Shown piece by piece: positions 1 to 64,000 of a DNA stretch of 64,000 nt (position 1 is the first letter of the stretch; each line of letters starts with the position of its first letter). The DNA is taken from positions 186,001 to 250,000 of the forward strand of contig NZ_FNAR01000001.1 in assembly GCF_900101985.1 (NCBI RefSeq), in the 5' to 3' direction. Below the pieces are notes generated by a model that ran no database searches, was not told the origin of the DNA, and worked only from the letters and a program-made list of their open reading frames with translations. The DNA is from Bhargavaea beijingensis. GTDB taxonomy: Bacteria > Bacillota > Bacilli > Bacillales_A > Planococcaceae. The position numbers and the translations under genes were made by a program.

Positions 1-809
1 GCTATACACCGGACGACCCGGATAGCCGCTTTGCGGTGGACGGCGTATCGTTCGATATGCAGGCGGGTGAATGGATCGCCGTCGTCGGCCACAACGGCTC
101 TGGCAAGTCGACGCTGGCACGGCTCATCATCGGCCTCCTGTTCCCGCAGGAGGGGACCGTCGGGCTGTTCGGCGACCCGCTCACGGAGGACAATCTGTGG
201 GAAAAGCGCTCGCAGATGGGCATGGTGTTCCAGAACCCCGATAACCAGTTTGTCGGAGCAACCGTGCAGGACGATGTCGCTTTCGCCCTTGAAAACAACG
301 GCATCCCGTTCGGGGAGATGACGCTCCGTGTGCAGAATGCACTGGAACAGGTCAAGATGGACACCTTCCTTGACCATGAGCCGCACCATCTGTCGGGCGG
401 CCAGAAGCAGCGTGTGGCCATCGCAGGGGCTCTGGCGCTCCGCCCGAGGCTGCTGATCCTGGACGAGGCGACTTCGATGCTCGATCCCCAGGGGCGCGAG
501 GAAGTCATCCGGGTCATTCTCGAACTAAGAGAAAAGACGGGACTGTCCGTCATTTCGATCACCCATGATCTGGAGGAAGCGCTGCTTGCTGACCGGGTTG
601 TGATCATGAACGGCGGCCGGAAGTTCGCGGAAGGAACGCCGCAGGACGTCTTTCTGAAGGGAGAGGCACTGACGGCACTCGGGCTCGATTTGCCGTTCGC
701 CATGCGGCTGTCCGCCCTTCTCAAGGAGCAGGGGATCCCGACAGAGCCCGGAACAATGACGGAACGGAAGTTGGTGGAGCAGCTATGGACATTGCACTCG
801 AACAGGTAG
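1..809 (+). CDS. ecfA1: Energy-coupling factor transporter ATPase EcfA1 (5' end cut off)
   Basis: ATP-binding subunit of an ECF vitamin/cofactor importer, acting on the cytoplasmic face with EcfA2 and EcfT. The frame is already open at base 3 and 268 residues are visible, so the true start lies left of the window. Motifs seen in order: Walker A GHNGSGKST, ABC signature LSGGQKQRVAIAG, Walker B LLILDEATSMLD and the switch histidine in SITHDLEEA. The stop overlaps the start of the next ABC gene by 25 bases, which points to translational coupling in an ecfA1-ecfA2-ecfT operon. No substrate-binding S subunit lies here, so the module is probably shared between several S components, as is known for group II ECF systems. 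Confidence 0.95.
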   Translation, partial: YTPDDPDSRFAVDGVSFDMQAGEWIAVVGHNGSGKSTLARLIIGLLFPQEGTVGLFGDPLTEDNLWEKRSQMGMVFQNPDNQFVGATVQDDVAFALENNGIPFGEMTLRVQNALEQVKMDTFLDHEPHHLSGGQKQRVAIAGALALRPRLLILDEATSMLDPQGREEVIRVILELREKTGLSVISITHDLEEALLADRVVIMNGGRKFAEGTPQDVFLKGEALTALGLDLPFAMRLSALLKEQGIPTEPGTMTERKLVEQLWTLHSNR

Positions 810-1657
810 GTTACACATACGCCGCGGGCACGCCGTTCCAGAAGCGGGCTCTCCATGATGTGAACGTCCGCATCCCTTCGGGCTCCTATACGGCCATCAT
901 CGGACACACAGGCTCCGGCAAATCGACGCTCCTGCAGCATCTGAACGGCCTTCTGAAGCCGACGGCGGGCAGAGTCCGCATCGGGGATACAGAAGTCACC
1001 AAGGAGACGAAAGGCAAGCAGTTGAAGCCGGTCCGCCGCAAAGTCGGCATTGTTTTCCAGTTTCCCGAACACCAGCTGTTCGAGGAAACTGTACTGAAAG
1101 ACGTCATGTTCGGCCCGCTGAACTTCGGTGTGCAGGAAGAAGAGGCAAAAGCCCGGGCACTCCGGTGGATCAATCGTCTCGGCCTGCCGGAAGGGACGGC
1201 GGAAAAGTCGCCGTTTGACCTGTCTGGCGGACAGATGCGGCGTGTCGCGATTGCGGGAGTGCTCGCGATGGAGCCGGATGTGCTCGTCCTGGACGAGCCC
1301 ACCGCGGGGCTGGACCCTGCCGGCCGCAAGGAGATCATGGACCTGTTCTACGAGCTGCACGAACAGCGGGACATGACGACGATCCTCGTCACCCACAGCA
1401 TGGAGGACGCCGCTCGCTATGCGGACCACATGATTGTCATGCATGACGGCACAGACGTCCTCCAGGGGCCTCCAGGGGAAGTGTTCGGGGATGCGGAGCG
1501 CCTCGCAGGCTGGCGCCTCGGTGTCCCTCGCACCGTCAGCTTCCAGCGGCTGTACGAGGAAGGCGCAGGCCTGCCGCACGGTCCTGCGGCACTCACCGAA
1601 GAGCAGCTCGCATCCTATCTCGCGGCGCACCTCGGGGAAGGGGGCAGCGCATCATGA
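785..1657 (+). CDS. ecfA2: Energy-coupling factor transporter ATPase EcfA2
   Basis: Second ATPase of the ECF importer, pairing with EcfA1 to drive EcfT. The 290-residue protein is normal family length. Walker A GHTGSGKST lies near residue 40, signature LSGGQMRRVAIAG near 152, Walker B DVLVLDEPTAGLDP just after, and the H-loop histidine in VTHSMEDAA. The ATG at 785 lies inside the end of ecfA1, and the stop overlaps the ecfT start by four bases. The ecfA1-ecfA2-ecfT-truA-rplM-rpsI order is the one known from Bacillus, which supports orthology. Confidence 0.95.
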   Translation: MDIALEQVGYTYAAGTPFQKRALHDVNVRIPSGSYTAIIGHTGSGKSTLLQHLNGLLKPTAGRVRIGDTEVTKETKGKQLKPVRRKVGIVFQFPEHQLFEETVLKDVMFGPLNFGVQEEEAKARALRWINRLGLPEGTAEKSPFDLSGGQMRRVAIAGVLAMEPDVLVLDEPTAGLDPAGRKEIMDLFYELHEQRDMTTILVTHSMEDAARYADHMIVMHDGTDVLQGPPGEVFGDAERLAGWRLGVPRTVSFQRLYEEGAGLPHGPAALTEEQLASYLAAHLGEGGSAS

Positions 1658-2451
1658 TGGAGAAAATGGTGTTCGGCCGCTACATCCCGGGCGATTCGTT
1701 CGTCCACCGGCTCGACCCCCGATCGAAGCTGATTTTCGTTTTCATCTTCATCGCGGCCGTATTCCTCGCGAACAGCACCTTAAGCTACGCGCTCCTGCTC
1801 GCTTTCACCTTGCTGTCAATCCTGGCATCCAAAGTGCGCATCGGATTCCTGATCGGCGGCCTGAAGCCGGTCATGTTCCTGATTGCTTTCACATTCCTTT
1901 TGCACATCTTCTTCACGAAAGAAGGCGACCTGCTGTTTGAGCTCGGTTTCCTGAAAATCTATGAGGAAGGCTTGCGGCAGGGAATCTATATCTCGGTCCG
2001 GTTCCTCGTGCTCGTCCTGATGACGTCGCTCCTGACATTGACGACGTCGCCGATCTCGATCACGGACGGCCTCGAGGTGCTCTTGAACCCGCTGAAGAAA
2101 GTGAAGTTCCCGGTCCACGAGCTTGCCCTGATGATGTCGATCTCGCTCCGTTTTATCCCGACATTGATGGACGAGACCGACAAGATCCTGAAGGCCCAGC
2201 TGGCCCGGGGGTCGGACATTTCGTCGGGAACAATGAAAGAACGCGTCCAGGCGGTCGTGCCGCTGCTCGTCCCGCTTTTCGTCAGCGCCTTTAAGCGCGC
2301 CGAAGACCTCGCCATCGCGATGGAAGTCCGCGGCTACCGTGGGGGAGAGGGGCGGACCCGCTACCGTCAATTAAAGTGGGACTGGCGGGACACGACCGCG
2401 CTGCTCATCCTGCTTGCAGTGATTATCGCCCTCTGGTTCCTGAGGGGATGA
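1654..2451 (+). CDS. ecfT: ECF transporter transmembrane component EcfT
   Basis: Membrane scaffold of the ECF importer, joining the two ATPases to exchangeable substrate-binding S subunits. The 265-residue protein has hydrophobic segments near residues 27-45, 48-62, 70-90, 115-135 and a final one at 245-262. The two coupling-helix signatures are visible: ARG in AQLARGSD near 187, and a variant VRG in MEVRGYRGG near 225, where the family usually has ARG. The ATG overlaps the ecfA2 stop (ATGA). It is the last gene of the ecf group; a short 20-bp-phased repeat follows before truA. Confidence 0.94.
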   Translation: MMEKMVFGRYIPGDSFVHRLDPRSKLIFVFIFIAAVFLANSTLSYALLLAFTLLSILASKVRIGFLIGGLKPVMFLIAFTFLLHIFFTKEGDLLFELGFLKIYEEGLRQGIYISVRFLVLVLMTSLLTLTTSPISITDGLEVLLNPLKKVKFPVHELALMMSISLRFIPTLMDETDKILKAQLARGSDISSGTMKERVQAVVPLLVPLFVSAFKRAEDLAIAMEVRGYRGGEGRTRYRQLKWDWRDTTALLILLAVIIALWFLRG

Positions 2452-2459
2452 TCCCGGCG

Positions 2460-2545
2460 GGTTCGGACTTAGAGTAGGGGGGGCGCCCGATTCGTACTTA
2501 GGGTCCGCGATTCTTACTTACAGTCCCCGGTCCGGACTTACACAC
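2460..2545 (+). repeat. Short 20-bp-phased intergenic repeat between ecfT and truA
   Basis: Four degenerate units share a core ending in ACTTA. The ACTTA cores begin at 2467, 2496, 2516 and 2536, giving spacings of 29, 20 and 20. The unit heads read GGTTCGGACTTA, GATTCGTACTTA, GATTCTTACTTA and GTCCGGACTTA. The stretch is non-coding and ends just before the truA ribosome-binding site. Its function is unknown; the layout resembles the 21-bp arrays elsewhere in this window, but the core word differs. Confidence 0.6.
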
Positions 2546-2570
2546 CCGGCTACCTGAAAGGAGAGATCCC

Positions 2571-3317
2571 ATGCCACGCATCAAACTGATCATCGCCTAT
2601 GACGGAAGCGGTTTCGAAGGCTATCAGATCCAGCCGAAGGGGCGCACCGTCCAGGGCGAGCTGGAACAGGCGCTCTCCGTGATCCATAAGGGGGAGGCGG
2701 TCCGTGTGCACGCTTCCGGCCGGACAGATGCCGGCGTGCATGCGAGCGGACAGGTCGTCCACTTCGATACGCCGCTCGGCATCCCGGACGGCCGCTGGGC
2801 CATGGCGCTCAATACGCGCCTCCCGGGGGCCATCCGCGTCCTCTCCGCGGAGACGGTGCCTGACCGCTTCCACGCGCGCTTTTCTGCGACGGGGAAGACC
2901 TACCGGTATATCTGGCACCTGTCCGAAGTCATCAGCCCGTTCAGGCGGTATTTCACGACGCCGTCACTCGGTGTGACACCGGATGTGGCCAAGATGGAGG
3001 AGGGAGCCCGGCACCTGATCGGCACCCACGACTTCACAAGCTTCTGCTCGGCGAAGACCGATGTGGAGGACAAGGTCCGCACCGTCGAATCGATCCGGTT
3101 CGAGCGGCACGGAGAGGAGCTCCATATGGTGATCACCGGGAGCGGCTTCCTGTACAACATGGTCCGCATCATCGCCGGCACCCTCTGGATGTGCGGCAAG
3201 GGGGAACTGGATCCAGCAGGCATCCCCGGCATCCTCGCGGCAAAGGACCGGTCCAAAGCCGGAAAAACCGCGCAGGCACAAGGTTTGTACCTTGAAAAGG
3301 TGCGCTACGGGGAATGA
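2571..3317 (+). CDS. truA: tRNA pseudouridine(38-40) synthase TruA
   Basis: Converts uridine to pseudouridine at positions 38-40 of the tRNA anticodon arm. The protein is 248 residues, the usual bacterial length. The catalytic aspartate sits in SGRTDAGVHASGQV near residue 52. Further family blocks are FHARFSATGKTYRY near 105 and GSGFLYNMVRIIAGTL near 190. The ATG at 2571 follows AAGGAGAG at good spacing. It lies between the ECF module and the rplM-rpsI operon, as in Bacillus. Confidence 0.96.
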   Translation: MPRIKLIIAYDGSGFEGYQIQPKGRTVQGELEQALSVIHKGEAVRVHASGRTDAGVHASGQVVHFDTPLGIPDGRWAMALNTRLPGAIRVLSAETVPDRFHARFSATGKTYRYIWHLSEVISPFRRYFTTPSLGVTPDVAKMEEGARHLIGTHDFTSFCSAKTDVEDKVRTVESIRFERHGEELHMVITGSGFLYNMVRIIAGTLWMCGKGELDPAGIPGILAAKDRSKAGKTAQAQGLYLEKVRYGE

Positions 3318-3349
3318 AACAACTTTTCCTGGCGTACACACAAAAACAG

Positions 3350-3378
3350 TTGACTTCAATGCCAATTCAAGGTATGAT
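3350..3378 (+). promoter_or_regulatory. Sigma-A promoter of rplM-rpsI
   Basis: TTGACT at 3350-3355 and TATGAT at 3373-3378 are separated by exactly 17 bases. The promoter lies about 125 bases upstream of the rplM start, leaving a long untranslated leader. Confidence 0.85.
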
Positions 3379-3384
3379 GATAAA

Positions 3385-3495
3385 CGGTATTTCGATAACC
3401 CCACTAAGAATGCCCCGGTAAGGTTTCTTTGTGTTTGGGATAGAGAATCGGAACTTGGAACTCGGAACTTTTGATTGAGTGAAATTTAGGAGGAC
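3385..3495 (+). promoter_or_regulatory. rplM 5' leader, candidate L13 autoregulatory leader
   Basis: About 110 bases separate the promoter from the rplM ribosome-binding site. An L13-responsive leader RNA is known upstream of rplM in low-GC Gram-positives, and both position and length fit. I did not confirm its consensus structure by eye, so this is a positional inference. The stretch contains repeated GAATCGGAACTTGGAA-like words near 3447-3470. Confidence 0.4.
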
Positions 3496-3501
3496 TAACA
3501 A

Positions 3502-3939
3502 ATGCGTACAACGTACATGGCGAAAGCCCAAGAAGTCGAGCGCAAGTGGCTCGTTGTCGACGCAGAGGGCAAGACGCTCGGCCGTCTATCGTCCGAAGTC
3601 GCAGCAATCCTGCGCGGCAAGCATAAACCAACGTACACTCCGAACGTGGACACAGGCGACCACGTCATCATCATTAATGCAGAAAAGATCGAAATGACTG
3701 GCAACAAACTCCAGAATAAGATCTACTACCGTCACACCGGCCACCCGGGCGGCATCCGCCAGCGTACTGCAGGCGAAATGCGCGAGAAGTATCCTACAAA
3801 GCTTCTTGAAACGTCCATCAAAGGCATGCTTCCAAAAGGCCCGCTCGGCCGTCAGATGTACCGCAAACTGCATGTTTACGCAGGCGCTGAACATCCACAC
3901 GCAGCACAACAACCGGAAGTCTACGAACTTCGCGGGTAA
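3502..3939 (+). CDS. rplM: 50S ribosomal protein L13
   Basis: Assembly protein of the large ribosomal subunit. The 145-residue length is typical. Family landmarks are the N-terminal [16 protein letters not shown] block, the [15 protein letters not shown] block near residue 55, and [13 protein letters not shown] near 110. The ATG at 3502 follows AGGAGG. It is cotranscribed with rpsI, 18 bases downstream. Confidence 0.97.
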
Positions 3940-3957
3940 TTAAGAGGAGGAACCACT

Positions 3958-4350
3958 TTGGCACAAGTTCAATACATCGGCACTGGCCGCCGCAAGACTT
4001 CCGTTGCCCGCGTACGCCTCGTACCCGGCGAAGGCAAAGTCATCATCAACGGCCGTGACGCAGAAGATTACATTCCATTCGAAACACTCCGTGAAGTCAT
4101 CAAGCAACCGCTTGTAGCGACTGAAACTCTCGGCAGCTACGACGTTCTCGTCAACGTCAACGGCGGCGGCTACACTGGACAAGCCGGCGCAATCCGCCAC
4201 GGCGTTGCCCGTGCCCTGCTTCAGGTAGACCCTGACTTCCGCCCTGCGCTCAAATCCGCAGGTCTCCTCACACGTGACCCACGCATGAAGGAACGGAAGA
4301 AGTACGGCCTCAAAGGCGCGCGTCGTGCACCTCAATTCTCGAAGCGCTGA
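3958..4350 (+). CDS. rpsI: 30S ribosomal protein S9
   Basis: Small-subunit protein whose C-terminal tail reaches the P-site tRNA. The 130 residues begin with [20 protein letters not shown] and end in the conserved basic tail [10 protein letters not shown]. Translation starts at TTG (3958), preceded by AGAGGAGG. A terminator follows directly. In B. subtilis the next genes would be ybaJ-ybaK-cwlD; here unrelated genes follow for about 42 kb. Confidence 0.97.
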
Positions 4351-4367
4351 TTTTCAACAGCTCAAAG

Positions 4368-4400
4368 GCTCTCAACCATTTTGGTTGGGGGCTTTTTTGT
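4368..4400 (+). terminator. Rho-independent terminator after rpsI
   Basis: The arms GCTCTCAACC and GGTTGGGGGC pair with one G-U, around a short AT loop, and are followed by a run of six T residues. Confidence 0.88.
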
Positions 4401-4440
4401 TATGATTAATAAGATAAGAGACGCAAGAGGAGGCCCATTC

Positions 4441-5061
4441 TTGAAAATCATAATATTAGGCGGGACCGGGCGGGTTGGCAGCCATATCGTCAAGTATGCC
4501 CTTCAGGACGGACACCATGTCACCGTCCTTGCCCGTCACCCGGAGAACGTTCAACTCAATGATGAACGCCTCACAGTCATCCAAGGCGATGCACTAGACG
4601 AAGAAGCGATTGCACAAGCTATGAATGGAATGGATGTGGTCATCAGCGCGCTCAATACGGACGGAGGCACGACACTCTCGGAAAGCATGCCGCTGATTCT
4701 CACAGCCATGAAAGCAGAAGGAATCAGGCGGATCATTACAATCGGGACCGCCGGAATCCTGCAGAGCCGGGTGGCGCCGGATGTCTTGCGCTACCGGTCC
4801 AGCGAGTCCAGACGGAAAACGACCCGGGCCGCAGAAGAACATGAAAAGGTCTACCATATACTCAGTCAATCCGATTTCGACTGGACCATTGTCTGTCCGA
4901 CCTATTTGCCGGACGGCGAGCGTTTGGGCACCTACCGGACAGAAACCGATTTCCTGCCGGAAGGCGGCAGCCGGATTTCCGTTCCGGACACCGCAGAATT
5001 TGCGTATAGCCTGATCGAAAGCGGTGAACATATCAAAAAGCGTGTGGGGATCGCCTACTAA
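4441..5061 (+). CDS. NAD(P)-binding, NmrA/SDR-a-like protein
   Basis: Atypical short-chain dehydrogenase fold protein of 206 residues; its substrate cannot be read from sequence. The nucleotide-binding motif GGTGRVGSH sits at residues 7-15. It is followed by VLARHPENV at the second strand and by ALNTDGG at the NN-type position. Similar proteins bind NAD(P)H as redox sensors or reduce flavins and sugars. I chose the TTG at 4441 because AGAGGAGG lies 7 bases before it; the longer frame back to 4381 runs through the rpsI terminator. It is a single-gene unit with its own terminator. Confidence 0.8.
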   Translation: MKIIILGGTGRVGSHIVKYALQDGHHVTVLARHPENVQLNDERLTVIQGDALDEEAIAQAMNGMDVVISALNTDGGTTLSESMPLILTAMKAEGIRRIITIGTAGILQSRVAPDVLRYRSSESRRKTTRAAEEHEKVYHILSQSDFDWTIVCPTYLPDGERLGTYRTETDFLPEGGSRISVPDTAEFAYSLIESGEHIKKRVGIAY

Positions 5062-5079
5062 AAGAGGTTCATGCAAACG

Positions 5080-5112
5080 GCCCTTTCCGGTTTCAGCCGG
5101 AAAGGGCTCTTT
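5080..5112 (+). terminator. Terminator after the NAD(P)-binding protein gene
   Basis: The perfect arms GCCCTTTCCGG and CCGGAAAGGGC are followed by TCTTTAATA. Confidence 0.85.
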
Positions 5113-5204
5113 AATAATACCGAGATTTCGGCGGTGGACAGGTCGATTATGATAAAATATTCAAAAGACTCAAAGACGATTGGTTCACAAGGGGAGAATG
5201 TCGA

Positions 5205-5639
5205 ATGAAGCTGCTTTTTCCGTTGCTCGCATTGATTGGCGGCATTGCCGTCGCCATCCAGAGCCAGGTAAATGGGAACCTGGGCAGAAACGTCGGGGTG
5301 ATCGAAGCGTCGTTTATTTCGTTTCTGATCGGGACGCTCGCGCTGTTTTTTGCGGTTCTATTTGTCGGCAACGGCAACCTGCTGGCCATGGCATCGGTTC
5401 CGAAATGGCAGCTGATCGGGGGGCTGATGGGCGCGATTTATGTCATCATCCTTGTCTTCTCCGTACCTAAAATCGGCGTGGCTGCGACGCTTGCCGGAAT
5501 CATCGCGGGGCAAATGATCATGGGGGCGGTCATCGACCACTTCGGGCTGTTCGGAGGGGAACGCTTCCCGGTTGATGCGAAAAAGCTGCTCGCAATCGTG
5601 TTGCTGTTTGTATCGCTTTATTTATTTAATCAAAAGTAG
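5205..5639 (+). CDS. DMT-superfamily small transporter (DUF606/YdcZ type)
   Basis: Integral membrane protein of 144 residues with five hydrophobic segments, near residues 1-18, 37-55, 69-89, 95-112 and 126-141. The start GGIAVAIQSQVNGNLGR and the block VPKIGVAATLAGIIAGQM are typical of DUF606, which has half the length of a ten-helix EamA transporter. Members often work as dimers, or as fused or paired halves. The substrate is unknown. AGGGGAGA precedes the ATG. It is followed by a strong hairpin shared with the convergent nitric oxide synthase gene. Confidence 0.85.
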   Translation: MKLLFPLLALIGGIAVAIQSQVNGNLGRNVGVIEASFISFLIGTLALFFAVLFVGNGNLLAMASVPKWQLIGGLMGAIYVIILVFSVPKIGVAATLAGIIAGQMIMGAVIDHFGLFGGERFPVDAKKLLAIVLLFVSLYLFNQK

Positions 5640-5645
5640 GACTGC

Positions 5646-5675
5646 AAAGGGACCCATCCGCGGATGGGTCCCTTT
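5646..5675. terminator. Bidirectional terminator between the DMT gene and nos
   Basis: The arms AAAGGGACCCATCC and its complement form a nearly perfect hairpin. The gene on each strand ends at its edge; A and T tracts flank both sides. Confidence 0.85.
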
Positions 5676-6775
5676 CACAGTTCAGGAGGGTCCTGATAAA
5701 AATAGTTCGGAGTCAGCTTCTCATTGTTGTATGGCTTGTGGAAGATGTGCGTCGAAGCGGGAGACAGCGGCGGGATCAGCCAGGACCAGTTTCCGGTGAC
5801 AGGACGTCCGTGTTTCCGCTCATTTTCTTCGAACTTCCTGAACTGCTCGGCTGCCGTATGATGGTCGACCAGCGTGACGCCGGCCTGCTGGTACGAATGC
5901 AGCACGGCGATGTTCAGCTCGACGAGCGCGCGGTCGACCCAGAGCGACCTGCTCGAGGACGTATCCAGGCCGAACACATCCGCCACTGCCGGCAGAAGAT
6001 GATAACGTCCCTCATCCGCGAAGTTCCTCGCTCCGATCTCCGTGCCCATGTACCAGCCGTTAAACGGTGCCATCGGATACTCAATCCCGCCGATCTCAAG
6101 CAGCATATCCGAAATCATCGGGACGGCGTACCATTTCAGGCCAAGTTCGCCAAGTCCCTCATTGTCCGGATGGGTGATCGGCACTTCCATCACGGCATCG
6201 TCGGGAATCCCGAACAGCTCCGGTTCTTTTCCGTCTTCCCGGATGACGAGAGGGAGGACGTCAAACGGCGTGCCTTCCCCTTGCCAGCCGAGCTTCTCGC
6301 ACAGCCCGGTGAATTCAAGCGATGCGGGGTCGCCGGTCACCCCGTCGACAGCCTCGTACCCGGCATACCGGATCAGCTGATGGTTCAGGACGCGGAGCGG
6401 ATCGGCGCCGTTTTTCCTCGGAGGGAAAACGGTGATCGTGGAGCGGATTTTCCCGCCGTTCGTCGCGAATCGGATATGGTCAAGCAGTTGCCCATATGCT
6501 TCATCGGCGGTGCGCAGATGGCGGGCATCCACAACGTGAAGGGTATGCCAGAGCAGCCGTCCGATACAGCGGTTGCTGTTGCGCCACGCCATCCTTGCCC
6601 CATGGGTGAGTTCAGCGGATGTGTGGACATAGGTGCCGGTGGCTTCCACTTCCTCCCGGATTTCCCGGATCCGTTCTTCCTGCCGGTCCTCCGGGATTCC
6701 AAGCTCCGCGTAGCATTCCCTGATAAACTGTTCGGCTTTCATGATCAGTCGGTTGACCGTGGTCACTTGGTTCAT
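5675..6775 (-). CDS. nos: Bacterial nitric oxide synthase, oxygenase domain
   Basis: Heme enzyme oxidising L-arginine to citrulline and nitric oxide, borrowing electrons from cellular flavodoxin-type reductases because it has no reductase domain. The protein is 366 residues, very close to the Bacillus enzymes. The heme-thiolate cysteine lies in AWRNSNRCIGRL (about residue 70). The substrate-binding stretch is PFNGWYMGTEIGARN, with the arginine-binding glutamate in it. The C-terminal region reads NWSWLIPPLSP. I chose the ATG at 6775: GGAGG lies 10 bases before it and homologues start here, whereas the open frame upstream has no ribosome-binding site. In related bacteria NO from this enzyme protects against oxidative stress and antibiotics. 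Confidence 0.96.
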   Translation of the reverse strand: MNQVTTVNRLIMKAEQFIRECYAELGIPEDRQEERIREIREEVEATGTYVHTSAELTHGARMAWRNSNRCIGRLLWHTLHVVDARHLRTADEAYGQLLDHIRFATNGGKIRSTITVFPPRKNGADPLRVLNHQLIRYAGYEAVDGVTGDPASLEFTGLCEKLGWQGEGTPFDVLPLVIREDGKEPELFGIPDDAVMEVPITHPDNEGLGELGLKWYAVPMISDMLLEIGGIEYPMAPFNGWYMGTEIGARNFADEGRYHLLPAVADVFGLDTSSSRSLWVDRALVELNIAVLHSYQQAGVTLVDHHTAAEQFRKFEENERKHGRPVTGNWSWLIPPLSPASTHIFHKPYNNEKLTPNYFYQDPPEL

Positions 6776-6865
6776 TCGTCTCAACCTCCAGTACACAAAG
6801 TGTAGCATGGGCATCCGGTTAATCTTCGGTGAGACCGTGGAGGTTTGGTGAACGTTAACGGCAAA

Positions 6866-6895
6866 GAGCCTGCGTACCGGATTGCGGTACACAGG
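6866..6895 (-). terminator. Hairpin between the SET-domain gene and nos
   Basis: The arms GCCTGCGTACCG and CGGTACACAGGC pair with one mismatch. The T tract is weak on either strand, so it may be an attenuating or processing hairpin rather than a full terminator. Confidence 0.5.
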
Positions 6896-6913
6896 CTGAT
6901 AGATGATCGATGA

Positions 6914-7306
6914 TCAGGCTTCAGGTTCTTCTTCCCGGTCAAACCACAATTTTTCCTGGTCATCCACATCTCCATTGTAGTTGATGAGGATCTCCTCGCC
7001 CGTTTTGATGGGTGTATGGGCATAGAAGTTGAACGTATGGTTCTCGAAGCTGATTTCATAGGTCGCATTCGGCTCGTACGAGTGGTTGAACAGCATCCCG
7101 TAGCCGAGAAGGATGGCGGTATGGTTGAGACCGTACTCGAACGCGTAGTCCGCCAAAAGCGTCTGTTCGATATGCTCATGCTGGTCATTCGGATAGGCGA
7201 TCACCGGTGCCTGATGGATCAGCGCACCCTTACGGATATCACACGTGGCAAATACCCCTCTGTTGAACTCCCCGTCGCTTAGTGTCGAAGTCTTGATTTC
7301 GATCAA
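6914..7306 (-). CDS. SET-domain protein
   Basis: Small protein of 130 residues that is almost entirely a SET domain, the fold of lysine methyltransferases and a few other SAM-binding proteins. Visible SET motifs are GVFATCDIRKG near residue 16, the NHSYEPNA motif near 75 (consensus NHSCxPN, here with tyrosine for cysteine) and GEEILINYNGD near 105. Its substrate in bacteria is not known. The frame opens with GTG at 7315, but AGGTGA lies 5 bases before a TTG at 7306, giving an N-terminus of MIEIKTS; I prefer that start. It lies upstream of nos on the same strand, 138 bases away. Confidence 0.8.
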   Translation of the reverse strand: MIEIKTSTLSDGEFNRGVFATCDIRKGALIHQAPVIAYPNDQHEHIEQTLLADYAFEYGLNHTAILLGYGMLFNHSYEPNATYEISFENHTFNFYAHTPIKTGEEILINYNGDVDDQEKLWFDREEEPEA

Positions 7307-7541
7307 ACAATTCACCTGCTCATTTCTGATTTGAATTCATACACGGATGGTCTATATAAACTAAGAATAGTCGTCGGTATTCCCTCAGTATACAGCAGAA
7401 TGGCGGGGAGCGTGTACCGGGGGGCTTTTGGTGACATCAAACGCGGTCGCCGGCCGGATGGTTGACGTTTCAGTCAGGGTTGTCAACGACTCACCAGGGA
7501 TCAGGCGGGCCGGAACTCTCGGACCCGCTTGCTGCCGCGAA
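7307..7541. other. Intergenic stretch upstream of the SET-domain gene
   Basis: No convincing gene. It should contain the promoter of the minus-strand SET-domain gene. A short inverted pair, TTGACG and TGTCAA, lies near 7463-7488. Confidence 0.5.
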
Positions 7542-7716
7542 GGTTTCCGCATTCACCGGTCCGGTTTCGTCATTCGTCACTCTGGTTTCGTCATTCATCC
7601 CGATCATTTCGTCATTCGACAACTCGCGGGGCGTGAATGACGAAACCGGGGACTCGAATGACGAAACTGCAGCACTGAATGACGAAACCGCGGCCTCCAA
7701 TGACGAAACCGCATTC
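7542..7716. repeat. Inverted array of eight 21-bp units (core TTTCGTCATTC)
   Basis: Four forward units start at 7542, 7563, 7584 and 7605; most read GGTTTCGTCATTC plus 8 variable bases. Four inverted units start at 7633, 7654, 7675 and 7696, carrying GAATGACGAAAC. Every step within each half is exactly 21 bases. The two halves face each other across 7 bases and could fold into a long imperfect hairpin. Reading frames through it on both strands encode only 7-residue periodic peptides (NDET or VSSF), so I treat it as DNA/RNA structure, not protein. A related array lies at 31501. Confidence 0.85.
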
Positions 7717-7723
7717 CGGAATT

Positions 7724-7757
7724 AAAGCGCATCACCCTCACGGGGGCGATGCGCTTT
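7724..7757 (-). terminator. Terminator downstream of ptsI
   Basis: The perfect arms AAAGCGCATC and GATGCGCTTT flank a GC-rich loop at the 3' end of the minus-strand ptsHI operon. Confidence 0.75.
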
Positions 7758-7759
7758 TC

Positions 7760-9472
7760 TTATAGGGACTCCTCAATATATGAACGGACTTCTTCGCCGG
7801 AGGAGAGGGACAGGATGTGGTCGATCTTCGCTTCCATCTCCGTCTTGGAAAGGCCGGCGATCTTTGCGCGTGCTTTCAGGATAGAGGAAGCGCTCATCGA
7901 GAATTCATCGAGGCCCATGCCGAGCAGGACCGGGATGGCGGCTTCGTCGCCTGCCATTTCGCCGCACATGCCGGCGTGCTTGCCTTCCCGGTGGGCGGCG
8001 TCGATGACCATCTTGATCAGGCGGAGGACTGCCGGACTGAACGGCTGGTACAGGTACGACAGCTGTTCGTTCATCCGGTCGGCGGCCATCGTGTACTGGA
8101 TCAGGTCGTTCGTGCCGATCGAGAAAAAGTCGACTTCTTTGGCGAACTGGTCTGCCATGAGCGCAGCGGACGGGATCTCGACCATCATGCCGATCTCGAT
8201 CCGGTCGCTGACGGGGACGCCGGCTTTTGCAAGCTGTTCTTTTTCATCCAGGCAGATGGCCTTGGCTCGGCGGAATTCGTCCAGAGTCGCAATCATCGGG
8301 AACATAATCTTCAGGTGCCCGTGTACACTTGCCCGGAGCAGGGCGCGAAGCTGGACGCGGAACATGTCTTCCTCTTGGAGGCACAGCCGGATGGCGCGGA
8401 TGCCGAGGAACGGGTTCGCCTCTACCGGGAGGTCCAGATAAGGCAGTTCCTTGTCGCCGCCGATGTCGAGTGTGCGGACGACCGTCGGGCGGCCTTCCAT
8501 CTGTTCCAGCACGCTTTTATACGCTTCGTACTGTTCGTCTTCAGTAGGTAACTGGTCGCGGCCCATATAGAGGAACTCCGTGCGGAACAGGCCGATGCCT
8601 TCTCCGCCGTTTTCCAACACCTTCGCGACATCTGCCGGTGAGCCGATGTTGCCAGCCAGTTCCACTTGGTGGCCGTCTTTGGAGCGGGTCGGCTCATGGA
8701 CCAACTGCGTGAGCTGTGCCTGCTCCTCCGCGTATAGGCGTCGCTTTTCTTCATAGGCTTTGAGCGTGGCGTCAGACGGGCTGACAATCACTTCGCCGGC
8801 TGTACCGTCGACGATGACCGTCATGCTGTTTTCAATCTGTGCCATTGCGGAGCGGCATCCGACGACCGCCGGAATCTCAAGCGTTCGTGCCAGGATGGCG
8901 GAGTGGGATGTGCGGCCGCCAATGTCGGTTACAAATCCCAGAATGTATTCCGGGTTCAGCTGGACGGTGTCGGACGGGGTCAGGTCCTCGGCGATGATGA
9001 CCGTCTGCTCGCGGATCATCGCGGGACTCTGGAGCGTCACGCCGAGCAGATGGGCCAGGATGCGCTGGGTGACATCCCGTACGTCGGCTGCCCGCTCTTT
9101 CATGTATGCATTGTCCATCGATTCGAACAGGGTGACAAAGCCGTCTGCGGTTATTTTCAGCGCATGTTCCGCATTCACCTTTTCCGAGCGGATTTTGTCC
9201 TTGACCGGCCCGATAAGTTCGGGGTCGTCAAGCACGAGCAAATGGGCGCTGAAGATCTCTGCTTCGCTTTCGCTCAACTGTTCGGATGCATGCTTTCGGA
9301 TGGTTTCAAGTTCTTCGCGGGAAGCCGCGATCGCCCGGTCCAGGCGTGCGCTTTCCGCTTCCGTGTCTGCGACAGTGACTTTTTCGGTTTGAAGGTCGGG
9401 ATGCTCCAGCCGGAAGGCCTTTGCAATGGCAATGCCTCCGGAAGCCGCAATCCCTTTGATCCGCTGTTCCAT
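7760..9472 (-). CDS. ptsI: Phosphoenolpyruvate-protein phosphotransferase (PTS enzyme I)
   Basis: General PTS component that takes phosphate from PEP and passes it to HPr. The 570 residues match the family. The active-site histidine is in [12 protein letters not shown] near residue 189. The PEP-binding region contains LFRTEFLYM and GTNDLIQYT, and the C-terminal signature is [10 protein letters not shown]. The start codon follows directly on the ptsH stop on the same strand, giving a ptsH-ptsI operon. This operon diverges from the fructose operon, an arrangement that differs from the usual ptsG-linked ptsHI of Bacillus. Confidence 0.97.
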
Positions 9473-9739
9473 TCAGCTGGCCAGCCCTTCGGATTTCATG
9501 ACTTCGTCAATTTTGGCGATCGCTTCATGTTCATCCGGGCCTTCCGCCTTAACCGTGATGGTCGATCCGGAAGCGACTCCGAGGGACATGACGCCGAGAA
9601 TGGACTTCATGTTCACGGATTTGTCTTGATAGACAAGAGTGATATCGGAAGAAAACGGGGCGAGCGAACCGACGAGCAAGGAAGTCGGACGTGCGTGTAG
9701 ACCTTCGGATGCGCTGATTGTATATCGTTTTTCGACCAT
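9473..9739 (-). CDS. ptsH: Phosphocarrier protein HPr
   Basis: Small cytoplasmic phosphocarrier (88 residues) between enzyme I and sugar-specific EIIA domains. His15 is present in GLHARP and Ser46 in NMKSILGVMSLG. Both the catalytic site and the HPr-kinase regulatory site are therefore intact, as needed for CcpA-dependent catabolite repression. The ATG follows GGGAGGAA. It is the first gene of the minus-strand operon, with ptsI directly behind. A second HPr gene lies at 20819. Confidence 0.96.
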   Translation of the reverse strand: MVEKRYTISASEGLHARPTSLLVGSLAPFSSDITLVYQDKSVNMKSILGVMSLGVASGSTITVKAEGPDEHEAIAKIDEVMKSEGLAS

Positions 9740-9801
9740 GTGTAATTCCTCCCTGAATGAAGACAGTCAGACAGGTGACTGTTTTTGATTGTTTATGAAC
9801 G

Positions 9802-9830
9802 ATTATGATGGATTTTGAAACCGATTTCAA
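9802..9830 (-). promoter_or_regulatory. Promoter of ptsHI with overlapping cre-like site
   Basis: On the minus strand TTGAAA (9830-9825) and CATAAT (9807-9802) are separated by 17 bases. The near-palindrome TGAAACCGATTTCA at 9816-9829 matches the catabolite-responsive element consensus at all but one position and overlaps the -35 box. It sits in the 130-base gap between divergent ptsH and fruR, so it could act on both operons. The forward promoter is not obvious; TAAAAT at 9832 is a possible -10 box. Confidence 0.65.
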
Positions 9831-9869
9831 GTAAAATGGGCTTAATCAATGACAGACGGGTGATCAAAC

Positions 9870-10622
9870 ATGCTGACAACAGAACGCCATGAGTGGATCA
9901 TGGGCCAGCTAAAACAAAAACAGACCGTGAAAATTGCCGAGCTTGTTGAAGGCACCGGCGCATCGGAGTCGACCATCCGCAGGGACCTGACGGAACTTGA
10001 GGCGATGAACCTTCTGGAGCGCATTCACGGGGGCGCCACGATCCGTGAACGGAATATCCAGGAATTGAGCGTTTCTGATAAGTCCGTCAAGAACGAAGCA
10101 GAAAAGCGGCGGATCGCCGCACACGCCGCCGGGCTCGTCGAGGAGGGGGAATTCATCTTTCTTGATGCGGGCACGACGACTTTCAGGATGATTCCGTTCC
10201 TGGCGGAAAAGGGGGCTGTCGTTGTGACGAACGGCCTGACCCATGTGGATGCGCTCATCGACCACGGAATCACGACTTATTTGACCGGCGGCTACGTAAA
10301 AGGGAAGACGCTTGCACTGGTCGGACCGCAGGCGACCGGGGCACTTTCAGAGTACCGCTTTGACCGGTGTTTTCTCGGGGCGAACGGTTTTCATACAGAG
10401 TACGGTTACACGACGCCTGACCCCGAGGAAGCTGCCATCAAGAAACTGGCCGCTTCCCTGGCACGGCGCACCTATGTCGTCGCGGACCACAGCAAGGCAG
10501 GCAAGGTCAGCTTCACCAAAGTCCTTCCGATTTCCGGGGCCGCGCTGATCACGGATTCCCTGGAGGCGGCCATGCTGGAAGCGATTGAGAACCAAACAAC
10601 TGTCAAGGTGGTGACGGAATGA
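9870..10622 (+). CDS. fruR: DeoR-family regulator of the fructose operon
   Basis: Cytoplasmic repressor of 250 residues. The N-terminal winged helix-turn-helix includes ASESTIRRDLTELEAM near residues 30-45. The C-terminal half is the DeoR sugar-phosphate sensor domain, with DAGTTTFRM near 98 and GANGFHTEYGYTTPD near 170. The inducer is probably fructose 1-phosphate, by analogy with FruR of Bacillus and Lactococcus and from its neighbour fruK. Its stop overlaps the fruK start by four bases (ATGA). Operator candidates would lie in the gap shared with ptsH. Confidence 0.92.
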   Translation: MLTTERHEWIMGQLKQKQTVKIAELVEGTGASESTIRRDLTELEAMNLLERIHGGATIRERNIQELSVSDKSVKNEAEKRRIAAHAAGLVEEGEFIFLDAGTTTFRMIPFLAEKGAVVVTNGLTHVDALIDHGITTYLTGGYVKGKTLALVGPQATGALSEYRFDRCFLGANGFHTEYGYTTPDPEEAAIKKLAASLARRTYVVADHSKAGKVSFTKVLPISGAALITDSLEAAMLEAIENQTTVKVVTE

Positions 10623-11548
10623 TCTACACCTATACGCTGACTCCTTCTCTGGACTATACCGTTTACCTTCCCGGCTTTACACCCGGAAAACTTAACCGTT
10701 CGGAAGAAGTGTACTACTATCCGGGCGGCAAGGGAATCAACGTCTCCCGTGTTTTGAAACGGCTGGGAACCGACAGTACGGCCGTCGGTCTTGCCGGGGG
10801 CTTTACGGGTGATTATCTCGAGCAGTTCCTCCGGGGTGAAGGCATCCGGACAGAGCTGATCCGGACAGACGGCATCACCCGCATCAATGTGAAAATCAAG
10901 TCCGGGCAGGAGACCGAACTGAACGGCCCGGGCCCGGACATTACGGAAAAGGATCGCCGGCAATTGCTGGACCGTGTAAGACGGATGGAGCGGGGCGACT
11001 GGCTTGTGCTGGCGGGCAGGATTCCCGATTCGGCAGGGACGGACTTTGCCGTGGAATTGGCGGGCATCTGCCGGGACATCGGCATCCGCCTCGCTGTCGA
11101 CACATCCGGACCCATCCTGAAAGAGCTCGCCGGCATGCGGCCTGAACTGATGAAACCGAACGAGCATGAGCTCGGTGAGTTGTTCGGCGCCGACATTAAA
11201 TCGAAGGAAGACGCCCTGCATTATGCCCGGCTGCTCGCAGGGCAAGGGGTCCGGCATGTCATCGTGTCGATGGGCGGGGCAGGCGCGCTCTACGTTTCAG
11301 ACACCATGGAAGCCGAAGCGCAGGCCCCCAAAGTCGATGTGGTCAATACCGTCGGCGCGGGTGACTCACTCGTGTCGGGCTTTATCGCTGCACTCGAATC
11401 CGGCAAGGATGCGGAGGCCGCCTTCCGTTACGGTGTGGCCGCGGGAAGTGCGACGGTTTCGCGTTCGGACTTGTGCCGGAAAGAGGACGTTGACACACTG
11501 GCCGACCGGGTGACGATCACACGATTGAACGGAGGGGAAAACCGATGA
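10619..11548 (+). CDS. fruK: 1-phosphofructokinase
   Basis: PfkB-family kinase converting fructose 1-phosphate to fructose 1,6-bisphosphate in the cytoplasm. The protein is 309 residues. Motifs: the N-terminal glycine pair in YYPGGKGINVSRVLKRLG near residue 40, and the PfkB signature with catalytic aspartate VNTVGAGDSLVSGF near 248. Start and stop both overlap neighbouring genes by four bases, so fruR, fruK and fruA are tightly coupled. Confidence 0.95.
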   Translation: MIYTYTLTPSLDYTVYLPGFTPGKLNRSEEVYYYPGGKGINVSRVLKRLGTDSTAVGLAGGFTGDYLEQFLRGEGIRTELIRTDGITRINVKIKSGQETELNGPGPDITEKDRRQLLDRVRRMERGDWLVLAGRIPDSAGTDFAVELAGICRDIGIRLAVDTSGPILKELAGMRPELMKPNEHELGELFGADIKSKEDALHYARLLAGQGVRHVIVSMGGAGALYVSDTMEAEAQAPKVDVVNTVGAGDSLVSGFIAALESGKDAEAAFRYGVAAGSATVSRSDLCRKEDVDTLADRVTITRLNGGENR

Positions 11549-13470
11549 ACATCACTTCATTATTAACGAAAGATACCGTGCTTCTCGACCTGGCGGCTTC
11601 GAGCAAGGAAGCTGCGCTTTCGGAGCTTGTCGGCAAGCTTGATGAGGCGGGCAAGCTGTCGGACAGGGAAGCGTTCATGAATGATATCCTCGCGCGCGAG
11701 GCGCAGAGCACGACGGGCATCGGTGACGGGATTGCCATCCCGCATGCCAAATCCTCCGCGGTCCATGAGCCGGCGATCGCGTTTGGCCGCTCCGCACCGG
11801 GAATCGACTATGAGGCGCTCGACGGACAGCCGGCCCACCTGTTTTTCATGATCGCCGCAAGTGAAGGGGCGAACAATGATCACCTTGAAGCGCTGTCCCG
11901 GCTCGCAACGTTCCTCATGGACGGGAAGTTCCGGGAGCGTGTCCTGAAGGCGGCATCCGCCGATGAAGTGCTGGCAGCCGTGAACGACAAGGAGCGGGAG
12001 CTGGAGGAGCCCGAAGAGCCGGCGGAACCTGCCCAAGTACAAGCGGAGGCAGCACCTTCTCCAGGCAAAGTCCTCGCAGTCACCGCCTGCCCGACCGGCA
12101 TTGCGCACACCTACATGGCGGCAGAGAAGCTGAATGAACGGGCGAAGGAACGCGGCATCCCGATAAAAGTTGAAACAAACGGCTCCTCCGGCGTGAAAAA
12201 CCGGCTGACGCCGGAAGAGATTGCCGAGGCGGACGTCATCATCGTCGCCGCAGACACGAAAGTGGAGATGGCCCGCTTTGACGGCAAACCGGTGATCCAG
12301 ACAAAAGTCGGCAAGGCAATCCATGAAACGGATGTGCTGCTGGACCGCGCCACTCAAAAAGACGCCCCGATCTACCACGCCGAAGCCAAATCGGACAAGG
12401 GCGATTCCACCGAGCCGAAAAGCGGATTTTATAAGCACCTGATGAACGGTGTATCGAACATGCTGCCGTTTGTCGTCGGGGGCGGGATCCTGATCGCCCT
12501 GTCATTTTTCTGGGGCATCCATTCCAGCGACCCGGCAAGCCCTGAGTATAATGCATTCGCCGCCATGCTGAACACGATCGGGGGCGGCAAGGCATTTTTC
12601 CTCATGGTCCCTGTATTGGCAGGTTTCATCGCATCGAGCATCGCAGAGCGTCCCGGCTTCGCACCCGGCATGGTCGGCGGCCTGATCGCGATCACTGTTT
12701 CCGGAGTGGAAGGGGCGGACGGCGGCTCCGGCTTCCTCGGCGGGATCATCGCCGGCTTCCTGGCCGGTTATGTCACCCTCTTCGTGAAAAAGATGTTCGC
12801 CAAACTGCCGGATGCGCTTGAAGGACTCAAGCCGGTTCTTTTTTATCCGCTGTTCAGTATCGCCATCACCGGTATCATCATGATGCTGATCAACCCTCAG
12901 CTGACGAAGCTGTACACCGGCCTGTCTGCCTTCCTCGAAGGGCTCGGCGGCACCAACCAGGTCCTGGTCGGCCTGATCATCGGTGCCATGATGGCGGTCG
13001 ATATGGGCGGCCCGGTCAACAAGGCAGCCTACACGTTCGGCATCGCCATGCTGGATGCCGGCAACTTCAACTTTATCGCGGCGGTCATGGCTGCGGGCAT
13101 GGTGCCGCCGCTCGGCATGGCCCTCGCCACGACCCTCTTTAAGAAACGCTTTTCCAGACAAGAGCGTGAAGCGGGCAAGACGGCCTACGTGCTCGGTGCC
13201 TGCTTTATCACGGAAGGGGTCATTCCGTTTGCCGCGGCTGACCCCGCGCGCGTCATTCCGGCGTCCATCGGAGGGGCAGCCGTGACGGGCGCGCTCACGA
13301 TGCTGTTCGACATCAGCCTCCGCGCGCCGCATGGCGGGATCTTCGTCATGGGCCTCGTGGACGGCGGCATCATGAAAGTGCTCCTTTATGCAGCGGCAAT
13401 CATCGCAGGTGCGTTTGTCACGGCATTCCTGGCGGGTATGCTGAAAAAGCCTGCCGTGCCGGCTGCGTAA
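11545..13470 (+). CDS. fruA: PTS fructose transporter, EIIABC fusion
   Basis: Membrane permease that imports fructose and phosphorylates it at C1. The 641-residue protein has EIIA at about 1-145 (phosphohistidine in GIAIPHAKS near 61), EIIB at about 170-270 (phosphocysteine in VTACPTGIAHTYMA near 176) and a membrane EIIC from about 290 with eight to ten helices. EIIC landmarks are GGPVNKAAYTFG and FITEGVIPFAAADP. The EIIA-B-C order equals Bacillus FruA. A terminator follows. Confidence 0.96.
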   Translation: MNITSLLTKDTVLLDLAASSKEAALSELVGKLDEAGKLSDREAFMNDILAREAQSTTGIGDGIAIPHAKSSAVHEPAIAFGRSAPGIDYEALDGQPAHLFFMIAASEGANNDHLEALSRLATFLMDGKFRERVLKAASADEVLAAVNDKERELEEPEEPAEPAQVQAEAAPSPGKVLAVTACPTGIAHTYMAAEKLNERAKERGIPIKVETNGSSGVKNRLTPEEIAEADVIIVAADTKVEMARFDGKPVIQTKVGKAIHETDVLLDRATQKDAPIYHAEAKSDKGDSTEPKSGFYKHLMNGVSNMLPFVVGGGILIALSFFWGIHSSDPASPEYNAFAAMLNTIGGGKAFFLMVPVLAGFIASSIAERPGFAPGMVGGLIAITVSGVEGADGGSGFLGGIIAGFLAGYVTLFVKKMFAKLPDALEGLKPVLFYPLFSIAITGIIMMLINPQLTKLYTGLSAFLEGLGGTNQVLVGLIIGAMMAVDMGGPVNKAAYTFGIAMLDAGNFNFIAAVMAAGMVPPLGMALATTLFKKRFSRQEREAGKTAYVLGACFITEGVIPFAAADPARVIPASIGGAAVTGALTMLFDISLRAPHGGIFVMGLVDGGIMKVLLYAAAIIAGAFVTAFLAGMLKKPAVPAA

Positions 13471-13532
13471 GAGTCGGGTATGCGGAGACGATATCATCCC
13501 GGAGTTAGACGTATCTATTTCATTGAAACGTT

Positions 13533-13565
13533 AAGGGCAGTCCGTCAATGCGGACTGCCCTTTTT
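13533..13565. terminator. Bidirectional terminator after fruA
   Basis: The perfect arms GGGCAGTCCG and CGGACTGCCC around TCAATG are followed by TTTTT. The stop codon of the convergent YbgA gene lies in the loop. Confidence 0.88.
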
Positions 13566-13943
13566 GTGCTGGCCTGATTCGATGATCGTGCTGTTCAGCA
13601 AGTACCCCACACGATACTTTTCTGCTAGCTGTCGGATAAAACAGAGCAGCTCCTCCTCTCGGACACTGCCGGCAGAGAACCCGTCCAGGAGACGCAGGTA
13701 CGCCTGCCTTTCACCCTCATCCGCCTGCCTCTTGAAATAGCCCCACATATGCTGGACAGCATTCCGTACCGACCCGGGCGTGGGCCGTGTTCGAACCGCT
13801 TCACCGATCAGCGACTCGATGTCCGCAAAAGACGGGTTCCCTTTCAAGATCTCCCGGATCCGGCCGTAATGGGCCTGGCTATGGTACATGACCCGGTATT
13901 TCTCACGGCTCCATAATTCCTCCATCTGTCGCCGTTCATTCAT
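13545..13943 (-). CDS. YbgA-family (DUF1722) protein
   Basis: A 132-residue protein beginning ELWSREKYRVMYHSQ near residue 8, the conserved opening of the YbgA/DUF1722 domain; its biochemical role is not established. In many bacteria this domain is fused to DUF523 or sits near photolyase genes; here it stands alone. Start: the ATG at 13943 has AAGGAGGA at the correct distance. The longer open frame to 14213 is the antisense of the yugN-like gene and is rejected. The stop lies within the fruA terminator hairpin. Confidence 0.75.
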   Translation of the reverse strand: MNERRQMEELWSREKYRVMYHSQAHYGRIREILKGNPSFADIESLIGEAVRTRPTPGSVRNAVQHMWGYFKRQADEGERQAYLRLLDGFSAGSVREEELLCFIRQLAEKYRVGYLLNSTIIESGQHKKGSPH

Positions 13944-13975
13944 GGACGCATCCTCCTTGGCAATACAGCTAAAAC

Positions 13976-14007
13976 ACCGGCACGGTTCCGTTCCCGTGCC
14001 GGTTGTT
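13976..14007 (-). terminator. Terminator of the first YugN-like gene
   Basis: The perfect arms ACCGGCACGG and CCGTGCCGGT are followed on the minus strand by GTTTT, just downstream of the gene ending at 14023. Confidence 0.8.
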
Positions 14008-14022
14008 TCGTATTTGGAGCAG

Positions 14023-14457
14023 TCAGCCGATATGCCGCTCGTCCAGGAGAGGAAAGCTTTCGACGATTCCCTGGACGACACGTTCGCCTTCTTCTTCCCA
14101 ATGGGACTTGCGCCGGATCGGGCCATCTTTTTCTTCAGGGCTTTGGAACTGGTTGAGGCCCGTGGTCGCCAGCAGGTCGTCGCCTTCATGGTCAAGGCCG
14201 ATGTTGAGAACATGCTTGAGGACGAACGGCTGGCCGAACACGATCTGTGTCTCAGGGTCCTCCAACATGCCGGAGATCACATCAAAGGGGATCCGGAGAT
14301 AAATCGTTTCTTCCCCGTCCTTGGATAGGACCCCGTCAAACATGGCCTCGTCGTATTCCCAGTTGCCGCAAAGCGTAATATTCCGTTCAAGCAGAATCGG
14401 ATAAATATCACCGAACCGGGCCTGTTTGCCCTGAAGCTCTGTTTCCAGTTTCAGCAT
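14023..14457 (-). CDS. YugN-like protein, paralogue 1
   Basis: Cytoplasmic protein of 144 residues in the YugN-like family of Bacillales, whose function is unknown. It starts MLKLETELQGKQ and carries the family core GNWEYDEAMFDGVL near residue 35, then IYLRIPFDV, FGQPFVLKHVLNIGLDHEGD and GLNQFQSPEEKDGPI. The ATG at 14457 follows AAGGAGAG; seven upstream codons without a better site were dropped. A second copy of the same length lies at 58341 and shares the GNWxYD, FVxKHV and QFQSP blocks, so this is an old duplication. Confidence 0.82.
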   Translation of the reverse strand: MLKLETELQGKQARFGDIYPILLERNITLCGNWEYDEAMFDGVLSKDGEETIYLRIPFDVISGMLEDPETQIVFGQPFVLKHVLNIGLDHEGDDLLATTGLNQFQSPEEKDGPIRRKSHWEEEGERVVQGIVESFPLLDERHIG

Positions 14458-14574
14458 TCCTACCACTCTCCTTTTCAATTCGCAGGTGATAGTCTATTCC
14501 CGGTATTGAGGGAAATAACCCCGATGAAAGAGAGCGGATCCGGAAATCGCTAAATTTCGTCATGGCGAGCAGCT

Positions 14575-14594
14575 ATTTCCCGGGAAATATGTCG
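14575..14594. repeat. 20-bp repeat with 14-bp palindrome, copy 1
   Basis: The palindrome ATTTCCCGGGAAAT followed by ATGTCG recurs exactly at 43548-43567. It is intergenic, just downstream of the flavin monooxygenase gene. Confidence 0.8.
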
Positions 14595-14604
14595 GATGCC
14601 GCAG

Positions 14605-15624
14605 TCAGCCATTCGCCGCTTCCTTCAATACTGCCATCGAATGGCGTTTGCTTTCCGCACTGAATACAGGGGTGATCGCCATGAGTTCATCGACGCCCAA
14701 TGCAGAGAGAGGATCCATTTTGCGCCTGAGTGTTTCCTTTGAGCCGATCAGGTAGGTGGACAGGATGTCGCGGACTTCCTGCTTTTCCTTTTCCGTCATG
14801 CTTCCGGCAAGCGCTTCGGAAGGATCGGGCAGCCGCATCTGGATGCCCCGGTGGAATCCGAATTGAACATGGGCGGAGCTCCTCGCGATCCATTCCGCTT
14901 CATCATCCGTGCCGGCAGCAAACACCCGGGAGGCAAGAGCGACATAAGGCCTTTCCAAAAAGGGAGAAGGGCGGAACTTTTTTCTGTACAGTCCGATCGT
15001 CTCCCGCATTTCTTCCTGCTCCGCATTAATGAAGCGGGCGAAGGCATACGGCAACCCGCGCTCCGCGGCGAGCAGGGCGGACGCGGGTCCGGTTCCGAGA
15101 ATCCAGGGGAGAGGCTTTTGGACGGCGGCAGGGGAGGCCTGCAAATAGCCGCTCATCGGGTGGCTTTCCGGCAGCTCATCTTCCAGGTACTCCATCAATT
15201 CATCGACCATCTCCGGGAATCGCTCCTTTTGCCGGGGTTTCGCATCGGCAAGCGCACGGCCGCCCTGGAGCGCGATTGTCGGCAGGTGTGTGCCGCCGGG
15301 TGCCTTTCCGACGCCGAGGTCGACGCGCCCCGGGGAAAGTACGCTCATCACCCGGAAATTTTCGGCCACCTTGTACGGTGCATAGTGTGTCAGCATGACG
15401 CCGCCCGTGCCGATGCGGATCGTTTCCGTTTTTGCCAGCAGATGGGCCGCGAGAATTTCCGGGGAAGAACCGGCAATTGTGTCGGAACCATGATGCTCCG
15501 ACACCCAGAAACGCCGGTACCCAAGGCGGTCTGCGAGACGCGCGGCCTCCACGGTACCGGCGAACCCCTCCTCGGCGGTTTGCCCTTCTGCAAGTTGTGT
15601 CTGGTCCAGCATGCTTATTTCCAT
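14605..15624 (-). CDS. Luciferase-like flavin monooxygenase
   Basis: A 339-residue member of the bacterial luciferase-like (LLM) superfamily, which uses reduced flavin and oxygen. It starts MEISMLDQTQLAEG, the opening of the YtmO/MsnO-type subgroup. Conserved blocks are RFWVSEHHG near residue 47, RIGTGGVMLTHYAPYKVAENF near 90 and ILGTGPASALLAAE near 178. The substrate cannot be inferred. I took the ATG at 15624 because AGGAGG lies 8 bases upstream. It is monocistronic as far as can be seen. Confidence 0.85.
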   Translation of the reverse strand: MEISMLDQTQLAEGQTAEEGFAGTVEAARLADRLGYRRFWVSEHHGSDTIAGSSPEILAAHLLAKTETIRIGTGGVMLTHYAPYKVAENFRVMSVLSPGRVDLGVGKAPGGTHLPTIALQGGRALADAKPRQKERFPEMVDELMEYLEDELPESHPMSGYLQASPAAVQKPLPWILGTGPASALLAAERGLPYAFARFINAEQEEMRETIGLYRKKFRPSPFLERPYVALASRVFAAGTDDEAEWIARSSAHVQFGFHRGIQMRLPDPSEALAGSMTEKEKQEVRDILSTYLIGSKETLRRKMDPLSALGVDELMAITPVFSAESKRHSMAVLKEAANG

Positions 15625-15776
15625 CTGTGCCGCCTCCTTTCTGCAAATGCTATCGGCCTGATACCGAATTTTCAACGAATGTACACCGGAGAGAAGGGAT
15701 GCGGACTGTATTTATCGAAAAAATTGAGTTACGATGAAAGGTATATCATTCACTTACGAGGAAGGATCGGGATCAA

Positions 15777-16631
15777 ATGAGTGGGTTTCCAAAAGAAGCG
15801 ATGCGAGTACTGAAAGAAACAAGCCGGACATTTTATATTCCGATTACTTTTCTGCAGAAGGAGCTTAAGGCTTCCGTCGCCTCTGCCTATCTCGTTTTCC
15901 GGGCGATCGATGAGATTGAGGACCACGAGGAGATCGGCAATGAGCTCAAACATTCCCTTCTCATGCAGGTGAGCGAGCTGTTCGGGCAGCCGTTCGACAA
16001 TGAGCGCTACCTCGGCATCCTCGGGCCGGTCAGCGAGCGGATGCCGGAAGTGACGCTCAAGCTTGCCGACTGGATGGAGGCCTGCCCGGACGCTGTGCGC
16101 CCGCGTGTTGCGGATGCGGCGCGGGAAATGTCCGAGGGCATGGCCAAATGGGCAAAGGCCGGCTGGAAAATCCGTACCAGGGAAGACCTCGACGATTATA
16201 CCTACTACGTGGCGGGGCTCGTCGGTGTATTGCTGTCGGATCTCTGGGGTCACTATGCAGGGGAAAAGACGGACCGGCAGCTTGCGATCGGCTACGGGCG
16301 CGGCCTCCAGGCGGTCAACATCCTGCGCAATGAAAAAGAAGACCTGGACGAGCGCGGCGTCCGCTTCGTGCCGGACGGCTGGACGCGTGACGACCTGTTC
16401 CGCTATGCGGAAGACAATCTCGCAAAGGCGGATGAATACATGAAGGCGCTCCGCTCAAAGAGCGTCATCCTGTTTTGCCGGCTGCCGCTGGCCCTTGCCC
16501 ACAAGACGCTCGGTGCGCTGAAGGAAGGGCGCGAGAAGATGTCCAGGGACGAAGTGGTCCGGACGGTCGAGGAGGTCCGTGTCGAACCAGCAAAGACAAA
16601 AGGCGGTGTTGGCATTGGCGGGCTCGATTGA
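15777..16631 (+). CDS. Squalene/phytoene synthase family protein
   Basis: Trans-isoprenyl diphosphate synthase fold protein of 284 residues acting on farnesyl-type diphosphates. The first aspartate-rich motif is DEIED near residue 45. The second occurs in NILRNEKEDLDERG near 175, where canonical enzymes have D-x3-D and this one has N-E-K-E-D, with the first aspartate replaced by asparagine. That raises the question of whether it makes squalene/dehydrosqualene or, like B. subtilis YisP, releases farnesol. The next gene, type 2 IPP isomerase, starts inside its last codons, supporting an isoprenoid role. Confidence 0.82.
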   Translation: MSGFPKEAMRVLKETSRTFYIPITFLQKELKASVASAYLVFRAIDEIEDHEEIGNELKHSLLMQVSELFGQPFDNERYLGILGPVSERMPEVTLKLADWMEACPDAVRPRVADAAREMSEGMAKWAKAGWKIRTREDLDDYTYYVAGLVGVLLSDLWGHYAGEKTDRQLAIGYGRGLQAVNILRNEKEDLDERGVRFVPDGWTRDDLFRYAEDNLAKADEYMKALRSKSVILFCRLPLALAHKTLGALKEGREKMSRDEVVRTVEEVRVEPAKTKGGVGIGGLD

Positions 16632-17649
16632 ACAGAGAAAATCCGAACACATCCAGATCACACTAAACGAAAAGGTCACAGGCGATGCGATTACAACGGG
16701 GTTTGAGTCGTATGCCTTCATCCATAATGCCCTTCCTGAGATCGACTTCGCGGAGATTTCGACAGAGACGGAGTTTCTGGGCCATGCCTGCCGGACACCA
16801 TTCCTGATCAGTTCCATGACGGGCGGGACGGCGGTTGCCGAGATGATCAACCGGAACCTGGCGGAAGCCGCCGAGGAACGCGGCTGGGCGCTTGCGCTCG
16901 GATCCACCCGCGCGCTCCTGGACAGCGACGGCCATCCGCCATCGTTTCTCATGCGCAAGTACGCGCCGAGCGTGCCGATCATCGCGAATATCGGTGCCGT
17001 CCAGTTTAACTACGGTTACGGCACAGACGAGTGCAGGCGGATCGTCGAGCTGACGGAGGCCGATATGCTTGTCCTGCACCTGAACAGCATCCAGGAAGTG
17101 ATCCAGGACGGCGGGGATACGAACTTCAAAAACCTCCTGATGAAGATCGAGACACTCTGCGCGGGGCTCGGCGTCCCGGTTGGCGTCAAGGAAGTCGGCT
17201 GGGGCATCGACGGCGACACCGCCCGGCGCCTGACGGAAGCGGGCATCGCCTTTGTAGACGTTGCGGGCGCCGGCGGCACATCGTGGAGCCAGGTGGAAAA
17301 GTTCCGGTCCAAGGACCCGGTGCGCCGTGCCGCGGCAGAGACGTTCAGCGACTGGGGCATCCCGACGGCCGACTCGATCCGGATGGTACGCGGGGAAATC
17401 GGCGGCCGCCCGCTTGTCGCAAGCGGCGGCATGCGGACGGGACTCGATGGCGCAAAAGCGCTGGCACTCGGCGCGGACTTTGTCGGTTTCGGCCGCTCGA
17501 TCCTGAAGGAAGCGACGCAAAGTGCCGAAGACGTTCTGGAGTCAATGGCCGTGCGCGAAATGGAGCTCCGCATGGCGATGTTCGGCGTCGGTGCATCGAG
17601 TCTGCGGGAACTAAAGGACACATGGCGTTTTGTAAGAAAAGAGCGTTGA
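16579..17649 (+). CDS. fni: Type 2 isopentenyl-diphosphate delta-isomerase
   Basis: FMN-dependent enzyme interconverting IPP and DMAPP. The protein is 356 residues. Motifs: SSMTGGT near residue 75, GSTRALL near 110, IANIGAVQ near 137, the metal/substrate motif HLNSIQE near 168, VKEVGWGID, GAGGTSW and the phosphate-binding SGGMRTG near 280. The GTG at 16579 follows GAGGAGG at 5 bases, so it starts 53 bases inside the upstream synthase gene; the pair should be translationally coupled. No other isoprenoid genes are nearby. Confidence 0.95.
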   Translation: MSNQQRQKAVLALAGSIEQRKSEHIQITLNEKVTGDAITTGFESYAFIHNALPEIDFAEISTETEFLGHACRTPFLISSMTGGTAVAEMINRNLAEAAEERGWALALGSTRALLDSDGHPPSFLMRKYAPSVPIIANIGAVQFNYGYGTDECRRIVELTEADMLVLHLNSIQEVIQDGGDTNFKNLLMKIETLCAGLGVPVGVKEVGWGIDGDTARRLTEAGIAFVDVAGAGGTSWSQVEKFRSKDPVRRAAAETFSDWGIPTADSIRMVRGEIGGRPLVASGGMRTGLDGAKALALGADFVGFGRSILKEATQSAEDVLESMAVREMELRMAMFGVGASSLRELKDTWRFVRKER

Positions 17650-17788
17650 CACGCCCCGGCACCGGCCGGGGCGTGCAGTGTTGCGGGTGGGGAGAGCCGG
17701 CATCGTTACTGGCCAGTATGGGGTCGTCTCAATGAGTTTAACCAACGCCTCACCGAATCCGCCGTGCATACAGACAAATTTCAACAAA

Positions 17789-17831
17789 ATGTAAACGCTT
17801 TATTGAAACACCCGCCTGCTTGTGGTATTCT
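17789..17831 (+). promoter_or_regulatory. Promoter and cre-like site of the crr operon
   Basis: TTGAAA (17803-17808) and TATTCT (17826-17831) are 17 bases apart. TGTAAACGCTTTAT just upstream and overlapping the -35 matches the cre consensus at 12 of 14 positions, fitting CcpA control. Confidence 0.6.
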
Positions 17832-17850
17832 TTACCTATAAAATCACAGC

Positions 17851-17884
17851 GGTCTCATGTGACTGATCCGATCAGGCATGGGGG
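17851..17884 (+). promoter_or_regulatory. RAT antiterminator element, GlcT type
   Basis: The stretch holds GACTGATCCGATCAGGCATG, which closely matches my memory of the ribonucleic antiterminator in the B. subtilis ptsG leader. It overlaps the left arm of the following terminator, as required for a switch between two exclusive RNA folds. A BglG-family antiterminator gene lies in the same operon and is the likely ligand protein. Confidence 0.75.
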
Positions 17885-17928
17885 CAAGAGCGGAGCCTGC
17901 GGGCTCACGCTCTGCTCCCATGCCTTTT
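17875..17928 (+). terminator. Leader terminator controlled by the RAT element
   Basis: A long hairpin with arms starting GGCATGGG and ending CCCATGCC, about 23 bases each with few mismatches, is followed by TTTTAT. It lies between the promoter and crr, so it is a regulated attenuator. Confidence 0.85.
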
Positions 17929-17970
17929 ATCGTGATCACAACGGGACGACCCGAAAGGTGGAATGTGCGA

Positions 17971-18459
17971 ATGCTGTCCAATCTGTTCAAGAAAAAAAGC
18001 AAGGAAGAAAAGGTGATGGCACCGGTCTCCGGTCAACTGATGCCGATCGACCAAGTGCCGGATCCGGTTTTTAGCAGCAAGATGATGGGAGAGGGAATTG
18101 CGGTCATGCCGGAATCGGGACGTGTCGTCGCGCCGGTTGACGGTACGGTGGTGATGGTCGCCAATACGGGCCACGCGATCGGCATCCGCTCCGGCCAAGG
18201 GACCGAGTACCTCATTCATATCGGACTGGACACGGTGGCCCTGGAAGGCGAAGGATTCAATGTTCTCGTGCGCCAGGAAGACAAAGTCACTGCCGGACAG
18301 CCGCTGATTGAGGCGGACTGGACGTATCTCGGTGAAAACGCCAAAAGCACGGTCACACCGATTGTCGTAACAAATGGGGAAGGAAAGACGGTCCAGCCGG
18401 AAGCCGAAGGCACCTGCACGGCGGGAGAAACAGTGATCATGACTGTCACAACCGACTGA
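17971..18459 (+). CDS. crr: PTS glucose-type EIIA component
   Basis: Cytoplasmic EIIA domain of 162 residues that relays phosphate from HPr to an EIIB. The core reads EGIAVMPESGRVVAPVDGTV near residues 43-62, with active-site histidines in ANTGHAIGI and EYLIHIGLDTVAL near 90. It starts at the ATG at 17971 after AAAGGTGG. The long open frame beginning at 17878 runs through the leader terminator and is not used. It provides the EIIA that the downstream EIIBC gene lacks. Confidence 0.93.
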   Translation: MLSNLFKKKSKEEKVMAPVSGQLMPIDQVPDPVFSSKMMGEGIAVMPESGRVVAPVDGTVVMVANTGHAIGIRSGQGTEYLIHIGLDTVALEGEGFNVLVRQEDKVTAGQPLIEADWTYLGENAKSTVTPIVVTNGEGKTVQPEAEGTCTAGETVIMTVTTD

Positions 18460-18488
18460 GCCGGCTTCCCGACTGGAGGAGGGGTCCG

Positions 18489-19322
18489 ATGAAGATCAGC
18501 AAAATCCTCAATAACAATGCGATTATCGTCCGCGACGGGGACCGGGAAAAGGTTGTGGTCGGAGCGGGGGTCGCCTTCGGCAAAAAGCGCAACGATCCCG
18601 TTCCGGCCGACAAGATCGAGAAGGTGTTTGTCATGACGGAAAACGAGCAGCTCAGCCAGCTGCTCGGCAGGATTCCGGAGGAGCATTTCACAGTGTCGGA
18701 AGCGATCATCTCGCGCGCCGAAAAAACACTTGGAACCAAGCTTAATGAGCACATCCACCTCGTTCTGACCGACCATCTGTCGTTCGCGATCGAGCGGACA
18801 AAAGATGGCATCCATGTCCATAATAAGCTGCTCGGGGAAATCCGGCTCCTTTACCCGAAAGAGTATAGCATCGGGCTATGGGGAATCGGTCATATCCGGG
18901 ATACGCTCGGCGTGGAGATGCCGGTCGACGAGGCGGGGTTTATCGCGCTTCATCTCCATACGATGAAACCGCACGGCAGCAACCTGAACGACACGATCCG
19001 CCAGGCGACCATCGTCCGTGACATGCTGCGATCGATCCGCGGCTGCCTGAAGGAGGAGATTGAGGAAGACGACATCTCCTACCAACGGCTTGTGACCCAT
19101 CTCCAGCACTCCGTCGCCAATCTCGGCCGGTATGACGCACATACGCTGGACAGGGAAATGGCAGAACTGATCCGCAGCCGCTACGCAAAATCGTACCAGT
19201 GTGCGAAAGTGATGGCGGCGGAAAGCAGACGGCTTCACGAAATCGAAATACCGGAGCCCGAATTGGCATATATTGCATTGCACATCGAAAGGCTCAGGAA
19301 TCCGGGAAATCAGGGGACATGA
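18489..19322 (+). CDS. BglG/LicT/GlcT-family transcriptional antiterminator
   Basis: RNA-binding regulator of 277 residues that prevents termination when its sugar is available. The N-terminal co-antiterminator domain (about 1-56) begins MKISKILNNNAIIVRD and continues VGAGVAFGKKRNDPVP. Two PTS-regulation domains follow, with histidines in NEHIHLVLTDHL near 90, ALHLHTMKP near 160 and YIALHIERL near the end. The RNA-binding domain looks LicT-like, while the RAT element upstream looks GlcT-like. Phosphorylation by HPr and by the cognate EII presumably sets activity. It is the second gene of the crr operon, 29 bases after crr. Confidence 0.9.
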   Translation: MKISKILNNNAIIVRDGDREKVVVGAGVAFGKKRNDPVPADKIEKVFVMTENEQLSQLLGRIPEEHFTVSEAIISRAEKTLGTKLNEHIHLVLTDHLSFAIERTKDGIHVHNKLLGEIRLLYPKEYSIGLWGIGHIRDTLGVEMPVDEAGFIALHLHTMKPHGSNLNDTIRQATIVRDMLRSIRGCLKEEIEEDDISYQRLVTHLQHSVANLGRYDAHTLDREMAELIRSRYAKSYQCAKVMAAESRRLHEIEIPEPELAYIALHIERLRNPGNQGT

Positions 19323-19341
19323 CGAAAGGGGGAAATTTCGA

Positions 19342-20787
19342 ATGAAAAAGTATTTGCAAAGGCTGGGTAGCTCCCTTATGCTGCCGGTCGCGGTCCTTCC
19401 GGCTGCGGCCATCCTGATGGGGATCGGCTACTGGATTGACCCGACCGGCTGGGGATCCGGAAACGTCTTCGCGGCGTTCCTGATCACGGCGGGGGACTCG
19501 ATTCTCAAAAACATTCCGATCCTGTTCGCGGTGGGGGCCGCAATCGGGCTTTCCAGGGAAAAGGATGGAGCGGCGGCATTAAGCGGCCTGGTCGCCTACC
19601 TCGTGGTCACTTCCATGCTATCGACCAATTCGGTGGGGCTTCTGACACAGACAGACCCGGAAAACGTCGATATGGCATTTGGCCAGATTCAAAACGCATT
19701 TATCGGTATTCTTTCAGGGGTCATCGCATCCATCATGTATAACCGGTTCAGCCAGGTAAAGCTGCCGGACTTCCTGGCGTTCTTCAGCGGCAAGCGGCTT
19801 GTGCCGATCATGTCGGCTGTGGCAATGCTTGTCGCATCGGCGGTTCTGTTCTTTGTCTGGCCGATCGTTTACGGCGGGCTTGTCTCATTCGGCCAGTCGA
19901 TCCTCAACCTCGGAGCGGCGGGCGCAGGGATTTACGGTTTCTTTAACCGCCTGCTGATTCCGACAGGGTTGCACCACGCGCTCAACGCTGTGTTCTGGTT
20001 TGACACGGTCGGCATCAACGACATCGGCAACTTCTGGAGCAGTACCGGCGAACAGGGGATCACGGGCCGCTACCAGGCCGGATTCTTCCCGATCATGATG
20101 TTCGGACTGCCGGCAGCGGCGCTCGCGATGTACCATACGGCAAAGACAAAACGACGCAAGCAGGCGGCCTCACTCATGCTTGCAGCCGGATTCGCCTCGT
20201 TCTTCACGGGCGTCACCGAGCCGCTTGAGTTCTCGTTCATGTTCCTCGCGCCTGCACTGTACGTCGTACACGCGGCGCTCACAGGACTGTCGCTCTTCAT
20301 CGCGGCTACATTCCAGTGGACGGCCGGTTTCGGATTCAGTGCCGGGCTGGTTGACTTTCTGCTCAGCCTGCGCATCCCGATTGCCAACATGCCGCTCATG
20401 CTCTTGGTACAGGGCCTGTTCTTCGCGCTGATCTACTACTTCCTGTTCCGTTTCCTCATCAGGAAATTCGACCTGAAAACACCTGGCCGGGAAGACGATG
20501 AAATCGTCGAGGAAGAAGCGGAAACCGCAACAGGCGACGACAAGTTCAAGTCGATGGCCGTGAAAATCTATGACGGCCTCGGCGGCAAAGACAATGTCCG
20601 CAGTATCGACAATTGCGCGACAAGGCTGCGTGTCGAAGTGGCCGACATGGCCAAAGTCGACCAGAAGAAAATCAAATCCACCGGCGTACCGGGCGTCAAT
20701 GTCGTCGGCAAACACAATATCCAAGTCATCGTCGGCACAAGTGTCCAGTTCGTTGCTGATGAAGTGAAAAAACTGCACAAAAAATAA
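19342..20787 (+). CDS. nagP: PTS EIIBC transporter, N-acetylglucosamine type
   Basis: Membrane transporter of 481 residues: EIIC at about 1-375 and EIIB at about 400-481, with the phosphocysteine in RSIDNCATRLRVEV near 425. The EIIC signature GLHHALNAVFWFD and the following INDIGNFW are characteristic of GlcNAc permeases (NagE/NagP) rather than PtsG. It has no EIIA of its own, so the upstream crr product is its likely partner. The start is the ATG at 19342 after AAAGGGGGA; the longer frame overlapping the antiterminator gene is discarded. Glucose as an alternative substrate cannot be excluded. Confidence 0.88.
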   Translation: MKKYLQRLGSSLMLPVAVLPAAAILMGIGYWIDPTGWGSGNVFAAFLITAGDSILKNIPILFAVGAAIGLSREKDGAAALSGLVAYLVVTSMLSTNSVGLLTQTDPENVDMAFGQIQNAFIGILSGVIASIMYNRFSQVKLPDFLAFFSGKRLVPIMSAVAMLVASAVLFFVWPIVYGGLVSFGQSILNLGAAGAGIYGFFNRLLIPTGLHHALNAVFWFDTVGINDIGNFWSSTGEQGITGRYQAGFFPIMMFGLPAAALAMYHTAKTKRRKQAASLMLAAGFASFFTGVTEPLEFSFMFLAPALYVVHAALTGLSLFIAATFQWTAGFGFSAGLVDFLLSLRIPIANMPLMLLVQGLFFALIYYFLFRFLIRKFDLKTPGREDDEIVEEEAETATGDDKFKSMAVKIYDGLGGKDNVRSIDNCATRLRVEVADMAKVDQKKIKSTGVPGVNVVGKHNIQVIVGTSVQFVADEVKKLHKK

Positions 20788-20818
20788 GTGTTAAACGAAC
20801 CAACGGAGGCGTTTCCAG

Positions 20819-21094
20819 ATGCAAAAAACATTCAAAATCACTGCACCAGAAGGGCTTCACGCCCGTCCCGCCACACAGCTTGTTTCAGCGGTCAATTCAC
20901 TGGATGCGGACATCCAGCTGATTCACGGCAGCAAATCGGCCAATCTGAAGTCCATCATGGGCGTCATGGCTCAGGCCGTCCCGCACGGCGCAACCGTTAC
21001 GGTCACTGCGGAAGGCGCCGAAGCCGAAAAGGCGATCGAAAAAGTGACCGAGGTGTTCGTCTCCCAGTCACTCGGGGAAGAAACGGAATCATGA
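20819..21094 (+). CDS. HPr paralogue in the GlcNAc PTS operon
   Basis: Second HPr-family protein, 91 residues, last gene of the crr operon. It retains the phosphohistidine in EGLHARPATQ (His14) and the regulatory serine in NLKSIMGVMAQ (Ser45). It could therefore serve both in transport and in CcpA signalling, unlike Crh, which lacks the histidine. It differs clearly from the ptsI-linked HPr at 9473 and may be a dedicated or differently expressed copy. Confidence 0.88.
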   Translation: MQKTFKITAPEGLHARPATQLVSAVNSLDADIQLIHGSKSANLKSIMGVMAQAVPHGATVTVTAEGAEAEKAIEKVTEVFVSQSLGEETES

Positions 21095-21097
21095 TCC

Positions 21098-21128
21098 AAG
21101 CGCTGCGGCTACTGCCGTGGCGCTTTTT
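21098..21128 (+). terminator. Terminator of the crr operon
   Basis: The arms AAGCGCTGCGGC and GCCGTGGCGCTT pair with two G-U pairs around TACT and are followed by a run of seven T residues. GC content drops sharply after this point. Confidence 0.85.
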
Positions 21129-21266
21129 TTACGTGTTCACTTCTTCTAATTACTCTTTTGTCTTTAGTTTTTGTCCTTTGGATAAAAAACATATCTTTTA
21201 GCACTGGAGTTTTTTTCTTTTTTTATTTAATATTGCTACAAGATATTTTTGAAAAGGGTGGATCTA

Positions 21267-21395
21267 ATGGAAAAAATGATGAAAATATTATTGACTATAT
21301 CTCTGATAATACTGGCTTTTAACAGCTTTTTGTTAGTGAGCTATTTAAAAAATATAGCTGAATTAATGGGTGCATTAATAAACTCGACTTACTAA
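21267..21395 (+). CDS. Small single-helix membrane protein
   Basis: A 42-residue open frame starts with ATG 7 bases after AAGGGTGG. It encodes MEKMMK followed by a hydrophobic helix (ILLTISLIILAFNSF) and a short polar tail. The composition fits a one-pass membrane peptide. It lies at the left edge of the AT-rich island. I do not recognise a family. A toxin-like or regulatory peptide and a chance frame are both possible. Confidence 0.4.
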   Translation: MEKMMKILLTISLIILAFNSFLLVSYLKNIAELMGALINSTY

Positions 21396-21587
21396 AAAAC
21401 TTTTTATAATGTAGAGTTATTTAATTTTATATAACACCCCTGCCGAGTTTGAACCACCCCCGGATTACGGACTCTTTAAGTCGTGGTTCGTTTTTTTTTT
21501 TGTTGCCATAACTCTGTATACTGGGCAGAAAGTTGAACGGACGAGATTTTGATGAGCTGCTCATTCAATAGTGAACCTATTTGCGGA

Positions 21588-21962
21588 CCTCGATCATAAA
21601 ACTCTCCTGGGCGATGGCAAGGTTATTGTCTGAGAGAGCTGTGGTAGCATCAGCAGTCACCTTCAACTCTTTATGGTCTTCTAAAGGCATTCTTTTAGAG
21701 ATTTTCCCGGGACAAATTTCTCATCTTTTCCCGGACAGTTAACACCGTCAATTATCGGGCTTTAAGCCGCGTCATTAACTATAGTGTATGTACCGATATG
21801 GTCCCACTCTCCAGCTCCAAACACTGTAATTACAGGGGGGAACTTCGGGTAGGTCTTCTACTAATACGCCATCAACAGATATAGCCGTTGTATTAGTATC
21901 ATCCTATTTACCAAAGGCAAACACCTATGCTGAGCTGCTTGATTTGACGCAAACCAAGTTAG
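21588..21962 (-). pseudogene. Decayed remnant of an unidentified protein gene
   Basis: Protein-like translation appears on the minus strand in pieces that change frame. One segment includes TAISVDGVLVEDLPEV, the next VITVFGAGEWDHIGTYTI, the next IIDGVNCPGKDEKFVPGK, and the last LEDHKELKVTADATTALS then a stop at 21588. At least two frameshifts and several stops separate them. The style suggests an exported or surface protein, but I cannot name the family. No intact start was found. Confidence 0.5.
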
Positions 21963-21995
21963 TGTTGTGTCTTCAAAAATCTTGTTTACCTTTTC

Positions 21996-22015
21996 TTAAT
22001 TCAATCGTGAATTAA
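21996..22015 (+). promoter_or_regulatory. 20-bp palindrome upstream of the sigma factor gene
   Basis: The perfect arms TTAATTCA and TGAATTAA flank ATCG, ending 13 bases before the sigma-factor start. It could be an operator or an RNA hairpin near the ribosome-binding site. Confidence 0.45.
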
Positions 22016-22028
22016 TTAGGAGGGTGTT

Positions 22029-22529
22029 ATGGAAGAAGGACTAGGTGTTTTTTTGTCAACGAAACTTGAAAAATTATACAAAACACTAAGAAAGATGGGA
22101 GCTAATAAGGAGGATGCAGAAGATATAATTCAAGAAACAGCTTACCGATTTATTTTATATATTGATGGAATTGATATCAATTATTCAGAAGCTTGGCTGC
22201 ATCGCGTGGCCATCAATCAGTTTTACGACTTAATGAAGAAAAGAAAAACGATTAGGGGTTATCTGGAGAACATCAAAATTGAAGATTTACTTGATTACCA
22301 TACACCTGAACAAGTAGTACTCGACATTGAAAGCCGTCAAAAAATAAATAAGTGGTTTGATAATATATCCCGAAAAAACAAAGAAATGATTTTACTAAAA
22401 TACGTTGCGGGGTTATCACTTAAAGAAATCGCAATGATTTATAAAACAACCGATAAATCAGTCAAAACACAGCTTGCAAGATCTAGAACAAAATTGAAAA
22501 GGTTAATTCGTTGGGAGGAGAAAGTTTGA
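22029..22529 (+). CDS. ECF-type RNA polymerase sigma factor
   Basis: Alternative sigma factor of 166 residues with only regions 2 and 4. Region 2 runs from about residue 15 to 75 (MGANKEDAEDIIQETAYRF, then AWLHRVAINQFYDLMKKR). Region 4 runs from about 100 to 160 (KNKEMILLKYVAGLSLKEI, then the recognition helix TDKSVKTQLARSRTKLKR). The ATG follows AGGAGGGTG. The gene is AT-rich compared with the chromosome and its stop overlaps the anti-sigma gene, the usual pairing for ECF systems. The target promoters are unknown; the neighbouring ABC exporter and VanZ gene are candidates. Confidence 0.9.
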   Translation: MEEGLGVFLSTKLEKLYKTLRKMGANKEDAEDIIQETAYRFILYIDGIDINYSEAWLHRVAINQFYDLMKKRKTIRGYLENIKIEDLLDYHTPEQVVLDIESRQKINKWFDNISRKNKEMILLKYVAGLSLKEIAMIYKTTDKSVKTQLARSRTKLKRLIRWEEKV

Positions 22530-23455
22530 AGGAACACCAAAATCGAATTTTTGATAAAGGTTCATACGATGACATATTAAAAAAAGCAAAAAAGCGATCA
22601 ATTCGTAGAACTGTAATTATTTCGTTCACCATTACATTTATAGCTTTTTTATTGCTAGCAACATTTTTATTTTTTGCGTACCAAAATATGAACAATTCTA
22701 TGGAAGATTACTCAGAATTAAGATTAACAGAATCAAAAATACAAGGTGCAAATATTAATCATGATAAGATTACAATCAGCTATGGTATAGAGTCAGCTAT
22801 CACTCAGGAACAGTACATAAAGAATATCGCAGGTTTACCTTTCACTTGGTACAATGAGCAAACTCTCTATAAAATTTATGATGCCCCAACTACAATTATG
22901 GATAGCTCGATTACCTCAATAAATGGGATTCACTATTACAGAAATGGACAGAGGGTAATCAATTTTAGGTATCCAACTGCAGGTGCTGCCAATGATGATC
23001 GCGATTTACTGAAGAACCTTCCTGCCAATTCAAAAGTTGAAGTAGCTCTCTCTTTTAAGAAAGCTATGAAAGTTGAGGAACTCGCTGATTATTTCCCAAA
23101 TGCCCAATGGGTTTGGGTAGCAGATCCTGAATTGGAGGATAGAATAGCGGAAGAGCTTAGATCTGTCACAGACACTGAAGAAAGAAAAAGGATGGGATAT
23201 GTGATTGGGGATTATGCATACGGCTTTAAAATGGAAAAGGACGTGAACAAATCCTCCGGCAATTTCATAACTTCATTAAAGAAGTTAGAGAAACAGCACC
23301 ATCAAACTGCAATTTCTATTTTGTCTAAGACCACTAATCCAGACGACTTGGAGATATCGGGAGTAGTCTTAACGGGAACCGCTTCTGAATTGTCTTCGTT
23401 AAATCATATGCACCTCATTCAATTTGTCAGTGTGGGAGTTATTATTCCATATTAA
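22526..23455 (+). CDS. Membrane anti-sigma factor (Sigma_reg_N/C type)
   Basis: A 309-residue protein with a cytoplasmic N-terminus (SYDDILKKAKKRSIRR), one membrane helix at about residues 33-55 and a long extracytoplasmic domain. The arrangement matches sigma-factor regulators of Bacillales, whose extracellular part senses an envelope signal. Conserved-looking parts are NGQRVINFRYPTAG and the region of VEVALSFKKAMKVEEL. The TTG at 22526, with GGAGGAG five bases before, overlaps the sigma-factor stop. It presumably holds the sigma factor inactive until triggered. Base composition is AT-rich like its partner. Confidence 0.82.
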   Translation: MKEHQNRIFDKGSYDDILKKAKKRSIRRTVIISFTITFIAFLLLATFLFFAYQNMNNSMEDYSELRLTESKIQGANINHDKITISYGIESAITQEQYIKNIAGLPFTWYNEQTLYKIYDAPTTIMDSSITSINGIHYYRNGQRVINFRYPTAGAANDDRDLLKNLPANSKVEVALSFKKAMKVEELADYFPNAQWVWVADPELEDRIAEELRSVTDTEERKRMGYVIGDYAYGFKMEKDVNKSSGNFITSLKKLEKQHHQTAISILSKTTNPDDLEISGVVLTGTASELSSLNHMHLIQFVSVGVIIPY

Positions 23456-23997
23456 ACTAGAATCCAGAAATATGGTCGCATCCAGTAGGTCACTTGCTAG
23501 GAGATATTGTAGCGTCGCGTAGAAGGCATGATAACCTGATAGTTATAAAAGAAAAAACGGGGGAGATAGTTATTTTGTCCTCCTCCGTTTTCTTGTTCTT
23601 CCATGTGGAGGCTCTTGTCTAGGTCAACCACAAAACCGCCTTTTATAAAGAAAACCAAACTTTGAAGGGGCCAAGGGGAAAAAGTAACCTTGGTCCCTTC
23701 GTGTTAAATCAAGTGTTTCTTCAATCATCTAGTGGACCAATCACGAGGTGTCCCCGGCCTGATCAGAAAATCAGTCAGTGCGTTGCCGCCTTATTGATAA
23801 GCCTTACGATCGGCAGGACCAGCTGTATGATTTCAGACTGCGGACGAGGCAAACAAATCCCGTATGGCTTCTGAATGTTCGATATAGCGAACTATATATG
23901 GGCCGGTCAATGTTAAAATGGTCTATAAATAACTCATAAGGATAAAAAAAGTAATTGTGTATGCCGGTATGCATATAGAGCCAACGTGGAGGCGAGT
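23456..23997. other. 540-base AT-rich gap with two hairpins
   Basis: Hairpin 1 (23551-23592) has arms GAAAAAACGGGGGA and TCCTCCGTTTTC and probably ends the sigma/anti-sigma transcript. Hairpin 2 (23664-23700) has arms GAAGGGGCCAAGG and CCTTGGTCCCTTC. From about 23772 to 23939 one plus-strand frame is open (KPYDRQDQLYDFRLRTRQ) without a credible start, possibly debris. TATAGCGAACTATATA near 23883 is a short inverted repeat ahead of the ABC operon. Confidence 0.5.
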
Positions 23998-24660
23998 ATG
24001 GAAAATCAGCTGACTGCAGACAGCATTTCTAAATCATTCAATGGAAAAACCGTGGTTCGTGCAACCAGCCTTAAAATACGAAAAGGTAGTATACATGTGA
24101 TTGAAGGGAAGAGCGGATCGGGGAAATCGACTTTGCTGAGTATGTTGGGTGGAATGGAAAAGCCGGACAAAGGGGAAGTTCGCTTTAAGGGATCTTCACT
24201 TTACCGACTAAATGATACCGAGCAATCAAAGGTCAGGGGAACCTCTTTCGGTTATGTCTTTCAATCATTTCATTTGATTCCTGAGTTGACGGTGAAAAAG
24301 AATATTGAGTTACCTCTGCAATTCAATCCTCGAGGCGTTAAGAAACACAGGGTTGATGAGATTGCGGATGCGCTGGGCATTTCATCTCAGTTGGAAAAAA
24401 GACCTGACTTTCTATCCGGCGGTGAACAGCAGCGGGTTGCCATCGCGAGGGCGGTCATCACGAATCCTGACATCTTATTTGCAGATGAACCAACTGGCAA
24501 CTTGGATCAAGCCACGTCTAAAACTGTTGTAGAACTCTTAACCACTCTTGTGGAGTCTATGCAGATCAGTTTGGTTGTAGTGACACATGAACAAAACCTC
24601 TTTTCTCATCCTCATTATCTCTATCAGATGGAGAATGGTCGTTTAAGAGAGGTGGATTGA
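23998..24660 (+). CDS. ABC transporter ATPase, MacB/LolD type
   Basis: Cytoplasmic ATPase of 220 residues. Walker [11 protein letters not shown] lies near residue 36, the Q-loop in [12 protein letters not shown] near 85, the signature [14 protein letters not shown] near 138, Walker [13 protein letters not shown] near 158 and the switch histidine VVVTHEQNL near 190. This subtype pairs with FtsX-fold permeases and powers export or mechanotransmission across the envelope. The ATG at 23998 follows TGGAGG at 5 bases. Its stop lies next to the start of the permease gene. Confidence 0.9.
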
Positions 24661-24662
24661 AC

Positions 24663-27077
24663 GTGTTTAAACTAGCGATGAAGCTAATGCTCTCCAGAAG
24701 AAAATGGTTAATCGTCATTATTTGTTCGTTTGCCCTAATGCTTGCCGCCACTTTCTCCATCCTGATGGCTTCTGAAACGATCAAGTCAAACCTAAAAAAA
24801 GCGGCCTATCAAAATTACGGGGAACACACCGGCGTTATACTGGGCGCGGAAGCTTTGAAAGAAGATGTCCGTAAGAATGCCGATAGCGTCGGTGAGTTTG
24901 CATTATCTGATCGGCTGATATTGAAAAACGGCAAAGTGGTATCCGTTGGATGGTTTGATGAAGAGGCACTTAGGCTAAGTCATATCCGGTTATCCGAAGG
25001 TACATTTCCAAGCAAAGCAAATGAAATCGTGATTGAAAGTTCCTATAAGAAATTGCTGGATAAACAGGATGGTCAAGTGTGGAAGATCGGAGAAAGCAAA
25101 CTTCTTGAATTTGAAAGCGGCCATGAGCAAGTGACATTAGCCGGAGTCATTGAAGATTATTCAGCAAACTGGTCGGTGCCGGCAGGTGTGGAGAAAGGCA
25201 AGGATGATTTCCCGAACATCCTAACCTTGAAGCCAGAAATCACCCCCTATCAGACGCATAACTATATGTTTCAAATCAAGGCCAATAAATACACTGCCCT
25301 TGATCAAAGTTCCAGTTTGATCAGTGATTACGGCGAGGGCTTTATTAATTCACGACTTTTACATACGGGGCTTATCGATTATGGGACTGTCTCAACCGTG
25401 GCCTTTGCGTTTCAAATCGTGGTCATCTGCCTGTCCATTATCAGTATTTTAACCCTGCTCTCCTTTTATTTTGCAAATACAGTGAAGAAGATCGGCATAT
25501 TTAAAGCGGTTGGCGCAAATAGCCTACATCTATTTTCCATCATCAGCTACCAATACTTGATTATGCTGTCTGCCGGCATATTGCTTGCAGTTCCGATGTC
25601 CATCCCGCTTACCACTCTGATTGTGGAGAACACATATGACAATGGAAAACCGAACGATTTAAATTGGGCCTATATCATCGGGCTGAATCTGGTCATGATT
25701 TTAATCATTTCTCTGTGTGTGGTTTTGAAGACCATTCAAGATGTTAGAAAGGTCCATGCATCTTCTGTTGCCTCTTCCATGCGCGGCAACACTCAACAGC
25801 TGGATATTTCAAAGCTGAGAACTGAGAAGTTTATTCTTAAACAGTTATACATGCAAGTTGTGACATTTAAAAAGTGGTCCATCCTTACCGTTCTGTCATT
25901 ATCTCTCTGTATGCTGGTCATCACCCTGTCAATCTTCATTCAAAAAGAGACAGCTGGGATTTGGGGCAGTGATGTCGACTATTACATCTCAGCCCAAGAG
26001 TTGTTTCAGTCCAAAACGATTGGCCATCTGGAAGTTTTAAAAGAGGAAGGGCTCACAATTTCAGCAAATGACGTCAATCGGATCGAAAGCTTACCTTTTG
26101 TCTCCAATGTAGAGAAAACTCCCTTCATGGTCGATGTCCATCCTTTAATTGAGGAGGAGTTTATCCCGCAATCGCTTGGAAATTGGATATCTTCCCTAGA
26201 CCCTGAGGAGGGGGCATATAAGGATAAACGAATCATCCCCCATGCCAATTACCAAGTGGTAGATGCAAAAGGATTTGAAGAATTATACGGAGAGAGATCG
26301 TTCGAAGAATTTCAGGGAAAAGTGCTTCTATTGTTACCCTCAGGCATTCATGGCGAAAACTTAAAAGGACATGAGATGCAATTTGTGAGGAAATACAAAA
26401 GCGGATCAGGCCTTAAAACACAGGAATGGACGTACCCCATCTATGATGTCATGGATGCTTCGGAAGTAGGAATGGAAGATTTGGCTTTCACGGTTATTTT
26501 AGACGAGGAAACTGCTATTAAAAATGGAATGTTCCGAGGGTATTATAATCTCTCCATTTCTACCAAGGATTATTTGTCCGAAAAGCAAACTGATGAGCTG
26601 GAATCCATTCTGAGCGAAATCGTTTCCACGACACCGGGGAGTCTATATCAAAAGATTTCCGATTTTGAAATCGAAGACACAAAGATTTCGTTCTTCTTCG
26701 GTTTCCTGGGCAAACTCTCCTATAGCACAGCCATTTTGTTGGCTGTTATCAGTACGATCACGATGATATTCGGTAAATACAACAACCAAAAGCTCCGTTG
26801 GGGAACTTATATGTCCTTAGGGATGAGTAAAAAGCGGGTAATCCAATATCTGGGGTTGGAGTTGCTCCTTTACCTGGTCTGCGGGTCCATCATCAGCACG
26901 CTGATCTTTTTGGCCATGGCGTTCTGGATTGGCCATGTATATCCAATATCCCTCTACTTGCTGTATCACTTGCTTTCGATTGCAATGATCAGTCTATTGC
27001 TTCTGACAGGCATTTGTTTAGTCAGAAACCAGATTAACAAACACTCGATACACGATTTGCTGAGAAGAGATGAATAA
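24663..27077 (+). CDS. ABC transporter permease, FtsX-like
   Basis: A large permease of 804 residues. One helix lies near 15-35, followed by an extracytoplasmic domain of about 210 residues. Three helices lie near 250-275, 297-320 and 337-360, with another near 418-435. A second large extracytoplasmic domain follows, and final helices lie near 690-715, 740-765 and 770-795. This double FtsX layout is typical of exporters for peptides or lipids, and of BceB-like permeases only in part. I use the GTG at 24663 (AGGTGG seven bases before); a TTG six bases upstream is too close to that site. Substrate unknown. Confidence 0.82.
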   Translation: MFKLAMKLMLSRRKWLIVIICSFALMLAATFSILMASETIKSNLKKAAYQNYGEHTGVILGAEALKEDVRKNADSVGEFALSDRLILKNGKVVSVGWFDEEALRLSHIRLSEGTFPSKANEIVIESSYKKLLDKQDGQVWKIGESKLLEFESGHEQVTLAGVIEDYSANWSVPAGVEKGKDDFPNILTLKPEITPYQTHNYMFQIKANKYTALDQSSSLISDYGEGFINSRLLHTGLIDYGTVSTVAFAFQIVVICLSIISILTLLSFYFANTVKKIGIFKAVGANSLHLFSIISYQYLIMLSAGILLAVPMSIPLTTLIVENTYDNGKPNDLNWAYIIGLNLVMILIISLCVVLKTIQDVRKVHASSVASSMRGNTQQLDISKLRTEKFILKQLYMQVVTFKKWSILTVLSLSLCMLVITLSIFIQKETAGIWGSDVDYYISAQELFQSKTIGHLEVLKEEGLTISANDVNRIESLPFVSNVEKTPFMVDVHPLIEEEFIPQSLGNWISSLDPEEGAYKDKRIIPHANYQVVDAKGFEELYGERSFEEFQGKVLLLLPSGIHGENLKGHEMQFVRKYKSGSGLKTQEWTYPIYDVMDASEVGMEDLAFTVILDEETAIKNGMFRGYYNLSISTKDYLSEKQTDELESILSEIVSTTPGSLYQKISDFEIEDTKISFFFGFLGKLSYSTAILLAVISTITMIFGKYNNQKLRWGTYMSLGMSKKRVIQYLGLELLLYLVCGSIISTLIFLAMAFWIGHVYPISLYLLYHLLSIAMISLLLLTGICLVRNQINKHSIHDLLRRDE

Positions 27078-27111
27078 GTAAGATGAATTTTTTAACGCGG
27101 GGTGGATAAAG

Positions 27112-28494
27112 GTGAGACTGGCAGAACTGATTGGGATTGTGAAAGAAAATTTTTATCTGGCTGTAGTTGTGGTCATCGTATTAGGTGTCCTGTTTTTCCT
27201 GTTGAACAGGAGTTCTATGCATCATGGAAAAGGAGATACCAAAAAGCGGTTGGTTTTGTTGGCCTTGTTCATAGGCTATTTGATCATGGTCATCGGCGTC
27301 ACCTTTCTGAACAGGGGACCGGGCTACACGAGCAACGTGGACTTGTCCCTTTTCTCCTCATACCGGGAAGCTTGGTATCTATACAGTACCCGGCACTGGC
27401 AGTTCATCTATTTGAATATCCTGATGTTTGTCCCGTTCGGCATGCTCGTTCCGCTGCTGAACCCGCGCTTTAAACAGGCGCTTTGGATGATCGGGGCAGC
27501 CATGCTGTTCACACTGTCCATTGAAAGTCTCCAACTGATCACGGGTTACGGGACGTTTGAGGCGGACGACCTGTTCAACAATCTGTTGGGCGCGGTCATC
27601 GGATACGGTCTCACAATGGGTTTCCTTTCCCTGAAGGAGAAGAAGGGAGTAAAAAGCTCCCTCATCTATCTGACGCCCTTATTGGTCACAGTCATTTTGT
27701 TTGGAAGCATATTTGCCTATTATCATTCCAAGGAGTACGGGAATCTCTCCATCGTCCCGGCGAACCGGGCAGACATGAAACAGGCCGAAGTAACGACCAA
27801 CGTAACGTTGGATGGCAGCCGAAAAACTGTCCCCGTCTATCGGGCACCCAGTTATACGAAAGAAAGGGCAGACGAGTTTGCCGGAGAGTTTTTCGGAAGG
27901 ATGAAGATTGATCCGGCGGAAATTGAGGATATTTCGTATCCCGATGAAGGGCTGTATCGGGTACATGGAGATTCCGCCTACCAACTGTCATTTCGGTTTC
28001 TGGATGGAAGCCATAGCCTGACAGATTTTTCTCTGTTGGATGATGGCCGTGAACCGGAAGACGCAGACGAGGGGAAGGTAAAAGCAAGCCTGAAAAAGTA
28101 CGGGCTGGAAATTCCCTCGGAGGCCAGCTTCCAAAGGATCGATACGGGGAAGTATGAGTGGACGGTAGACCAAGAGGCAAGCGGGAACCGGCTTACAGAC
28201 GGTGAATTGTCCGTCACCTACTACAATGACGGGACCGTGAAGGAATTCGATAACCGCCTGGTTACCTATGAGAAACAAAAAGATGTCCGGATCAAAAGCG
28301 AACAGGAGGCCTATCAGGAGCTTTTGAAAGGGAAGTTTCAGCACTTCTCGGAAAACCGGAAAATCGGCAGCCTGCAAATCGATGAGGTGAGGATAAGCTA
28401 TGCGTTGGACTCTAAAGGCTTTTACCAACCCGTATATGCCTTCCAAAGTATAGTGGATGGTACGGAGATGACCATCCTGGTTCCGGGAATCTAA
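27112..28494 (+). CDS. VanZ-family membrane protein with C-terminal extracytoplasmic region
   Basis: A 460-residue protein with two parts. The N-terminal VanZ-like domain (about 15-205) has five helices and the family blocks NILMFVPFGMLVPLL near 105 and SLQLITGYGTFEADDLFNN near 145. The remainder is soluble and contains two related stretches around SLTDFSLLDDGREPED and ELSVTYYNDGTVKEF, like YcdB/YcdC-type repeats. VanZ proteins are linked to low-level teicoplanin resistance, but most members have unknown roles. The GTG at 27112 follows GGGGTGG. GC content returns toward the chromosomal level here. Confidence 0.78.
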   Translation: MRLAELIGIVKENFYLAVVVVIVLGVLFFLLNRSSMHHGKGDTKKRLVLLALFIGYLIMVIGVTFLNRGPGYTSNVDLSLFSSYREAWYLYSTRHWQFIYLNILMFVPFGMLVPLLNPRFKQALWMIGAAMLFTLSIESLQLITGYGTFEADDLFNNLLGAVIGYGLTMGFLSLKEKKGVKSSLIYLTPLLVTVILFGSIFAYYHSKEYGNLSIVPANRADMKQAEVTTNVTLDGSRKTVPVYRAPSYTKERADEFAGEFFGRMKIDPAEIEDISYPDEGLYRVHGDSAYQLSFRFLDGSHSLTDFSLLDDGREPEDADEGKVKASLKKYGLEIPSEASFQRIDTGKYEWTVDQEASGNRLTDGELSVTYYNDGTVKEFDNRLVTYEKQKDVRIKSEQEAYQELLKGKFQHFSENRKIGSLQIDEVRISYALDSKGFYQPVYAFQSIVDGTEMTILVPGI

Positions 28495-28587
28495 CAGAGT
28501 TAGTTGCTGCCTTATTAAATTCCAACTGTTGTTGAAGGCGTGCAACAGACAGATCCATGAAAAAGCTAAGGGGAAGGGGAAGGCATC

Positions 28588-28959
28588 ATGTGGATCCGGC
28601 AGCCGTTTGATGAATTTCTTGGGTATACATACAACCGGCTTTCTGAAGAGGAAGTGGAGGTCGGGCTAGAAGTGAAGGACCTGTACGTGAACAGTGCCGG
28701 TGTCATTCACGGGGGCATCATTTCGTCACTTGCCGATGTGGCGATGTCGAATTTGGTGCCGGCCGATGAAAACGGCGTCCAGCAGATGGTGACGGTCGAT
28801 CTGAACGTGTCGTTCCTGAGGGCGGCGAGAGGGCGGGCCCTCCATGCGGTTGCGCGCATCGAAAAAGACGGGCGCACACTTGTCCATGCGGTTTGCACCG
28901 TCTATGACGAACAGGAGCGCCCAGTTGCCTCGGCAAAAGGGATATTTTTCCGGATCTGA
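28588..28959 (+). CDS. PaaI-type hotdog thioesterase
   Basis: A 123-residue single hotdog-fold protein of the PaaI family, which hydrolyses acyl- or aryl-CoA thioesters. The family motif appears as NSAGVIHGGIISSLADVAMS near residues 35-54, followed by TVDLNVSFLRAARG near 74 and the strand VHAVCTVYDEQERPVASAKG. The acidic residue of LADVAMS is the usual catalytic position. AGGGGAAGG precedes the ATG. Its physiological substrate is not evident from the neighbours. Confidence 0.85.
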   Translation: MWIRQPFDEFLGYTYNRLSEEEVEVGLEVKDLYVNSAGVIHGGIISSLADVAMSNLVPADENGVQQMVTVDLNVSFLRAARGRALHAVARIEKDGRTLVHAVCTVYDEQERPVASAKGIFFRI

Positions 28960-28985
28960 AGGGGCAGGGCGGATGAAGTGATGGT

Positions 28986-29260
28986 ATGCCCACGTTCAAG
29001 AACGGGAACAATTCTCTTTATGATGATAAGCGGGGAAGCGGCGACCCGCTGATTTTGCTGCACGGCCTCACGATGAATCATCTTCACTTTCAGCAGGGAT
29101 ATGGAACGGCTTCGCCGGCACTTCCGATCTGATCGGCGACCGTATCGGTGATGTGCTTGCGCTCATGGACATCCCGGGCCTGAAAAAGCGGGGATCGACG
29201 GGAAACTATATTGCCCAAGGCACCGCAATAAGGAGTTTCTGGATGGTGACAAGTGGGTGA
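28986..29260 (+). pseudogene. Alpha/beta hydrolase remnant
   Basis: The first frame (28986-29132) starts MPTFKNGNNSLYDDKRGSGD and contains the oxyanion-loop motif PLILLHGLTMN. Translation then leaves that frame, and the next frame (to 29260) reads LIGDRIGDVLALMDIPGLKK and GSTGNYIAQ, corresponding to the helix before the nucleophile elbow and a damaged elbow. The nucleophile serine motif GxSxG is lost, and most of the fold is missing. The gene is frameshifted and internally deleted. Confidence 0.75.
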
Positions 29261-29268
29261 CGTCAAAG

Positions 29269-29296
29269 CCAAATAGTTTAACGTTAAACTATTTGG
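29269..29296. promoter_or_regulatory. Perfect 28-bp palindrome, probable MarR operator
   Basis: The half-site CCAAATAGTTTAAC is followed immediately by its exact reverse complement. It lies 36 bases upstream of the first SDR gene, in a position to block its promoter. A MarR-family gene sits two genes downstream and is the natural candidate for binding. No T run follows, so a terminator is unlikely. Confidence 0.75.
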
Positions 29297-29331
29297 TGAT
29301 AAACTAAATGCACTATGAGGAGGGATTTATG

Positions 29332-30090
29332 ATGACTGGAAGACTGCAAGGTAAAACAGCAATCATTACAGGTGCCGGTGGAGGAATCGGCAAAGGGATG
29401 GCGCTCGCCTTTGTAAAAGAAGGTGCTAAGGTCGCTATCGTGGACATCAACGAGGAGATGGGAGCAAAAGCTGAAAAAGAGCTGCAGGCCTATTCTCCGG
29501 AGTCATTCTTCATCAAGGGCGATCTGATGGACCACCAGAATCTCCACAAACTTGTTGAGGAAGCGGTTGCAAGGTTCGGCAAGCTCGACATTCTTGTCAA
29601 CAACGCACACGCTTCCCGGCAGAAGCCGTTTGTCGAGACGACACAGGAAGACCTGGATCTGAGTTTTGGAACAGGGTTTTATCCGACTTTCTATCTGATG
29701 CAGGCGGCTTATCCGCATCTGAAAGAGACGAAAGGGGCCGTCATCAACTTTTCTTCCGGCGCGGGACTTACCGGCCAGGTCAACCAGGGTTCCTACGCGG
29801 CGGCGAAGGAAGCCATCCGAGCCATTTCCCGCAACGCGGCGAACGAGTGGGGACCGGACGGCATCAACGTCAACCTGATCTCGCCGATCGCCAACTCACC
29901 TGGCATCCAGCAATGGAAGGAGCATGAGCCGGAAATGTTCGAAGCCATGCTGCAGAAAATCCCGATGCGCCGGCTTGGCGAACTGGAAGGGGACATCGGC
30001 CGCGTCGCTGTCTTCCTCGCGAGCGAAGACGCCTCTTACATTACAGGCCAGACCATCATGGTCGACGGCGGATCGATCATGCTTCGCTGA
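29332..30090 (+). CDS. Short-chain dehydrogenase/reductase, copy A
   Basis: Classical SDR oxidoreductase of 252 residues using NAD(P)H. Seen: cofactor motif TGAGGGIGKG near residue 14, DINEEMG after strand two, NNAHAS near 87 (family NNAG), and the catalytic Ser/Tyr/Lys in FSSGAGL and SYAAAKEA near 155. The C-terminal ITGQTIMVDGG is typical. Two ATGs occur; the second (29332) is 8 bases after AGGAGG and is preferred. It heads a probable operon with the MarR regulator and a second SDR. The substrate is unknown. Confidence 0.9.
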   Translation: MTGRLQGKTAIITGAGGGIGKGMALAFVKEGAKVAIVDINEEMGAKAEKELQAYSPESFFIKGDLMDHQNLHKLVEEAVARFGKLDILVNNAHASRQKPFVETTQEDLDLSFGTGFYPTFYLMQAAYPHLKETKGAVINFSSGAGLTGQVNQGSYAAAKEAIRAISRNAANEWGPDGINVNLISPIANSPGIQQWKEHEPEMFEAMLQKIPMRRLGELEGDIGRVAVFLASEDASYITGQTIMVDGGSIMLR

Positions 30091-30153
30091 CTGCGTCAGC
30101 ACGCAACAAAAAGTGTTGCGCTGATTATGCGTAATTTCTGGGAGTGTGAATAG

Positions 30154-30591
30154 ATGAAGGAAACGGACCTGTTTAGACTGATTCATTCGACCGAGGCGGT
30201 AACGAATGAGATGGTCATCCGATGGACGAAGGCGTTCCGTTACAACATCGGCATCTCCCCGGTACTTGTTTTGTGGGAATTGAAGACAACCGGACCTCAA
30301 AAGCAGTCGGTCCTTGCAGCCAAGCTCGGTTACACGGCTGCCGCCATCACCAATATTGCGCGGAAGCTTGTAAAGGAAGGGATGGCAGAAAGGCTCTCCG
30401 ATGAGCAAGACCGCCGAAAGGTGCTTCTTTCGATTACGGAAAAGGGAGAAGATGTTCTCCGCGAAGCGCAAGAAACCGGAACCCGGCTGCGGTTGAACAT
30501 GTTCAGCGTGCTTTCTGAAGAAGAAGTCGATCGGTATCTCGCCATCAACGAGAAACTGCTGACAGCCCTGGAACCGGGGCTGAAGGAATGA
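30154..30591 (+). CDS. MarR-family transcriptional regulator
   Basis: A 145-residue winged-helix dimeric regulator. The DNA-binding part includes SVLAAKLGYTAAAITNIARK near residues 52-71 and the wing DEQDRRKVLLSITEKGED near 88-105. It lies between two SDR genes and downstream of a perfect 28-bp palindrome, so it probably represses this cluster and responds to its small-molecule substrate. The ATG at 30154 follows GGGAG. A small hairpin (CGCAACA/TGTTGCG, about 30103-30121) precedes it. Confidence 0.9.
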   Translation: MKETDLFRLIHSTEAVTNEMVIRWTKAFRYNIGISPVLVLWELKTTGPQKQSVLAAKLGYTAAAITNIARKLVKEGMAERLSDEQDRRKVLLSITEKGEDVLREAQETGTRLRLNMFSVLSEEEVDRYLAINEKLLTALEPGLKE

Positions 30592-30604
30592 AGGAGTGAA
30601 ATTC

Positions 30605-31411
30605 ATGGGGCGTATGGAAGGAAAAGTGGCTCTGGTGACAGGCGGTGCATCCGGCATCGGATTGTCGTCGGCCATCCTGATGGCACAGGAAGGCGCAAAA
30701 GTGGTCATCAGTGACTTTAACGAGGCAGGCGCGAAAGCAGAAGCAAAGAAAATCACCGATTCGGGAGGGGCCGCAAAAGGCATCTTCCTCGACGCGGGCG
30801 ATGAGGCTTCGATCCGTGAAGCGGTCGAGTTTACAGTGAAGGAATTCGGCAAGATTGACGTCTTATTCAACAATGTCGGCCTCACGAATCTCCAGAAGGA
30901 CCTGGACGTGGTCAATATGGACCTGGAGGAATGGGATCGTCTCATGGACGTGAATTTAAAGAGCGTCCTGCTCGGTGCCCGGTTCGCCATTCCTCATATG
31001 GTTGAGGCGGGCGGCGGCTCGATCATCAATACGGCTTCGATGGCGGCATTTGCCGGTGACGCCACGCGCTCCGCATATGGGGCATCCAAGGCGGGCGTCG
31101 TAAATTTGACCCGCTACATCGCAGCCCAGTACGGAAAGGATAAAATCCGCTGCAACGCGGTTGCACCCGGATTGATCCTGACCCCTGCCGCAAAAAGAAA
31201 TATGCCACAGCAGGTTCAAGACATCTTCAGCAAGTTTAATGCCCTGCCGTACCACGGCGAAGCGGACGATATCGGTTATACGGTCGTGTTCCTTGCTTCC
31301 GATGAATCCAAATTCATCACGGGCCAAACGATTCAGGTCGAGGGCGGGCATTACATGGCCAACCCATCGATCGCGGATTTCCAGGCATTCATGAACCAGT
31401 CCGGGCAATAA
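30605..31411 (+). CDS. Short-chain dehydrogenase/reductase, copy B
   Basis: Second SDR, 268 residues, 13 bases after the MarR gene. Motifs: TGGASGIGLS near residue 12, SDFNEAG after strand two, NNVGLTN near 88, the catalytic serine in INTASMAAF and the YGASKAG motif near 158. It ends with ITGQTIQVEGGHYM and a 20-residue tail. It resembles NAD-dependent ketoreductase/glucose-dehydrogenase-type SDRs. It differs clearly from copy A, so the two probably catalyse different steps. The ATG at 30605 follows AAGGAG at 8 bases. Confidence 0.9.
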   Translation: MGRMEGKVALVTGGASGIGLSSAILMAQEGAKVVISDFNEAGAKAEAKKITDSGGAAKGIFLDAGDEASIREAVEFTVKEFGKIDVLFNNVGLTNLQKDLDVVNMDLEEWDRLMDVNLKSVLLGARFAIPHMVEAGGGSIINTASMAAFAGDATRSAYGASKAGVVNLTRYIAAQYGKDKIRCNAVAPGLILTPAAKRNMPQQVQDIFSKFNALPYHGEADDIGYTVVFLASDESKFITGQTIQVEGGHYMANPSIADFQAFMNQSGQ

Positions 31412-31435
31412 CCATCGCCCCTTCTATCAGGAAGG

Positions 31436-31471
31436 AGCCGTCCCTCACCATAGGTGAGGGGCGGCTTTTTT
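31436..31471 (+). terminator. Terminator of the SDR-MarR-SDR operon
   Basis: The arms AGCCGTCCCTCACC and GGTGAGGGGCGGCT around ATA are followed by a run of six T residues. Confidence 0.88.
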
Positions 31472-31500
31472 GAGGTTTCCTGATGACGATGTCCGGCTTC

Positions 31501-31654
31501 GGTTTCGTCATTCCCCCCGGAAGTTTCGTCATTCGGTTGTCTGATTTCGTCATTCGCAGAGGGCGGGTCCACGAATGACGAAACTGGGGCCGTGAATGCT
31601 GAAACCGGAGTCTTAAACGATGAAACCGAGCCTGTGAATGCAGAAACCGCCGCA
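31501..31654. repeat. Second inverted array of 21-bp units (core TTTCGTCATTC)
   Basis: Three forward units start at 31501, 31522 and 31543, each with TTTCGTCATTC. Four inverted units start at 31571, 31592, 31613 and 31634; the first carries GAATGACGAAAC, and the others are more worn (GAATGCTGAAAC, AAACGATGAAAC, GAATGCAGAAAC). All internal steps are exactly 21 bases. A further degenerate GGTTTC lies at 31474. The array occupies the gap between the SDR operon and the phosphonate regulator and is the same family as the array at 7542. Confidence 0.85.
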
Positions 31655-31778
31655 TGTACCGAAATGTGGGCGTTGAGCTGTGCGTAGGTTTCCGGTCAGG
31701 GGCTTGCCCCGGGAACTTCCGGAAGACCCGGACGTTCAGGTATGATGGAAAACAGGATCATCTGCACAGGGAGCGAGA

Positions 31779-32501
31779 ATGATGGAAATCGAGAAAGATG
31801 CATTGATCATCGATGAACTGGTTGACCTGCTGGAAAACGGAGGCATCCCGCCGGGAGGGAAGCTGCCGTCGGAAAACACGTTGGCTGAGCGGTACCGGGT
31901 GCCCCGCTATACCGTCCGGAATGCGCTCAATCACCTGGAGGAGCGGGGGCTGATCGAGTCCATCCAGGGAAAGGGGCGTTTCCTTAAGCCCGGGCCGGCC
32001 CGGATCCGGATGTCGCTCAGCGGCAGGACAAGCTTCACGGAGAAGATGAAGGAACTCGGTCATCAGCTCGAGACCGCTGTTGTTTCGTGTGTGCCTAGTG
32101 ATAATGGGGAAGCGGCCCGGGCTCTCGCGGCCGGACCGGACGATACAGTCTGGCGGATCGGCAGGCTGCGCGTGGTGGACGGGGAGCCGATGGCCATCCA
32201 CTATTCCCATGTGCTCGAGTCCCGGTTTCCTGAAATCGGCGAGGAGGGACCGGGCATCCGGTCCATGTTCGAGTACTACCGGGAACGGGGATACGGGGAC
32301 TTCGAAAGCGGCAAGTCCGTCCTGAGTGTCGTGTTCCCTTCTTCCCTGGAACAGGAACTGCTCAGCTGCAGCCGCCTCGTTCCTCTGCTCGCCTTGGAAA
32401 GCAGCTGCCTGGACGGACGTTCCGGCGATACACTGGAATACACGCGGATCCTTTACCGGAGCGATACCTTTAAGTACGAGATCTCAGACATACAGGAGTA
32501 G
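31779..32501 (+). CDS. phnF: GntR-family regulator with UTRA domain, PhnF-like
   Basis: A 240-residue regulator. The winged helix is at about 10-75 (GGKLPSENTLAERYRVPRYT, then NHLEERGLIESIQGKGRF). A UTRA ligand-binding domain follows from about 90 to the end (VWRIGRLRVVDGEPMAIHYS). Its position ahead of the C-P lyase genes suggests phosphonate or phosphate-dependent repression, as known for PhnF in mycobacteria. GGGAG precedes tandem ATGs at 31779/31782. The next gene starts 16 bases later, and a terminator then separates both from phnG. Confidence 0.85.
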   Translation: MMEIEKDALIIDELVDLLENGGIPPGGKLPSENTLAERYRVPRYTVRNALNHLEERGLIESIQGKGRFLKPGPARIRMSLSGRTSFTEKMKELGHQLETAVVSCVPSDNGEAARALAAGPDDTVWRIGRLRVVDGEPMAIHYSHVLESRFPEIGEEGPGIRSMFEYYRERGYGDFESGKSVLSVVFPSSLEQELLSCSRLVPLLALESSCLDGRSGDTLEYTRILYRSDTFKYEISDIQE

Positions 32502-32517
32502 AAAGGAGATCAGAACG

Positions 32518-33072
32518 ATGCCCGAACAAGAAACGAGAAGAGTCCTGTTGGATCTGGCTGTCTCACTCGACGGATTCATCGAAGGGAAAGACGGTGAAAC
32601 CGACTGGTGCATCATGGAGCCCGATATGAAGTTCGATGAATTCCTCGACGGGATCGATACGATTCTCTATGGAAGGAAAAGTTATGACATGTGGGGGCAG
32701 TATGCCCCGGAAAAAGGGGCATCCGAAGAAGAAAGGGACTTTTGGGAACGGATCAACAGCAAGGAAAAGATCGTATTCTCAAGAACAAAGCACGGCGATG
32801 ATGCAGGTTGCATGCATGATGATATTCCCGGTACGATCGCGCGGCTAAAGGCACGGCCGGGCAGGGACATCTGGCTGTACGGCGGAGCGGAGCTCATCAC
32901 GTCGTTTGTCCATCACGGGTTGATCGACGAATTCAGGCTTTCCGTCCATCCGGTCGTACTTGGAGATGGCAAGCCTTTGTTTATGGACATCAGAGAACGG
33001 CTGAATCTGAAGCTGGCACATACCCGCACATTCTCATCAGGCGTGGTCCAGCTGATTTATCATCGGAACTGA
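32518..33072 (+). CDS. Dihydrofolate-reductase-like (RibD C-terminal domain) protein
   Basis: A 184-residue protein of the RibD_C/YyaP family: an NADPH-binding fold related to DHFR but usually of unknown substrate. Blocks seen: LDLAVSLDGFIEGKDGETDW near residues 11-30, ILYGRKSYDMW near 55, DIWLYGGAELI near 118 and HPVVLGDGKPLF near 142. AAAGGAGAT precedes the ATG at 32518. It shares a transcript with the PhnF-like regulator; a functional link to phosphonate use is not obvious. Confidence 0.85.
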   Translation: MPEQETRRVLLDLAVSLDGFIEGKDGETDWCIMEPDMKFDEFLDGIDTILYGRKSYDMWGQYAPEKGASEEERDFWERINSKEKIVFSRTKHGDDAGCMHDDIPGTIARLKARPGRDIWLYGGAELITSFVHHGLIDEFRLSVHPVVLGDGKPLFMDIRERLNLKLAHTRTFSSGVVQLIYHRN

Positions 33073-33088
33073 ACAGTTTTAAAATGCA

Positions 33089-33126
33089 AGGCGGATTTCC
33101 GGGAAACCGGAGGTCCGTCTTTTTTA
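33089..33126 (+). terminator. Terminator before the phn structural genes
   Basis: The hairpin GGCGGATTTCCGG/CCGGAGGTCCGTC with several G-U pairs is followed by a T run, separating the regulator unit from phnG. Confidence 0.7.
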
Positions 33127-33141
33127 TGGTCCTCTCACATC

Positions 33142-33195
33142 TTTACATTTCTTTACACAGCCTTAACCCGCGCTAAGTTGTCGCCAAGTTAGGAT
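33142..33195 (+). promoter_or_regulatory. Pho-box-like repeats and promoter of phnG operon
   Basis: TTTACA (33142), TTTACA (33152) and TTAACC (33163) are direct hexamers at 10-11-base intervals, resembling the TTAACA-type repeats bound by PhoP in Bacillus. TAGGAT at 33190 is a possible -10 box with no good -35, as expected for an activated promoter. AAGTT repeats (33175 and 33186) lie between. Confidence 0.6.
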
Positions 33196-33224
33196 GGAGT
33201 CAGTCAGAGGAGGGAGAGTCCGAA

Positions 33225-33647
33225 ATGAAGCGGAGACGCATGACTGAAATCCTGATCGAAGGGAACCCGGAGCTGGCGGATCGGTTCGCATCCGAAATCA
33301 GGCGCCACCATCCCGTACGGGAACTGGTGGCCCCCCGGCAGGGCCTGACGATGATCAAGATGAGGGAGACCGCCAGACAGTCGCTGTTTTATCTGGGTGA
33401 AGTGCTGGTGACGGAAGCGAAGGTCGAAATCGGCGATTACATCGGTGTCGGGATTGTCGCCGGCGCCAAGGAACAGCTTGCCGCAGATCTGGCGGTGATC
33501 GACGCCGCCTGCCGCGCGGGGCTATCCGAAACGGCAGGGTGGAACGCGATGCTGGAGGCGGAGGAAGTACGCCTGGCCGGCAAAAAGCGCAGGGAGCTGG
33601 CCGCTCTGGAAAAGACTAAAGTCCAATTCGACACGATGGAAGAGTGA
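33225..33647 (+). CDS. phnG: C-P lyase complex subunit PhnG
   Basis: Subunit of the PhnGHIJ core complex that transfers a phosphonate onto the ribose of ATP and later cleaves its C-P bond. The 140 residues carry the family core ETARQSLFYLGEVLVTEAKV near residues 46-65 and GDYIGVGIVAGAKEQL after it. The ATG follows AGGAGGG. It is the first structural gene of a compact 10-kb operon. The mid-region RPGLTM-like segment (RQGLTMIKM) matches PhnG proteins. Confidence 0.92.
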   Translation: MKRRRMTEILIEGNPELADRFASEIRRHHPVRELVAPRQGLTMIKMRETARQSLFYLGEVLVTEAKVEIGDYIGVGIVAGAKEQLAADLAVIDAACRAGLSETAGWNAMLEAEEVRLAGKKRRELAALEKTKVQFDTMEE

Positions 33648-33659
33648 GGGGAGAACGCA

Positions 33660-34268
33660 ATGCAACTCGATTCAGTGCATGACATCCAGAAAGTTTACCG
33701 TGAACTGCTGCAGTGCATGGCAAGGCCGGGGAAGATCGCGGACACCCGGGAAACGGCGGCCAAGGCGGACCTGATCAGGGAATGCCATCCGGCGACGTTC
33801 CTTGTGGCCCAGACGCTGCTCGATGCGGAAGTCACGTTCCATGTGCTCGGGGACCGCGCTGAAAACATCCGCCGGAAAATCGCGGATTACACGTTTGCCG
33901 CGCATGCGCCTGCCGAAGAAGCGGACTACATCATCGCGCCTCTTTGCACAAGTGAGCCGGAACTGCTTGAGGCGATGCAGGCCTGCAAGGCCGGGACGCT
34001 CGAGAATCCCCACGATTCTGCCTTGTGGATCATCGAGTCCGGTGCACTGGGAGAGCCGGCGGGCAGGAAGCTCTCGGGTCCCGGCATCAAGGATGAAGCG
34101 GACGCTCCCATTGCCCTCAGCGACGCGTTTGTCAGCACGCGGAATAGGAAAACGCAGGAGTTCCCGGCGGGCATCGACCTCATCTTCACGGACAGCGACG
34201 GGGGCATCTCCTGCATCCCGCGCACGACGGCCATTTCGGCAAAGGAGGGGTCGGCATGGGTTATGTAG
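33660..34268 (+). CDS. phnH: C-P lyase complex subunit PhnH
   Basis: A 202-residue subunit of the C-P lyase core. Family features: VYRELLQCMARPGKI near residue 10, FLVAQTLLDAEVTFHVLG near 42 and SGPGIKDEADAPIALSD near 140. PhnH has a PLP-transferase-like fold without the cofactor and forms a dimer with a structural role. The ATG at 33660 follows GAGGGGAG. Its 3' end overlaps phnI by 13 bases. Confidence 0.93.
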   Translation: MQLDSVHDIQKVYRELLQCMARPGKIADTRETAAKADLIRECHPATFLVAQTLLDAEVTFHVLGDRAENIRRKIADYTFAAHAPAEEADYIIAPLCTSEPELLEAMQACKAGTLENPHDSALWIIESGALGEPAGRKLSGPGIKDEADAPIALSDAFVSTRNRKTQEFPAGIDLIFTDSDGGISCIPRTTAISAKEGSAWVM

Positions 34269-35365
34269 CGGTCAAAGGCGGGACGGAGGCGATCGAGGCT
34301 TCCATCAGCCGCCTGAAATACGAACGCTTAAAGGGCGGCGAACAGGTGGATGTGTCTGCCATCCTGTCCTCGATGAGGCTCCTCATCGACCAGGTCATGT
34401 CCGAGGCGAGCCTCTACTCCCCGGAGCTTGCAGCGCTCGCGATCAAGCAGGCGGAAGGCAGCATGGAGGAAGCCGTGTTCCTTCTAAGGGCTCACCGCTC
34501 GACGTTGCCGCGGCTGTATTACAGCGAAACCGTGGAGCCGGAGCGGATGGCTGTCGAGCGCCGGATCTCGGCGAGCTTCAAGGATATCCCCGGCGGGCAG
34601 CTGCTCGGCGCCACCCATGACTACACGCACCGCCTGATCGATTTTTCCCTTCTCGGAGAAACGGAAGAAGAGCGGAAACGGTGGCTGGGAAAGTATGAAG
34701 CGGAATTGTCCGGCCTGGAAGACGCATCAGGTGACGGCTCGTATCCGAAAGTGGTGGAGTACCTGAGGAGCGAGGGGCTGTTCGAGACATTCAAGCCGGA
34801 CGATACCGAGCCGGACGACGTCACGAAGAATGTCTTCCAGTTCCCCGCATCTCGCAGCGAGCGCCTGCAGATCCTGACGCGCGGCCAGACCGGCGCGGTG
34901 ACGGCGCTCGGCTATGCATCGCTCAGGGGCTACGGCCAGGTTCACCCGACGGTCGGCGAAGTCCGCGTGGGCAATCTTCCGATCACGGTCCAAGCGTACG
35001 GCGGCGATGACGGGGACGATTCGTACTACATCGGATCAATCCGCGCGACCGAGGTCGAATCATTCGTTCCGATGCCTTCCGGAGGCCCGGACGGCAAGCA
35101 GGAGCTCCGGTTCGAGATCGGCTACGGCATCTGCTACGGGCAGAATGAAACGAAGGCGATCGCCATGAGCATCCTGGACCAGTGCCTGGAGCATCCGGAA
35201 AGCGATGCCCCGTCCCATGACGAAGAGTTTGTCCTGCTCCATGTGGACACGGTGGAGTCGACCGGCTTCATCTCGCACCTGAAGATGCCGCACTATGTCA
35301 CATTCCAGTCCAAGCTGGACAGCGTGCGGAACACGAGGAAAGGAAGGGACGGACATGAGAGCTGA
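34256..35365 (+). CDS. phnI: C-P lyase complex subunit PhnI
   Basis: The 369-residue core subunit with nucleosidase activity that, together with PhnG, PhnH and PhnL, displaces adenine from ATP to form ribose 1-phosphonate 5-triphosphate. It starts MGYVAVKGGTEAIEAS, characteristic of PhnI. Other blocks are ASLYSPELAALAIKQAEGS near 48, DYTHRLIDFSLLGE near 122, VRVGNLPITVQAYGG near 235 and YGICYGQNETKAIAMSILDQ near 290. AAAGGAGGGG precedes its ATG, inside the phnH 3' end. It overlaps phnJ by 11 bases. Confidence 0.95.
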   Translation: MGYVAVKGGTEAIEASISRLKYERLKGGEQVDVSAILSSMRLLIDQVMSEASLYSPELAALAIKQAEGSMEEAVFLLRAHRSTLPRLYYSETVEPERMAVERRISASFKDIPGGQLLGATHDYTHRLIDFSLLGETEEERKRWLGKYEAELSGLEDASGDGSYPKVVEYLRSEGLFETFKPDDTEPDDVTKNVFQFPASRSERLQILTRGQTGAVTALGYASLRGYGQVHPTVGEVRVGNLPITVQAYGGDDGDDSYYIGSIRATEVESFVPMPSGGPDGKQELRFEIGYGICYGQNETKAIAMSILDQCLEHPESDAPSHDEEFVLLHVDTVESTGFISHLKMPHYVTFQSKLDSVRNTRKGRDGHES

Positions 35366-36221
35366 ACCGCAATTCGCCTTTCTGGATGAAGGCTCGAAAA
35401 AAGAGATCCGCAGGGCGACGCTGAAGGCGGTCGCCATCCCGGGCTACCAGGTGCCGTTCGCCTCGCGCGAGATGCCGATGGCGCGCGGATGGGGGACGGG
35501 CGGGCTGCAGCTCACCTGCTCGCTTGTCGGCAAAGACGACGTGCTGAAAGTGATCGACCAGGGGGCCGATGAATCAGTCAACGCCGTCAGCATCAAGAAG
35601 CTGATCCGGGCGACCACAGGCATACCGGTGACCGAGCGGACGGAGGAAGCGACGCTGATCCAGTCCCGCCACCGGATTCCGGAAGTCCCGCTGACGAAAG
35701 AACAGATTCTCGTCCTGCAGGTGCCGACGCCCGAACCGCTCCGCCAGTACGAGAAAAAAGAATCCGTCACAAAGCGGCTCCACGCCGAGAGCGAATACAG
35801 CGGCGCGTGGCTGATGCTGTTCGAGCAGATCATGAAATACGGGCGCACGACGACGGGCGCCGACCATCCGGTCCTCGTCAACGGGCGGTACGTCATGGCG
35901 CCGAGCCCGATCCCCCGTTTTGACAATCCGAAAATGGACCATTCCGAAGCGCTGATCCTGCTCGGGGCAGGCAGGGAAAAGAAAATCTACGCTGTCCCGC
36001 CGTATACCGATATCCGCTCCCTCGCCTTTGAGGACCACCCGTTCGAGGGAGAAGACTTTTCCGGGAAGTCCTGCCGATTCTGCGGCGCTACCGGTGTTTT
36101 CCTGGATGAACTTCATGTCGAAGAAACCGGCATGACGGAGTACCAGTGCAATGACACGAGCCACTGCGCGGACCGGCTGGAGCGCCAGGATGAAAAAGAG
36201 GTGCAGCATGCAACGATTTGA
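35355..36221 (+). CDS. phnJ: Alpha-D-ribose 1-methylphosphonate 5-phosphate C-P lyase PhnJ
   Basis: The radical-SAM enzyme that breaks the carbon-phosphorus bond. The protein is 288 residues. The cluster cysteines appear as C-RF-C, then C after 21 residues and C after five more (near 238-269), exactly the spacing of the E. coli enzyme's four essential cysteines. Blocks FLDEGSKKEIRRATLKAVAI near the start and GYQVPFASREMPM follow the family. The start is the ATG at 35355, inside the phnI end; the open frame back to 35295 lies fully within phnI. Loss of this gene would abolish C-P cleavage. Confidence 0.96.
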   Translation: MRAEPQFAFLDEGSKKEIRRATLKAVAIPGYQVPFASREMPMARGWGTGGLQLTCSLVGKDDVLKVIDQGADESVNAVSIKKLIRATTGIPVTERTEEATLIQSRHRIPEVPLTKEQILVLQVPTPEPLRQYEKKESVTKRLHAESEYSGAWLMLFEQIMKYGRTTTGADHPVLVNGRYVMAPSPIPRFDNPKMDHSEALILLGAGREKKIYAVPPYTDIRSLAFEDHPFEGEDFSGKSCRFCGATGVFLDELHVEETGMTEYQCNDTSHCADRLERQDEKEVQHATI

Positions 36222-37056
36222 AGAGCGTCCCCTACTGGAAGTGGAGAACCTGACCAAACAGTACGGTCCCGGATGTGACGAATGCGGACAGCCCGGAAGG
36301 CCGGGGCTCATCAAGAACTATTGCCCGTCCTGCGGTACGGTCTACGCCTGCAGCGATGTCTCGCTCGATGTGTTCCCGGGGGAGATCCTCGGGATCGTGG
36401 GCGAGAGCGGAAGCGGAAAGTCGACCCTGATGCAGTGCCTGTACTTTGACCAGGAGGTCACTGCCGGCACGCTGACGATCAGCGATCCGGAACTGGCGGG
36501 GGAGAACCTGTTCGGAGTCTCCTCCCAGCGCAAGCGGTACATCCGCAACCACAAGTACGGCATGGTCTACCAGAACCCGGTCAAAGGTCTCCGGATGGAC
36601 TTTTCCGCCATCAGCAACATCGCGGAAAAGCAGATCGCCGCGGGCGGGCGGCATGTCGGGAACATGCAGTCCGCCGGGGAGCGGCTTCTCGACGTCGTCA
36701 GCATCCCGCTGTTCCGGATGAAGGAAGAGCCGCGGAATTTCTCGGGCGGCATGCAGCAGCGGGTCCAGATCGCCAAGGCGCTGTCGAACGATCCGCCGAT
36801 CCTGTTCCTCGACGAGGTGACGACAGGCCTCGACCTGTCGGTACAGGCGGCCGTCATCGACCTGATCAAGCAGATCCAGCGCGACCTCGGCATCTCGATG
36901 ATTGTCGTGTCGCACGACCTGGCCGTCATCCGGATGCTCGCCGACCGGACGCTCGTCATGCTGAACGGCCGGGTGATCGAGTCCGGCCTGACCGACCAGA
37001 TCCTTGAAGACCCGCATCACGCATATACCCAGCAGCTGGTCTACTCGCTGCTGTAG
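36208..37056 (+). CDS. phnK: C-P lyase ABC-type ATPase PhnK
   Basis: ABC-fold ATPase of 282 residues that docks on the PhnGHIJ core; it is not a membrane transporter. Walker A GESGSGKST lies near residue 66, signature FSGGMQQRVQIAKAL near 178, Walker B ILFLDEVTTGLDLS near 198 and the switch histidine VVSHDLAV near 235. An N-terminal insertion has two CxxC pairs (CDEC and CPSC, about residues 22-46) plus one more Cys, a likely zinc ribbon that E. coli PhnK lacks. The ATG at 36208 overlaps phnJ by 14 bases. Confidence 0.94.
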   Translation: MQRFEERPLLEVENLTKQYGPGCDECGQPGRPGLIKNYCPSCGTVYACSDVSLDVFPGEILGIVGESGSGKSTLMQCLYFDQEVTAGTLTISDPELAGENLFGVSSQRKRYIRNHKYGMVYQNPVKGLRMDFSAISNIAEKQIAAGGRHVGNMQSAGERLLDVVSIPLFRMKEEPRNFSGGMQQRVQIAKALSNDPPILFLDEVTTGLDLSVQAAVIDLIKQIQRDLGISMIVVSHDLAVIRMLADRTLVMLNGRVIESGLTDQILEDPHHAYTQQLVYSLL

Positions 37057-37069
37057 GGAGGACAAACAC

Positions 37070-38251
37070 ATGCACATTCTGCATAACGGAAAAATCATCC
37101 TGGAAGACCGGATTCTCGAGGGGATGGCCGTGCTCGTCGACGGAGACCGCATCTCCGACATCGTCCCGGAAGAGGAAATCGGACGCTGGCCGGACGCGGA
37201 GCGGCTCGATGCAAACGGCGGCTACATCACGCCGGGCTTTGTCGACATCCATTCGGATTATATCGAGACGATCGCTTCTCCGCGGCCGACGAGCATGATG
37301 GACTTTAACCTGGCCCTGCGGGAAGCGGAGAAAATCCTGATCAATCACGGGATCACGACGATGTTCCATTCCCTGTCCTTCTACAAGGAAGACATGTTCA
37401 CCCATAAGCCGATCCGGCAGCCGGAGAACGTCCAGCGCCTCGTGGATGCAATCAGTTCGCTGCGCGACGGGCTTCACCTGATCCGACACCGGCTCCACGC
37501 CCGGTTCGAAGTCGACAATATCGATGAAGTGGACATGCTCATCCAAAACATCCGGGACGGCAAGGTGCATCTCCTGTCGTTCATGGACCATACGCCGGGG
37601 CAGGGGCAGTACCGCGACCTTGAAATGTACCGGAACACCCTGAAGGGCTACCGGGACATCTCGGACGATGAAGTGGGTGTCCTGATCGCCGAGCGCACGA
37701 GCCGCGAGCAGATGGCGATCGAACGCATCCAGGAAGTGGCCGAAGTCGCCATCTCCCGGGGGATCGCGGTCGCCTCCCATGATGATGATCACGAAAAGAA
37801 GCTGGAGCTGGTCCGCTCGTACGGCACGACGATCAGCGAGTTCCCGATCACCTTGGATGTCGCCAAAAAAGCGAATGAACTGGGGATGTCCACGATTGTC
37901 GGCGCGCCGAACGTGCTGATGGGCGGTTCGCATTCGGGCAATTTGTCCGCCGCGGAAGCGATCAAGGAGGGCTGTGCGGACATCCTGTGCAGCGACTACT
38001 ATCCGGCGGCGCTCCTGCATTCGATTTTCAAGCTGCACGACGGGTGCGGCCTGCCGCTCCACGAAGGGTTCGCCAAAGTGACAATCCGTCCGGCCCGGGC
38101 GGTCAACATGGAACAGGAAATCGGTTCGGTCTGCCCGGGGAAAAAAGCGGATCTGCTGATCATCGAGCGGATGGACGACGGCTATCCGATGCTGAGCGCG
38201 ACGATGGTCAACGGCGTGGTCGTCACCCGGACGAATTACCGGAAAAGCTGA
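37070..38251 (+). CDS. phnM: Alpha-D-ribose 1-methylphosphonate 5-triphosphate diphosphatase PhnM
   Basis: Amidohydrolase-fold enzyme of 393 residues that removes pyrophosphate from the PhnI product, giving the 5-phosphate used by PhnJ. Metal-binding parts: GFVDIHSDYIET near residue 60, FMDHTPGQGQYRD near 178, IAVASHDDDHEK near 235 and CSDYYPAALLHS near 308. GGGAGGAC precedes the ATG at 37070. The order phnK-phnM-phnL differs from E. coli (phnK-L-M). Confidence 0.94.
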   Translation: MHILHNGKIILEDRILEGMAVLVDGDRISDIVPEEEIGRWPDAERLDANGGYITPGFVDIHSDYIETIASPRPTSMMDFNLALREAEKILINHGITTMFHSLSFYKEDMFTHKPIRQPENVQRLVDAISSLRDGLHLIRHRLHARFEVDNIDEVDMLIQNIRDGKVHLLSFMDHTPGQGQYRDLEMYRNTLKGYRDISDDEVGVLIAERTSREQMAIERIQEVAEVAISRGIAVASHDDDHEKKLELVRSYGTTISEFPITLDVAKKANELGMSTIVGAPNVLMGGSHSGNLSAAEAIKEGCADILCSDYYPAALLHSIFKLHDGCGLPLHEGFAKVTIRPARAVNMEQEIGSVCPGKKADLLIIERMDDGYPMLSATMVNGVVVTRTNYRKS

Positions 38252-38266
38252 GAGGAGGGGGACGAT

Positions 38267-38980
38267 TTGGTCATGCTCGAAGTGAAAGATTTCGGCAAGC
38301 GGTTCACGAGCCATCATCAGAACACCACGAGGAAAGCGGTCGAAGGCATCAGCTTCAGCCTGGAGCAGGGCGGTTTCATCGGGATCGTCGGAAAAAGCGG
38401 AAGCGGCAAGTCGACCATCCTGAAAAGCATTTACCGCACTTATCTGCCCGATGAGGGGGAGATCTGGTTCGACTCGGAACGGTTCGGCAGGTTGGACCTG
38501 CTGAAGGCGGAAGAGCGGCAGATCATCTGGCTCAGGAAGCACGAGATCGGCTACGTCTCGCAGTTCCTGAACGTCATGCCGCGCACGACGGCAAGGGAAC
38601 TCGTCGAGCAGGCGCTCCTCGGCATGGGCGAAACGCCCGGGGCGGCAAAAATCGGGGCCGAGCGGTCGCTCCGCCACTTCGATCTGGATGAGCGGCTGTG
38701 GGACACGTTCCCGAACACGTTCTCCGGCGGGGAAAAGCTCCGGCTGAACATCGCGATTGCCACGGTGAAAAAACCGCGCCTTCTGCTGCTGGATGAGCCG
38801 ACGGCAAGCCTGGATCACCAGTCCAAGCTGAAGGTCCGGGAAGTGATCAAAAAGCTGAAGGCGGACGGCACGACACTCGTCGGAATCTTCCACGACCTGG
38901 AGTTCATGGAAGGGCTGTGCGACGGTGTGTACGACATGAACGAAAAAGCCCTTCGCGGGATGCCTGAGGTGCAGCGATGA
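38267..38980 (+). CDS. phnL: C-P lyase ABC-type ATPase PhnL
   Basis: The second ABC-fold ATPase of the C-P lyase machine (237 residues), needed with PhnGHI for the first step. Walker [10 protein letters not shown] lies near residue 45, Q-loop in IGYVSQFLNVMPR near 95, signature FSGGEKLRLNIAIA near 153, Walker B LLLLDEPTASLD near 173 and the switch histidine GIFHDLEFM near 207. The TTG at 38267 sits 8 bases after AGGAGG; an ATG two codons on is the alternative. Its stop overlaps the following PHP gene (ATGA). Confidence 0.92.
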   Translation: MVMLEVKDFGKRFTSHHQNTTRKAVEGISFSLEQGGFIGIVGKSGSGKSTILKSIYRTYLPDEGEIWFDSERFGRLDLLKAEERQIIWLRKHEIGYVSQFLNVMPRTTARELVEQALLGMGETPGAAKIGAERSLRHFDLDERLWDTFPNTFSGGEKLRLNIAIATVKKPRLLLLDEPTASLDHQSKLKVREVIKKLKADGTTLVGIFHDLEFMEGLCDGVYDMNEKALRGMPEVQR

Positions 38981-39798
38981 AAGCGGACCTTCATGTGCAC
39001 AGCCGGTATTCGGACGGAGCCGATACGGTCCGGGAAGTGCTGGAGCAAGCTGTTGCTGCCGGCATCACCCACATCAGCTTTGTCGACCACGATACGACTG
39101 CCGGCCTGGAAGAGGCGCTTGCCTTGGGTCAAGAATACGCGGTGACCGTCATCCCGGGGATTGAAATCTCTGCCTATGACTTCAGACGGAACCGCAAAGT
39201 CCATGTGCTGGGATACGATTACCGCCCGGACGCGCCGCATATCCATGCCCTTTGCCGTCCTCTCCTGGAACGGCGCCACCGGCACACGCTTGAACAGGCC
39301 GGGAAAATCCGCGAAACCGGCCTCCGGCTTGACGAGGAGCAGGTGCTCGCCATGGTTCCGGAAGGCGGCATCGCCTACAAGCAGCACCTCATGGACCTGC
39401 TGACAAATGCACCGTTTGAGTCGTCGGACTACCGGCAGCTGTACCGCTCCCTGTTCAAGGACGGCGGGCCGGCCTCGGGAGATATCCGGTACATCGATGC
39501 GTTCGATGCTGTACGCGCCATCAAAGCGGACGGCGGCTTCGCGGTCATTGCCCATCCAGGGCAGCTTGATTCTTACGGGCTGATCCCGGAACTTGCGGCG
39601 GCCGGGCTGGACGGCATCGAACGCCATCACCCCGACCATACGAAAGACGATCACGAACGGGCCGACCGCCTGGCGGCAGAATTGGGCCTGTTCATGACAG
39701 GCGGTTCCGATTGCCACGGACGGTACGGCCACCCTGTCACGCTTGGCGAATTCACCAGTCCGGGCAATCCGTTGTTAATGTCTTGTAAACATTCTTAA
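38977..39798 (+). CDS. PHP-domain phosphodiesterase of the C-P lyase pathway
   Basis: A 273-residue PHP metallophosphoesterase. Metal ligands are visible in ADLHVHSRYSDGADT (residues 3-17), FVDHDTTAG near 33, PGIEISAYD near 62, AHPGQLDS near 190 and SDCHGRYGH near 247. It occupies the place of phnP in other operons. A PHP enzyme hydrolysing the cyclic ribose phosphate left by PhnJ is known from Eggerthella lenta, and by position this should have the same role. Neither phnP nor phnN is present here. Its 3' end carries repeats that may belong to the phnD promoter. Confidence 0.82.
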   Translation: MKADLHVHSRYSDGADTVREVLEQAVAAGITHISFVDHDTTAGLEEALALGQEYAVTVIPGIEISAYDFRRNRKVHVLGYDYRPDAPHIHALCRPLLERRHRHTLEQAGKIRETGLRLDEEQVLAMVPEGGIAYKQHLMDLLTNAPFESSDYRQLYRSLFKDGGPASGDIRYIDAFDAVRAIKADGGFAVIAHPGQLDSYGLIPELAAAGLDGIERHHPDHTKDDHERADRLAAELGLFMTGGSDCHGRYGHPVTLGEFTSPGNPLLMSCKHS

Positions 39799-39810
39799 AG
39801 CTGTCTAAAG
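39775..39810 (+). promoter_or_regulatory. Second Pho-box-like repeat set, upstream of phnD
   Basis: TAATG (39776), TAAAC (39786), TAAAG (39796) and TAAAG (39806) recur at exact 10-base steps. The layout resembles PhoP-binding repeats and the set before phnG. It partly overlaps the end of the PHP gene. Confidence 0.5.
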
Positions 39811-39922
39811 AAGCCGGCCAACCCATAGCCCCGCGCCCCGGTTCCGTGCTTCAATGAAGCTGAACCACGCAGGATCTGCAGAATGGAAAAAGCCAAAACA
39901 TCAGGAAAAGGGGATCTGTCAA

Positions 39923-40951
39923 ATGGTGAAAAAGCGATTCGGGCTGCTGCTTGCCGCCGCAGCCACTGCCGCACTGTTGGGAGCTTGCTCCGAAGGGGAT
40001 GCACAAAGCACAGGCAAGGAAGACGACGTCGTCGACATCGTCTGGTATCCGAACGAATCCGGGAACGACCTGAAGGGGGCCCGTGATGCCATCGGCGAAG
40101 CGGTCGGCGAAGCCACCGGCAAAGAAGTGAAACACCACCTGACGACGGACTATGCCATTGCCATCGAAACGATCGTCAACAACAATGCCGAGCTTGCCTT
40201 CATGGGCGCGCAAGGCTATATCGAAGCCAAGGAAGGCAACGAAGCCATCGAACCGCTGGCCGTCCCGACCGGCCCGTCCGGCACGCTGGATGACGCCAAG
40301 TATCATTCCTGGATCGCAGTCGAAAAGGAAAATGCGGACGAGTACAAGGACGGCGATTCCTACACGATCGACCCGATCGAAGGGAAGTCATTCTCTTTCG
40401 TCTCGAACAGCTCGACTTCGGGCTTTGTCGTCCCTTCTTCCTCGATCCTGAATCACTTTTCCGACAAGGGGCTGAGCGAGGAAGACCTGATGGAGGGCGG
40501 CCCGTTTTTTGAACAGGTCCAGTTCGGCGGCTCCCACCAGGGCTCGGCAGTGAACCTGCTTAAAGGAACCGTTGAAGCGGCCGCATTCTGCGATACGTGC
40601 GTGGATAATTATGTGGAAGTGGCCGAGGGTGAGGCAAACACGCCGGGCTCCGTCTACCGGGTGAAGGATGACGCGGCAGAGCCGTTCCACACCGTACCGG
40701 GAGAAGAGTTTGTGCTCGTCAGCGTGACGCCTGTCCTGAACGCGCCGTTTGTCGCCAACACGGAAGTGCTGAGCGAAGAGGACTTCAACAAGATCCGCGA
40801 TGTCTTCACTTCGGATGAAATCGCCGGCAATGAAGACATCTTTGTGCCGGAAGACTCGGAAGCATCGGGCCTCTTCAAGAAGACGGACGGGGAGCGCTTC
40901 GTGGAAGCGGAAGACAGCTGGTTCGATCCGATCCGCGAGCTTTCCAACTGA
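39923..40951 (+). CDS. phnD: Phosphonate-binding lipoprotein PhnD
   Basis: Extracytoplasmic substrate-binding protein of the phosphonate ABC importer, 342 residues. The signal peptide VKKRFGLLLAAAATAALL leads to a lipobox LLGAC (Cys near residue 22), so it is membrane-anchored. Family blocks are VWYPNESGNDLKGARDAI near 45, DYAIAIETIVNNNAELAFMG near 80 and GGSHQGSAVNLLKGTVEAAA near 200. The ATG at 39923 follows AAAGGGGA; the upstream open frame lacks a site. A gap of 125 bases after the PHP gene makes an internal promoter plausible. Confidence 0.92.
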   Translation: MVKKRFGLLLAAAATAALLGACSEGDAQSTGKEDDVVDIVWYPNESGNDLKGARDAIGEAVGEATGKEVKHHLTTDYAIAIETIVNNNAELAFMGAQGYIEAKEGNEAIEPLAVPTGPSGTLDDAKYHSWIAVEKENADEYKDGDSYTIDPIEGKSFSFVSNSSTSGFVVPSSSILNHFSDKGLSEEDLMEGGPFFEQVQFGGSHQGSAVNLLKGTVEAAAFCDTCVDNYVEVAEGEANTPGSVYRVKDDAAEPFHTVPGEEFVLVSVTPVLNAPFVANTEVLSEEDFNKIRDVFTSDEIAGNEDIFVPEDSEASGLFKKTDGERFVEAEDSWFDPIRELSN

Positions 40952-41042
40952 GTCGATGGGTTCCCGGCCCGCCGGAGCGGCCTGTTGCCGGACGGCGGGC
41001 CACTCCGCCAAGGCCATCTTATCAAGCAAAGGAGTTTTTTCA

Positions 41043-41819
41043 GTGTCATTACTGGAAGTGAACGGTCTGACGAAGTCCTACCAGCCGGGCAACCCGATCC
41101 TGAAGGATGTTTCGTTTTCAGTTGAAGCAGGGGAGTTTATCGCGGTGATCGGCCCATCGGGAGCGGGTAAATCGACTATGCTGCGCTGCCTGAACCGGAT
41201 GGTCGACATCGGGGAGGGCCAGGTGCTCTTCGACGGAAGGGATGTCGGGGCGCAAAACAAAAAAGGCCTCCGCGATGTCCGCAAAAACATCGGCATGGTG
41301 TTCCAGCACTACAACCTCGTCCCGAGGCTGACGGTCATTGAAAACGTCCTGCACGGGCGGTTCGGGTACAAGTCGACCCTTCAGGGAGTGCTGGGGCGCT
41401 TCACTGAAGAGGAAAAGCGAAAAGCGTTCGACCTGCTCGGGAAACTTGGAATTGCCGAGCATGCCTACAAGCGGTGCGACCAATTGAGCGGCGGCCAGCA
41501 GCAGCGGGTCGGCATTTGCCGGGCGCTGATCCAAGATCCGAAAATCATCCTCTGCGACGAGCCGATCGCCTCGCTCGACCCGAACTCGTCCAGGATCATC
41601 ATGGACCATCTGAAAACGATCTCCATCGAGTTCGGCATCACGTGCATCGTCAACCTCCACCAGGTGGACGTGGCGAAGGACTATGCCAACCGGATCATCG
41701 GGCTGAGAAAGGGCGAAGTCGTTTTTGACGGGCCGAGCCCTCTGCTCTCACAACGCTTCACCGACGAAATCTACGGCATGAAGACGGCTGTGGAAATGCG
41801 CGAACTGATCACTGTCTGA
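41043..41819 (+). CDS. phnC: Phosphonate import ATPase PhnC
   Basis: ABC importer ATPase of 258 residues. Walker A GPSGAGKST lies near residue 35, Q-loop in GMVFQHYNLVPRL near 85, signature LSGGQQQRVGICRAL near 147, Walker B IILCDEPIASLDP near 165 and the switch histidine NLHQVDVA near 202. The GTG at 41043 follows AAGGAG at 8 bases. It forms phnD-phnC-phnE-phnE with its neighbours, the normal phosphonate importer. Confidence 0.94.
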   Translation: MSLLEVNGLTKSYQPGNPILKDVSFSVEAGEFIAVIGPSGAGKSTMLRCLNRMVDIGEGQVLFDGRDVGAQNKKGLRDVRKNIGMVFQHYNLVPRLTVIENVLHGRFGYKSTLQGVLGRFTEEEKRKAFDLLGKLGIAEHAYKRCDQLSGGQQQRVGICRALIQDPKIILCDEPIASLDPNSSRIIMDHLKTISIEFGITCIVNLHQVDVAKDYANRIIGLRKGEVVFDGPSPLLSQRFTDEIYGMKTAVEMRELITV

Positions 41820-41833
41820 GGAGCTTTCCGCAA

Positions 41834-42619
41834 ATGAATGAAACCGTACTGAAAAAACGAAAATTCCACATGACGTTGCTGTTCCTTGGGGCCATCCTCC
41901 TTACCTGGCTGTCCGCATGGGTCACAGACTACGGTTTTGCCAGCAGCCTCGAGGCGGTTCCCGGGGCGATGATGTGGATGGCCTCCAATCTGCTCGTGGA
42001 CGGAGAGGCGCTCGTCAAGCTCCCGGACATCATGGGGAAACTGCTCGAGACCGTCTTCATGTCGATCGCCGCCACGACAATCGCCGCGGCTCTGTCGCTG
42101 TTCCTTGCGATCATGGGCTCGAAGACGACGATGGTGAACCGCCCGATCGGCGCCGTGTCCCGGTTCGTCGCCTCTTTGTCACGGAACATCCCGGTCGTGG
42201 CCTGGTCGCTGATCCTTCTCCTCTCCTTCGGGCAAAACTCGGTGACCGGATTCCTCGCCCTGTTCGTCGGCACGGTCGGCTTTCTGACGCGCGCCTTTAT
42301 CGAAACGATCGATGAAGCGGCGCTCGGATCGGTCGAGGCACTCCGGTCGACCGGCGCGACATACTGGCAGATTGTCACCAAGGCCGTCGTTCCGCAGGGG
42401 CTCCCTCAGATGGTCAGCTGGGTGCTGTTCATGATCGAGACGAACATCCGCAGCGCCACGCTCGTCGGCATTTTGACGGGTACGGGGATCGGCTACATGT
42501 TCGACATGTACTACAAGACGATGAACTACGGGGTGGTCGCGCTGATCACGATCACGATCGTGCTGACGGTCATCGTGATCGAACTCCTCTCCACAAGAAT
42601 CCGGAAGGTGATCCTGTAA
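41834..42619 (+). CDS. phnE: Phosphonate ABC permease PhnE (first)
   Basis: Integral membrane permease of 261 residues with about six helices. The coupling loop region is visible in EALRSTGATYWQIVTKAVVP near residue 166-185, and the family block FVASLSRNIPVVAWSLILLL lies near 115. It follows phnC by 14 bases. Together with the next gene it probably forms a heterodimeric channel, since two different permease genes occur side by side. Confidence 0.92.
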   Translation: MNETVLKKRKFHMTLLFLGAILLTWLSAWVTDYGFASSLEAVPGAMMWMASNLLVDGEALVKLPDIMGKLLETVFMSIAATTIAAALSLFLAIMGSKTTMVNRPIGAVSRFVASLSRNIPVVAWSLILLLSFGQNSVTGFLALFVGTVGFLTRAFIETIDEAALGSVEALRSTGATYWQIVTKAVVPQGLPQMVSWVLFMIETNIRSATLVGILTGTGIGYMFDMYYKTMNYGVVALITITIVLTVIVIELLSTRIRKVIL

Positions 42620-43471
42620 ATGCAGCAGATAACCCAGCAACCGTCCGTCACCCGGCATACCCGGTCCGGAAAGATCAACATCCGATCCGGCAACCGGGTC
42701 AGCCTGGTCCTCCGTGCCACGCTCTGGACGCTCGGCGCACTGACGGTCCTTGCCTTCTTCTTTTTCGACTACACCGGTTTCCGGCCGCTGCAGGCGATCC
42801 CGGAAACCCTCTATAACCTGAAAGCCATGTTCCTGGAACCGAAGCTCAGCCACTTCGGCTGGGGTGAGGCGGCGATGCAGGTCGCCATCACGCTCGGGCT
42901 CGGCGCGCTCGCCACGGTGTTCGGCGCGGCCTTCGCCTTTTTTCTGGCATTGGGCGCAGCGGAGAATCTCAGCGTCCCATGGCTGTCCAAATCGATCCGT
43001 ATCGTCGTCGCATTTGTCCGCGCGGTGCCGACAGTCCTCTGGGTGCTGATCTTCGCCATCGCGGCGGGGCTCGGCAGCGAAGCGGCCGTCCTTGGGATGC
43101 TGTTCCACTCGGTCGCTTATCTTGTGAAGGCATTTTCGGAAGCGTTCGAGGAAGTCGATCCGAAGATCCTGGAGGCGCTCCGTTCGACGGGTGCCGGCTG
43201 GTGGCAGACCGTCGTCCACGGCGTGCTGCCGTCCACGTTCACTTATCTTCTGTCCTGGACCTTCCTCCGTTTCGAGATCAACTTCTCAGTGGCCGTCGCG
43301 ATGGGTGCGGCCGCCGGAGCCGGCGGCATCGGATTCGAGCTTTTCATGGCTTCCGGATTCTACTTCGACCTGCGTGAAGTCGGTGTCATCACCTACATGA
43401 TTCTGGCTATCGCCATCGTTCTTGAAGTGCTCTCGACGCGCCTGAAGAGCCGGGTTTACTCGGCAAGCTGA
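42620..43471 (+). CDS. phnE: Phosphonate ABC permease PhnE (second)
   Basis: Second permease, 283 residues. It has a polar N-terminal extension of about 30 residues, then six helices. The coupling loop is EALRSTGAGWWQTVVHGVLP near residue 190-209, and IRIVVAFVRAVPTVLWVLIF lies near 130. The ATG follows immediately on the stop of the first permease, with no gap. It ends the phosphonate operon; a terminator follows. Confidence 0.92.
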   Translation: MQQITQQPSVTRHTRSGKINIRSGNRVSLVLRATLWTLGALTVLAFFFFDYTGFRPLQAIPETLYNLKAMFLEPKLSHFGWGEAAMQVAITLGLGALATVFGAAFAFFLALGAAENLSVPWLSKSIRIVVAFVRAVPTVLWVLIFAIAAGLGSEAAVLGMLFHSVAYLVKAFSEAFEEVDPKILEALRSTGAGWWQTVVHGVLPSTFTYLLSWTFLRFEINFSVAVAMGAAAGAGGIGFELFMASGFYFDLREVGVITYMILAIAIVLEVLSTRLKSRVYSAS

Positions 43472-43479
43472 CCGGGTTC

Positions 43480-43512
43480 CTCCCTTCTCTTAATGGAGAG
43501 GGGAGTTCTTTC
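43480..43512 (+). terminator. Terminator of the phosphonate operon
   Basis: The arms CTCCCTTCTC and GAGAGGGGAG around a TTAATG loop are followed by TTCTTTC. Confidence 0.75.
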
Positions 43513-43547
43513 GGGGCTGCGGGCAATTTTCCGACAGTCTTCGATTC

Positions 43548-43567
43548 ATTTCCCGGGAAATATGTCG
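43548..43567. repeat. 20-bp repeat with 14-bp palindrome, copy 2
   Basis: Exact copy of the sequence at 14575-14594 (palindrome ATTTCCCGGGAAAT plus ATGTCG), in the gap between the phosphonate operon and ogt. A related ATTTTCCGACA lies 22 bases upstream. Confidence 0.8.
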
Positions 43568-43629
43568 AGGGTTCCCGCTAACAGCTGAGGTATAATGGGA
43601 TCACCAACAACAAAAGGGGTGGATGAACG

Positions 43630-44133
43630 ATGGACACGATCCGCTGGTCAAAGCTTCAGCAAGGGGACTGGAACCTCATCATCGCCGCAACAGACAAGGG
43701 GCTCTGCTGGATCGGCTCGGAAGGACGCGGTCTGGATGAGTTGGAACAATGGGCGGCGTCAAGGAGGCCGGGTGCCGGACTCGTCCGAGACGATGCGGCG
43801 CTTGACGCCTATAGAACACAACTCGGGGAATATCTCGACGGCAACCGGACCGGATTTGACTTGCCCGCCGACCTCGGCGGCACACCGTTCCAGCAGAAAG
43901 TCTGGCAGGCGCTCCGGGAAATCCCGTGCGGAGAGACCGTGACGTATTCCGACATCGCGGAGCGCATCGGGCGCCCGTCTGCCGTCCGTGCTGTCGCCGC
44001 CGCCATCGGTGCCAACCCGGTGCTCATGCTCGTCCCGTGCCACCGTGTGATCGGGAAAAACGGCAAGCTCACCGGATTCCGCGGGGGCCTGGAGATGAAA
44101 GAGCGGCTGCTGGCGCTGGAAGCGGGGAGATGA
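43630..44133 (+). CDS. ogt: Methylated-DNA--protein-cysteine methyltransferase
   Basis: Suicide repair protein of 167 residues that removes alkyl groups from O6 of guanine. The acceptor cysteine is in LVPCHRVIGKNG near residue 140. Upstream blocks are PFQQKVWQALREIPCGETVT near 83 and the DNA-binding helix RAVAAAIGANPV near 119. No AdaA-like regulator domain is attached. GGGGTGG precedes the ATG. It occupies the place where glnR often lies, directly before glnA. Confidence 0.94.
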   Translation: MDTIRWSKLQQGDWNLIIAATDKGLCWIGSEGRGLDELEQWAASRRPGAGLVRDDAALDAYRTQLGEYLDGNRTGFDLPADLGGTPFQQKVWQALREIPCGETVTYSDIAERIGRPSAVRAVAAAIGANPVLMLVPCHRVIGKNGKLTGFRGGLEMKERLLALEAGR

Positions 44134-44443
44134 CATACGGATGCGAAAAGCGGGTGCGAATCCGTGGATATTTTGGTTGCCCGCCTGCAGCGGTCCGTGG
44201 TATTCTGATTGCCCGATCTGTTTCTGCCGTTTAGGCAGAATCAGGGAAATGAAGCGCTTCCACTTTCATCCTTTTCCCAATTATGGGGAAGGGGTTTTCT
44301 TTTGTCTTTGAATGGAAGAATAAATCTCATATCTTCAATTAAATTCCTGATTTTCTTCTTGCTTATGCCTTTTGGCGACAGTATGATAAAAAAATGTGAT
44401 GGCCGGGCGCCGTCGCAACACTTTAAAAAGGAGAGTGGCTGGA
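44134..44443. other. Intergenic region between ogt and glnA
   Basis: No gene I can support. It holds a small hairpin TTCTGCC/GGCAGAA (44222-44240) and a terminator-like hairpin CCTTTTCCC/GGGGAAGG with a following T run (44270-44303). A promoter for glnA follows. The open frame across it (44209-44466) crosses the terminator and the glnA ribosome-binding site and is not credible. Confidence 0.6.
44359..44387 (+). promoter_or_regulatory. Promoter of glnA
   Basis: TTGCTT (44359) and TATGAT (44382) are 17 bases apart, about 57 bases before the start codon. I saw no clear GlnR/TnrA operator next to it. Confidence 0.65.
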
Positions 44444-45778
44444 ATGGGCAAGTACACACGCGATGATATCTGGAAGTTTGTTGAGGAAGACAATGTGAAT
44501 TTCATCCGTCTCCAATTCACCGACGTGCTCGGCACGATCAAGAACGTGGAGATCCCGGTCAGCCAGCTCGACAAGGCGCTCGACAACAAAATGATGTTCG
44601 ACGGCTCTTCGATCGAGGGCTTTGTCCGGATCGAGGAGTCCGATATGTATCTGATCCCGGACCTCGACACGTGGATGGTGTTCCCGTGGACGACCGGCAA
44701 GGGCAAGGTCGCACGGCTGATCTGTGACATTTCCAAGGCGGACGGCACGCCGTTCGAGGGGGATCCGCGCAACAACCTGAAGCGCGTCCTGAAAGAGATG
44801 GAAGAAATGGGCTTCACGCACTTCAACCTTGGGCCTGAACCGGAGTTTTTCCTGTTCAAGCTTGATCAGAACCTGCAGCCGACGCTTGAACTGAACGACA
44901 ACGGCGGCTACTTCGACCTTGCGCCGACCGACCTCGGCGAAAACTGCCGCCGGGACATCGTGCTCGAGCTGGAGGAGATGGGCTTCGAAATCGAAGCGTC
45001 CCACCACGAAGTGGCACCGGGCCAGCATGAGATCGACTTTAAATACGCGGACGCACTTGCCGCCTGTGACAATATCCAGACGTTCAAGCTTGTTGTGAAA
45101 ACGATCGCGCGCAAGCACGGCCTGCACGCCACATTCATGCCGAAGCCGCTGTTCGGCGTGGCGGGATCCGGCATGCACTGCAACATCTCGCTGTTCAGGG
45201 GCGACGAGAATGCGTTCTTCGATGAGGCGGGCCAGATGAAGCTGAGCGAGACCGCCTACAAGTTCATGGCGGGCGTCCTCGAGCATGTCCGCAACTTCAC
45301 AGCGGTCACGAATCCGACCGTCAACTCGTACAAGCGGCTCGTCCCGGGCTACGAGGCGCCAAGTTATGTGGCCTGGAGCGCGCAAAATCGCAGCCCGCTC
45401 GTCCGGATCCCGGCATCGCGCGGCCTGTCCACTCGGATCGAGGTGCGTTCCGTCGATCCGTCGGCGAACCCGTATCTGGCGCTCGCGGTCATCCTGAAGG
45501 CCGGCCTTGACGGCATCAAGCGTGACCTCGATGTCCCGGCGCCTGTCGACCGCAACCTCTATGAAATGACGCCTGAAGAACTGGAAGAGGCGGGCATCGG
45601 CACGCTTCCGACCGATCTGGACCATGCGCTCAACGCCCTCGCGACCGACGAAACGATCATTGACGCGCTCGGCAGCCATATCTACAACAACTATATGGCC
45701 GCCAAGCGCATGGAGTGGGAGCAGTACCGCATGACCGTCCACCCGTGGGAGCGAGAGCAGTACATGAAAATGTACTGA
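44444..45778 (+). CDS. glnA: Glutamine synthetase type I
   Basis: Makes glutamine from glutamate, ammonia and ATP; a cytoplasmic dodecamer. The 444 residues are the length of the GSI-alpha class. Motifs: [14 protein letters not shown] near residue 50 (latch loop), GPEPEFFLF near 130, [20 protein letters not shown] near 185, HCNISLFRG near 240, [17 protein letters not shown] near 285 and NRSPLVRIP near 315. AAAGGAGAG precedes the ATG at 44444. No glnR regulator is adjacent, unlike in Bacillus and Staphylococcus. Confidence 0.97.
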
Positions 45779-45808
45779 TGCGCTACAATAACCGCAGGAG
45801 GGATCGAC

Positions 45809-46108
45809 ATGAACGAAATCTCGACGAAAGACCTGGAGGCGCGCCTCGATGCAGGCGAGCAGCCGAACATGATCGACGTCCGCGAGCACGAGGAAGTCGC
45901 GGCCGGCATGATCCCCGGTGCGGTCCATATTCCGCTCATGGAACTGCCCGAGCGGCTCGGGGAACTGGACCGGGACAGGGAGTACATCATCATCTGCCGC
46001 TCCGGCAACCGCAGCTCGATGGCATGCAACTTCCTCGGCGGCAACGGCTACAACGTGACGAATATGGCCGGCGGCATGCTGGAATGGGAAGGCGAAGTCA
46101 TCGCCTGA
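45809..46108 (+). CDS. Single-domain rhodanese-like protein
   Basis: A 99-residue sulfurtransferase-like domain. The active-site loop is IICRSGNRSS with the sulfur-carrying cysteine near residue 68. The entry motif is MIDVREHEEVAAGMIPGAVH near 21-40, and the end motif is NMAGGMLEWEG. Such proteins move sulfane sulfur in the cytoplasm. GGAGGGAT precedes the ATG. It follows glnA by 30 bases and may share its transcript. Confidence 0.92.
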   Translation: MNEISTKDLEARLDAGEQPNMIDVREHEEVAAGMIPGAVHIPLMELPERLGELDRDREYIIICRSGNRSSMACNFLGGNGYNVTNMAGGMLEWEGEVIA

Positions 46109-46121
46109 CCGGATTGGCTGG

Positions 46122-46154
46122 ACCGGCGCACCCTTTGGGGGTGCGCCGGTTTTC
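46122..46154 (+). terminator. Terminator after the rhodanese gene
   Basis: The perfect arms ACCGGCGCACCC and GGGTGCGCCGGT are followed by TTTTC. Confidence 0.88.
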
Positions 46155-46170
46155 ATATGGCCGGGCCGTC

Positions 46171-46233
46171 TTGGTGATCTTTCGCGTGCTGTTGATGATC
46201 TTTCACCGCCCCTTATTGAACTTTCACCCCCAA
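46171..46233 (+). repeat. Three direct 21-bp units (core TGATCTTTC)
   Basis: Units start at 46171, 46192 and 46213, reading TTGGTGATCTTTC, TTGATGATCTTTC and TTATTGAACTTTC plus eight variable bases. The step is exactly 21 both times. It is intergenic between the rhodanese terminator and cwlD. The core differs from the arrays at 7542 and 31501, but phase and unit length are the same. Confidence 0.7.
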
Positions 46234-46337
46234 TCCCCCCGACCCGCCCGAAAAGAACCCGCACCGCCCGTCTCGGGTCCAAGCATAGCCGGTCCACCGC
46301 GCGCGTATGATGGTGAAAAAGGCGGTGACCGTTACGC

Positions 46338-47063
46338 ATGGGGAAATTGAAGAAGCGGGTAGTGGTTCTTGCATTTATCCTGATCGCGTCGGCGGCGTTC
46401 CTGGCATATGAAACGTTCGCGTCGGATCGCGACTTTTTCCTGCCGGAGCCGATGGGCGGGGTGAAGGTCGTGATTGATCCGGGGCACGGCGGACCGGACG
46501 GGGGTGCGTCTTCGGGAGACATCATCGAGGGCGACATCAACCTGGCGATCGCGAAGGAACTGGAGAAGCAGCTGAAGAAAAAGGGTGCGACCGTCATCAT
46601 GACGCGCACGAAAAACGGCGACGCGCTCGCGGAGCGGGAGCCGGGGAAGGATTTCCCGTCGATCCGCGCGCGGAAGTTGGCGGACCTGAAGCTCCGGGAG
46701 CAGATTGCGCTGGATGAGGAGCCCGATATGTTCCTGAGCATCCACGGAAATGCGGTTCCGGAGGAGAAGTGGCGCGGGGCGCAGGTGTTTTACCATCAGG
46801 AAGGTCATCCGAACAGCGAACTGCTCGCGAAGGCGGTGCAGGGGTCCATTGTCGAGAACGTGAAGAACACGGAGCGGGAGGCGCTTGCGGTCCGGCAGGT
46901 GTACCTGCTGAAGAAAGTGCCGACACCGGCCGTCCTGGTCGAAACAGGTTTCCTGAGCAACCCGGAAGAGCGCGGCCTGCTGACCGACCCGGGCTATCAG
47001 AAGAAGATGGCGTCGGCCATCGCGGACGGCGTATCGGATTACCTGTCGCAAGACATCCAGTGA
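46338..47063 (+). CDS. cwlD: N-acetylmuramoyl-L-alanine amidase CwlD
   Basis: Spore-cortex amidase needed to form muramic-delta-lactam during sporulation. The 241 residues have an N-terminal membrane/signal segment (about 8-26) and an Amidase_3 catalytic domain. Zinc ligands lie in VVIDPGHGGPDGG near residue 48 and FLSIHGNAVP near 138, with the catalytic glutamate in VLVETGFLSNPEERG near 203. It re-enters the Bacillus-like order cwlD-salA-gerD-kbaA-pdaB. Confidence 0.94.
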   Translation: MGKLKKRVVVLAFILIASAAFLAYETFASDRDFFLPEPMGGVKVVIDPGHGGPDGGASSGDIIEGDINLAIAKELEKQLKKKGATVIMTRTKNGDALAEREPGKDFPSIRARKLADLKLREQIALDEEPDMFLSIHGNAVPEEKWRGAQVFYHQEGHPNSELLAKAVQGSIVENVKNTEREALAVRQVYLLKKVPTPAVLVETGFLSNPEERGLLTDPGYQKKMASAIADGVSDYLSQDIQ

Positions 47064-47091
47064 GCGGTCTGCTCGATTCGGCATTTCCCTA

Positions 47092-47100
47092 TGGTATAAT
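47092..47100 (+). promoter_or_regulatory. Extended -10 promoter of salA
   Basis: TGGTATAAT is a perfect extended -10 box 35 bases upstream of the salA start; no strong -35 was seen. Confidence 0.65.
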
Positions 47101-47135
47101 GTAGGCAGAAATGACCGGATTGGGAGTGGCTGAAA

Positions 47136-48248
47136 TTGATCAATGAACAACAAGTCCGGGAACTGGTCGGTGCGCTTCAGGACCCGTTCCTTCACCGTAC
47201 ACTGTACGAGACCGGCGGCATCGTCGAGGTCTCGATCAAGGAAGAAAAAGAACACGTGAGCGTCAAGCTCGCGATTGCCAAGATCAACAACGCCGAGCAG
47301 ATGCAGCTCCAGATGAAAGTTGTCGACACGCTGAAGAAGGCCGGCGTGAAGACGGTCGGCATCCGCTTCGAAGAACTGCCGGCTGAGAAGCTCGAACAGT
47401 TCCGCGGCACGGCGGACGTTTCCGAGACGCAGGATATCCTGTCCCCGCTGAACAAAGTCCAGATCATCTCCGTCGCATCGGGCAAGGGCGGTGTCGGCAA
47501 GTCGACGGTCTCCGTCAACCTCGCCGTCGCCCTCGCGCGCATGGGCAAGAAAGTCGGCCTCGTCGATGCCGATATCTATGGCTTCAGCGTGCCAAACATG
47601 ATGGGCATCGAGCAAAACCCGGTCGTCCGCGGCAACTCGATCATCCCGGTCGAGCGCTTTGGCGTAAAGGTCATCTCGATGGACTTCTTCGTCGACCAGA
47701 ATGCACCGGTCGTCTGGCGCGGTCCGATGCTCGGCAAGGTGCTCGACCAGTTCTTCCGTGATGTGGAGTGGGGCGACCTGGACTTCCTCCTCCTCGACCT
47801 GCCTCCGGGTACGGGCGACGTTGCGCTCGACGTCCACCAGATGCTGCCGACGTCGAAGGAACTGATCGTCACGACGCCTCACCCGACGGCCGCGTTTGTC
47901 GCGGCGCGTGCCGGCGCGATGGCGCTGAAGACAGAACACGAAATTCTCGGCGTCATCGAGAACATGTCGTGGTTCGAGTCCAAGACGGGCGAGAAGGAAT
48001 ACGTCTTCGGCAAGGGCGGCGGCCCGAAACTGGCCGAAGAACTCCGCACCGAACTGCTCGGCCAGATCCCGCTTGGCCAGCCGGACTGGGACGAAAACGA
48101 CTTCGCCCCGTCCGTCTACGGCGAAGATCACCCGACGGGCAAGCTCTACGGCGAAATCGCCTCGAAAGTCGTGGCGAAGCTCGGCAAAGACAGCGAGCCT
48201 GCACAAAACGAAGGCCCGGTCAGCCCGTTTGACCCAAGAAATAACTGA
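47136..48248 (+). CDS. salA: Mrp/NBP35-family ATP-binding protein SalA
   Basis: P-loop ATPase of 370 residues related to Fe-S carrier Mrp/ApbC. An N-terminal MIP18-like domain occupies about 1-95. The deviant Walker A VASGKGGVGKSTVS lies near residue 115, VDADIYGFSVPNMMG near 143 and LLLDLPPGTGDVALD near 215. The region after ENMSWF lacks the CxxC of Fe-S-carrying Mrp proteins, as in Bacillus SalA, which regulates scoC. The TTG at 47136 follows GGGAGTGG. Synteny between cwlD and gerD supports the name. Confidence 0.9.
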   Translation: MINEQQVRELVGALQDPFLHRTLYETGGIVEVSIKEEKEHVSVKLAIAKINNAEQMQLQMKVVDTLKKAGVKTVGIRFEELPAEKLEQFRGTADVSETQDILSPLNKVQIISVASGKGGVGKSTVSVNLAVALARMGKKVGLVDADIYGFSVPNMMGIEQNPVVRGNSIIPVERFGVKVISMDFFVDQNAPVVWRGPMLGKVLDQFFRDVEWGDLDFLLLDLPPGTGDVALDVHQMLPTSKELIVTTPHPTAAFVAARAGAMALKTEHEILGVIENMSWFESKTGEKEYVFGKGGGPKLAEELRTELLGQIPLGQPDWDENDFAPSVYGEDHPTGKLYGEIASKVVAKLGKDSEPAQNEGPVSPFDPRNN

Positions 48249-48401
48249 TTGATATCAGCAGCCGCTGCGCCCGTCGGGGTGCGGCGGCTGTTTTGATCGG
48301 AGAGGATGTGCTTTCTCAACACTCGGTTCCGTTCGTTCCTGAAAGAGGAGCGGAGACACCCGCCGTCGAATGGTTCGTCATGCGGGGAAAGGGTGATCGA
48401 C

Positions 48402-48866
48402 ATGGAAATCCGGCCAATGGGCGAACGGGAAGCGAGGGAGATCGCGGGTTGGGAATATCCGCCGCCGTATGATTTCTACAATATGAACGGCGAGGGGGAA
48501 GAAGAGCTCCGGGGGGATGAGGCTGTTTTCGATGACGGCAGCCTCGTCGGTTTTTTCTGTACCGGAGCGGAAGCACGCGTGCCGGAGGGCTACGGGGCAG
48601 GCGCCTATCCGGAAGGAGCGGGAATCATCATCGATATCGGTCTCGGGATGAACCCGGAGCGTACGGGCCGCGGGGGAGGGATGGCATTTCTCACCCTTAT
48701 CCTCGGCCATTTGAGAGCGGACCGGTCACCTGCCGCCTTCCGGCTCACCGTGGCGGACTTTAACGAACGTGCCATCCGACTATACCGGAAAGCCGGGTTC
48801 CGTGAGACCGCCTCCTTCCTGCGGAATGATACGCGATTTCTCGTCTTGGTGAAGAAAGAAAAATAA
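48402..48866 (+). CDS. GNAT-family N-acetyltransferase
   Basis: A 154-residue acetyltransferase. The acetyl-CoA loop is visible as NPERTGRGGGMAFL near residue 86, and motif B as NERAIRLYRKAGFRE near 122. The start MEIRPMGEREAREIAGWEYP is typical of a small GNAT subgroup in Bacillales that carries a WxYPxPYDFYNM segment. I chose the ATG at 48402 (GAAAGGG at 9 bases) rather than the longer open frame from 48306. The substrate is unknown. Confidence 0.85.
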   Translation: MEIRPMGEREAREIAGWEYPPPYDFYNMNGEGEEELRGDEAVFDDGSLVGFFCTGAEARVPEGYGAGAYPEGAGIIIDIGLGMNPERTGRGGGMAFLTLILGHLRADRSPAAFRLTVADFNERAIRLYRKAGFRETASFLRNDTRFLVLVKKEK

Positions 48867-48898
48867 AAGGGGTTCCGGCTTCGGCCGGAACCCCTTTT
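48865..48898. terminator. Bidirectional terminator
   Basis: The perfect arms AAAAGGGGTTCCGGC and its complement around TTCG. It ends the acetyltransferase gene and the convergent DinB-like gene. Confidence 0.9.
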
Positions 48899-49348
48899 CA
48901 TTTGATGGCCAGCGCCTGGCGGATCTGCCTGAAATGATGCTCATCGTGTTCGAGCATACTGCACGAGCGTCATCCGTGACTCCCCGATCCGGAACTCCCG
49001 GCTCCAGTCTTCGGCCGGCAAGTCGCGGAGCGCACCAATCAGCTGCCGGCGCACCGAGACGAATTCATCAATCGTCTCATCACGGCTGCGACCGCGGCTT
49101 TCCCGCGCGGAGCAGCCATTCCGCGCATCCGCATCCGGCCCTTTCGGCAACGGGCCTTCCGCGAAAAAATACGGAAGCCGCTGCTCCAAGACAAACCGAT
49201 CCCACGGGGCAAAATGGCCGGCGACTTCCGCGACTGTCCACTTGCCGGGACCGAGCGGACGCCGCCATTCTTCTTCGGTCAGCGTGCCGAGTGCCTGCAT
49301 GAAACGGATGGATTCTTCATTGTGCCAGACGATTTCGGATGCTTGCAT
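48898..49348 (-). pseudogene. DinB-family protein with a frameshift
   Basis: The minus-strand frame from the ATG at 49348 (RBS AAAGGGGG) gives a DinB four-helix protein: GKWTVAEVAGHFAPWDRF near residue 36 contains the first metal histidine. Near 48955 the frame runs into a stop after MTLVQYA, while the adjacent frame continues EHDEHHFRQIRQALAIK and stops at 48898. The conserved HDEHH metal site therefore lies beyond a one-base frameshift. Either the gene is freshly inactivated or the sequence has an error here. Confidence 0.8.
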
Positions 49349-49387
49349 GGCGCGTTCCCCCTTTGCCTCATTATAAAGAAAACGCAC

Positions 49388-49425
49388 AAAAAGGACGATT
49401 CCGATTTTTCCGGAACGTCCTTTTT
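49388..49425 (-). terminator. Terminator of gerD
   Basis: The arms AAAAAGGACG and CGTCCTTTTT with an inner TTCCG/CGGAA pairing form a hairpin directly after the minus-strand gerD stop. Confidence 0.85.
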
Positions 49426-49430
49426 CCTGA

Positions 49431-50048
49431 TCAGCCGCCGCCGCTCATTCCGCCGCCCCCATCTTTTTTGTCTCCGCCTTCTTCATCCTTCTTGGTGCTT
49501 CCGCTATCTCCGCCGCCTTCTTTCTTGCCGGCTTCCTCGATAAGCTTCTTCCACTTCGAGGCGAGAAGCGGGGAGTTGATCGTCTCCTCGGCGACTTTCT
49601 TCATCTCTTCCCGCATGTCGGGGGATTTCATGACCTCACCGAGCGTTTTCTGCATCTCCGCCTGCCCGAACAGGGATTCCATCTCTTTGAGGAAATCCGG
49701 ATCCTTCATAAGCTCCTTCATGACGTCCTTTTGTTGCTCCTGCATCGATTTGGCGATCGTTTCCTTGAATTTCGGGTCCTCGAACTGCTTTTTCCAGAAC
49801 TCTTTGCCTTTGTCCGACAGCATCGTTTCCTCGATCGAGGTCTTGACTTCCCCTTGCTCGAGGGCGACCATATCCTTGAATTCCGGATCGGAGAGAAGGT
49901 CGCGGATCGCTTTTTTGCCGTCTTCGGTCTGAAGGGCATCGGTCACCATTTTTTTCGTCTCTTCATAGTTCGGAGCGGCCGGCCCGCCTCCGCATCCCGA
50001 AAGAAGGAGAAGAGCGAGTCCGGCCGGGAGGAACCGCTTCACGCGCAT
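49431..50048 (-). CDS. gerD: Spore germination lipoprotein GerD
   Basis: Inner spore-membrane lipoprotein required for clustering of germinant receptors. The 205 residues start with a lipoprotein signal MRVKRFLPAGLALLLLSGC (Cys near residue 19). A highly charged helical core with repeated segments follows (YEETKKMVTDALQTEDGKKA, then SMQEQQKDVMKELMKDPDFL), and a glycine/lysine-rich tail of about 35 residues ends the protein. The ATG at 50048 has GGAAAGGA just before it; six upstream codons were excluded. Its position between salA and kbaA matches Bacillus. Confidence 0.92.
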   Translation of the reverse strand: MRVKRFLPAGLALLLLSGCGGGPAAPNYEETKKMVTDALQTEDGKKAIRDLLSDPEFKDMVALEQGEVKTSIEETMLSDKGKEFWKKQFEDPKFKETIAKSMQEQQKDVMKELMKDPDFLKEMESLFGQAEMQKTLGEVMKSPDMREEMKKVAEETINSPLLASKWKKLIEEAGKKEGGGDSGSTKKDEEGGDKKDGGGGMSGGG

Positions 50049-50179
50049 CAAATCCTTTCCCGCCATCGTTTCAATTATTGTTCACATTTCGGGGCAGGCT
50101 ATGCATGCGTGAAATAGATTTTTCGGCCTATCGTTGGTACACTGAACAATGGAAATGAAAAACGGAGGCTTAATCTGAC

Positions 50180-50893
50180 GTGACAATACGTAACTGGTTT
50201 AAATTTTTCCTCAACGCACTGCTGATCGGGGGCGGGATCACCGGCCTCGTCGGTCTGATCGTGCGCTGGAACGATACGTTTTCCCCATTTATCCAGTCCG
50301 GGGAATATGGCGAATTCATCGCGGTTTTCCTGTGGATGGTCTTTCTCGGTTTCACGATGAGCGTCGTGGCGCAGATGGGCTTTTTCGCTTATCTGACCGT
50401 CCACCAGTTCGGCGTGAACATCTTCCGCTCGCTGACGCTCTGGAATTGGGTCCAGATGCTGATCATCGCGGTCGTATTGTTCGACCTTGTGTTTTTCCGC
50501 TTTGACATCACGCAAGGTGATGGAAGCAGGACCGCCCTTTACCTGATGCTGCTCTTCTTCCTCCTCGCCGTGCCGGCACTGACCGCATGGCTGAAAGTGA
50601 AGATGACCGGCAAAAAGCATGTCCTCATCTCGTCGCTTTTCTTCATGATCGTCATCACGACACTTGAATGGCTTCCGGCGCTGATGGTCCGGAGCGGCAA
50701 CATCGACCAGTGGGTCACCATCCTGTTGTTCCCGCTTCTGGCCGTGAATATGTACCAGCTGCTCATGCTGCCGAAGTACAATGCCAAATCGGAAGAAGAC
50801 ATCAGGAAACGCCAGGAGCGCCGCGAAGCCCGCAAACGGGCGGAAGGTGCATCCGGCAATCCGAAGCAAAAGAAAAAACGGACCGCCCAATGA
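50180..50893 (+). CDS. kbaA: KinB-signalling pathway activator KbaA
   Basis: Polytopic membrane protein of 237 residues with six hydrophobic segments, near 8-28, 47-70, 85-103, 118-136, 155-175 and 180-198, and a basic, low-complexity tail (KRQERREARKRAEGA). In Bacillus it is needed for the KinB branch of the sporulation phosphorelay. The GTG at 50180 follows ACGGAGG. Identification rests on TM pattern and synteny with gerD and pdaB; the tail is longer than in B. subtilis. Confidence 0.87.
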   Translation: MTIRNWFKFFLNALLIGGGITGLVGLIVRWNDTFSPFIQSGEYGEFIAVFLWMVFLGFTMSVVAQMGFFAYLTVHQFGVNIFRSLTLWNWVQMLIIAVVLFDLVFFRFDITQGDGSRTALYLMLLFFLLAVPALTAWLKVKMTGKKHVLISSLFFMIVITTLEWLPALMVRSGNIDQWVTILLFPLLAVNMYQLLMLPKYNAKSEEDIRKRQERREARKRAEGASGNPKQKKKRTAQ

Positions 50894-50910
50894 TGGGGGA
50901 CCGTATTCGG

Positions 50911-50935
50911 CACCCGGCTCATGCCGGGTGTTTCT
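50911..50935. terminator. Terminator between kbaA and pdaB
   Basis: The perfect arms CACCCGGC and GCCGGGTG are followed by TTTCTT; the genes converge here. Confidence 0.8.
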
Positions 50936-50939
50936 TGTG

Positions 50940-51596
50940 TTAGGGAAACTTCCTTTCCTTCGTCTCCACGCCGAACAGCACGTCTTCGATCGCCAGGAAT
51001 TCATGGGCAGAAAGCAGTTCCGAGACTTTTTTCAGGTCCGTCCGTTCTTCCCGGTGATGCTGGACGGACAAAATCAGGCCTTCCCGTTTTTTCGGCAGCT
51101 TGCCGCCATCCCACCGCGTCGTCGATCCGAGCGCATTCACCTCTGCCTTGAAAAGCTGTTGCTGAAGGGCTTTCGGGAACGCCTCATCGGCCGTCCGGAA
51201 ATAAAGCGGCTTGCGGCCGAAGTGGTCCTCGTACACGGCGATCTGTTCCTCCAGCAGCTTCGGCTCGTCTTCGTACCGTTCACCTGCCGCCCCGAGGAGG
51301 GCGACCGGGATGTTCCGCTCGATCATCAGTCTGACCAGCCCGGGAGACCGTTCCAGCCAGTCGGGATCGGCAAAGATGAGCGGATACGGGGCCTGCAGTT
51401 CCTCAAGCCACGCCTTCACCTCCGAATCGCCGAACGACAAATCGACGGTCACCGCCGCACCGTGGCTGCCCTGCACGATGACATCCGGCTCCTGGGTGAT
51501 ATTGAAGACGGGAATGAGCGCACCGCCGCCCGACGACCGGACAAGGACAAATGCGGTGAACAGGAAAAACAGCGTAAACAGCAGCAACTTCTTCAA
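50940..51596 (-). CDS. pdaB: Divergent PdaB-like polysaccharide deacetylase-fold protein
   Basis: Exported protein of 218 residues with an N-terminal membrane/signal segment (about 3-20). AVTVDLSFGDSEVKAWLEEL (near residue 48) aligns with the LTFDISWGDERAEPIL segment of Bacillus PdaB, and DWLERSPGLVRLMIERNIPV with its next helix. The usual NodB metal motif and the RPP motif (here YFRTADEAF) are not recognisable, so deacetylase activity is doubtful. It stands directly after kbaA and before tRNA-Asn, the pdaB position. PdaB acts in spore cortex maintenance. Confidence 0.7.
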   Translation of the reverse strand: MKKLLLFTLFFLFTAFVLVRSSGGGALIPVFNITQEPDVIVQGSHGAAVTVDLSFGDSEVKAWLEELQAPYPLIFADPDWLERSPGLVRLMIERNIPVALLGAAGERYEDEPKLLEEQIAVYEDHFGRKPLYFRTADEAFPKALQQQLFKAEVNALGSTTRWDGGKLPKKREGLILSVQHHREERTDLKKVSELLSAHEFLAIEDVLFGVETKERKFP

Positions 51597-51733
51597 TCGG
51601 GGGCGCCCCTTTCCGTGAAACTCGCTGTTATCAGCTTATGCCGGGCAGGGGACGGGCATGAGCAGGGGAACGGGTATAGAAATACGGAATTCCGGACAGA
51701 CTGAAACAGGTTCCGTTGATCAATAAAATAGGG

Positions 51734-51762
51734 TTGAAACGTACCGGAGTCCTGTGTATAAT
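51734..51762 (+). promoter_or_regulatory. Promoter of tRNA-Asn
   Basis: TTGAAA (51734) and TATAAT (51757) with a 17-base spacer, 28 bases before the mature tRNA. Confidence 0.85.
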
Positions 51763-51790
51763 GATATCTGTCGGTACGATATTCCAATAT

Positions 51791-51865
51791 TCCGCAGTAG
51801 CTCAGTGGTAGAGCAATCGGCTGTTAACCGATCGGTCGTAGGTTCGAGTCCTACCTGCGGAGCCA
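51791..51865 (+). tRNA. tRNA-Asn (GTT)
   Basis: Cloverleaf: acceptor TCCGCAG/CTGCGGA, anticodon stem ATCGG/CCGAT around CTGTTAA (anticodon GTT), T arm GTAGG-TTCGAGT-CCTAC and an encoded CCA end. Confidence 0.97.
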
Positions 51866-52377
51866 TTTTTTTATGATCATGTGATCAAGGCAAGACCAGG
51901 ATACTTAGCTTCATCAACTTAAAAATGAATCAACCACTTATTTGTATGGGAATACTCAAACAAATAAGTGGTTTTTATTTGTTCAAAAAAATCTTGCTGG
52001 AAACCTTGCATCTTGATCGGCTTTTCGCTACACAATCGCAGGGGAAAAGACAAGAGTGCGATTCTTATGAAAAAATAGGCATAAATTACATCTTCGATAT
52101 AAGTGTTTTTTTAGTTGAAATCCTATTTATAAAATAGTAAATTTAAGTCTGCATTAAGCAATGATATGAAGGATTAGTTCATTTCTAACTATATATTTAT
52201 AGTGCTAAGAAATTAGCATTTTTGATATGAATAATTTAAAAATTGCTTAATCACAGCATTCTTTGATATCTGGATGACATAGAACAGTTTAATCTTTCTT
52301 GGGATTATTTTATATCATTGGATGTTTAAAATTATTAGACAAATAATGATTTGTCGAGTGAAGGAGGGAATTTGAAG
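51866..52377. other. AT-rich gap between tRNA-Asn and the OFA transporter gene
   Basis: It contains a perfect hairpin terminator (51932-51945 paired with 51960-51973, arms AACCACTTATTTGT and its complement) with a T-rich tail. The rest is AT-rich and shows no supportable gene; a 70-codon frame at 51925 runs through the terminator. The sharp change from the GC-rich tRNA suggests inserted DNA. Confidence 0.65.
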
Positions 52378-53640
52378 GTGAAACAGAGATCGAAAATTCA
52401 TTACGCATGGTGGACGTTGGTCGCGCTAAGTATCATTGTCGGCATAGGCAAAGGGGCTCTCAACAATACTGCGGGTCTTTTCCTGACGAGTATTACTGAA
52501 GACCTTGGAATCGGGATGGGCCAATTATCGCTGTATTTCAGTGTATCGGCAGTGGTCACGATGGTCTTCCTGCCGGTTGGCGGGAAACTGATGGCGAAAT
52601 ACGATACGCGATTCATTTTATCCATCGGAATCCTTTTGCAGGCCGGGGCTTTTGCTTTATTCGGACTCATGAGTTCTGTGTGGGGCTGGTATATCCTCGC
52701 CGTTCCTCTGGCGATGGGTGGGGTTTTCATCACCGTGATTGCAGGGCCTGTCATCATCAACCAGTGGTTTAAAAAGAGCAATGGTTTGGCGCTGGGTGTA
52801 CTCAGTGCTGTTGGTGGTGGCGTCGGGGCGATCGCACAACCGATTACAGCGGGGCTGATCGACGGGTTTGGTTGGCGTTCCGCTTACATCATCATCGGTG
52901 TGGCGTCCATTCTGATTGTTGTTCCGATTGCCATGTTGCTCATCAAACGTTCTCCGCAAGCACACGGCGTCCAATCGTACGGCGCGGATGAAGTGGCAAC
53001 AGGGCAGGAAAACCAACAAGCAACTGAAGAAATCGGCATTTCCATGGCGGTAGCCAAGAAATCAACGGCGTTATATGCACTCATGCTCTTTTTCTTCCTC
53101 ATTACATCAATCGCCAGCTTCTCGATGCATATTCCAACGTATTTGACCAATCAAGGGTTTGATATTACGTTCGCTGGAAATGTCATGGGCACATATATGT
53201 TGGGCATCTTATTCGGCTCGCTCCTCCTGGGTTACTTGGTCGATAAAATCGGTTCGAAGTACACAGCGATTTTTGCGATGGGGTCTGGAGTTGTGGCGAT
53301 CAGTATGCTCCTCTTTTCGGGCAGCAACACAGCGATTATTACGTTTGCCGTCGGGCTCTTCGGATTGATCAGCTCTTCCATCGGTATCGTGGCACCTGCT
53401 TTGACTTCCACGATTTTCGGGAAGAAAGCCTATAGTCAAATCTATTCCACAGCCTCCTTGGGACTTGCGATTTCGTCCATCGTGGCACTACCTGCCTATG
53501 GGTTCGTTTATGATGCGACAGGCAGTTACATCTCGGTCCTGTATGCGCTGATCGTGATGCTCGTTATCAATATCGGCTGCGTATTTATCGCGTTTAACGA
53601 TAAAAAGAAGATGGTTGAAAAAGGTTTCTGGACAGAATGA
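52378..53640 (+). CDS. MFS transporter, oxalate/formate antiporter (OFA) type
   Basis: Twelve-helix major facilitator protein of 420 residues. It starts KIHYAWWTLVALSIIVGIG with the GxxxxN element following. It carries GWGWY-like VWGWYILAVPLAMG near 105, NQWFKKSNGLALGVLSAVGG near 133 (OFA-style NxWF and RGxA region) and the central loop AHGVQSYGADEVATGQENQQ near 205. The substrate is probably a monocarboxylate, but this is not certain. AGGAGGG precedes TTG (52372) and GTG (52378); I prefer the GTG for spacing. It sits alone between two tRNA genes. Confidence 0.85.
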   Translation: MKQRSKIHYAWWTLVALSIIVGIGKGALNNTAGLFLTSITEDLGIGMGQLSLYFSVSAVVTMVFLPVGGKLMAKYDTRFILSIGILLQAGAFALFGLMSSVWGWYILAVPLAMGGVFITVIAGPVIINQWFKKSNGLALGVLSAVGGGVGAIAQPITAGLIDGFGWRSAYIIIGVASILIVVPIAMLLIKRSPQAHGVQSYGADEVATGQENQQATEEIGISMAVAKKSTALYALMLFFFLITSIASFSMHIPTYLTNQGFDITFAGNVMGTYMLGILFGSLLLGYLVDKIGSKYTAIFAMGSGVVAISMLLFSGSNTAIITFAVGLFGLISSSIGIVAPALTSTIFGKKAYSQIYSTASLGLAISSIVALPAYGFVYDATGSYISVLYALIVMLVINIGCVFIAFNDKKKMVEKGFWTE

Positions 53641-53703
53641 AGAAGAGATGGATCAGAGCGATGAGGATTTGCGCGAAAAGTTCTGTATCCTGATCCGACA
53701 ATA

Positions 53704-53738
53704 ACTGGGCTCCGGCGCTGTGCCGGAGTCCAGTTTTC
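53704..53738 (+). terminator. Terminator of the OFA transporter gene
   Basis: The arms CTGGGCTCCGGC and GCCGGAGTCCAG are followed by TTTTC. Confidence 0.85.
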
Positions 53739-53783
53739 ATTTCTTCCAGATAAATTCGGTAAATGAAAAATGGGTCCGACATA

Positions 53784-53812
53784 TTGACACGGAAGAGAAA
53801 TCGCTTTATGAT
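53784..53812 (+). promoter_or_regulatory. Promoter of tRNA-Thr
   Basis: The consensus TTGACA (53784) and TATGAT (53807) are 17 bases apart, immediately before the tRNA. Confidence 0.88.
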
Positions 53813-53828
53813 TGATGATGTCAGTCTT

Positions 53829-53901
53829 GCTTCCATAGCTCAGTAGGCAGAGTGCTTCCATGGTAAGGAAGAGGTCGCCGGTTCGAGCCCGGCTGGAAGC
53901 T
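53829..53901 (+). tRNA. tRNA-Thr (GGT)
   Basis: Acceptor GCTTCCA/TGGAAGC, anticodon stem CTTCC/GGAAG around ATGGTAA (anticodon GGT), T arm GCCGG-TTCGAGC-CCGGC. No CCA is encoded. Confidence 0.96.
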
Positions 53902-53907
53902 TATATG

Positions 53908-53948
53908 CGAAAACGCCTGTCCCATTTGGGGCAGGCGTTTTCTTTATT
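53908..53948 (+). terminator. Terminator after tRNA-Thr
   Basis: The arms GAAAACGCCTGTCCC and GGGCAGGCGTTTTC are followed by TTTATT. Confidence 0.88.
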
Positions 53949-53956
53949 GAACTTGA

Positions 53957-54124
53957 ACCGATTATGGTCTGGGAATCGTCCAATCATTGAATTTGAAGAA
54001 GGTTGAGTTGCCGGACAATACCCAGGTTGAGATTGAGTTTATCTTTGCAGTAAATCCATACGCTTGTCCTAATTTGGGGAAAGTGTTTTTGTGTGGCGTG
54101 CAATTTAAAAAACGCCGCCCCTGA
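53957..54124 (+). pseudogene. Possible C-terminal gene fragment
   Basis: A 55-codon stretch after a stop reads VELPDNTQVEIEFIF and GKVFLCGVQFKK, reminiscent of the end of a PilZ-type domain, but with no start or ribosome-binding site. It overlaps the terminator of the opposite methyltransferase gene. It is a weak call. Confidence 0.25.
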
Positions 54125-54132
54125 GGGCAGCG
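54111..54132 (-). terminator. Terminator of the methyltransferase gene
   Basis: On the minus strand the arms CGCTGCCC and GGGCGGCG around TCAG are followed by TTTTTT. Confidence 0.85.
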
Positions 54133-54138
54133 TCCTGC

Positions 54139-54798
54139 TTATCGGTCTGATTTACTCAATACTTTTGTATAGGCTACCACTTTGTATTCAAGTGTGGTTG
54201 TATTGACTTGATTGCCTTGCTCACCAAAATAAAAAGTTAATAGTTCTTTCGCTTCCCGGACATGATCAAAGATAAACTCTGTATGGATGACTTCATATTC
54301 ATATCCCCGCTGGACCCACGGATCAACGGAGCTTGTGATGTCATTTGGAGAGTATGAACAAAACTCATCATCGCCGTAATTGTCAACGATGACAATCCGT
54401 CCGCCGTCTTTCACGACCCGTTCCACTTCACTTAGGCCTTCATCGATATCCTTAATCCCATCAAAAAAGAATGCCCAAGTCGAATACATGGCATCAAAGG
54501 TATTTGCGTGGAAAGGGATGGATTGTGCAACCCCATTGCACCAAATAAGGTTTTTGCTGCGATCAATCATTTTTTCGTCCGGTTCCATAGGGAGGACAAG
54601 TCTTCCTTCGCGGCTCAGCTTTTCAGCGGTGAATCCGTTTCCGGCGCCCACGTCCAAGACCAGGCCGTCCGGGAGCCGTTCATCCAGGTACTCGATGACT
54701 TTCCCTTTTCTGTCCATGCACCGTCTTTCAATTTCAAATAGCTTGGGTTTGATGCCGCCATAAAACGGAATGATTTTTGATGAAGAATCGTTTTTCAT
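54139..54798 (-). CDS. Class I SAM-dependent methyltransferase
   Basis: Rossmann-type methyltransferase of 219 residues. Motif I VLDVGAGNGFTAEKL lies near residue 46, the acidic loop PMEPDEKMIDR near 72, motif II/III region IPFHANTFDAMYSTWAFFF near 95 and the post-II strand VKDGGRIVIVDNYGDDE near 132. The substrate is not evident; the family includes small-molecule and quinone methylases. The ATG follows AGGAGG. It is more AT-rich than the backbone, consistent with cargo between tRNA genes. Confidence 0.85.
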   Translation of the reverse strand: MKNDSSSKIIPFYGGIKPKLFEIERRCMDRKGKVIEYLDERLPDGLVLDVGAGNGFTAEKLSREGRLVLPMEPDEKMIDRSKNLIWCNGVAQSIPFHANTFDAMYSTWAFFFDGIKDIDEGLSEVERVVKDGGRIVIVDNYGDDEFCSYSPNDITSSVDPWVQRGYEYEVIHTEFIFDHVREAKELLTFYFGEQGNQVNTTTLEYKVVAYTKVLSKSDR

Positions 54799-54949
54799 GG
54801 TTAGCCTCCTAAATAGTAAATCTGTTTAGAAGACCAAATAACGTAGTCGATACAATTGTGTTCACTCCAGTCAATAATTCCAGGATAGCACTTCGCCTGA
54901 GTTATTTAAATAGTTCAAACAAATAAACATTCTTCCTTGATTCGTCTAA

Positions 54950-55381
54950 TCACGGTCCCAACTGAAGAAAGTACTCCCTTACGTCTTTTGGCAATTCATC
55001 CACAGCTAGAACTTCCAGTTTTGATGTACCCGGGGATGTCATGATCACAAAAGTCTTTTCGTCGTATTCGAAAAGAGAAAGTTGGCCTATCCGTTTCGGT
55101 GAATCTTCTGTTCCCGATATAAATTCAAAGTCTTCTTCTTGGAAATTCCCTTCGTACTCCTTCTGCATTAACTTTTTTGCTTCTCCAAAATCCTCTGCAA
55201 ATGCAATGGCTTGATAGAGTTCCAGCGAATTTTTGGGCGTCAGGAAAGTCACATAATAGGTTGGTATTCCTAGGATGACCAAAACTGCTACCAAAAACAG
55301 CAGCCAACTTTTCAGCCAAGCCTTCAGTGTCTGTTTCTTGGACATCTCCACATAGGATCTTCCTCTCTTCTTTCTCATCAT
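54950..55381 (-). CDS. Single-pass membrane protein, unknown function
   Basis: A 143-residue protein with a basic N-terminus (MMRKKRGRSYVEMSKKQTLK), one helix at about 24-46 (WLLFLVAVLVILGIPTYYV) and an extracytoplasmic acidic domain. I recognise no family. The start is uncertain: ATGATG at 55381 directly follows the stop of the small gene upstream (TAGGA, which also supplies a weak ribosome-binding site), and an ATG at residue 13 is an alternative. The two genes probably form an operon. Confidence 0.6.
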   Translation of the reverse strand: MMRKKRGRSYVEMSKKQTLKAWLKSWLLFLVAVLVILGIPTYYVTFLTPKNSLELYQAIAFAEDFGEAKKLMQKEYEGNFQEEDFEFISGTEDSPKRIGQLSLFEYDEKTFVIMTSPGTSKLEVLAVDELPKDVREYFLQLGP

Positions 55382-55383
55382 TC

Positions 55384-55542
55384 CTATAGCATATTGAGGA
55401 CGAGCAGGGTGGCCACTAAACCGATCGCCAATCCGATTCCAATTGCTCTGATTATTTTTTTGTTGTCGTCATGTGCGGGTCGAAGGGTTAACACGATGAT
55501 GCAAAGCAGAAGAGATAGGAAAGCCGGAATTTTGGGTGTCAT
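55384..55542 (-). CDS. Small two-helix membrane protein
   Basis: A 52-codon frame encodes MTPKIPAFLSLLLCIIVLTL, a basic loop and a second helix (IGIGLAIGLVATLLVLNML). Two hydrophobic segments in so short a frame, and the two-base gap to the next membrane-protein gene, favour a real gene. No strong ribosome-binding site was seen, so confidence is moderate. Family unknown. Confidence 0.5.
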   Translation of the reverse strand: MTPKIPAFLSLLLCIIVLTLRPAHDDNKKIIRAIGIGLAIGLVATLLVLNML

Positions 55543-55684
55543 ATGGTTAAGTTTAGTTGGTTTTCAATTCGTTGTAAATATTGTGCGGATCCAACACACG
55601 GGCTTAGCCATCCCGCGATTAGGGAATGAAAAAGATGGAAACGATTATTGTGCGCAGACAGCATGAGACAGGAGCCGTGGTGAG

Positions 55685-56842
55685 ATGGAAAACACGCTTG
55701 CAAAAATAGATGAAATCAAAGATGCGTTGAATGCGAGGTTCCAGGAGCGCGAAGCGGAGATTGAGGCAATTCTGGTCGCGGCGCTGGCACAGCAGCATAT
55801 CCTCATGATCGGCCCGGCAGGCACGGCGAAATCCGCGCTGGTCATGGAACTGTCCAAGATGATCCAAGGGACGCAATACTTCCAGTGGCTGCTCACGAGG
55901 TTCAGCACACCGGAGGAACTGTTCGGCCCGTTGTCGCTGAAGGATCTGGAGCAGGGCGTCTACAAGCGGAATACGAAAAACAAGATGCCGGAAGCGCATG
56001 TGGCGTTTCTGGATGAGATTTTCAAAGCGAACAGCGCCATCCTCAACAGCCTGCTGACCCTTCTGAATGAGCGGGTCTTTTACAATGATGGTGCTCCGGT
56101 ACCGGTGCCGCTCATGTCGGTGATCGGGGCGTCCAATGAATTTCCCGAGGACGGGGAGGGGCTTGAAGCCCTGTTCGACCGTTTCCTCCTCCGGTTTGAA
56201 GTGGACTATATCGCCGACGAGTCGAACTTCATCGCGATGATGAAAGACACGGGGCAGCATCACCGGATGCCGACGATGACGTTGGAGGAACTGATCGACC
56301 TTCAGCATATGACGGATCAGGTCGCCATTCAGGACGACGTCTATACGGCACTGCTGAAAATCCGGAACGAGCTGCGGGATGAAGGAATCTGTCCATCCGA
56401 CCGCCGGTTCAAACAATCACTGTCTCTCCTGCAGGCGAGGGCGCTGATCAACAAGCGGCAGACCGTGTTGCCTGAGGACCTGATCCTCTTGGAACATTCC
56501 CTTTGGGAGACGACCGAGCAGAAAGAGGCCGTATGCGTCATCGTCCGCAGACACGCCCGGGATGCACTGGTCCGTACGCTGGATTCAATGAAAAATGAGG
56601 CCAAGGACATCTTTGAGCGAGTCAGGAAGGACCCTTCGGCGGAATACGGAATGGAAGCCACCCAAAAGCTGAAAAAGCTGGAGGCCGACCTGGATGGGCT
56701 GAAAGCGCGCCACCAGGGCCGCGCTGAGGAAGTCGATACGGTCCTTCTGAAAGTAAAATCGATGCAGCAGGAACTTGCCGTTAGCTCGATGTATGACGGG
56801 GAAACAGGCGAGGATACGTCCGGCATCTACTACAGAATGTGA
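55685..56842 (+). CDS. MoxR-family AAA+ ATPase (RavA-like)
   Basis: AAA+ ATPase of 385 residues. Walker A GPAGTAKSAL lies near residue 43, Walker B VAFLDEIFKAN near 105, sensor 1 MSVIGASNEFPED near 145, and the arginine-finger region ALFDRFLLRFEVD near 162. The C-terminal 110 residues are helical and charged. MoxR enzymes act as chaperones for metal-cofactor or complex assembly, usually with a VWA partner, which is encoded next. The genes overlap around the stop. In E. coli RavA-ViaA affects respiratory complexes and aminoglycoside sensitivity. Confidence 0.88.
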   Translation: MENTLAKIDEIKDALNARFQEREAEIEAILVAALAQQHILMIGPAGTAKSALVMELSKMIQGTQYFQWLLTRFSTPEELFGPLSLKDLEQGVYKRNTKNKMPEAHVAFLDEIFKANSAILNSLLTLLNERVFYNDGAPVPVPLMSVIGASNEFPEDGEGLEALFDRFLLRFEVDYIADESNFIAMMKDTGQHHRMPTMTLEELIDLQHMTDQVAIQDDVYTALLKIRNELRDEGICPSDRRFKQSLSLLQARALINKRQTVLPEDLILLEHSLWETTEQKEAVCVIVRRHARDALVRTLDSMKNEAKDIFERVRKDPSAEYGMEATQKLKKLEADLDGLKARHQGRAEEVDTVLLKVKSMQQELAVSSMYDGETGEDTSGIYYRM

Positions 56843-56853
56843 GGCGATGTCGG

Positions 56854-58260
56854 ATGACTAAGATTGATCCGGGAGATAACAGCTCAGTCCTGAACACAGA
56901 CGCCTTCGACAAAAGGCGCTTCACGGAGATCCTGGAAATGTCAGAGGGGCTCCGGGAGCTTAAGGGCAAAGCGGTCATGCCGGCTTTCGAACCCCTGCTC
57001 GGGGACATCTGGGCATCCCTGTACAAGATGAAACCGTCAATCACGGATGAGGAAGTGAGCGGACCCCTTGCGGCCAACAAACAGCTGATGCAAGCGATCA
57101 TGTCCGACCCTTCTTTTGAATCGTTCCGTCATTTCACCCGGTTAAATGACTGGGCTTCCGCGATCAGCACGGTCAAAACCGGTGAGAAGATCCACCAGTG
57201 GCTCGTCCGGCAGACTGAAAAAGACCGAGGCCTGCGGGACCGGCTCCGGAATGTCCGGGAACAGGTGAATCACCAGCAAGACGAGCCAAATCCGGAGGCC
57301 CTTGCGGAAAGCCTGGAAGAATTCAATGAAAAGCTCAAGCAGAGCATTGAGTTCAATCTTGAGAGTTTCCGGCAGTCGATGGACCAGGCGCGCGAAGAAG
57401 CCCAGCAGGCGGGAGAATGGCTGAAGTCACTTCTGGGCGGTAGCCGGGCGGGGAGCGGGGATGCGGAACTGAGAAAGGTCCCGCTCCGCGACAAGATCTA
57501 CCTGGCGGAGAAACTCTCCGCCGACCGCAAGCTGAAGGAAATCGCGGACTGGGCGGGAAGATTCAAGCAGGCGGCGCGGAAAAAGCAAAAGGCGAAACAG
57601 ACCGAATCGGTGGCCAGGCAGGGCGTCACGACCGGGATTGACGTCGAAAACTTGCTGCCGGTGGAACTCAGCCTGTATACGCATCCGATGACCAAAATGG
57701 ATTTCCTCCGGCGATTCTCGGAAAGGCAGACGATGCAATTTGAACTGAACGGCCCCGAACCTCTCCATAAGGGCCCGATCGTCATTTGCCTGGACCAGTC
57801 GGACAGCATGAGGGAACTGGACAACCAGTCAAAGGGGTTCGTCCTCGCCCTGATGTCGATTGCGAAAAGACAGAAGCGGGACCTGTGTCTGGTCTTGTTT
57901 TCCTCGCAGGTCCGCCAGTTTGAATTCAGCAAAGGCGACATCGGCGCTTCCCAAATCGTCAAGCTCGCCGAAGCTTTTCTGGGAGGCGGGACAAAATTTG
58001 AACTCGCCCTCGAAGAAGCCCTGCAGGTCATCGGTGAAAGCCGGTTTAAAGAGGCCGACCTCGTGTTTGTCACGGACGGCGAAGATGAAGTCACGGATGA
58101 ATTCCTGGAGCGGTTCAACCGGTTAAAACGGGACAAGGCGTTCCAAGTGCTATCACTACTTATAGGCACCAGCCCGGAATCGGTCGAGCCGTTCACCGAC
58201 CGGGTGGTCCGGGTCAGTGATTTCGATGAAGAAGGCAGCTTGACTGCCTTTGAAGTGTAA
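56854..58260 (+). CDS. VWA-domain protein, ViaA-like partner
   Basis: A 468-residue protein with an N-terminal helical region (about 1-290, coiled stretches around NEKLKQSIEFNLESFRQSM) and a C-terminal von Willebrand A domain. The MIDAS site is visible as ICLDQSDSMRE (DxSxS) near residue 310, GGGTKFELA near 375 and VTDGEDEVTDE near 405. It resembles ViaA, the partner of RavA. The ATG at 56854 follows GAGGCGA; a GTG overlapping the upstream stop is the alternative. The YugN-like gene follows 80 bases later. Confidence 0.85.
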   Translation: MTKIDPGDNSSVLNTDAFDKRRFTEILEMSEGLRELKGKAVMPAFEPLLGDIWASLYKMKPSITDEEVSGPLAANKQLMQAIMSDPSFESFRHFTRLNDWASAISTVKTGEKIHQWLVRQTEKDRGLRDRLRNVREQVNHQQDEPNPEALAESLEEFNEKLKQSIEFNLESFRQSMDQAREEAQQAGEWLKSLLGGSRAGSGDAELRKVPLRDKIYLAEKLSADRKLKEIADWAGRFKQAARKKQKAKQTESVARQGVTTGIDVENLLPVELSLYTHPMTKMDFLRRFSERQTMQFELNGPEPLHKGPIVICLDQSDSMRELDNQSKGFVLALMSIAKRQKRDLCLVLFSSQVRQFEFSKGDIGASQIVKLAEAFLGGGTKFELALEEALQVIGESRFKEADLVFVTDGEDEVTDEFLERFNRLKRDKAFQVLSLLIGTSPESVEPFTDRVVRVSDFDEEGSLTAFEV

Positions 58261-58340
58261 GCTGAACGAATGGTGCTTCAGGTATGCCGTCCCCTCCTTT
58301 TGTAAATGCTGAAAAGGACCAACACAGAGGAGGAGACAGC

Positions 58341-58775
58341 ATGCTGAAGCTTCAGACACAACTTGAAGGGCGAGAGGCATCTTACGGCATTGTGAGCGAC
58401 TGCATTCAGGACCTTGGTTATCATATGGGCGGAAACTGGGACTATGACCACGGCTGCTTTGATCACATCCTGTGCCAGGAAGATGGCGAAACCATCTATG
58501 TCCGGCTTCCGTTCATCGTGGTGGACGGCCAGCTGGACCACCCGTTTGCCACCATCCGGTTCGGCACGCCCTACGTGATCAAGCACGTGGTGCATCTCGG
58601 GCTGGAACATGACGGAAGTTCCCTGATGGATGCAACTGGTTTTAGCCAGTTCCAGAGTCCCGTGGACAAAGACGGCAACATCACGGATAAAAACCGGTGG
58701 GTTCATGCGGGGGAAAAGGCTGTTGAGAATTTGCTGGACTGCCTGCATGCACAGGGATTGTTGAAAACGAGTTGA
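58341..58775 (+). CDS. YugN-like protein, paralogue 2
   Basis: A 144-residue YugN family protein: MLKLQTQLEGREASYG at the start, GNWDYDHGCFDHIL near 36, IYVRLPFIVVDGQLDHPFAT near 56, FGTPYVIKHVVHLGLEHDG near 79 and GFSQFQSPVDKDGNI near 102. It aligns end to end with the copy at 14023 and is closer to the family consensus. AGGAGGAGA precedes the ATG. It follows the MoxR/VWA pair on the same strand and is terminated by a perfect hairpin. Confidence 0.83.
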   Translation: MLKLQTQLEGREASYGIVSDCIQDLGYHMGGNWDYDHGCFDHILCQEDGETIYVRLPFIVVDGQLDHPFATIRFGTPYVIKHVVHLGLEHDGSSLMDATGFSQFQSPVDKDGNITDKNRWVHAGEKAVENLLDCLHAQGLLKTS

Positions 58776-58782
58776 GACCATA

Positions 58783-58826
58783 AAACGCCAGTCTCCAGTG
58801 AATTCACTGGAGACTGGCCGTTTTTT
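58783..58826 (+). terminator. Terminator after the second YugN-like gene
   Basis: A perfect palindrome spans 58788-58817 (arm CCAGTCTCCAGTGAA), with A and T tracts outside and a run of six T residues. Confidence 0.9.
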
Positions 58827-59119
58827 AGTTTGCTCTCAAATCTGACGGGAGGCTACAGATGTCTACTACTATGAACTCCATTTTTGGAAGCGCTCATCAG
58901 AGTGAGAGTTCCGATAGTCCGCTTGTCTGTCCAACATTGCTTGACATTCAGAAGCCGTTTCTTAACACTCATCCGCACAACTCCCCATAAAAAAAGATCG
59001 GCCGCAACGGAGTGGGAGGCCCCTGCTGATTCGTCACTCTCAAACGGCCAATCGTCACTTCGACCAAATCAAAGAAAGCCATCATCCGAACTGCTGAAGA
59101 TGTTGGCTTTTGACTGTAT
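58827..59119. other. Gap without a supportable gene
   Basis: An 80-codon plus-strand frame from 58884 lacks a ribosome-binding site and has no recognisable content. On the minus strand a short frame (about 58970-59085) begins MMAFFDLVEVTIGRL; it may be debris. Nothing firm can be named. Confidence 0.5.
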
Positions 59120-59401
59120 TTAAATATCTCGAGCTTTCATTTTCTCAAGTTCTTTGTTCAACTGTGCTTTTCTTTTGTTTTGTGTCCTGATCCCTTCGCC
59201 GACCAAAAGAAGAAGACCGACACCCGACAGGATCCATAGCTTGACGGATGAGTCAATGTAATTCGCTTTATATGCATACATCATGATGAACAGAAAAACG
59301 AGAGGGACCGGGATGATCCAAGGCAGTCCTTTTCTGCCGGAGACCCAATGCTGAAGTGCGGATAATACAAAAACTAAAAGAAATCCTGATATCAGATTCA
59401 T
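59120..59401 (-). CDS. Small membrane protein cotranscribed with the DUF2089 gene
   Basis: A 93-residue protein with three hydrophobic segments (about 4-17, 27-44, 54-68) and a basic, helical C-terminal tail (RTQNKRKAQLNKELEKMKAR). I do not recognise the family. The ATG overlaps the stop of the DUF2089 gene by four bases, so the pair is translationally coupled and may form a regulator plus membrane-sensor unit. AT-rich composition. Confidence 0.7.
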   Translation of the reverse strand: MNLISGFLLVFVLSALQHWVSGRKGLPWIIPVPLVFLFIMMYAYKANYIDSSVKLWILSGVGLLLLVGEGIRTQNKRKAQLNKELEKMKARDI

Positions 59402-59706
59402 GTTGTCCTCTTCCTCTCTTCCTCATATTTTTCGATTAGCTGCTGAGCAACCTGGAGGGATATTTGCTCTTCAATCGCCAACTTCTTGATAAAAGAAGTT
59501 AAGGAGGCTTCGTCTTTCTCTTTTTCATAATTCAAGTTGATGGTTTGAATCAAACGGTCCAGCCTCAGACGCACCGTTGGATAGGAGACCTCATAGTCTT
59601 TGGCCAGCTTTTTTAGAGAACCAGAGTTGATCATGAACTTACGGATGAATTCCAGCTCTTCTGGATCCAATGAAGAAATCCACAAAGGTAGTTGTTCTTT
59701 TCCCAT
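59398..59706 (-). CDS. DUF2089-type helix-turn-helix protein
   Basis: A 102-residue protein with the DUF2089 core LDPEELEFIRKFMINSGSLK near 13-32, then LAKDYEVSYPTVRLRLDRLI, a clear helix-turn-helix, and a helical C-terminus (QVAQQLIEKYEEERKR). In Bacillales, DUF2089 proteins often sit before small membrane-protein genes and are presumed transcription regulators. The ATG at 59706 follows GGGGAGG; the frame upstream has no site. Confidence 0.78.
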   Translation of the reverse strand: MGKEQLPLWISSLDPEELEFIRKFMINSGSLKKLAKDYEVSYPTVRLRLDRLIQTINLNYEKEKDEASLTSFIKKLAIEEQISLQVAQQLIEKYEEERKRTT

Positions 59707-59855
59707 TATTAACCTCCCCTTTATCGGTAAGTGTATTATTAATTTTAACAAAGTTAAATTTTTATTTAAATATATTAAAATTAAAATTAATGAAAGACTA
59801 TATTTCGTTTAATGAAAAAGGCATCACCCGATTAAATTTCCGGATGATGCCTCTT

Positions 59856-61493
59856 TTATAATGACTCGATCGCCCGCCGAATCCGCCCGCGCATTTCACA
59901 GTATTCCGCACTGTCCATCAATCGGACCATCGCTTCCCCCAGTTCAGTCGCATCCTCGATATTCCCGACAGGAACCGCGCGGGAAAAGATCCGGGTGAAG
60001 CGTCTGCCTTCTTCATACGACAGCGCGCGGACCGGAACGCCTTCTGCCTCGAGCTGGGACAGAAAATGGTTCCTCTTCCCAGAGGGCAGGGGACCGACTT
60101 CGATGATCAGGCGAAGTGTGGAGTTCCTCGACCGGAACCAGGCGATGAGCGGGTAGCCGAGCCAGTATTTCTCGGCCAGCTGGTAGCCGTCAGGGAAGCG
60201 GGTCCATTCTGATTCGGCAAAGTTGGGGAGGCGGCGGTGGATCTGGTAATGCCGGATGTCCCTCGCTTCAAGCAGCTGGCGGAAAGCCTGCTCAATCGGT
60301 GTTCCCTCCGCAGCCCGACTCTGCACACCTTCCTCGCCATAGACCACAGCTTCGTTTGTGAGGCGGAGCAGGGATTGGAACGCCTCTTTTTGATAAAGCC
60401 GCTCCATCACCCGCGCGAGCTCACTGACGTCTTCCCACGATTCGGGGGATTCGGCATCCATATAGATGCGGGTGTACTGGCTGCTTTCCTCATAAGCCTG
60501 TTCCTTGATATCGAGGCCCCTTGCGGCCAGGCCCAGGAGCAGCCTGACACGCAGTTCGTGTTCGAGCGGGCCGACTTCCGCCCTTAGCTTGAGCCGGTCT
60601 CCTGCCCGCTCAAACCAGGCGATCAGCCCTCTGTTCATCCACCAGCTTTTCCGCAGGTCGCTTTCCCCGTAATGAGTAAACCAACTTTCCTCGAGGAAAT
60701 GGGGAACGCGGAAATGAGCCGTGTAGAGATGCTCGGGCCACCTCTGTTTTCTGGCGAACTTCAGGAACGCCTCTTTCAGGATACTGTCGCCGACACTCTT
60801 GATGAAATCGACGGTCTCCTTATGCCGCTGGTAGGTGCTGAACAATAATTGATCCCCGTCCGCAGGGCCTTGCCGGAGCGAATAAAGGAGATCGATCGCC
60901 TCTTTATGATTCCGGTAAAGATCCATCCCGGTGGCATTCAGCTTTTCATTTTCGACAAGCTGATCTTCCAGGATGTCGGTGTAATACGAAATGAAGCTAT
61001 GTATGTGGGCGTTCATATACTCTTTCCTGGTTTCAAGGAGCTGCTGCAGAATTGCCAGCACATCCGAATACCCGAGCATCAGATAATCCTCGTGTGTCGG
61101 CTCCTCATCCCGGAGGGTCAGGAATACCGGAATGATCTTATAACCTCCGTAGACTGATCTGGTGTATTCAATATATTCTTCCAGCTGGCCTTCCGATTCG
61201 CCCGACCAATACTTGTTTTCGATCAGAAGGACGATTTTATGCGAGTCGGATACGGCAAGCAGATCGATCCTCTTCCGGTTGGAAGTCTGCAGTTCCTTGT
61301 AAACGGTGAGGTCATGATAGGGATGGCTGGAAATCTCCAGCACATCGTAATTGGAAAGCTTGTCCTCGTCCTCTGTGTTCGCCGGGTTCGTAAACACTTT
61401 GGCGATGATCTTTTTCGCGAAGTAAGGGCCCAGGTTGTGATTCCCGGCCGGGTCCATCAGCCAGCATAGGACATTGGAGTGCCGGATCTTCAT
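59856..61493 (-). CDS. PD-(D/E)XK nuclease-superfamily protein with duplicated C-terminal domain
   Basis: A 545-residue protein. The N-terminal part resembles PDDEXK_4-type proteins: RHSNVLCWLMDPAGNHNLG near residue 4, the aspartate in RKRIDLLAVSD near 75, and E-x-K in VLLIENKYWSGESEGQLEEY near 88. The C-terminal part holds two copies of one domain: PHFLEESWF, GLIAWFER, RAEVGPLEHE and YEESSQYTRIY (about 265-350), then PNFAESEWT, PLIAWFRS, IIEVGPLPSG and YEEGRRFTRIF (about 420-515). The role is unknown; relatives occur in defence contexts. The start is close to the motif, so the N-terminus may be short. It follows the HD gene by 33 bases. Confidence 0.75.
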   Translation of the reverse strand: MKIRHSNVLCWLMDPAGNHNLGPYFAKKIIAKVFTNPANTEDEDKLSNYDVLEISSHPYHDLTVYKELQTSNRKRIDLLAVSDSHKIVLLIENKYWSGESEGQLEEYIEYTRSVYGGYKIIPVFLTLRDEEPTHEDYLMLGYSDVLAILQQLLETRKEYMNAHIHSFISYYTDILEDQLVENEKLNATGMDLYRNHKEAIDLLYSLRQGPADGDQLLFSTYQRHKETVDFIKSVGDSILKEAFLKFARKQRWPEHLYTAHFRVPHFLEESWFTHYGESDLRKSWWMNRGLIAWFERAGDRLKLRAEVGPLEHELRVRLLLGLAARGLDIKEQAYEESSQYTRIYMDAESPESWEDVSELARVMERLYQKEAFQSLLRLTNEAVVYGEEGVQSRAAEGTPIEQAFRQLLEARDIRHYQIHRRLPNFAESEWTRFPDGYQLAEKYWLGYPLIAWFRSRNSTLRLIIEVGPLPSGKRNHFLSQLEAEGVPVRALSYEEGRRFTRIFSRAVPVGNIEDATELGEAMVRLMDSAEYCEMRGRIRRAIESL

Positions 61494-61526
61494 GGCTCAT
61501 GGCTCCTCCTTCATTAGTGGGCTGAT

Positions 61527-62129
61527 TTAGCGGTGTCCGTTCCACTCTTCATGAAATTCCTCCAGAAACGCTTCCATATACCGGTGTCTCGCTTCAGCAA
61601 TCCTCTTGGCTTCTTCCGTGTTCATCAGAGCTTTCAGCTTCAGCAGTTTCTCATGGAAGTGGGCGATCGATGCCCCGGTGTCTTTGTCCGGGTCGTGAAT
61701 CGCCCGGCCGCGGCTGCCGCCGTAGGCGAAGGTGCGGGCGATGCCGATGGCGCCGAGCGCATCCAGCCGGTCGGCGTCCTGGACGACCATGCCTTCGATG
61801 GTTGACGGCTGCTTGGAGCCGTTCTTGCTGAAGGAAACTTCGCCGATCATGGTACAGACGGCTTCTGCCTGGGCAGGCTGGATCCCTTGCTCGTCCATGA
61901 ACGCCCGCGCGTTCGGAAGGCCTTCACTGTTTCCGAACAATTTCGGGTCGTCCGCATCGTGGAGCATTGCCGCCAGCCCCACCAGTTCCAGGTCGGCGCC
62001 TTCCGCTTCCGCGAGCCGCATCGCCATCCGGTACACCCGGAGCGTATGGTGGACGTCGTGTCCGGTCGCATCCTCGCTGAACAACCCGCTGATCCGTTCA
62101 AGAGCCGCCTCATATAAAGCCGGATTCAT
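61527..62129 (-). CDS. HD-domain phosphohydrolase
   Basis: Metal-dependent phosphohydrolase of 200 residues. The HD ligands are seen in GHDVHHTLRVYRMA near residue 23, AAMLHDADDPKLFG near 53 and VVQDADRLDALGAIGIARTF near 115. This pattern matches YpgQ/YedJ-type proteins, some of which hydrolyse nucleoside triphosphates. The gene is GC-rich like the backbone. It lies upstream of the PD-(D/E)XK gene on the same strand and may share its transcript. Confidence 0.87.
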   Translation of the reverse strand: MNPALYEAALERISGLFSEDATGHDVHHTLRVYRMAMRLAEAEGADLELVGLAAMLHDADDPKLFGNSEGLPNARAFMDEQGIQPAQAEAVCTMIGEVSFSKNGSKQPSTIEGMVVQDADRLDALGAIGIARTFAYGGSRGRAIHDPDKDTGASIAHFHEKLLKLKALMNTEEAKRIAEARHRYMEAFLEEFHEEWNGHR

Positions 62130-62210
62130 TCCGATCTCCTCCTCGTGAGCAATTCATTCCATCTTATCATTCCGGTACGGTTAAGATGGAAGCAACAGGG
62201 AGGGATTTCG

Positions 62211-63071
62211 ATGCAACATTTCCAGCGGGACATAAAAGACCATTGGCGGGTCCGCTACCAGAACCCCGGATTCCCGCACGTCCAGCAGGGCTGGGTGCTG
62301 CCGCCGGGGCAGGAGGAGGCGTTCGATCCGTTCGTCATCATGGCGGATGACTGGTTCAAGCGGGGGACGTTCTCCGACCATCCGCACCGCGGTTTCCAGA
62401 CGATCACTTATGTCATCGATGGCCGGCTTGAGCATATCGATAACGCCGGCGGCTACTCGGTGCTCGATGCGGGAGACGTCCAGTATATGAATGCAGGCTC
62501 CGGCGCCCGCCACGCCGAGGAGGCGTACGGGGATGACCTGATCCATACGCTTCAGCTCTGGCTGAATCTCCCGGCGCGGCTGAAGGGGACCGGCTCCTTC
62601 TATCAGAACATCCGCGTGGAAGATGCGCCGGTTGCCCATGTGGACGGCGGCACCATCCGCGTTTATTCCGGCGACGTCGCCGGTGTGAAGGGGCCGATAG
62701 AGAGCCTCGTCCCGATCACGATGGCGGAAGTCTCGCTCATGGAAGGCGCCGAGTACACGCACGTGCTTCCTGAAAACCACAACGCTTTCCTATACGTGCT
62801 GGCAGGTGAACTGGCAGCAGGGGAATCCGGCACCATCCTGTCCAAGACGGACGCCGCAACGCTCACCTTCAATGAAGGACGGGAGGCGTCTGCGCCAAGC
62901 GAGCTGAAGCTCCTCGCCAACAGCAGGGCGCGCGTGCTGATCTATTCCGGCGTCCCGCTCCGCGAGAACGTGGTCGCCCGCGGCCCGTTCGTCATGAACT
63001 CCGAAGATGAGATCCGACAAGCCTTCTTCGACTACCAGGCCGGCAAATTCGGCCCGCCTGCAGTTAAATAA
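62211..63071 (+). CDS. Pirin-family protein
   Basis: Bicupin metalloprotein of 286 residues. The N-terminal cupin carries metal ligands in SDHPHRGFQTITYVIDGRLE (near residue 54) and AGSGARHAEEA near 97. The C-terminal pirin domain includes RVYSGDVAGVKGPI near 147. Bacterial pirins include quercetin dioxygenases and enzyme-binding regulators; which applies is not clear. AGGGAGGG precedes the ATG at 62211. It is divergent from the HD gene. Confidence 0.9.
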   Translation: MQHFQRDIKDHWRVRYQNPGFPHVQQGWVLPPGQEEAFDPFVIMADDWFKRGTFSDHPHRGFQTITYVIDGRLEHIDNAGGYSVLDAGDVQYMNAGSGARHAEEAYGDDLIHTLQLWLNLPARLKGTGSFYQNIRVEDAPVAHVDGGTIRVYSGDVAGVKGPIESLVPITMAEVSLMEGAEYTHVLPENHNAFLYVLAGELAAGESGTILSKTDAATLTFNEGREASAPSELKLLANSRARVLIYSGVPLRENVVARGPFVMNSEDEIRQAFFDYQAGKFGPPAVK

Positions 63072-63078
63072 GAATAGG

Positions 63079-63106
63079 AAAGCCCCGCGGAATGCGGGGC
63101 TTTTGC
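63079..63106 (+). terminator. Terminator of the pirin gene
   Basis: The arms AAAGCCCCGC and GCGGGGCTTT around GGAAT, then TTT. Confidence 0.87.
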
Positions 63107-63218
63107 GGTGAGAGAGGAATGAAACGTTGCTATCGCCGCGAGAAACGTTGACTTTTATCACTCACATCCACATAATAAAGCCACACCAAAAATAAATATT
63201 CCGACTTCAAAATATGGG

Positions 63219-63247
63219 TTGCGTGGACAGTTTTTCTTTGCTAATAT
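63219..63247 (+). promoter_or_regulatory. Promoter of the tRNA Glu-Tyr-Gln-Lys cluster
   Basis: TTGCGT (63219) and TAATAT (63242) with a 17-base spacer, 23 bases before the first tRNA. Confidence 0.65.
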
Positions 63248-63269
63248 AAACGTTGTCCGATTGAGACGC

Positions 63270-63341
63270 GGCCCCTTGGTCAAGCGGTTAAGACACCGCC
63301 CTTTCACGGCGGTAACACGGGTTCGAATCCCGTAGGGGTCA
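63270..63341 (+). tRNA. tRNA-Glu (TTC)
   Basis: Acceptor GGCCCCT/AGGGGTC, anticodon stem CCGCC/GGCGG around CTTTCAC (anticodon TTC), T loop TTCGAAT. CCA is not encoded. Confidence 0.96.
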
Positions 63342-63347
63342 TATGTC

Positions 63348-63431
63348 GGAGGGGTAGCGAAGTGGCTAAACGCGGCGGACTGTAAATCCGCTCCTTCGGG
63401 TTCGGCAGTTCGAATCTGCCCCCCTCCACCA
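63348..63431 (+). tRNA. tRNA-Tyr (GTA)
   Basis: Class II tRNA with a long variable arm. Acceptor GGAGGGG/CCCCTCC, anticodon loop ACTGTAAAT (anticodon GTA), T loop TTCGAAT, CCA encoded. Confidence 0.96.
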
Positions 63432-63491
63432 CTTTTTATGTTTAAATCACCCGTTTCCGGGTAACATTAAAAAGGCAGCACTTCATAGCGT

Positions 63492-63566
63492 TGGGGTATA
63501 GCCAAGCGGTAAGGCAACGGACTTTGACTCCGTCATTCGTTGGTTCGAATCCAGCTACCCCAGCCA
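63492..63566 (+). tRNA. tRNA-Gln (TTG)
   Basis: Acceptor TGGGGTA/TACCCCA, anticodon loop CTTTGAC (anticodon TTG), T loop TTCGAAT, CCA encoded. Confidence 0.96.
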
Positions 63567-63581
63567 TTTTTTTGTTTTCAT

Positions 63582-63654
63582 GAGCCATTAGCTCAGTTGG
63601 TAGAGCATCTGACTTTTAATCAGAGGGTCGCAGGTTCGAGCCCTGCATGGCTCA
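63582..63654 (+). tRNA. tRNA-Lys (TTT)
   Basis: Acceptor GAGCCAT/ATGGCTC, anticodon stem CTGAC/GTCAG-like with loop CTTTTAA (anticodon TTT), T loop TTCGAGC. CCA is not encoded. Confidence 0.96.
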
Positions 63655-63659
63655 TACGG

Positions 63660-63692
63660 AACGCCTTCCCGGCAGCGGGAAGGCGTTTTTCA
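63660..63692. terminator. Terminator after the tRNA cluster
   Basis: The arms ACGCCTTCCCG and CGGGAAGGCGT are followed by TTTT; it also lies at the 3' end of the convergent last gene. Confidence 0.88.
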
Positions 63693-64000
63693 ATTATCCA
63701 GTCCTCCCAGTTTCCGTTCCTTGCGATCTTCCTCGTCTTCATTGCCGTCCCGCCTGACCTCCTTGTCCTCGCCGTTTTCTTTCATCTTCTCTGCAGCCTC
63801 TTCCATTTCTTCCATCTGTTCTTCGATCTCTTCCATCTCTTCCCGGTACTCTTCCTCGACCTGGGTGGTGGAGGGGATGAACGGGTCGGTGTTGTAGTCG
63901 ACCCGCTTGCCGTAGCGGAGCATCTCGTAGATGATCATGCCGTTGTTCGGCATGCCGTTGACTGTTTTCATCGGAACGACGTCAAACAGGACATAATAGA
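63690..64000 (-). CDS. Hypothetical acidic protein (5' end cut off)
   Basis: The minus-strand frame stays open to the right edge, reading LYVLFDVVPMKTVNGMPNNG before an internal methionine at 63971, so the gene probably continues outside. The visible C-terminus is a highly charged, glutamate-rich helix with repeats of EEMEEIEEQMEEMEEA, probably a coiled coil, ending KLGGLDN. I recognise no family. It converges on the tRNA cluster. Confidence 0.6.
   Translation of the reverse strand, partial: YYVLFDVVPMKTVNGMPNNGMIIYEMLRYGKRVDYNTDPFIPSTTQVEEEYREEMEEIEEQMEEMEEAAEKMKENGEDKEVRRDGNEDEEDRKERKLGGLDN

Follow-up and report, generated by a model that had tools for sequence, protein, structure and literature searches.

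Facing rows of 21-bp-spaced units behind Bhargavaea genes, probably an array of protein-binding sites

The stretch of DNA analysed here (the window, 64,000 nucleotides from Bhargavaea beijingensis) contains, between a putative SET-domain-like gene and ptsI, an array of short units that was noticed in a first-pass annotation; inspection of the letters finds the array at the coordinates given there, with cores 21 bp apart (Table 1). On the plus strand the reverse cores read TTTCGTCATT and the forward cores AATGACGAAA. The earlier description, of four reverse and four forward units repeated exactly over 21 bp, with 8-base spacers and 7 bases between the halves, needs amending: the four forward cores are exact, as are three of the reverse cores, the fourth having two mismatches; the repetition is limited to a core of 10-11 bp; the spacers likewise measure 10-11 bp; and the gap between the halves, measured between 10-mers, is 19 bp. 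Allowing at most one mismatch, AATGACGAAA has 19 matches in the window versus 6.05 +/- 2.8 in shuffled sequence, and 0 of 100 shuffles reached 19. The window's other array of this family is not present at the corresponding place in genomes G001 and G003, where the whole junction has been rebuilt. An open reading frame at 5675-6892 (minus strand) resembles bacterial nitric oxide synthase oxygenase by its AWRNSNRCIGRLLW motif, a putative assignment.

Table 1. Features of the two arrays, their surroundings and a third, short array, in window coordinates
Feature	Position	Strand	Basis or remark
SET-domain-like gene, putative, 5' end towards array	6914..7315	-	ORF; domain name from first-pass annotation
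Outermost left-arm unit, degenerate core TTTCCGCATT, 2 mismatches	7544..7553	-	sequence
Left-arm core, exact (AATGACGAAA on minus strand)	7565..7574	-	motif search of window
Left-arm core, exact	7586..7595	-	motif search of window
Left-arm core adjoining centre, exact	7607..7616	-	motif search of window
19-bp centre between facing arms	7617..7635		array collection and orthologue comparison
Right-arm core adjoining centre, exact	7636..7645	+	motif search of window
Right-arm core, exact	7657..7666	+	motif search of window
Right-arm core, exact	7678..7687	+	motif search of window
Outermost right-arm core, exact	7699..7708	+	motif search of window
Terminator-like hairpin between ptsI stop codon and array	7724..7757		good T-run on plus strand
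ptsI, 3' end facing array	7760..9472	-	ORF and junction comparison
Second array, same family	31503..31646		3 reverse and 4 forward units, centre 19 bp
Short CGAAAGATCA array, other core family, 21-bp step	46175..46226	-	period search and motif search

The hairpin between ptsI and the array has a weak T-run on the sense strand of ptsI. When this junction is compared between species, an array is found to be kept in G001, G003, G006 and G007 and to be absent in G005. Past ptsI and the array, the position taken in the window by the SET-like gene is occupied in related species (loci L154, L155, L156 and L158) by a convergent gene that reads like a transporter of the MFS type; in G001 and G005 a YceI-like gene also lies directly after ptsI. 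Judging from these gene orders, the ptsI junction is a place of gene turnover.

Arrays of this kind recur throughout the 2.99-Mb genome, which has about 30 of them (retrieval of the listed places gave 30), a number that, like the other array counts given here, rests on pattern searches and retrieved stretches; a two-unit pattern has 129 matches genome-wide and its reversed control pattern 0. The collection assembled from six Bhargavaea species comprises 112 non-identical arrays, each with three or more units; three or four TTTCGTCATT units stand opposite three or four AATGACGAAA units, some arrays being one-armed. Units on the same strand follow one another at 21 bp in 507 of 514 steps, and in 85 of 94 arrays 19 bp separate the two arms; among the nine remaining centres, six measure 7-9 bp, that is, about one helical turn less. 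A 21-bp rule served to extend the collected arrays, but when the distances between neighbouring exact cores are tallied independently of that rule the histogram contains almost only 21, 42 and 63, and a scan for each period between 14 and 30 in the non-coding parts of the array loci yields arrays at 21 only. The core is neither confined to the places first noticed nor devoid of a conserved phase, the combination that the first-pass annotation had named as refuting its reading. The named relatives that share the core, its 3'-flanking bases and the facing arms are Bhargavaea: exact two-unit matches occur in 6 of 8 genomes placed in that genus and in none of the 53 genomes searched from outside it, of which 29 belong to the same family and 24 to other families, and no arrays were matched in the phages, plasmids and viral contigs searched.

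Arrays were linked through flanking sequence into orthologous clusters, from which 420 homologous unit pairs (spacer identical at 4 or more of 7 positions) were compared; these pairs overlap in ancestry and are not 420 independent events. Core positions 0-3, 6, 7 and 9 differ in 1-4% of pairs, position 4 in 8%, position 5 in 16% and position 8 in 21%, while spacers differ in 28% and the centre in 31% of orthologous comparisons, the length of the centre being nevertheless fixed. Variants at position 8 are almost only A to G; this change, and C to T at position 5, recur in both arms when read in the sense of the core, and are uncompensated. Information content is near zero in mid-spacer, and the bases adjoining the core are variable. 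Near-fixation of positions 0-3, 6, 7 and 9, set against the variable positions 5 and 8, marks out (G)AATGnnGArA, usually in the form GAATGACGAAA, as what by this comparison is the selected word. More generally, the contrast at orthologous sites between 1-4% in the core (a value somewhat lowered inasmuch as detection favours intact cores) and 28% in the spacers indicates that the core is under purifying selection, selection on the core being one of the options (the core, its phase or a folded RNA) suggested in the first-pass annotation. Core-less units within arrays would appear as 42-bp steps, of which there are only 5 among the 514.

Tabulated against gene ends by means of our own simple gene caller, all 111 arrays having two neighbours are intergenic, 56 at convergent, 51 at codirectional and 4 at divergent junctions; placement is thus mostly at gene 3' ends, 107 of the 111 lying at convergent or unidirectional junctions. 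Set against the intergenic gaps of the window, Fisher p is 0.006 for divergent and 0.002 for convergent junctions; orthologous arrays are non-independent, and the cluster-weighted ratio of convergent to codirectional to divergent is 18.5 : 23.2 : 1.3. Element orientation is independent of the direction of transcription (10 : 8). Of 144 gene 3' sides, 97 have a terminator-like hairpin in the gap that separates the stop codon from the array (opposite-strand control, 50), and the array itself scores as a terminator on 6, in agreement with the earlier remark that it is not one.

On balance these patterns incline us to regard the array as two rows of sites, in phase with the helix, for a putative sequence-specific DNA-binding protein. 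The features that characterise a protein-binding site array, namely sequence-specific selection on a core and a fixed helical phase, are both found, and the binding array that figured among the first-pass suggestions gains further from the fact that cores vary singly and alike in both arms with no conservation of arm pairing. The element would act in cis as DNA, as two facing rows of 3-5 putative protein sites each. Its 21-bp spacing would correspond to exactly two helical turns and would bring every site in a row to the same side of the helix, the two rows facing one another across the fixed 19-bp centre. A putative sequence-specific protein would bind these sites, probably cooperatively, and so build up a nucleoprotein complex at the 3' ends of genes and beyond the transcription units. 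Such a complex would probably act as a chromosome-architecture or boundary element, or might insulate neighbouring transcription units, although any such role is speculative and is guessed from placement. The two-turn phase is read from the length of the step, which equals seven codons as well.

This coincidence allows the array to be read instead as part of a repetitive protein gene, the arms of which would encode NDET heptads: in one frame the forward arm translates as NDETGDS NDETAAL NDETAAS NDETAFRN-stop, and the variable positions 5 and 8 are third codon positions of that frame. Position 2 is likewise a third position, however, and is nearly fixed (2%); moreover, stops in the NDE frame are undepleted (23 in 462 spacers), several off-steps are non-multiples of three (22, 23, 41 and 43), and the two arms would have to be read from opposite strands, each running away from the 19-bp centre. 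A fragment of a protein gene, which the first-pass annotation had recognised as a threat to its reading, is accordingly barely credible. That the paired arms of a structured RNA or DNA cruciform, i.e., the hairpin itself, are the object of selection is improbable too. On its plus strand the window array forms a much stronger fold than shuffled sequence does (z = -9.9), and arrays sit at gene 3' ends, but the folding signal arises from the inverted cores themselves, the pairing of opposed spacers is 0.383 versus 0.408 expected after orientation (z = -1.45), core variants are uncompensated in the other arm (Fisher p = 0.32 for position 8), terminators usually precede the array, orientation ignores transcription, and one-armed arrays have no partner arm. 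The structured non-coding RNA proposed earlier thus lacks support. Taken together, the lack of spacer pairing and of core covariation, the transcription-independent orientation and the undepleted stops make a selected hairpin or peptide unlikely. An initial apparent avoidance of opposed-spacer pairing (z = -5) was an artefact of shuffling without intrinsic orientation, and Rfam matches (mir-981 and others) lie far below gathering scores and reflect the inverted repeat. The 0A box, with the consensus TGNCGAA, offers another reading, in which the arrays titrate or position Spo0A. TGACGAA within the core fits this box as published (TGNCGAA; PMC7643835), and the Spo0A C-terminal domain is encoded in 12 of 12 genomes tested; yet the C of the box differs in 16% and its last A in 21% of orthologous pairs, the bases outside it (AA before, A after) are conserved equally to those inside, the further 21-bp families found in array-carrying genomes, such as CGAAAGATCA, do not fit it, and G002 has Spo0A and no arrays, all of which renders this proposal very unlikely. 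The first-pass exclusion of CRISPR stands: a CRISPR locus would have repeats of about 21-40 bp, unrelated spacers of much the same length between them, a single direction and cas genes, and here there are 10-11-bp cores, spacers that are homologous between arrays, and two facing arms at about 30 loci. A TIGR-Tas array, which needs a Tas protein with a Nop domain, is ruled out, since Nop (PF01798) has no match in G000, with positive controls.

More serious, though still rather unlikely, is a non-autonomous dispersed mobile element (MITE or REP-like), the facing rows of which would be multi-site transposase-binding ends and the core of which would be kept because copies losing it stop spreading. 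Arrays were oriented by iteration towards a common consensus, and with their own cluster left out 79 of 82 still prefer the assigned strand. Non-orthologous arrays hence share one oriented consensus, from which it follows that copies were once dispersed; the simplest reading is that the arrays descend from one element that dispersed and then diverged. In line with mobility, entire arrays are tandemly duplicated, about 190-230 bp apart (G006:C25:95093-95564; L205:2894-3291; L177:4099-4397), empty junctions exist, and placement avoids promoters, as expected of tolerated insertions. Against it, the core is kept at orthologous sites despite 28% spacer divergence, and spreading alone does not explain a conserved core there, so that mobile origin does not account for selection on copies that stayed in place. 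Furthermore, comparison of array edges reveals no separate terminal repeats beyond the units, similarity between arrays stopping about 3 nt past the outermost core (CCG); target-site duplication is unreadable at the compared junctions, which are too diverged or rebuilt; no transposase was recognised among the ORFs between paired arrays, read by eye; no recent array movement was found at the compared sites, many copies occupying orthologous sites in several species; and the phages, plasmids and viral contigs searched contain no copies. The mobile palindromic element envisaged in the first-pass annotation thus has partial support, from the dispersed, oriented copies. A mobile origin in the past is likely, and it is compatible with the binding-site reading. 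Adjacent units with identical spacers (e.g., G001:C22) indicate, for their part, that arrays grow through tandem duplication.

Among described repeats, the nearest kinds are STAR elements and CGTC-tagged REPs, and the array is a member of neither. STAR elements of Staphylococcus, for which no function is known, consist of a GC-rich 14-bp motif, T(G/A/T)TGTTG(G/T)GGCCC(C/A), whose copies are separated by 40 bp or more (PMC3532100). Like them, the Bhargavaea arrays lie between genes, repeat a short conserved motif directly with locus-specific spacers, are stable in position within a lineage while varying in unit number, and belong to the order Bacillales; unlike them, they have the motif AATGACGAAA (conserved word GAATGACGAAA), a fixed step of 21 bp in place of at least 40 bp of intervening sequence, and two facing rows about a centre of fixed length. 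CGTC-tagged REPs, including dRS3 of Neisseria, are palindromes with an 8-9-bp stem and a 4-5-nt loop, reported from five phyla with Firmicutes unmentioned (PMC3733652). Shared with these are a CGTCATTC-like sequence, a frequent head-to-head arrangement, the lack of a known dedicated transposase (PMC3733652), and an intergenic location that favours convergent or unidirectional junctions near 3' ends; by contrast, the sequence adjoining the Bhargavaea core is variable, and the unit therefore has no stem of its own. BIMEs, i.e., enterobacterial REP clusters, are also short elements, alternating or facing, behind genes, and are reported as binding sites for several proteins (PMC2817692); their units are palindromic REPs with no 21-bp phase, and the analogy concerns possible working rather than membership. 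TAACTGA heptamer arrays are likewise intergenic arrays of a short word, most repeats of the best-studied genome sitting just upstream of start codons (PMC4679880). AATGACG heptamer arrays have TGACGAA in common with the core and a period that divides 21, but in both heptamer kinds the 7-mers adjoin directly, with no variable spacer between them. In iterons and plasmid centromere arrays, a single protein binds cooperatively to direct repeats about 20 bp long that keep helical register, at one locus per replicon beside rep or par genes; the Bhargavaea arrays occupy about 30 chromosomal places without rep or par genes. The open-access papers searched yielded no description of 21-bp-phased arrays, and novelty is therefore provisional, subscription journals being largely uncovered. 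Whether dispersed short repeats such as STAR are selected or merely tolerated becomes testable through the Bhargavaea arrays: because a single 10-bp word and a step of two turns are seen to be selected in orthologous copies, a binding protein can be sought directly.

The same 21-bp step occurs in Bhargavaea with other words, namely CGAAAGATCA (G000, G006, G007), CGAAAGTACA (chiefly G003), CGAAAGACCA (G001, G003, G005) and GCSGNCGCGAA. At the L162 locus (4047-4169), where G000 and G006 have AATGACGAAA arrays, a GCSGNCGCGAA array lies at the same junction in G005, G001 and G007 (L304, L305 and L306), one such locus among two examined in detail. At this junction the GCSGNCGCGAA unit pairs at 21 bp number 10 in G005, 7 in G001 and 3 in G007 (shuffles, at most 1), and the arrays of G005 and G001 include some 18- or 16-bp steps. 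Since the array is absent or replaced by another core at some orthologous junctions, no single site is indispensable. Beyond the genus, in 200-kb samples of G110 and G188 (two other genera), non-coding 8-mer self-matches peak at lag 21, with 18 and 10 bins of 200 bp, respectively, no other lag between 14 and 30 exceeding 4 and 3, and the words at this step include GTGTCCYAATGTTT, GAATCGATC, GTTCTACTTTTC and AAGTGAGGAWTA. No 21-bp excess appears in 100-kb samples of G038 and G046 (two other families) and G013 (another genus of the same family), and the class is therefore not universal in Bacilli. It may be, and is put forward tentatively, that the 21-bp arrays constitute a class of their own among bacterial chromosome elements, hitherto undescribed and occurring in at least three Planococcaceae genera. 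Its architecture, namely a two-turn phase, a free spacer beside a conserved word and a position behind genes, would be fixed and the word exchangeable between lineages and orthologous loci, as if a family of binding proteins and their sites co-diversified. If so, one architecture with exchangeable words would provide a natural experiment on the joint evolution of DNA-binding proteins and the chromosomal sites they bind; it would also be a candidate chromosome-organising system of Gram-positive bacteria.

Several further repeats were observed. In a second Bhargavaea 21-bp family, CGAAAG(ATCA/TACA/ACCA), the last four bases vary by species; its places are the short array of Table 1 and, among others, G000:C28:15280, C26:11990 and C41:89061. 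G110 and G188, of the same family as Bhargavaea, have many intergenic 21-bp arrays with entirely different cores and several core families per genome (e.g., L268:8769, L270:5572, L274:18781 and L276:2976 in G110; L258:17201, L261:9744 and L262:5277 in G188). Kinship with 21-bp ATGACGAA arrays of Verrucomicrobia, Planctomycetes, Bacteroidota and Proteobacteria was considered and rejected, these being pattern-selected and consisting of heptamers, REP-like palindromes or coding repeats. Among the loci concerned (L041-L153), contiguous AATGACG heptamer arrays occur in many assemblies of Verrucomicrobia, Planctomycetes, Bacteroidota and Anaerolineae, and several Proteobacteria carry REP-like GCGGGAATGACGAA units at 21-bp steps.
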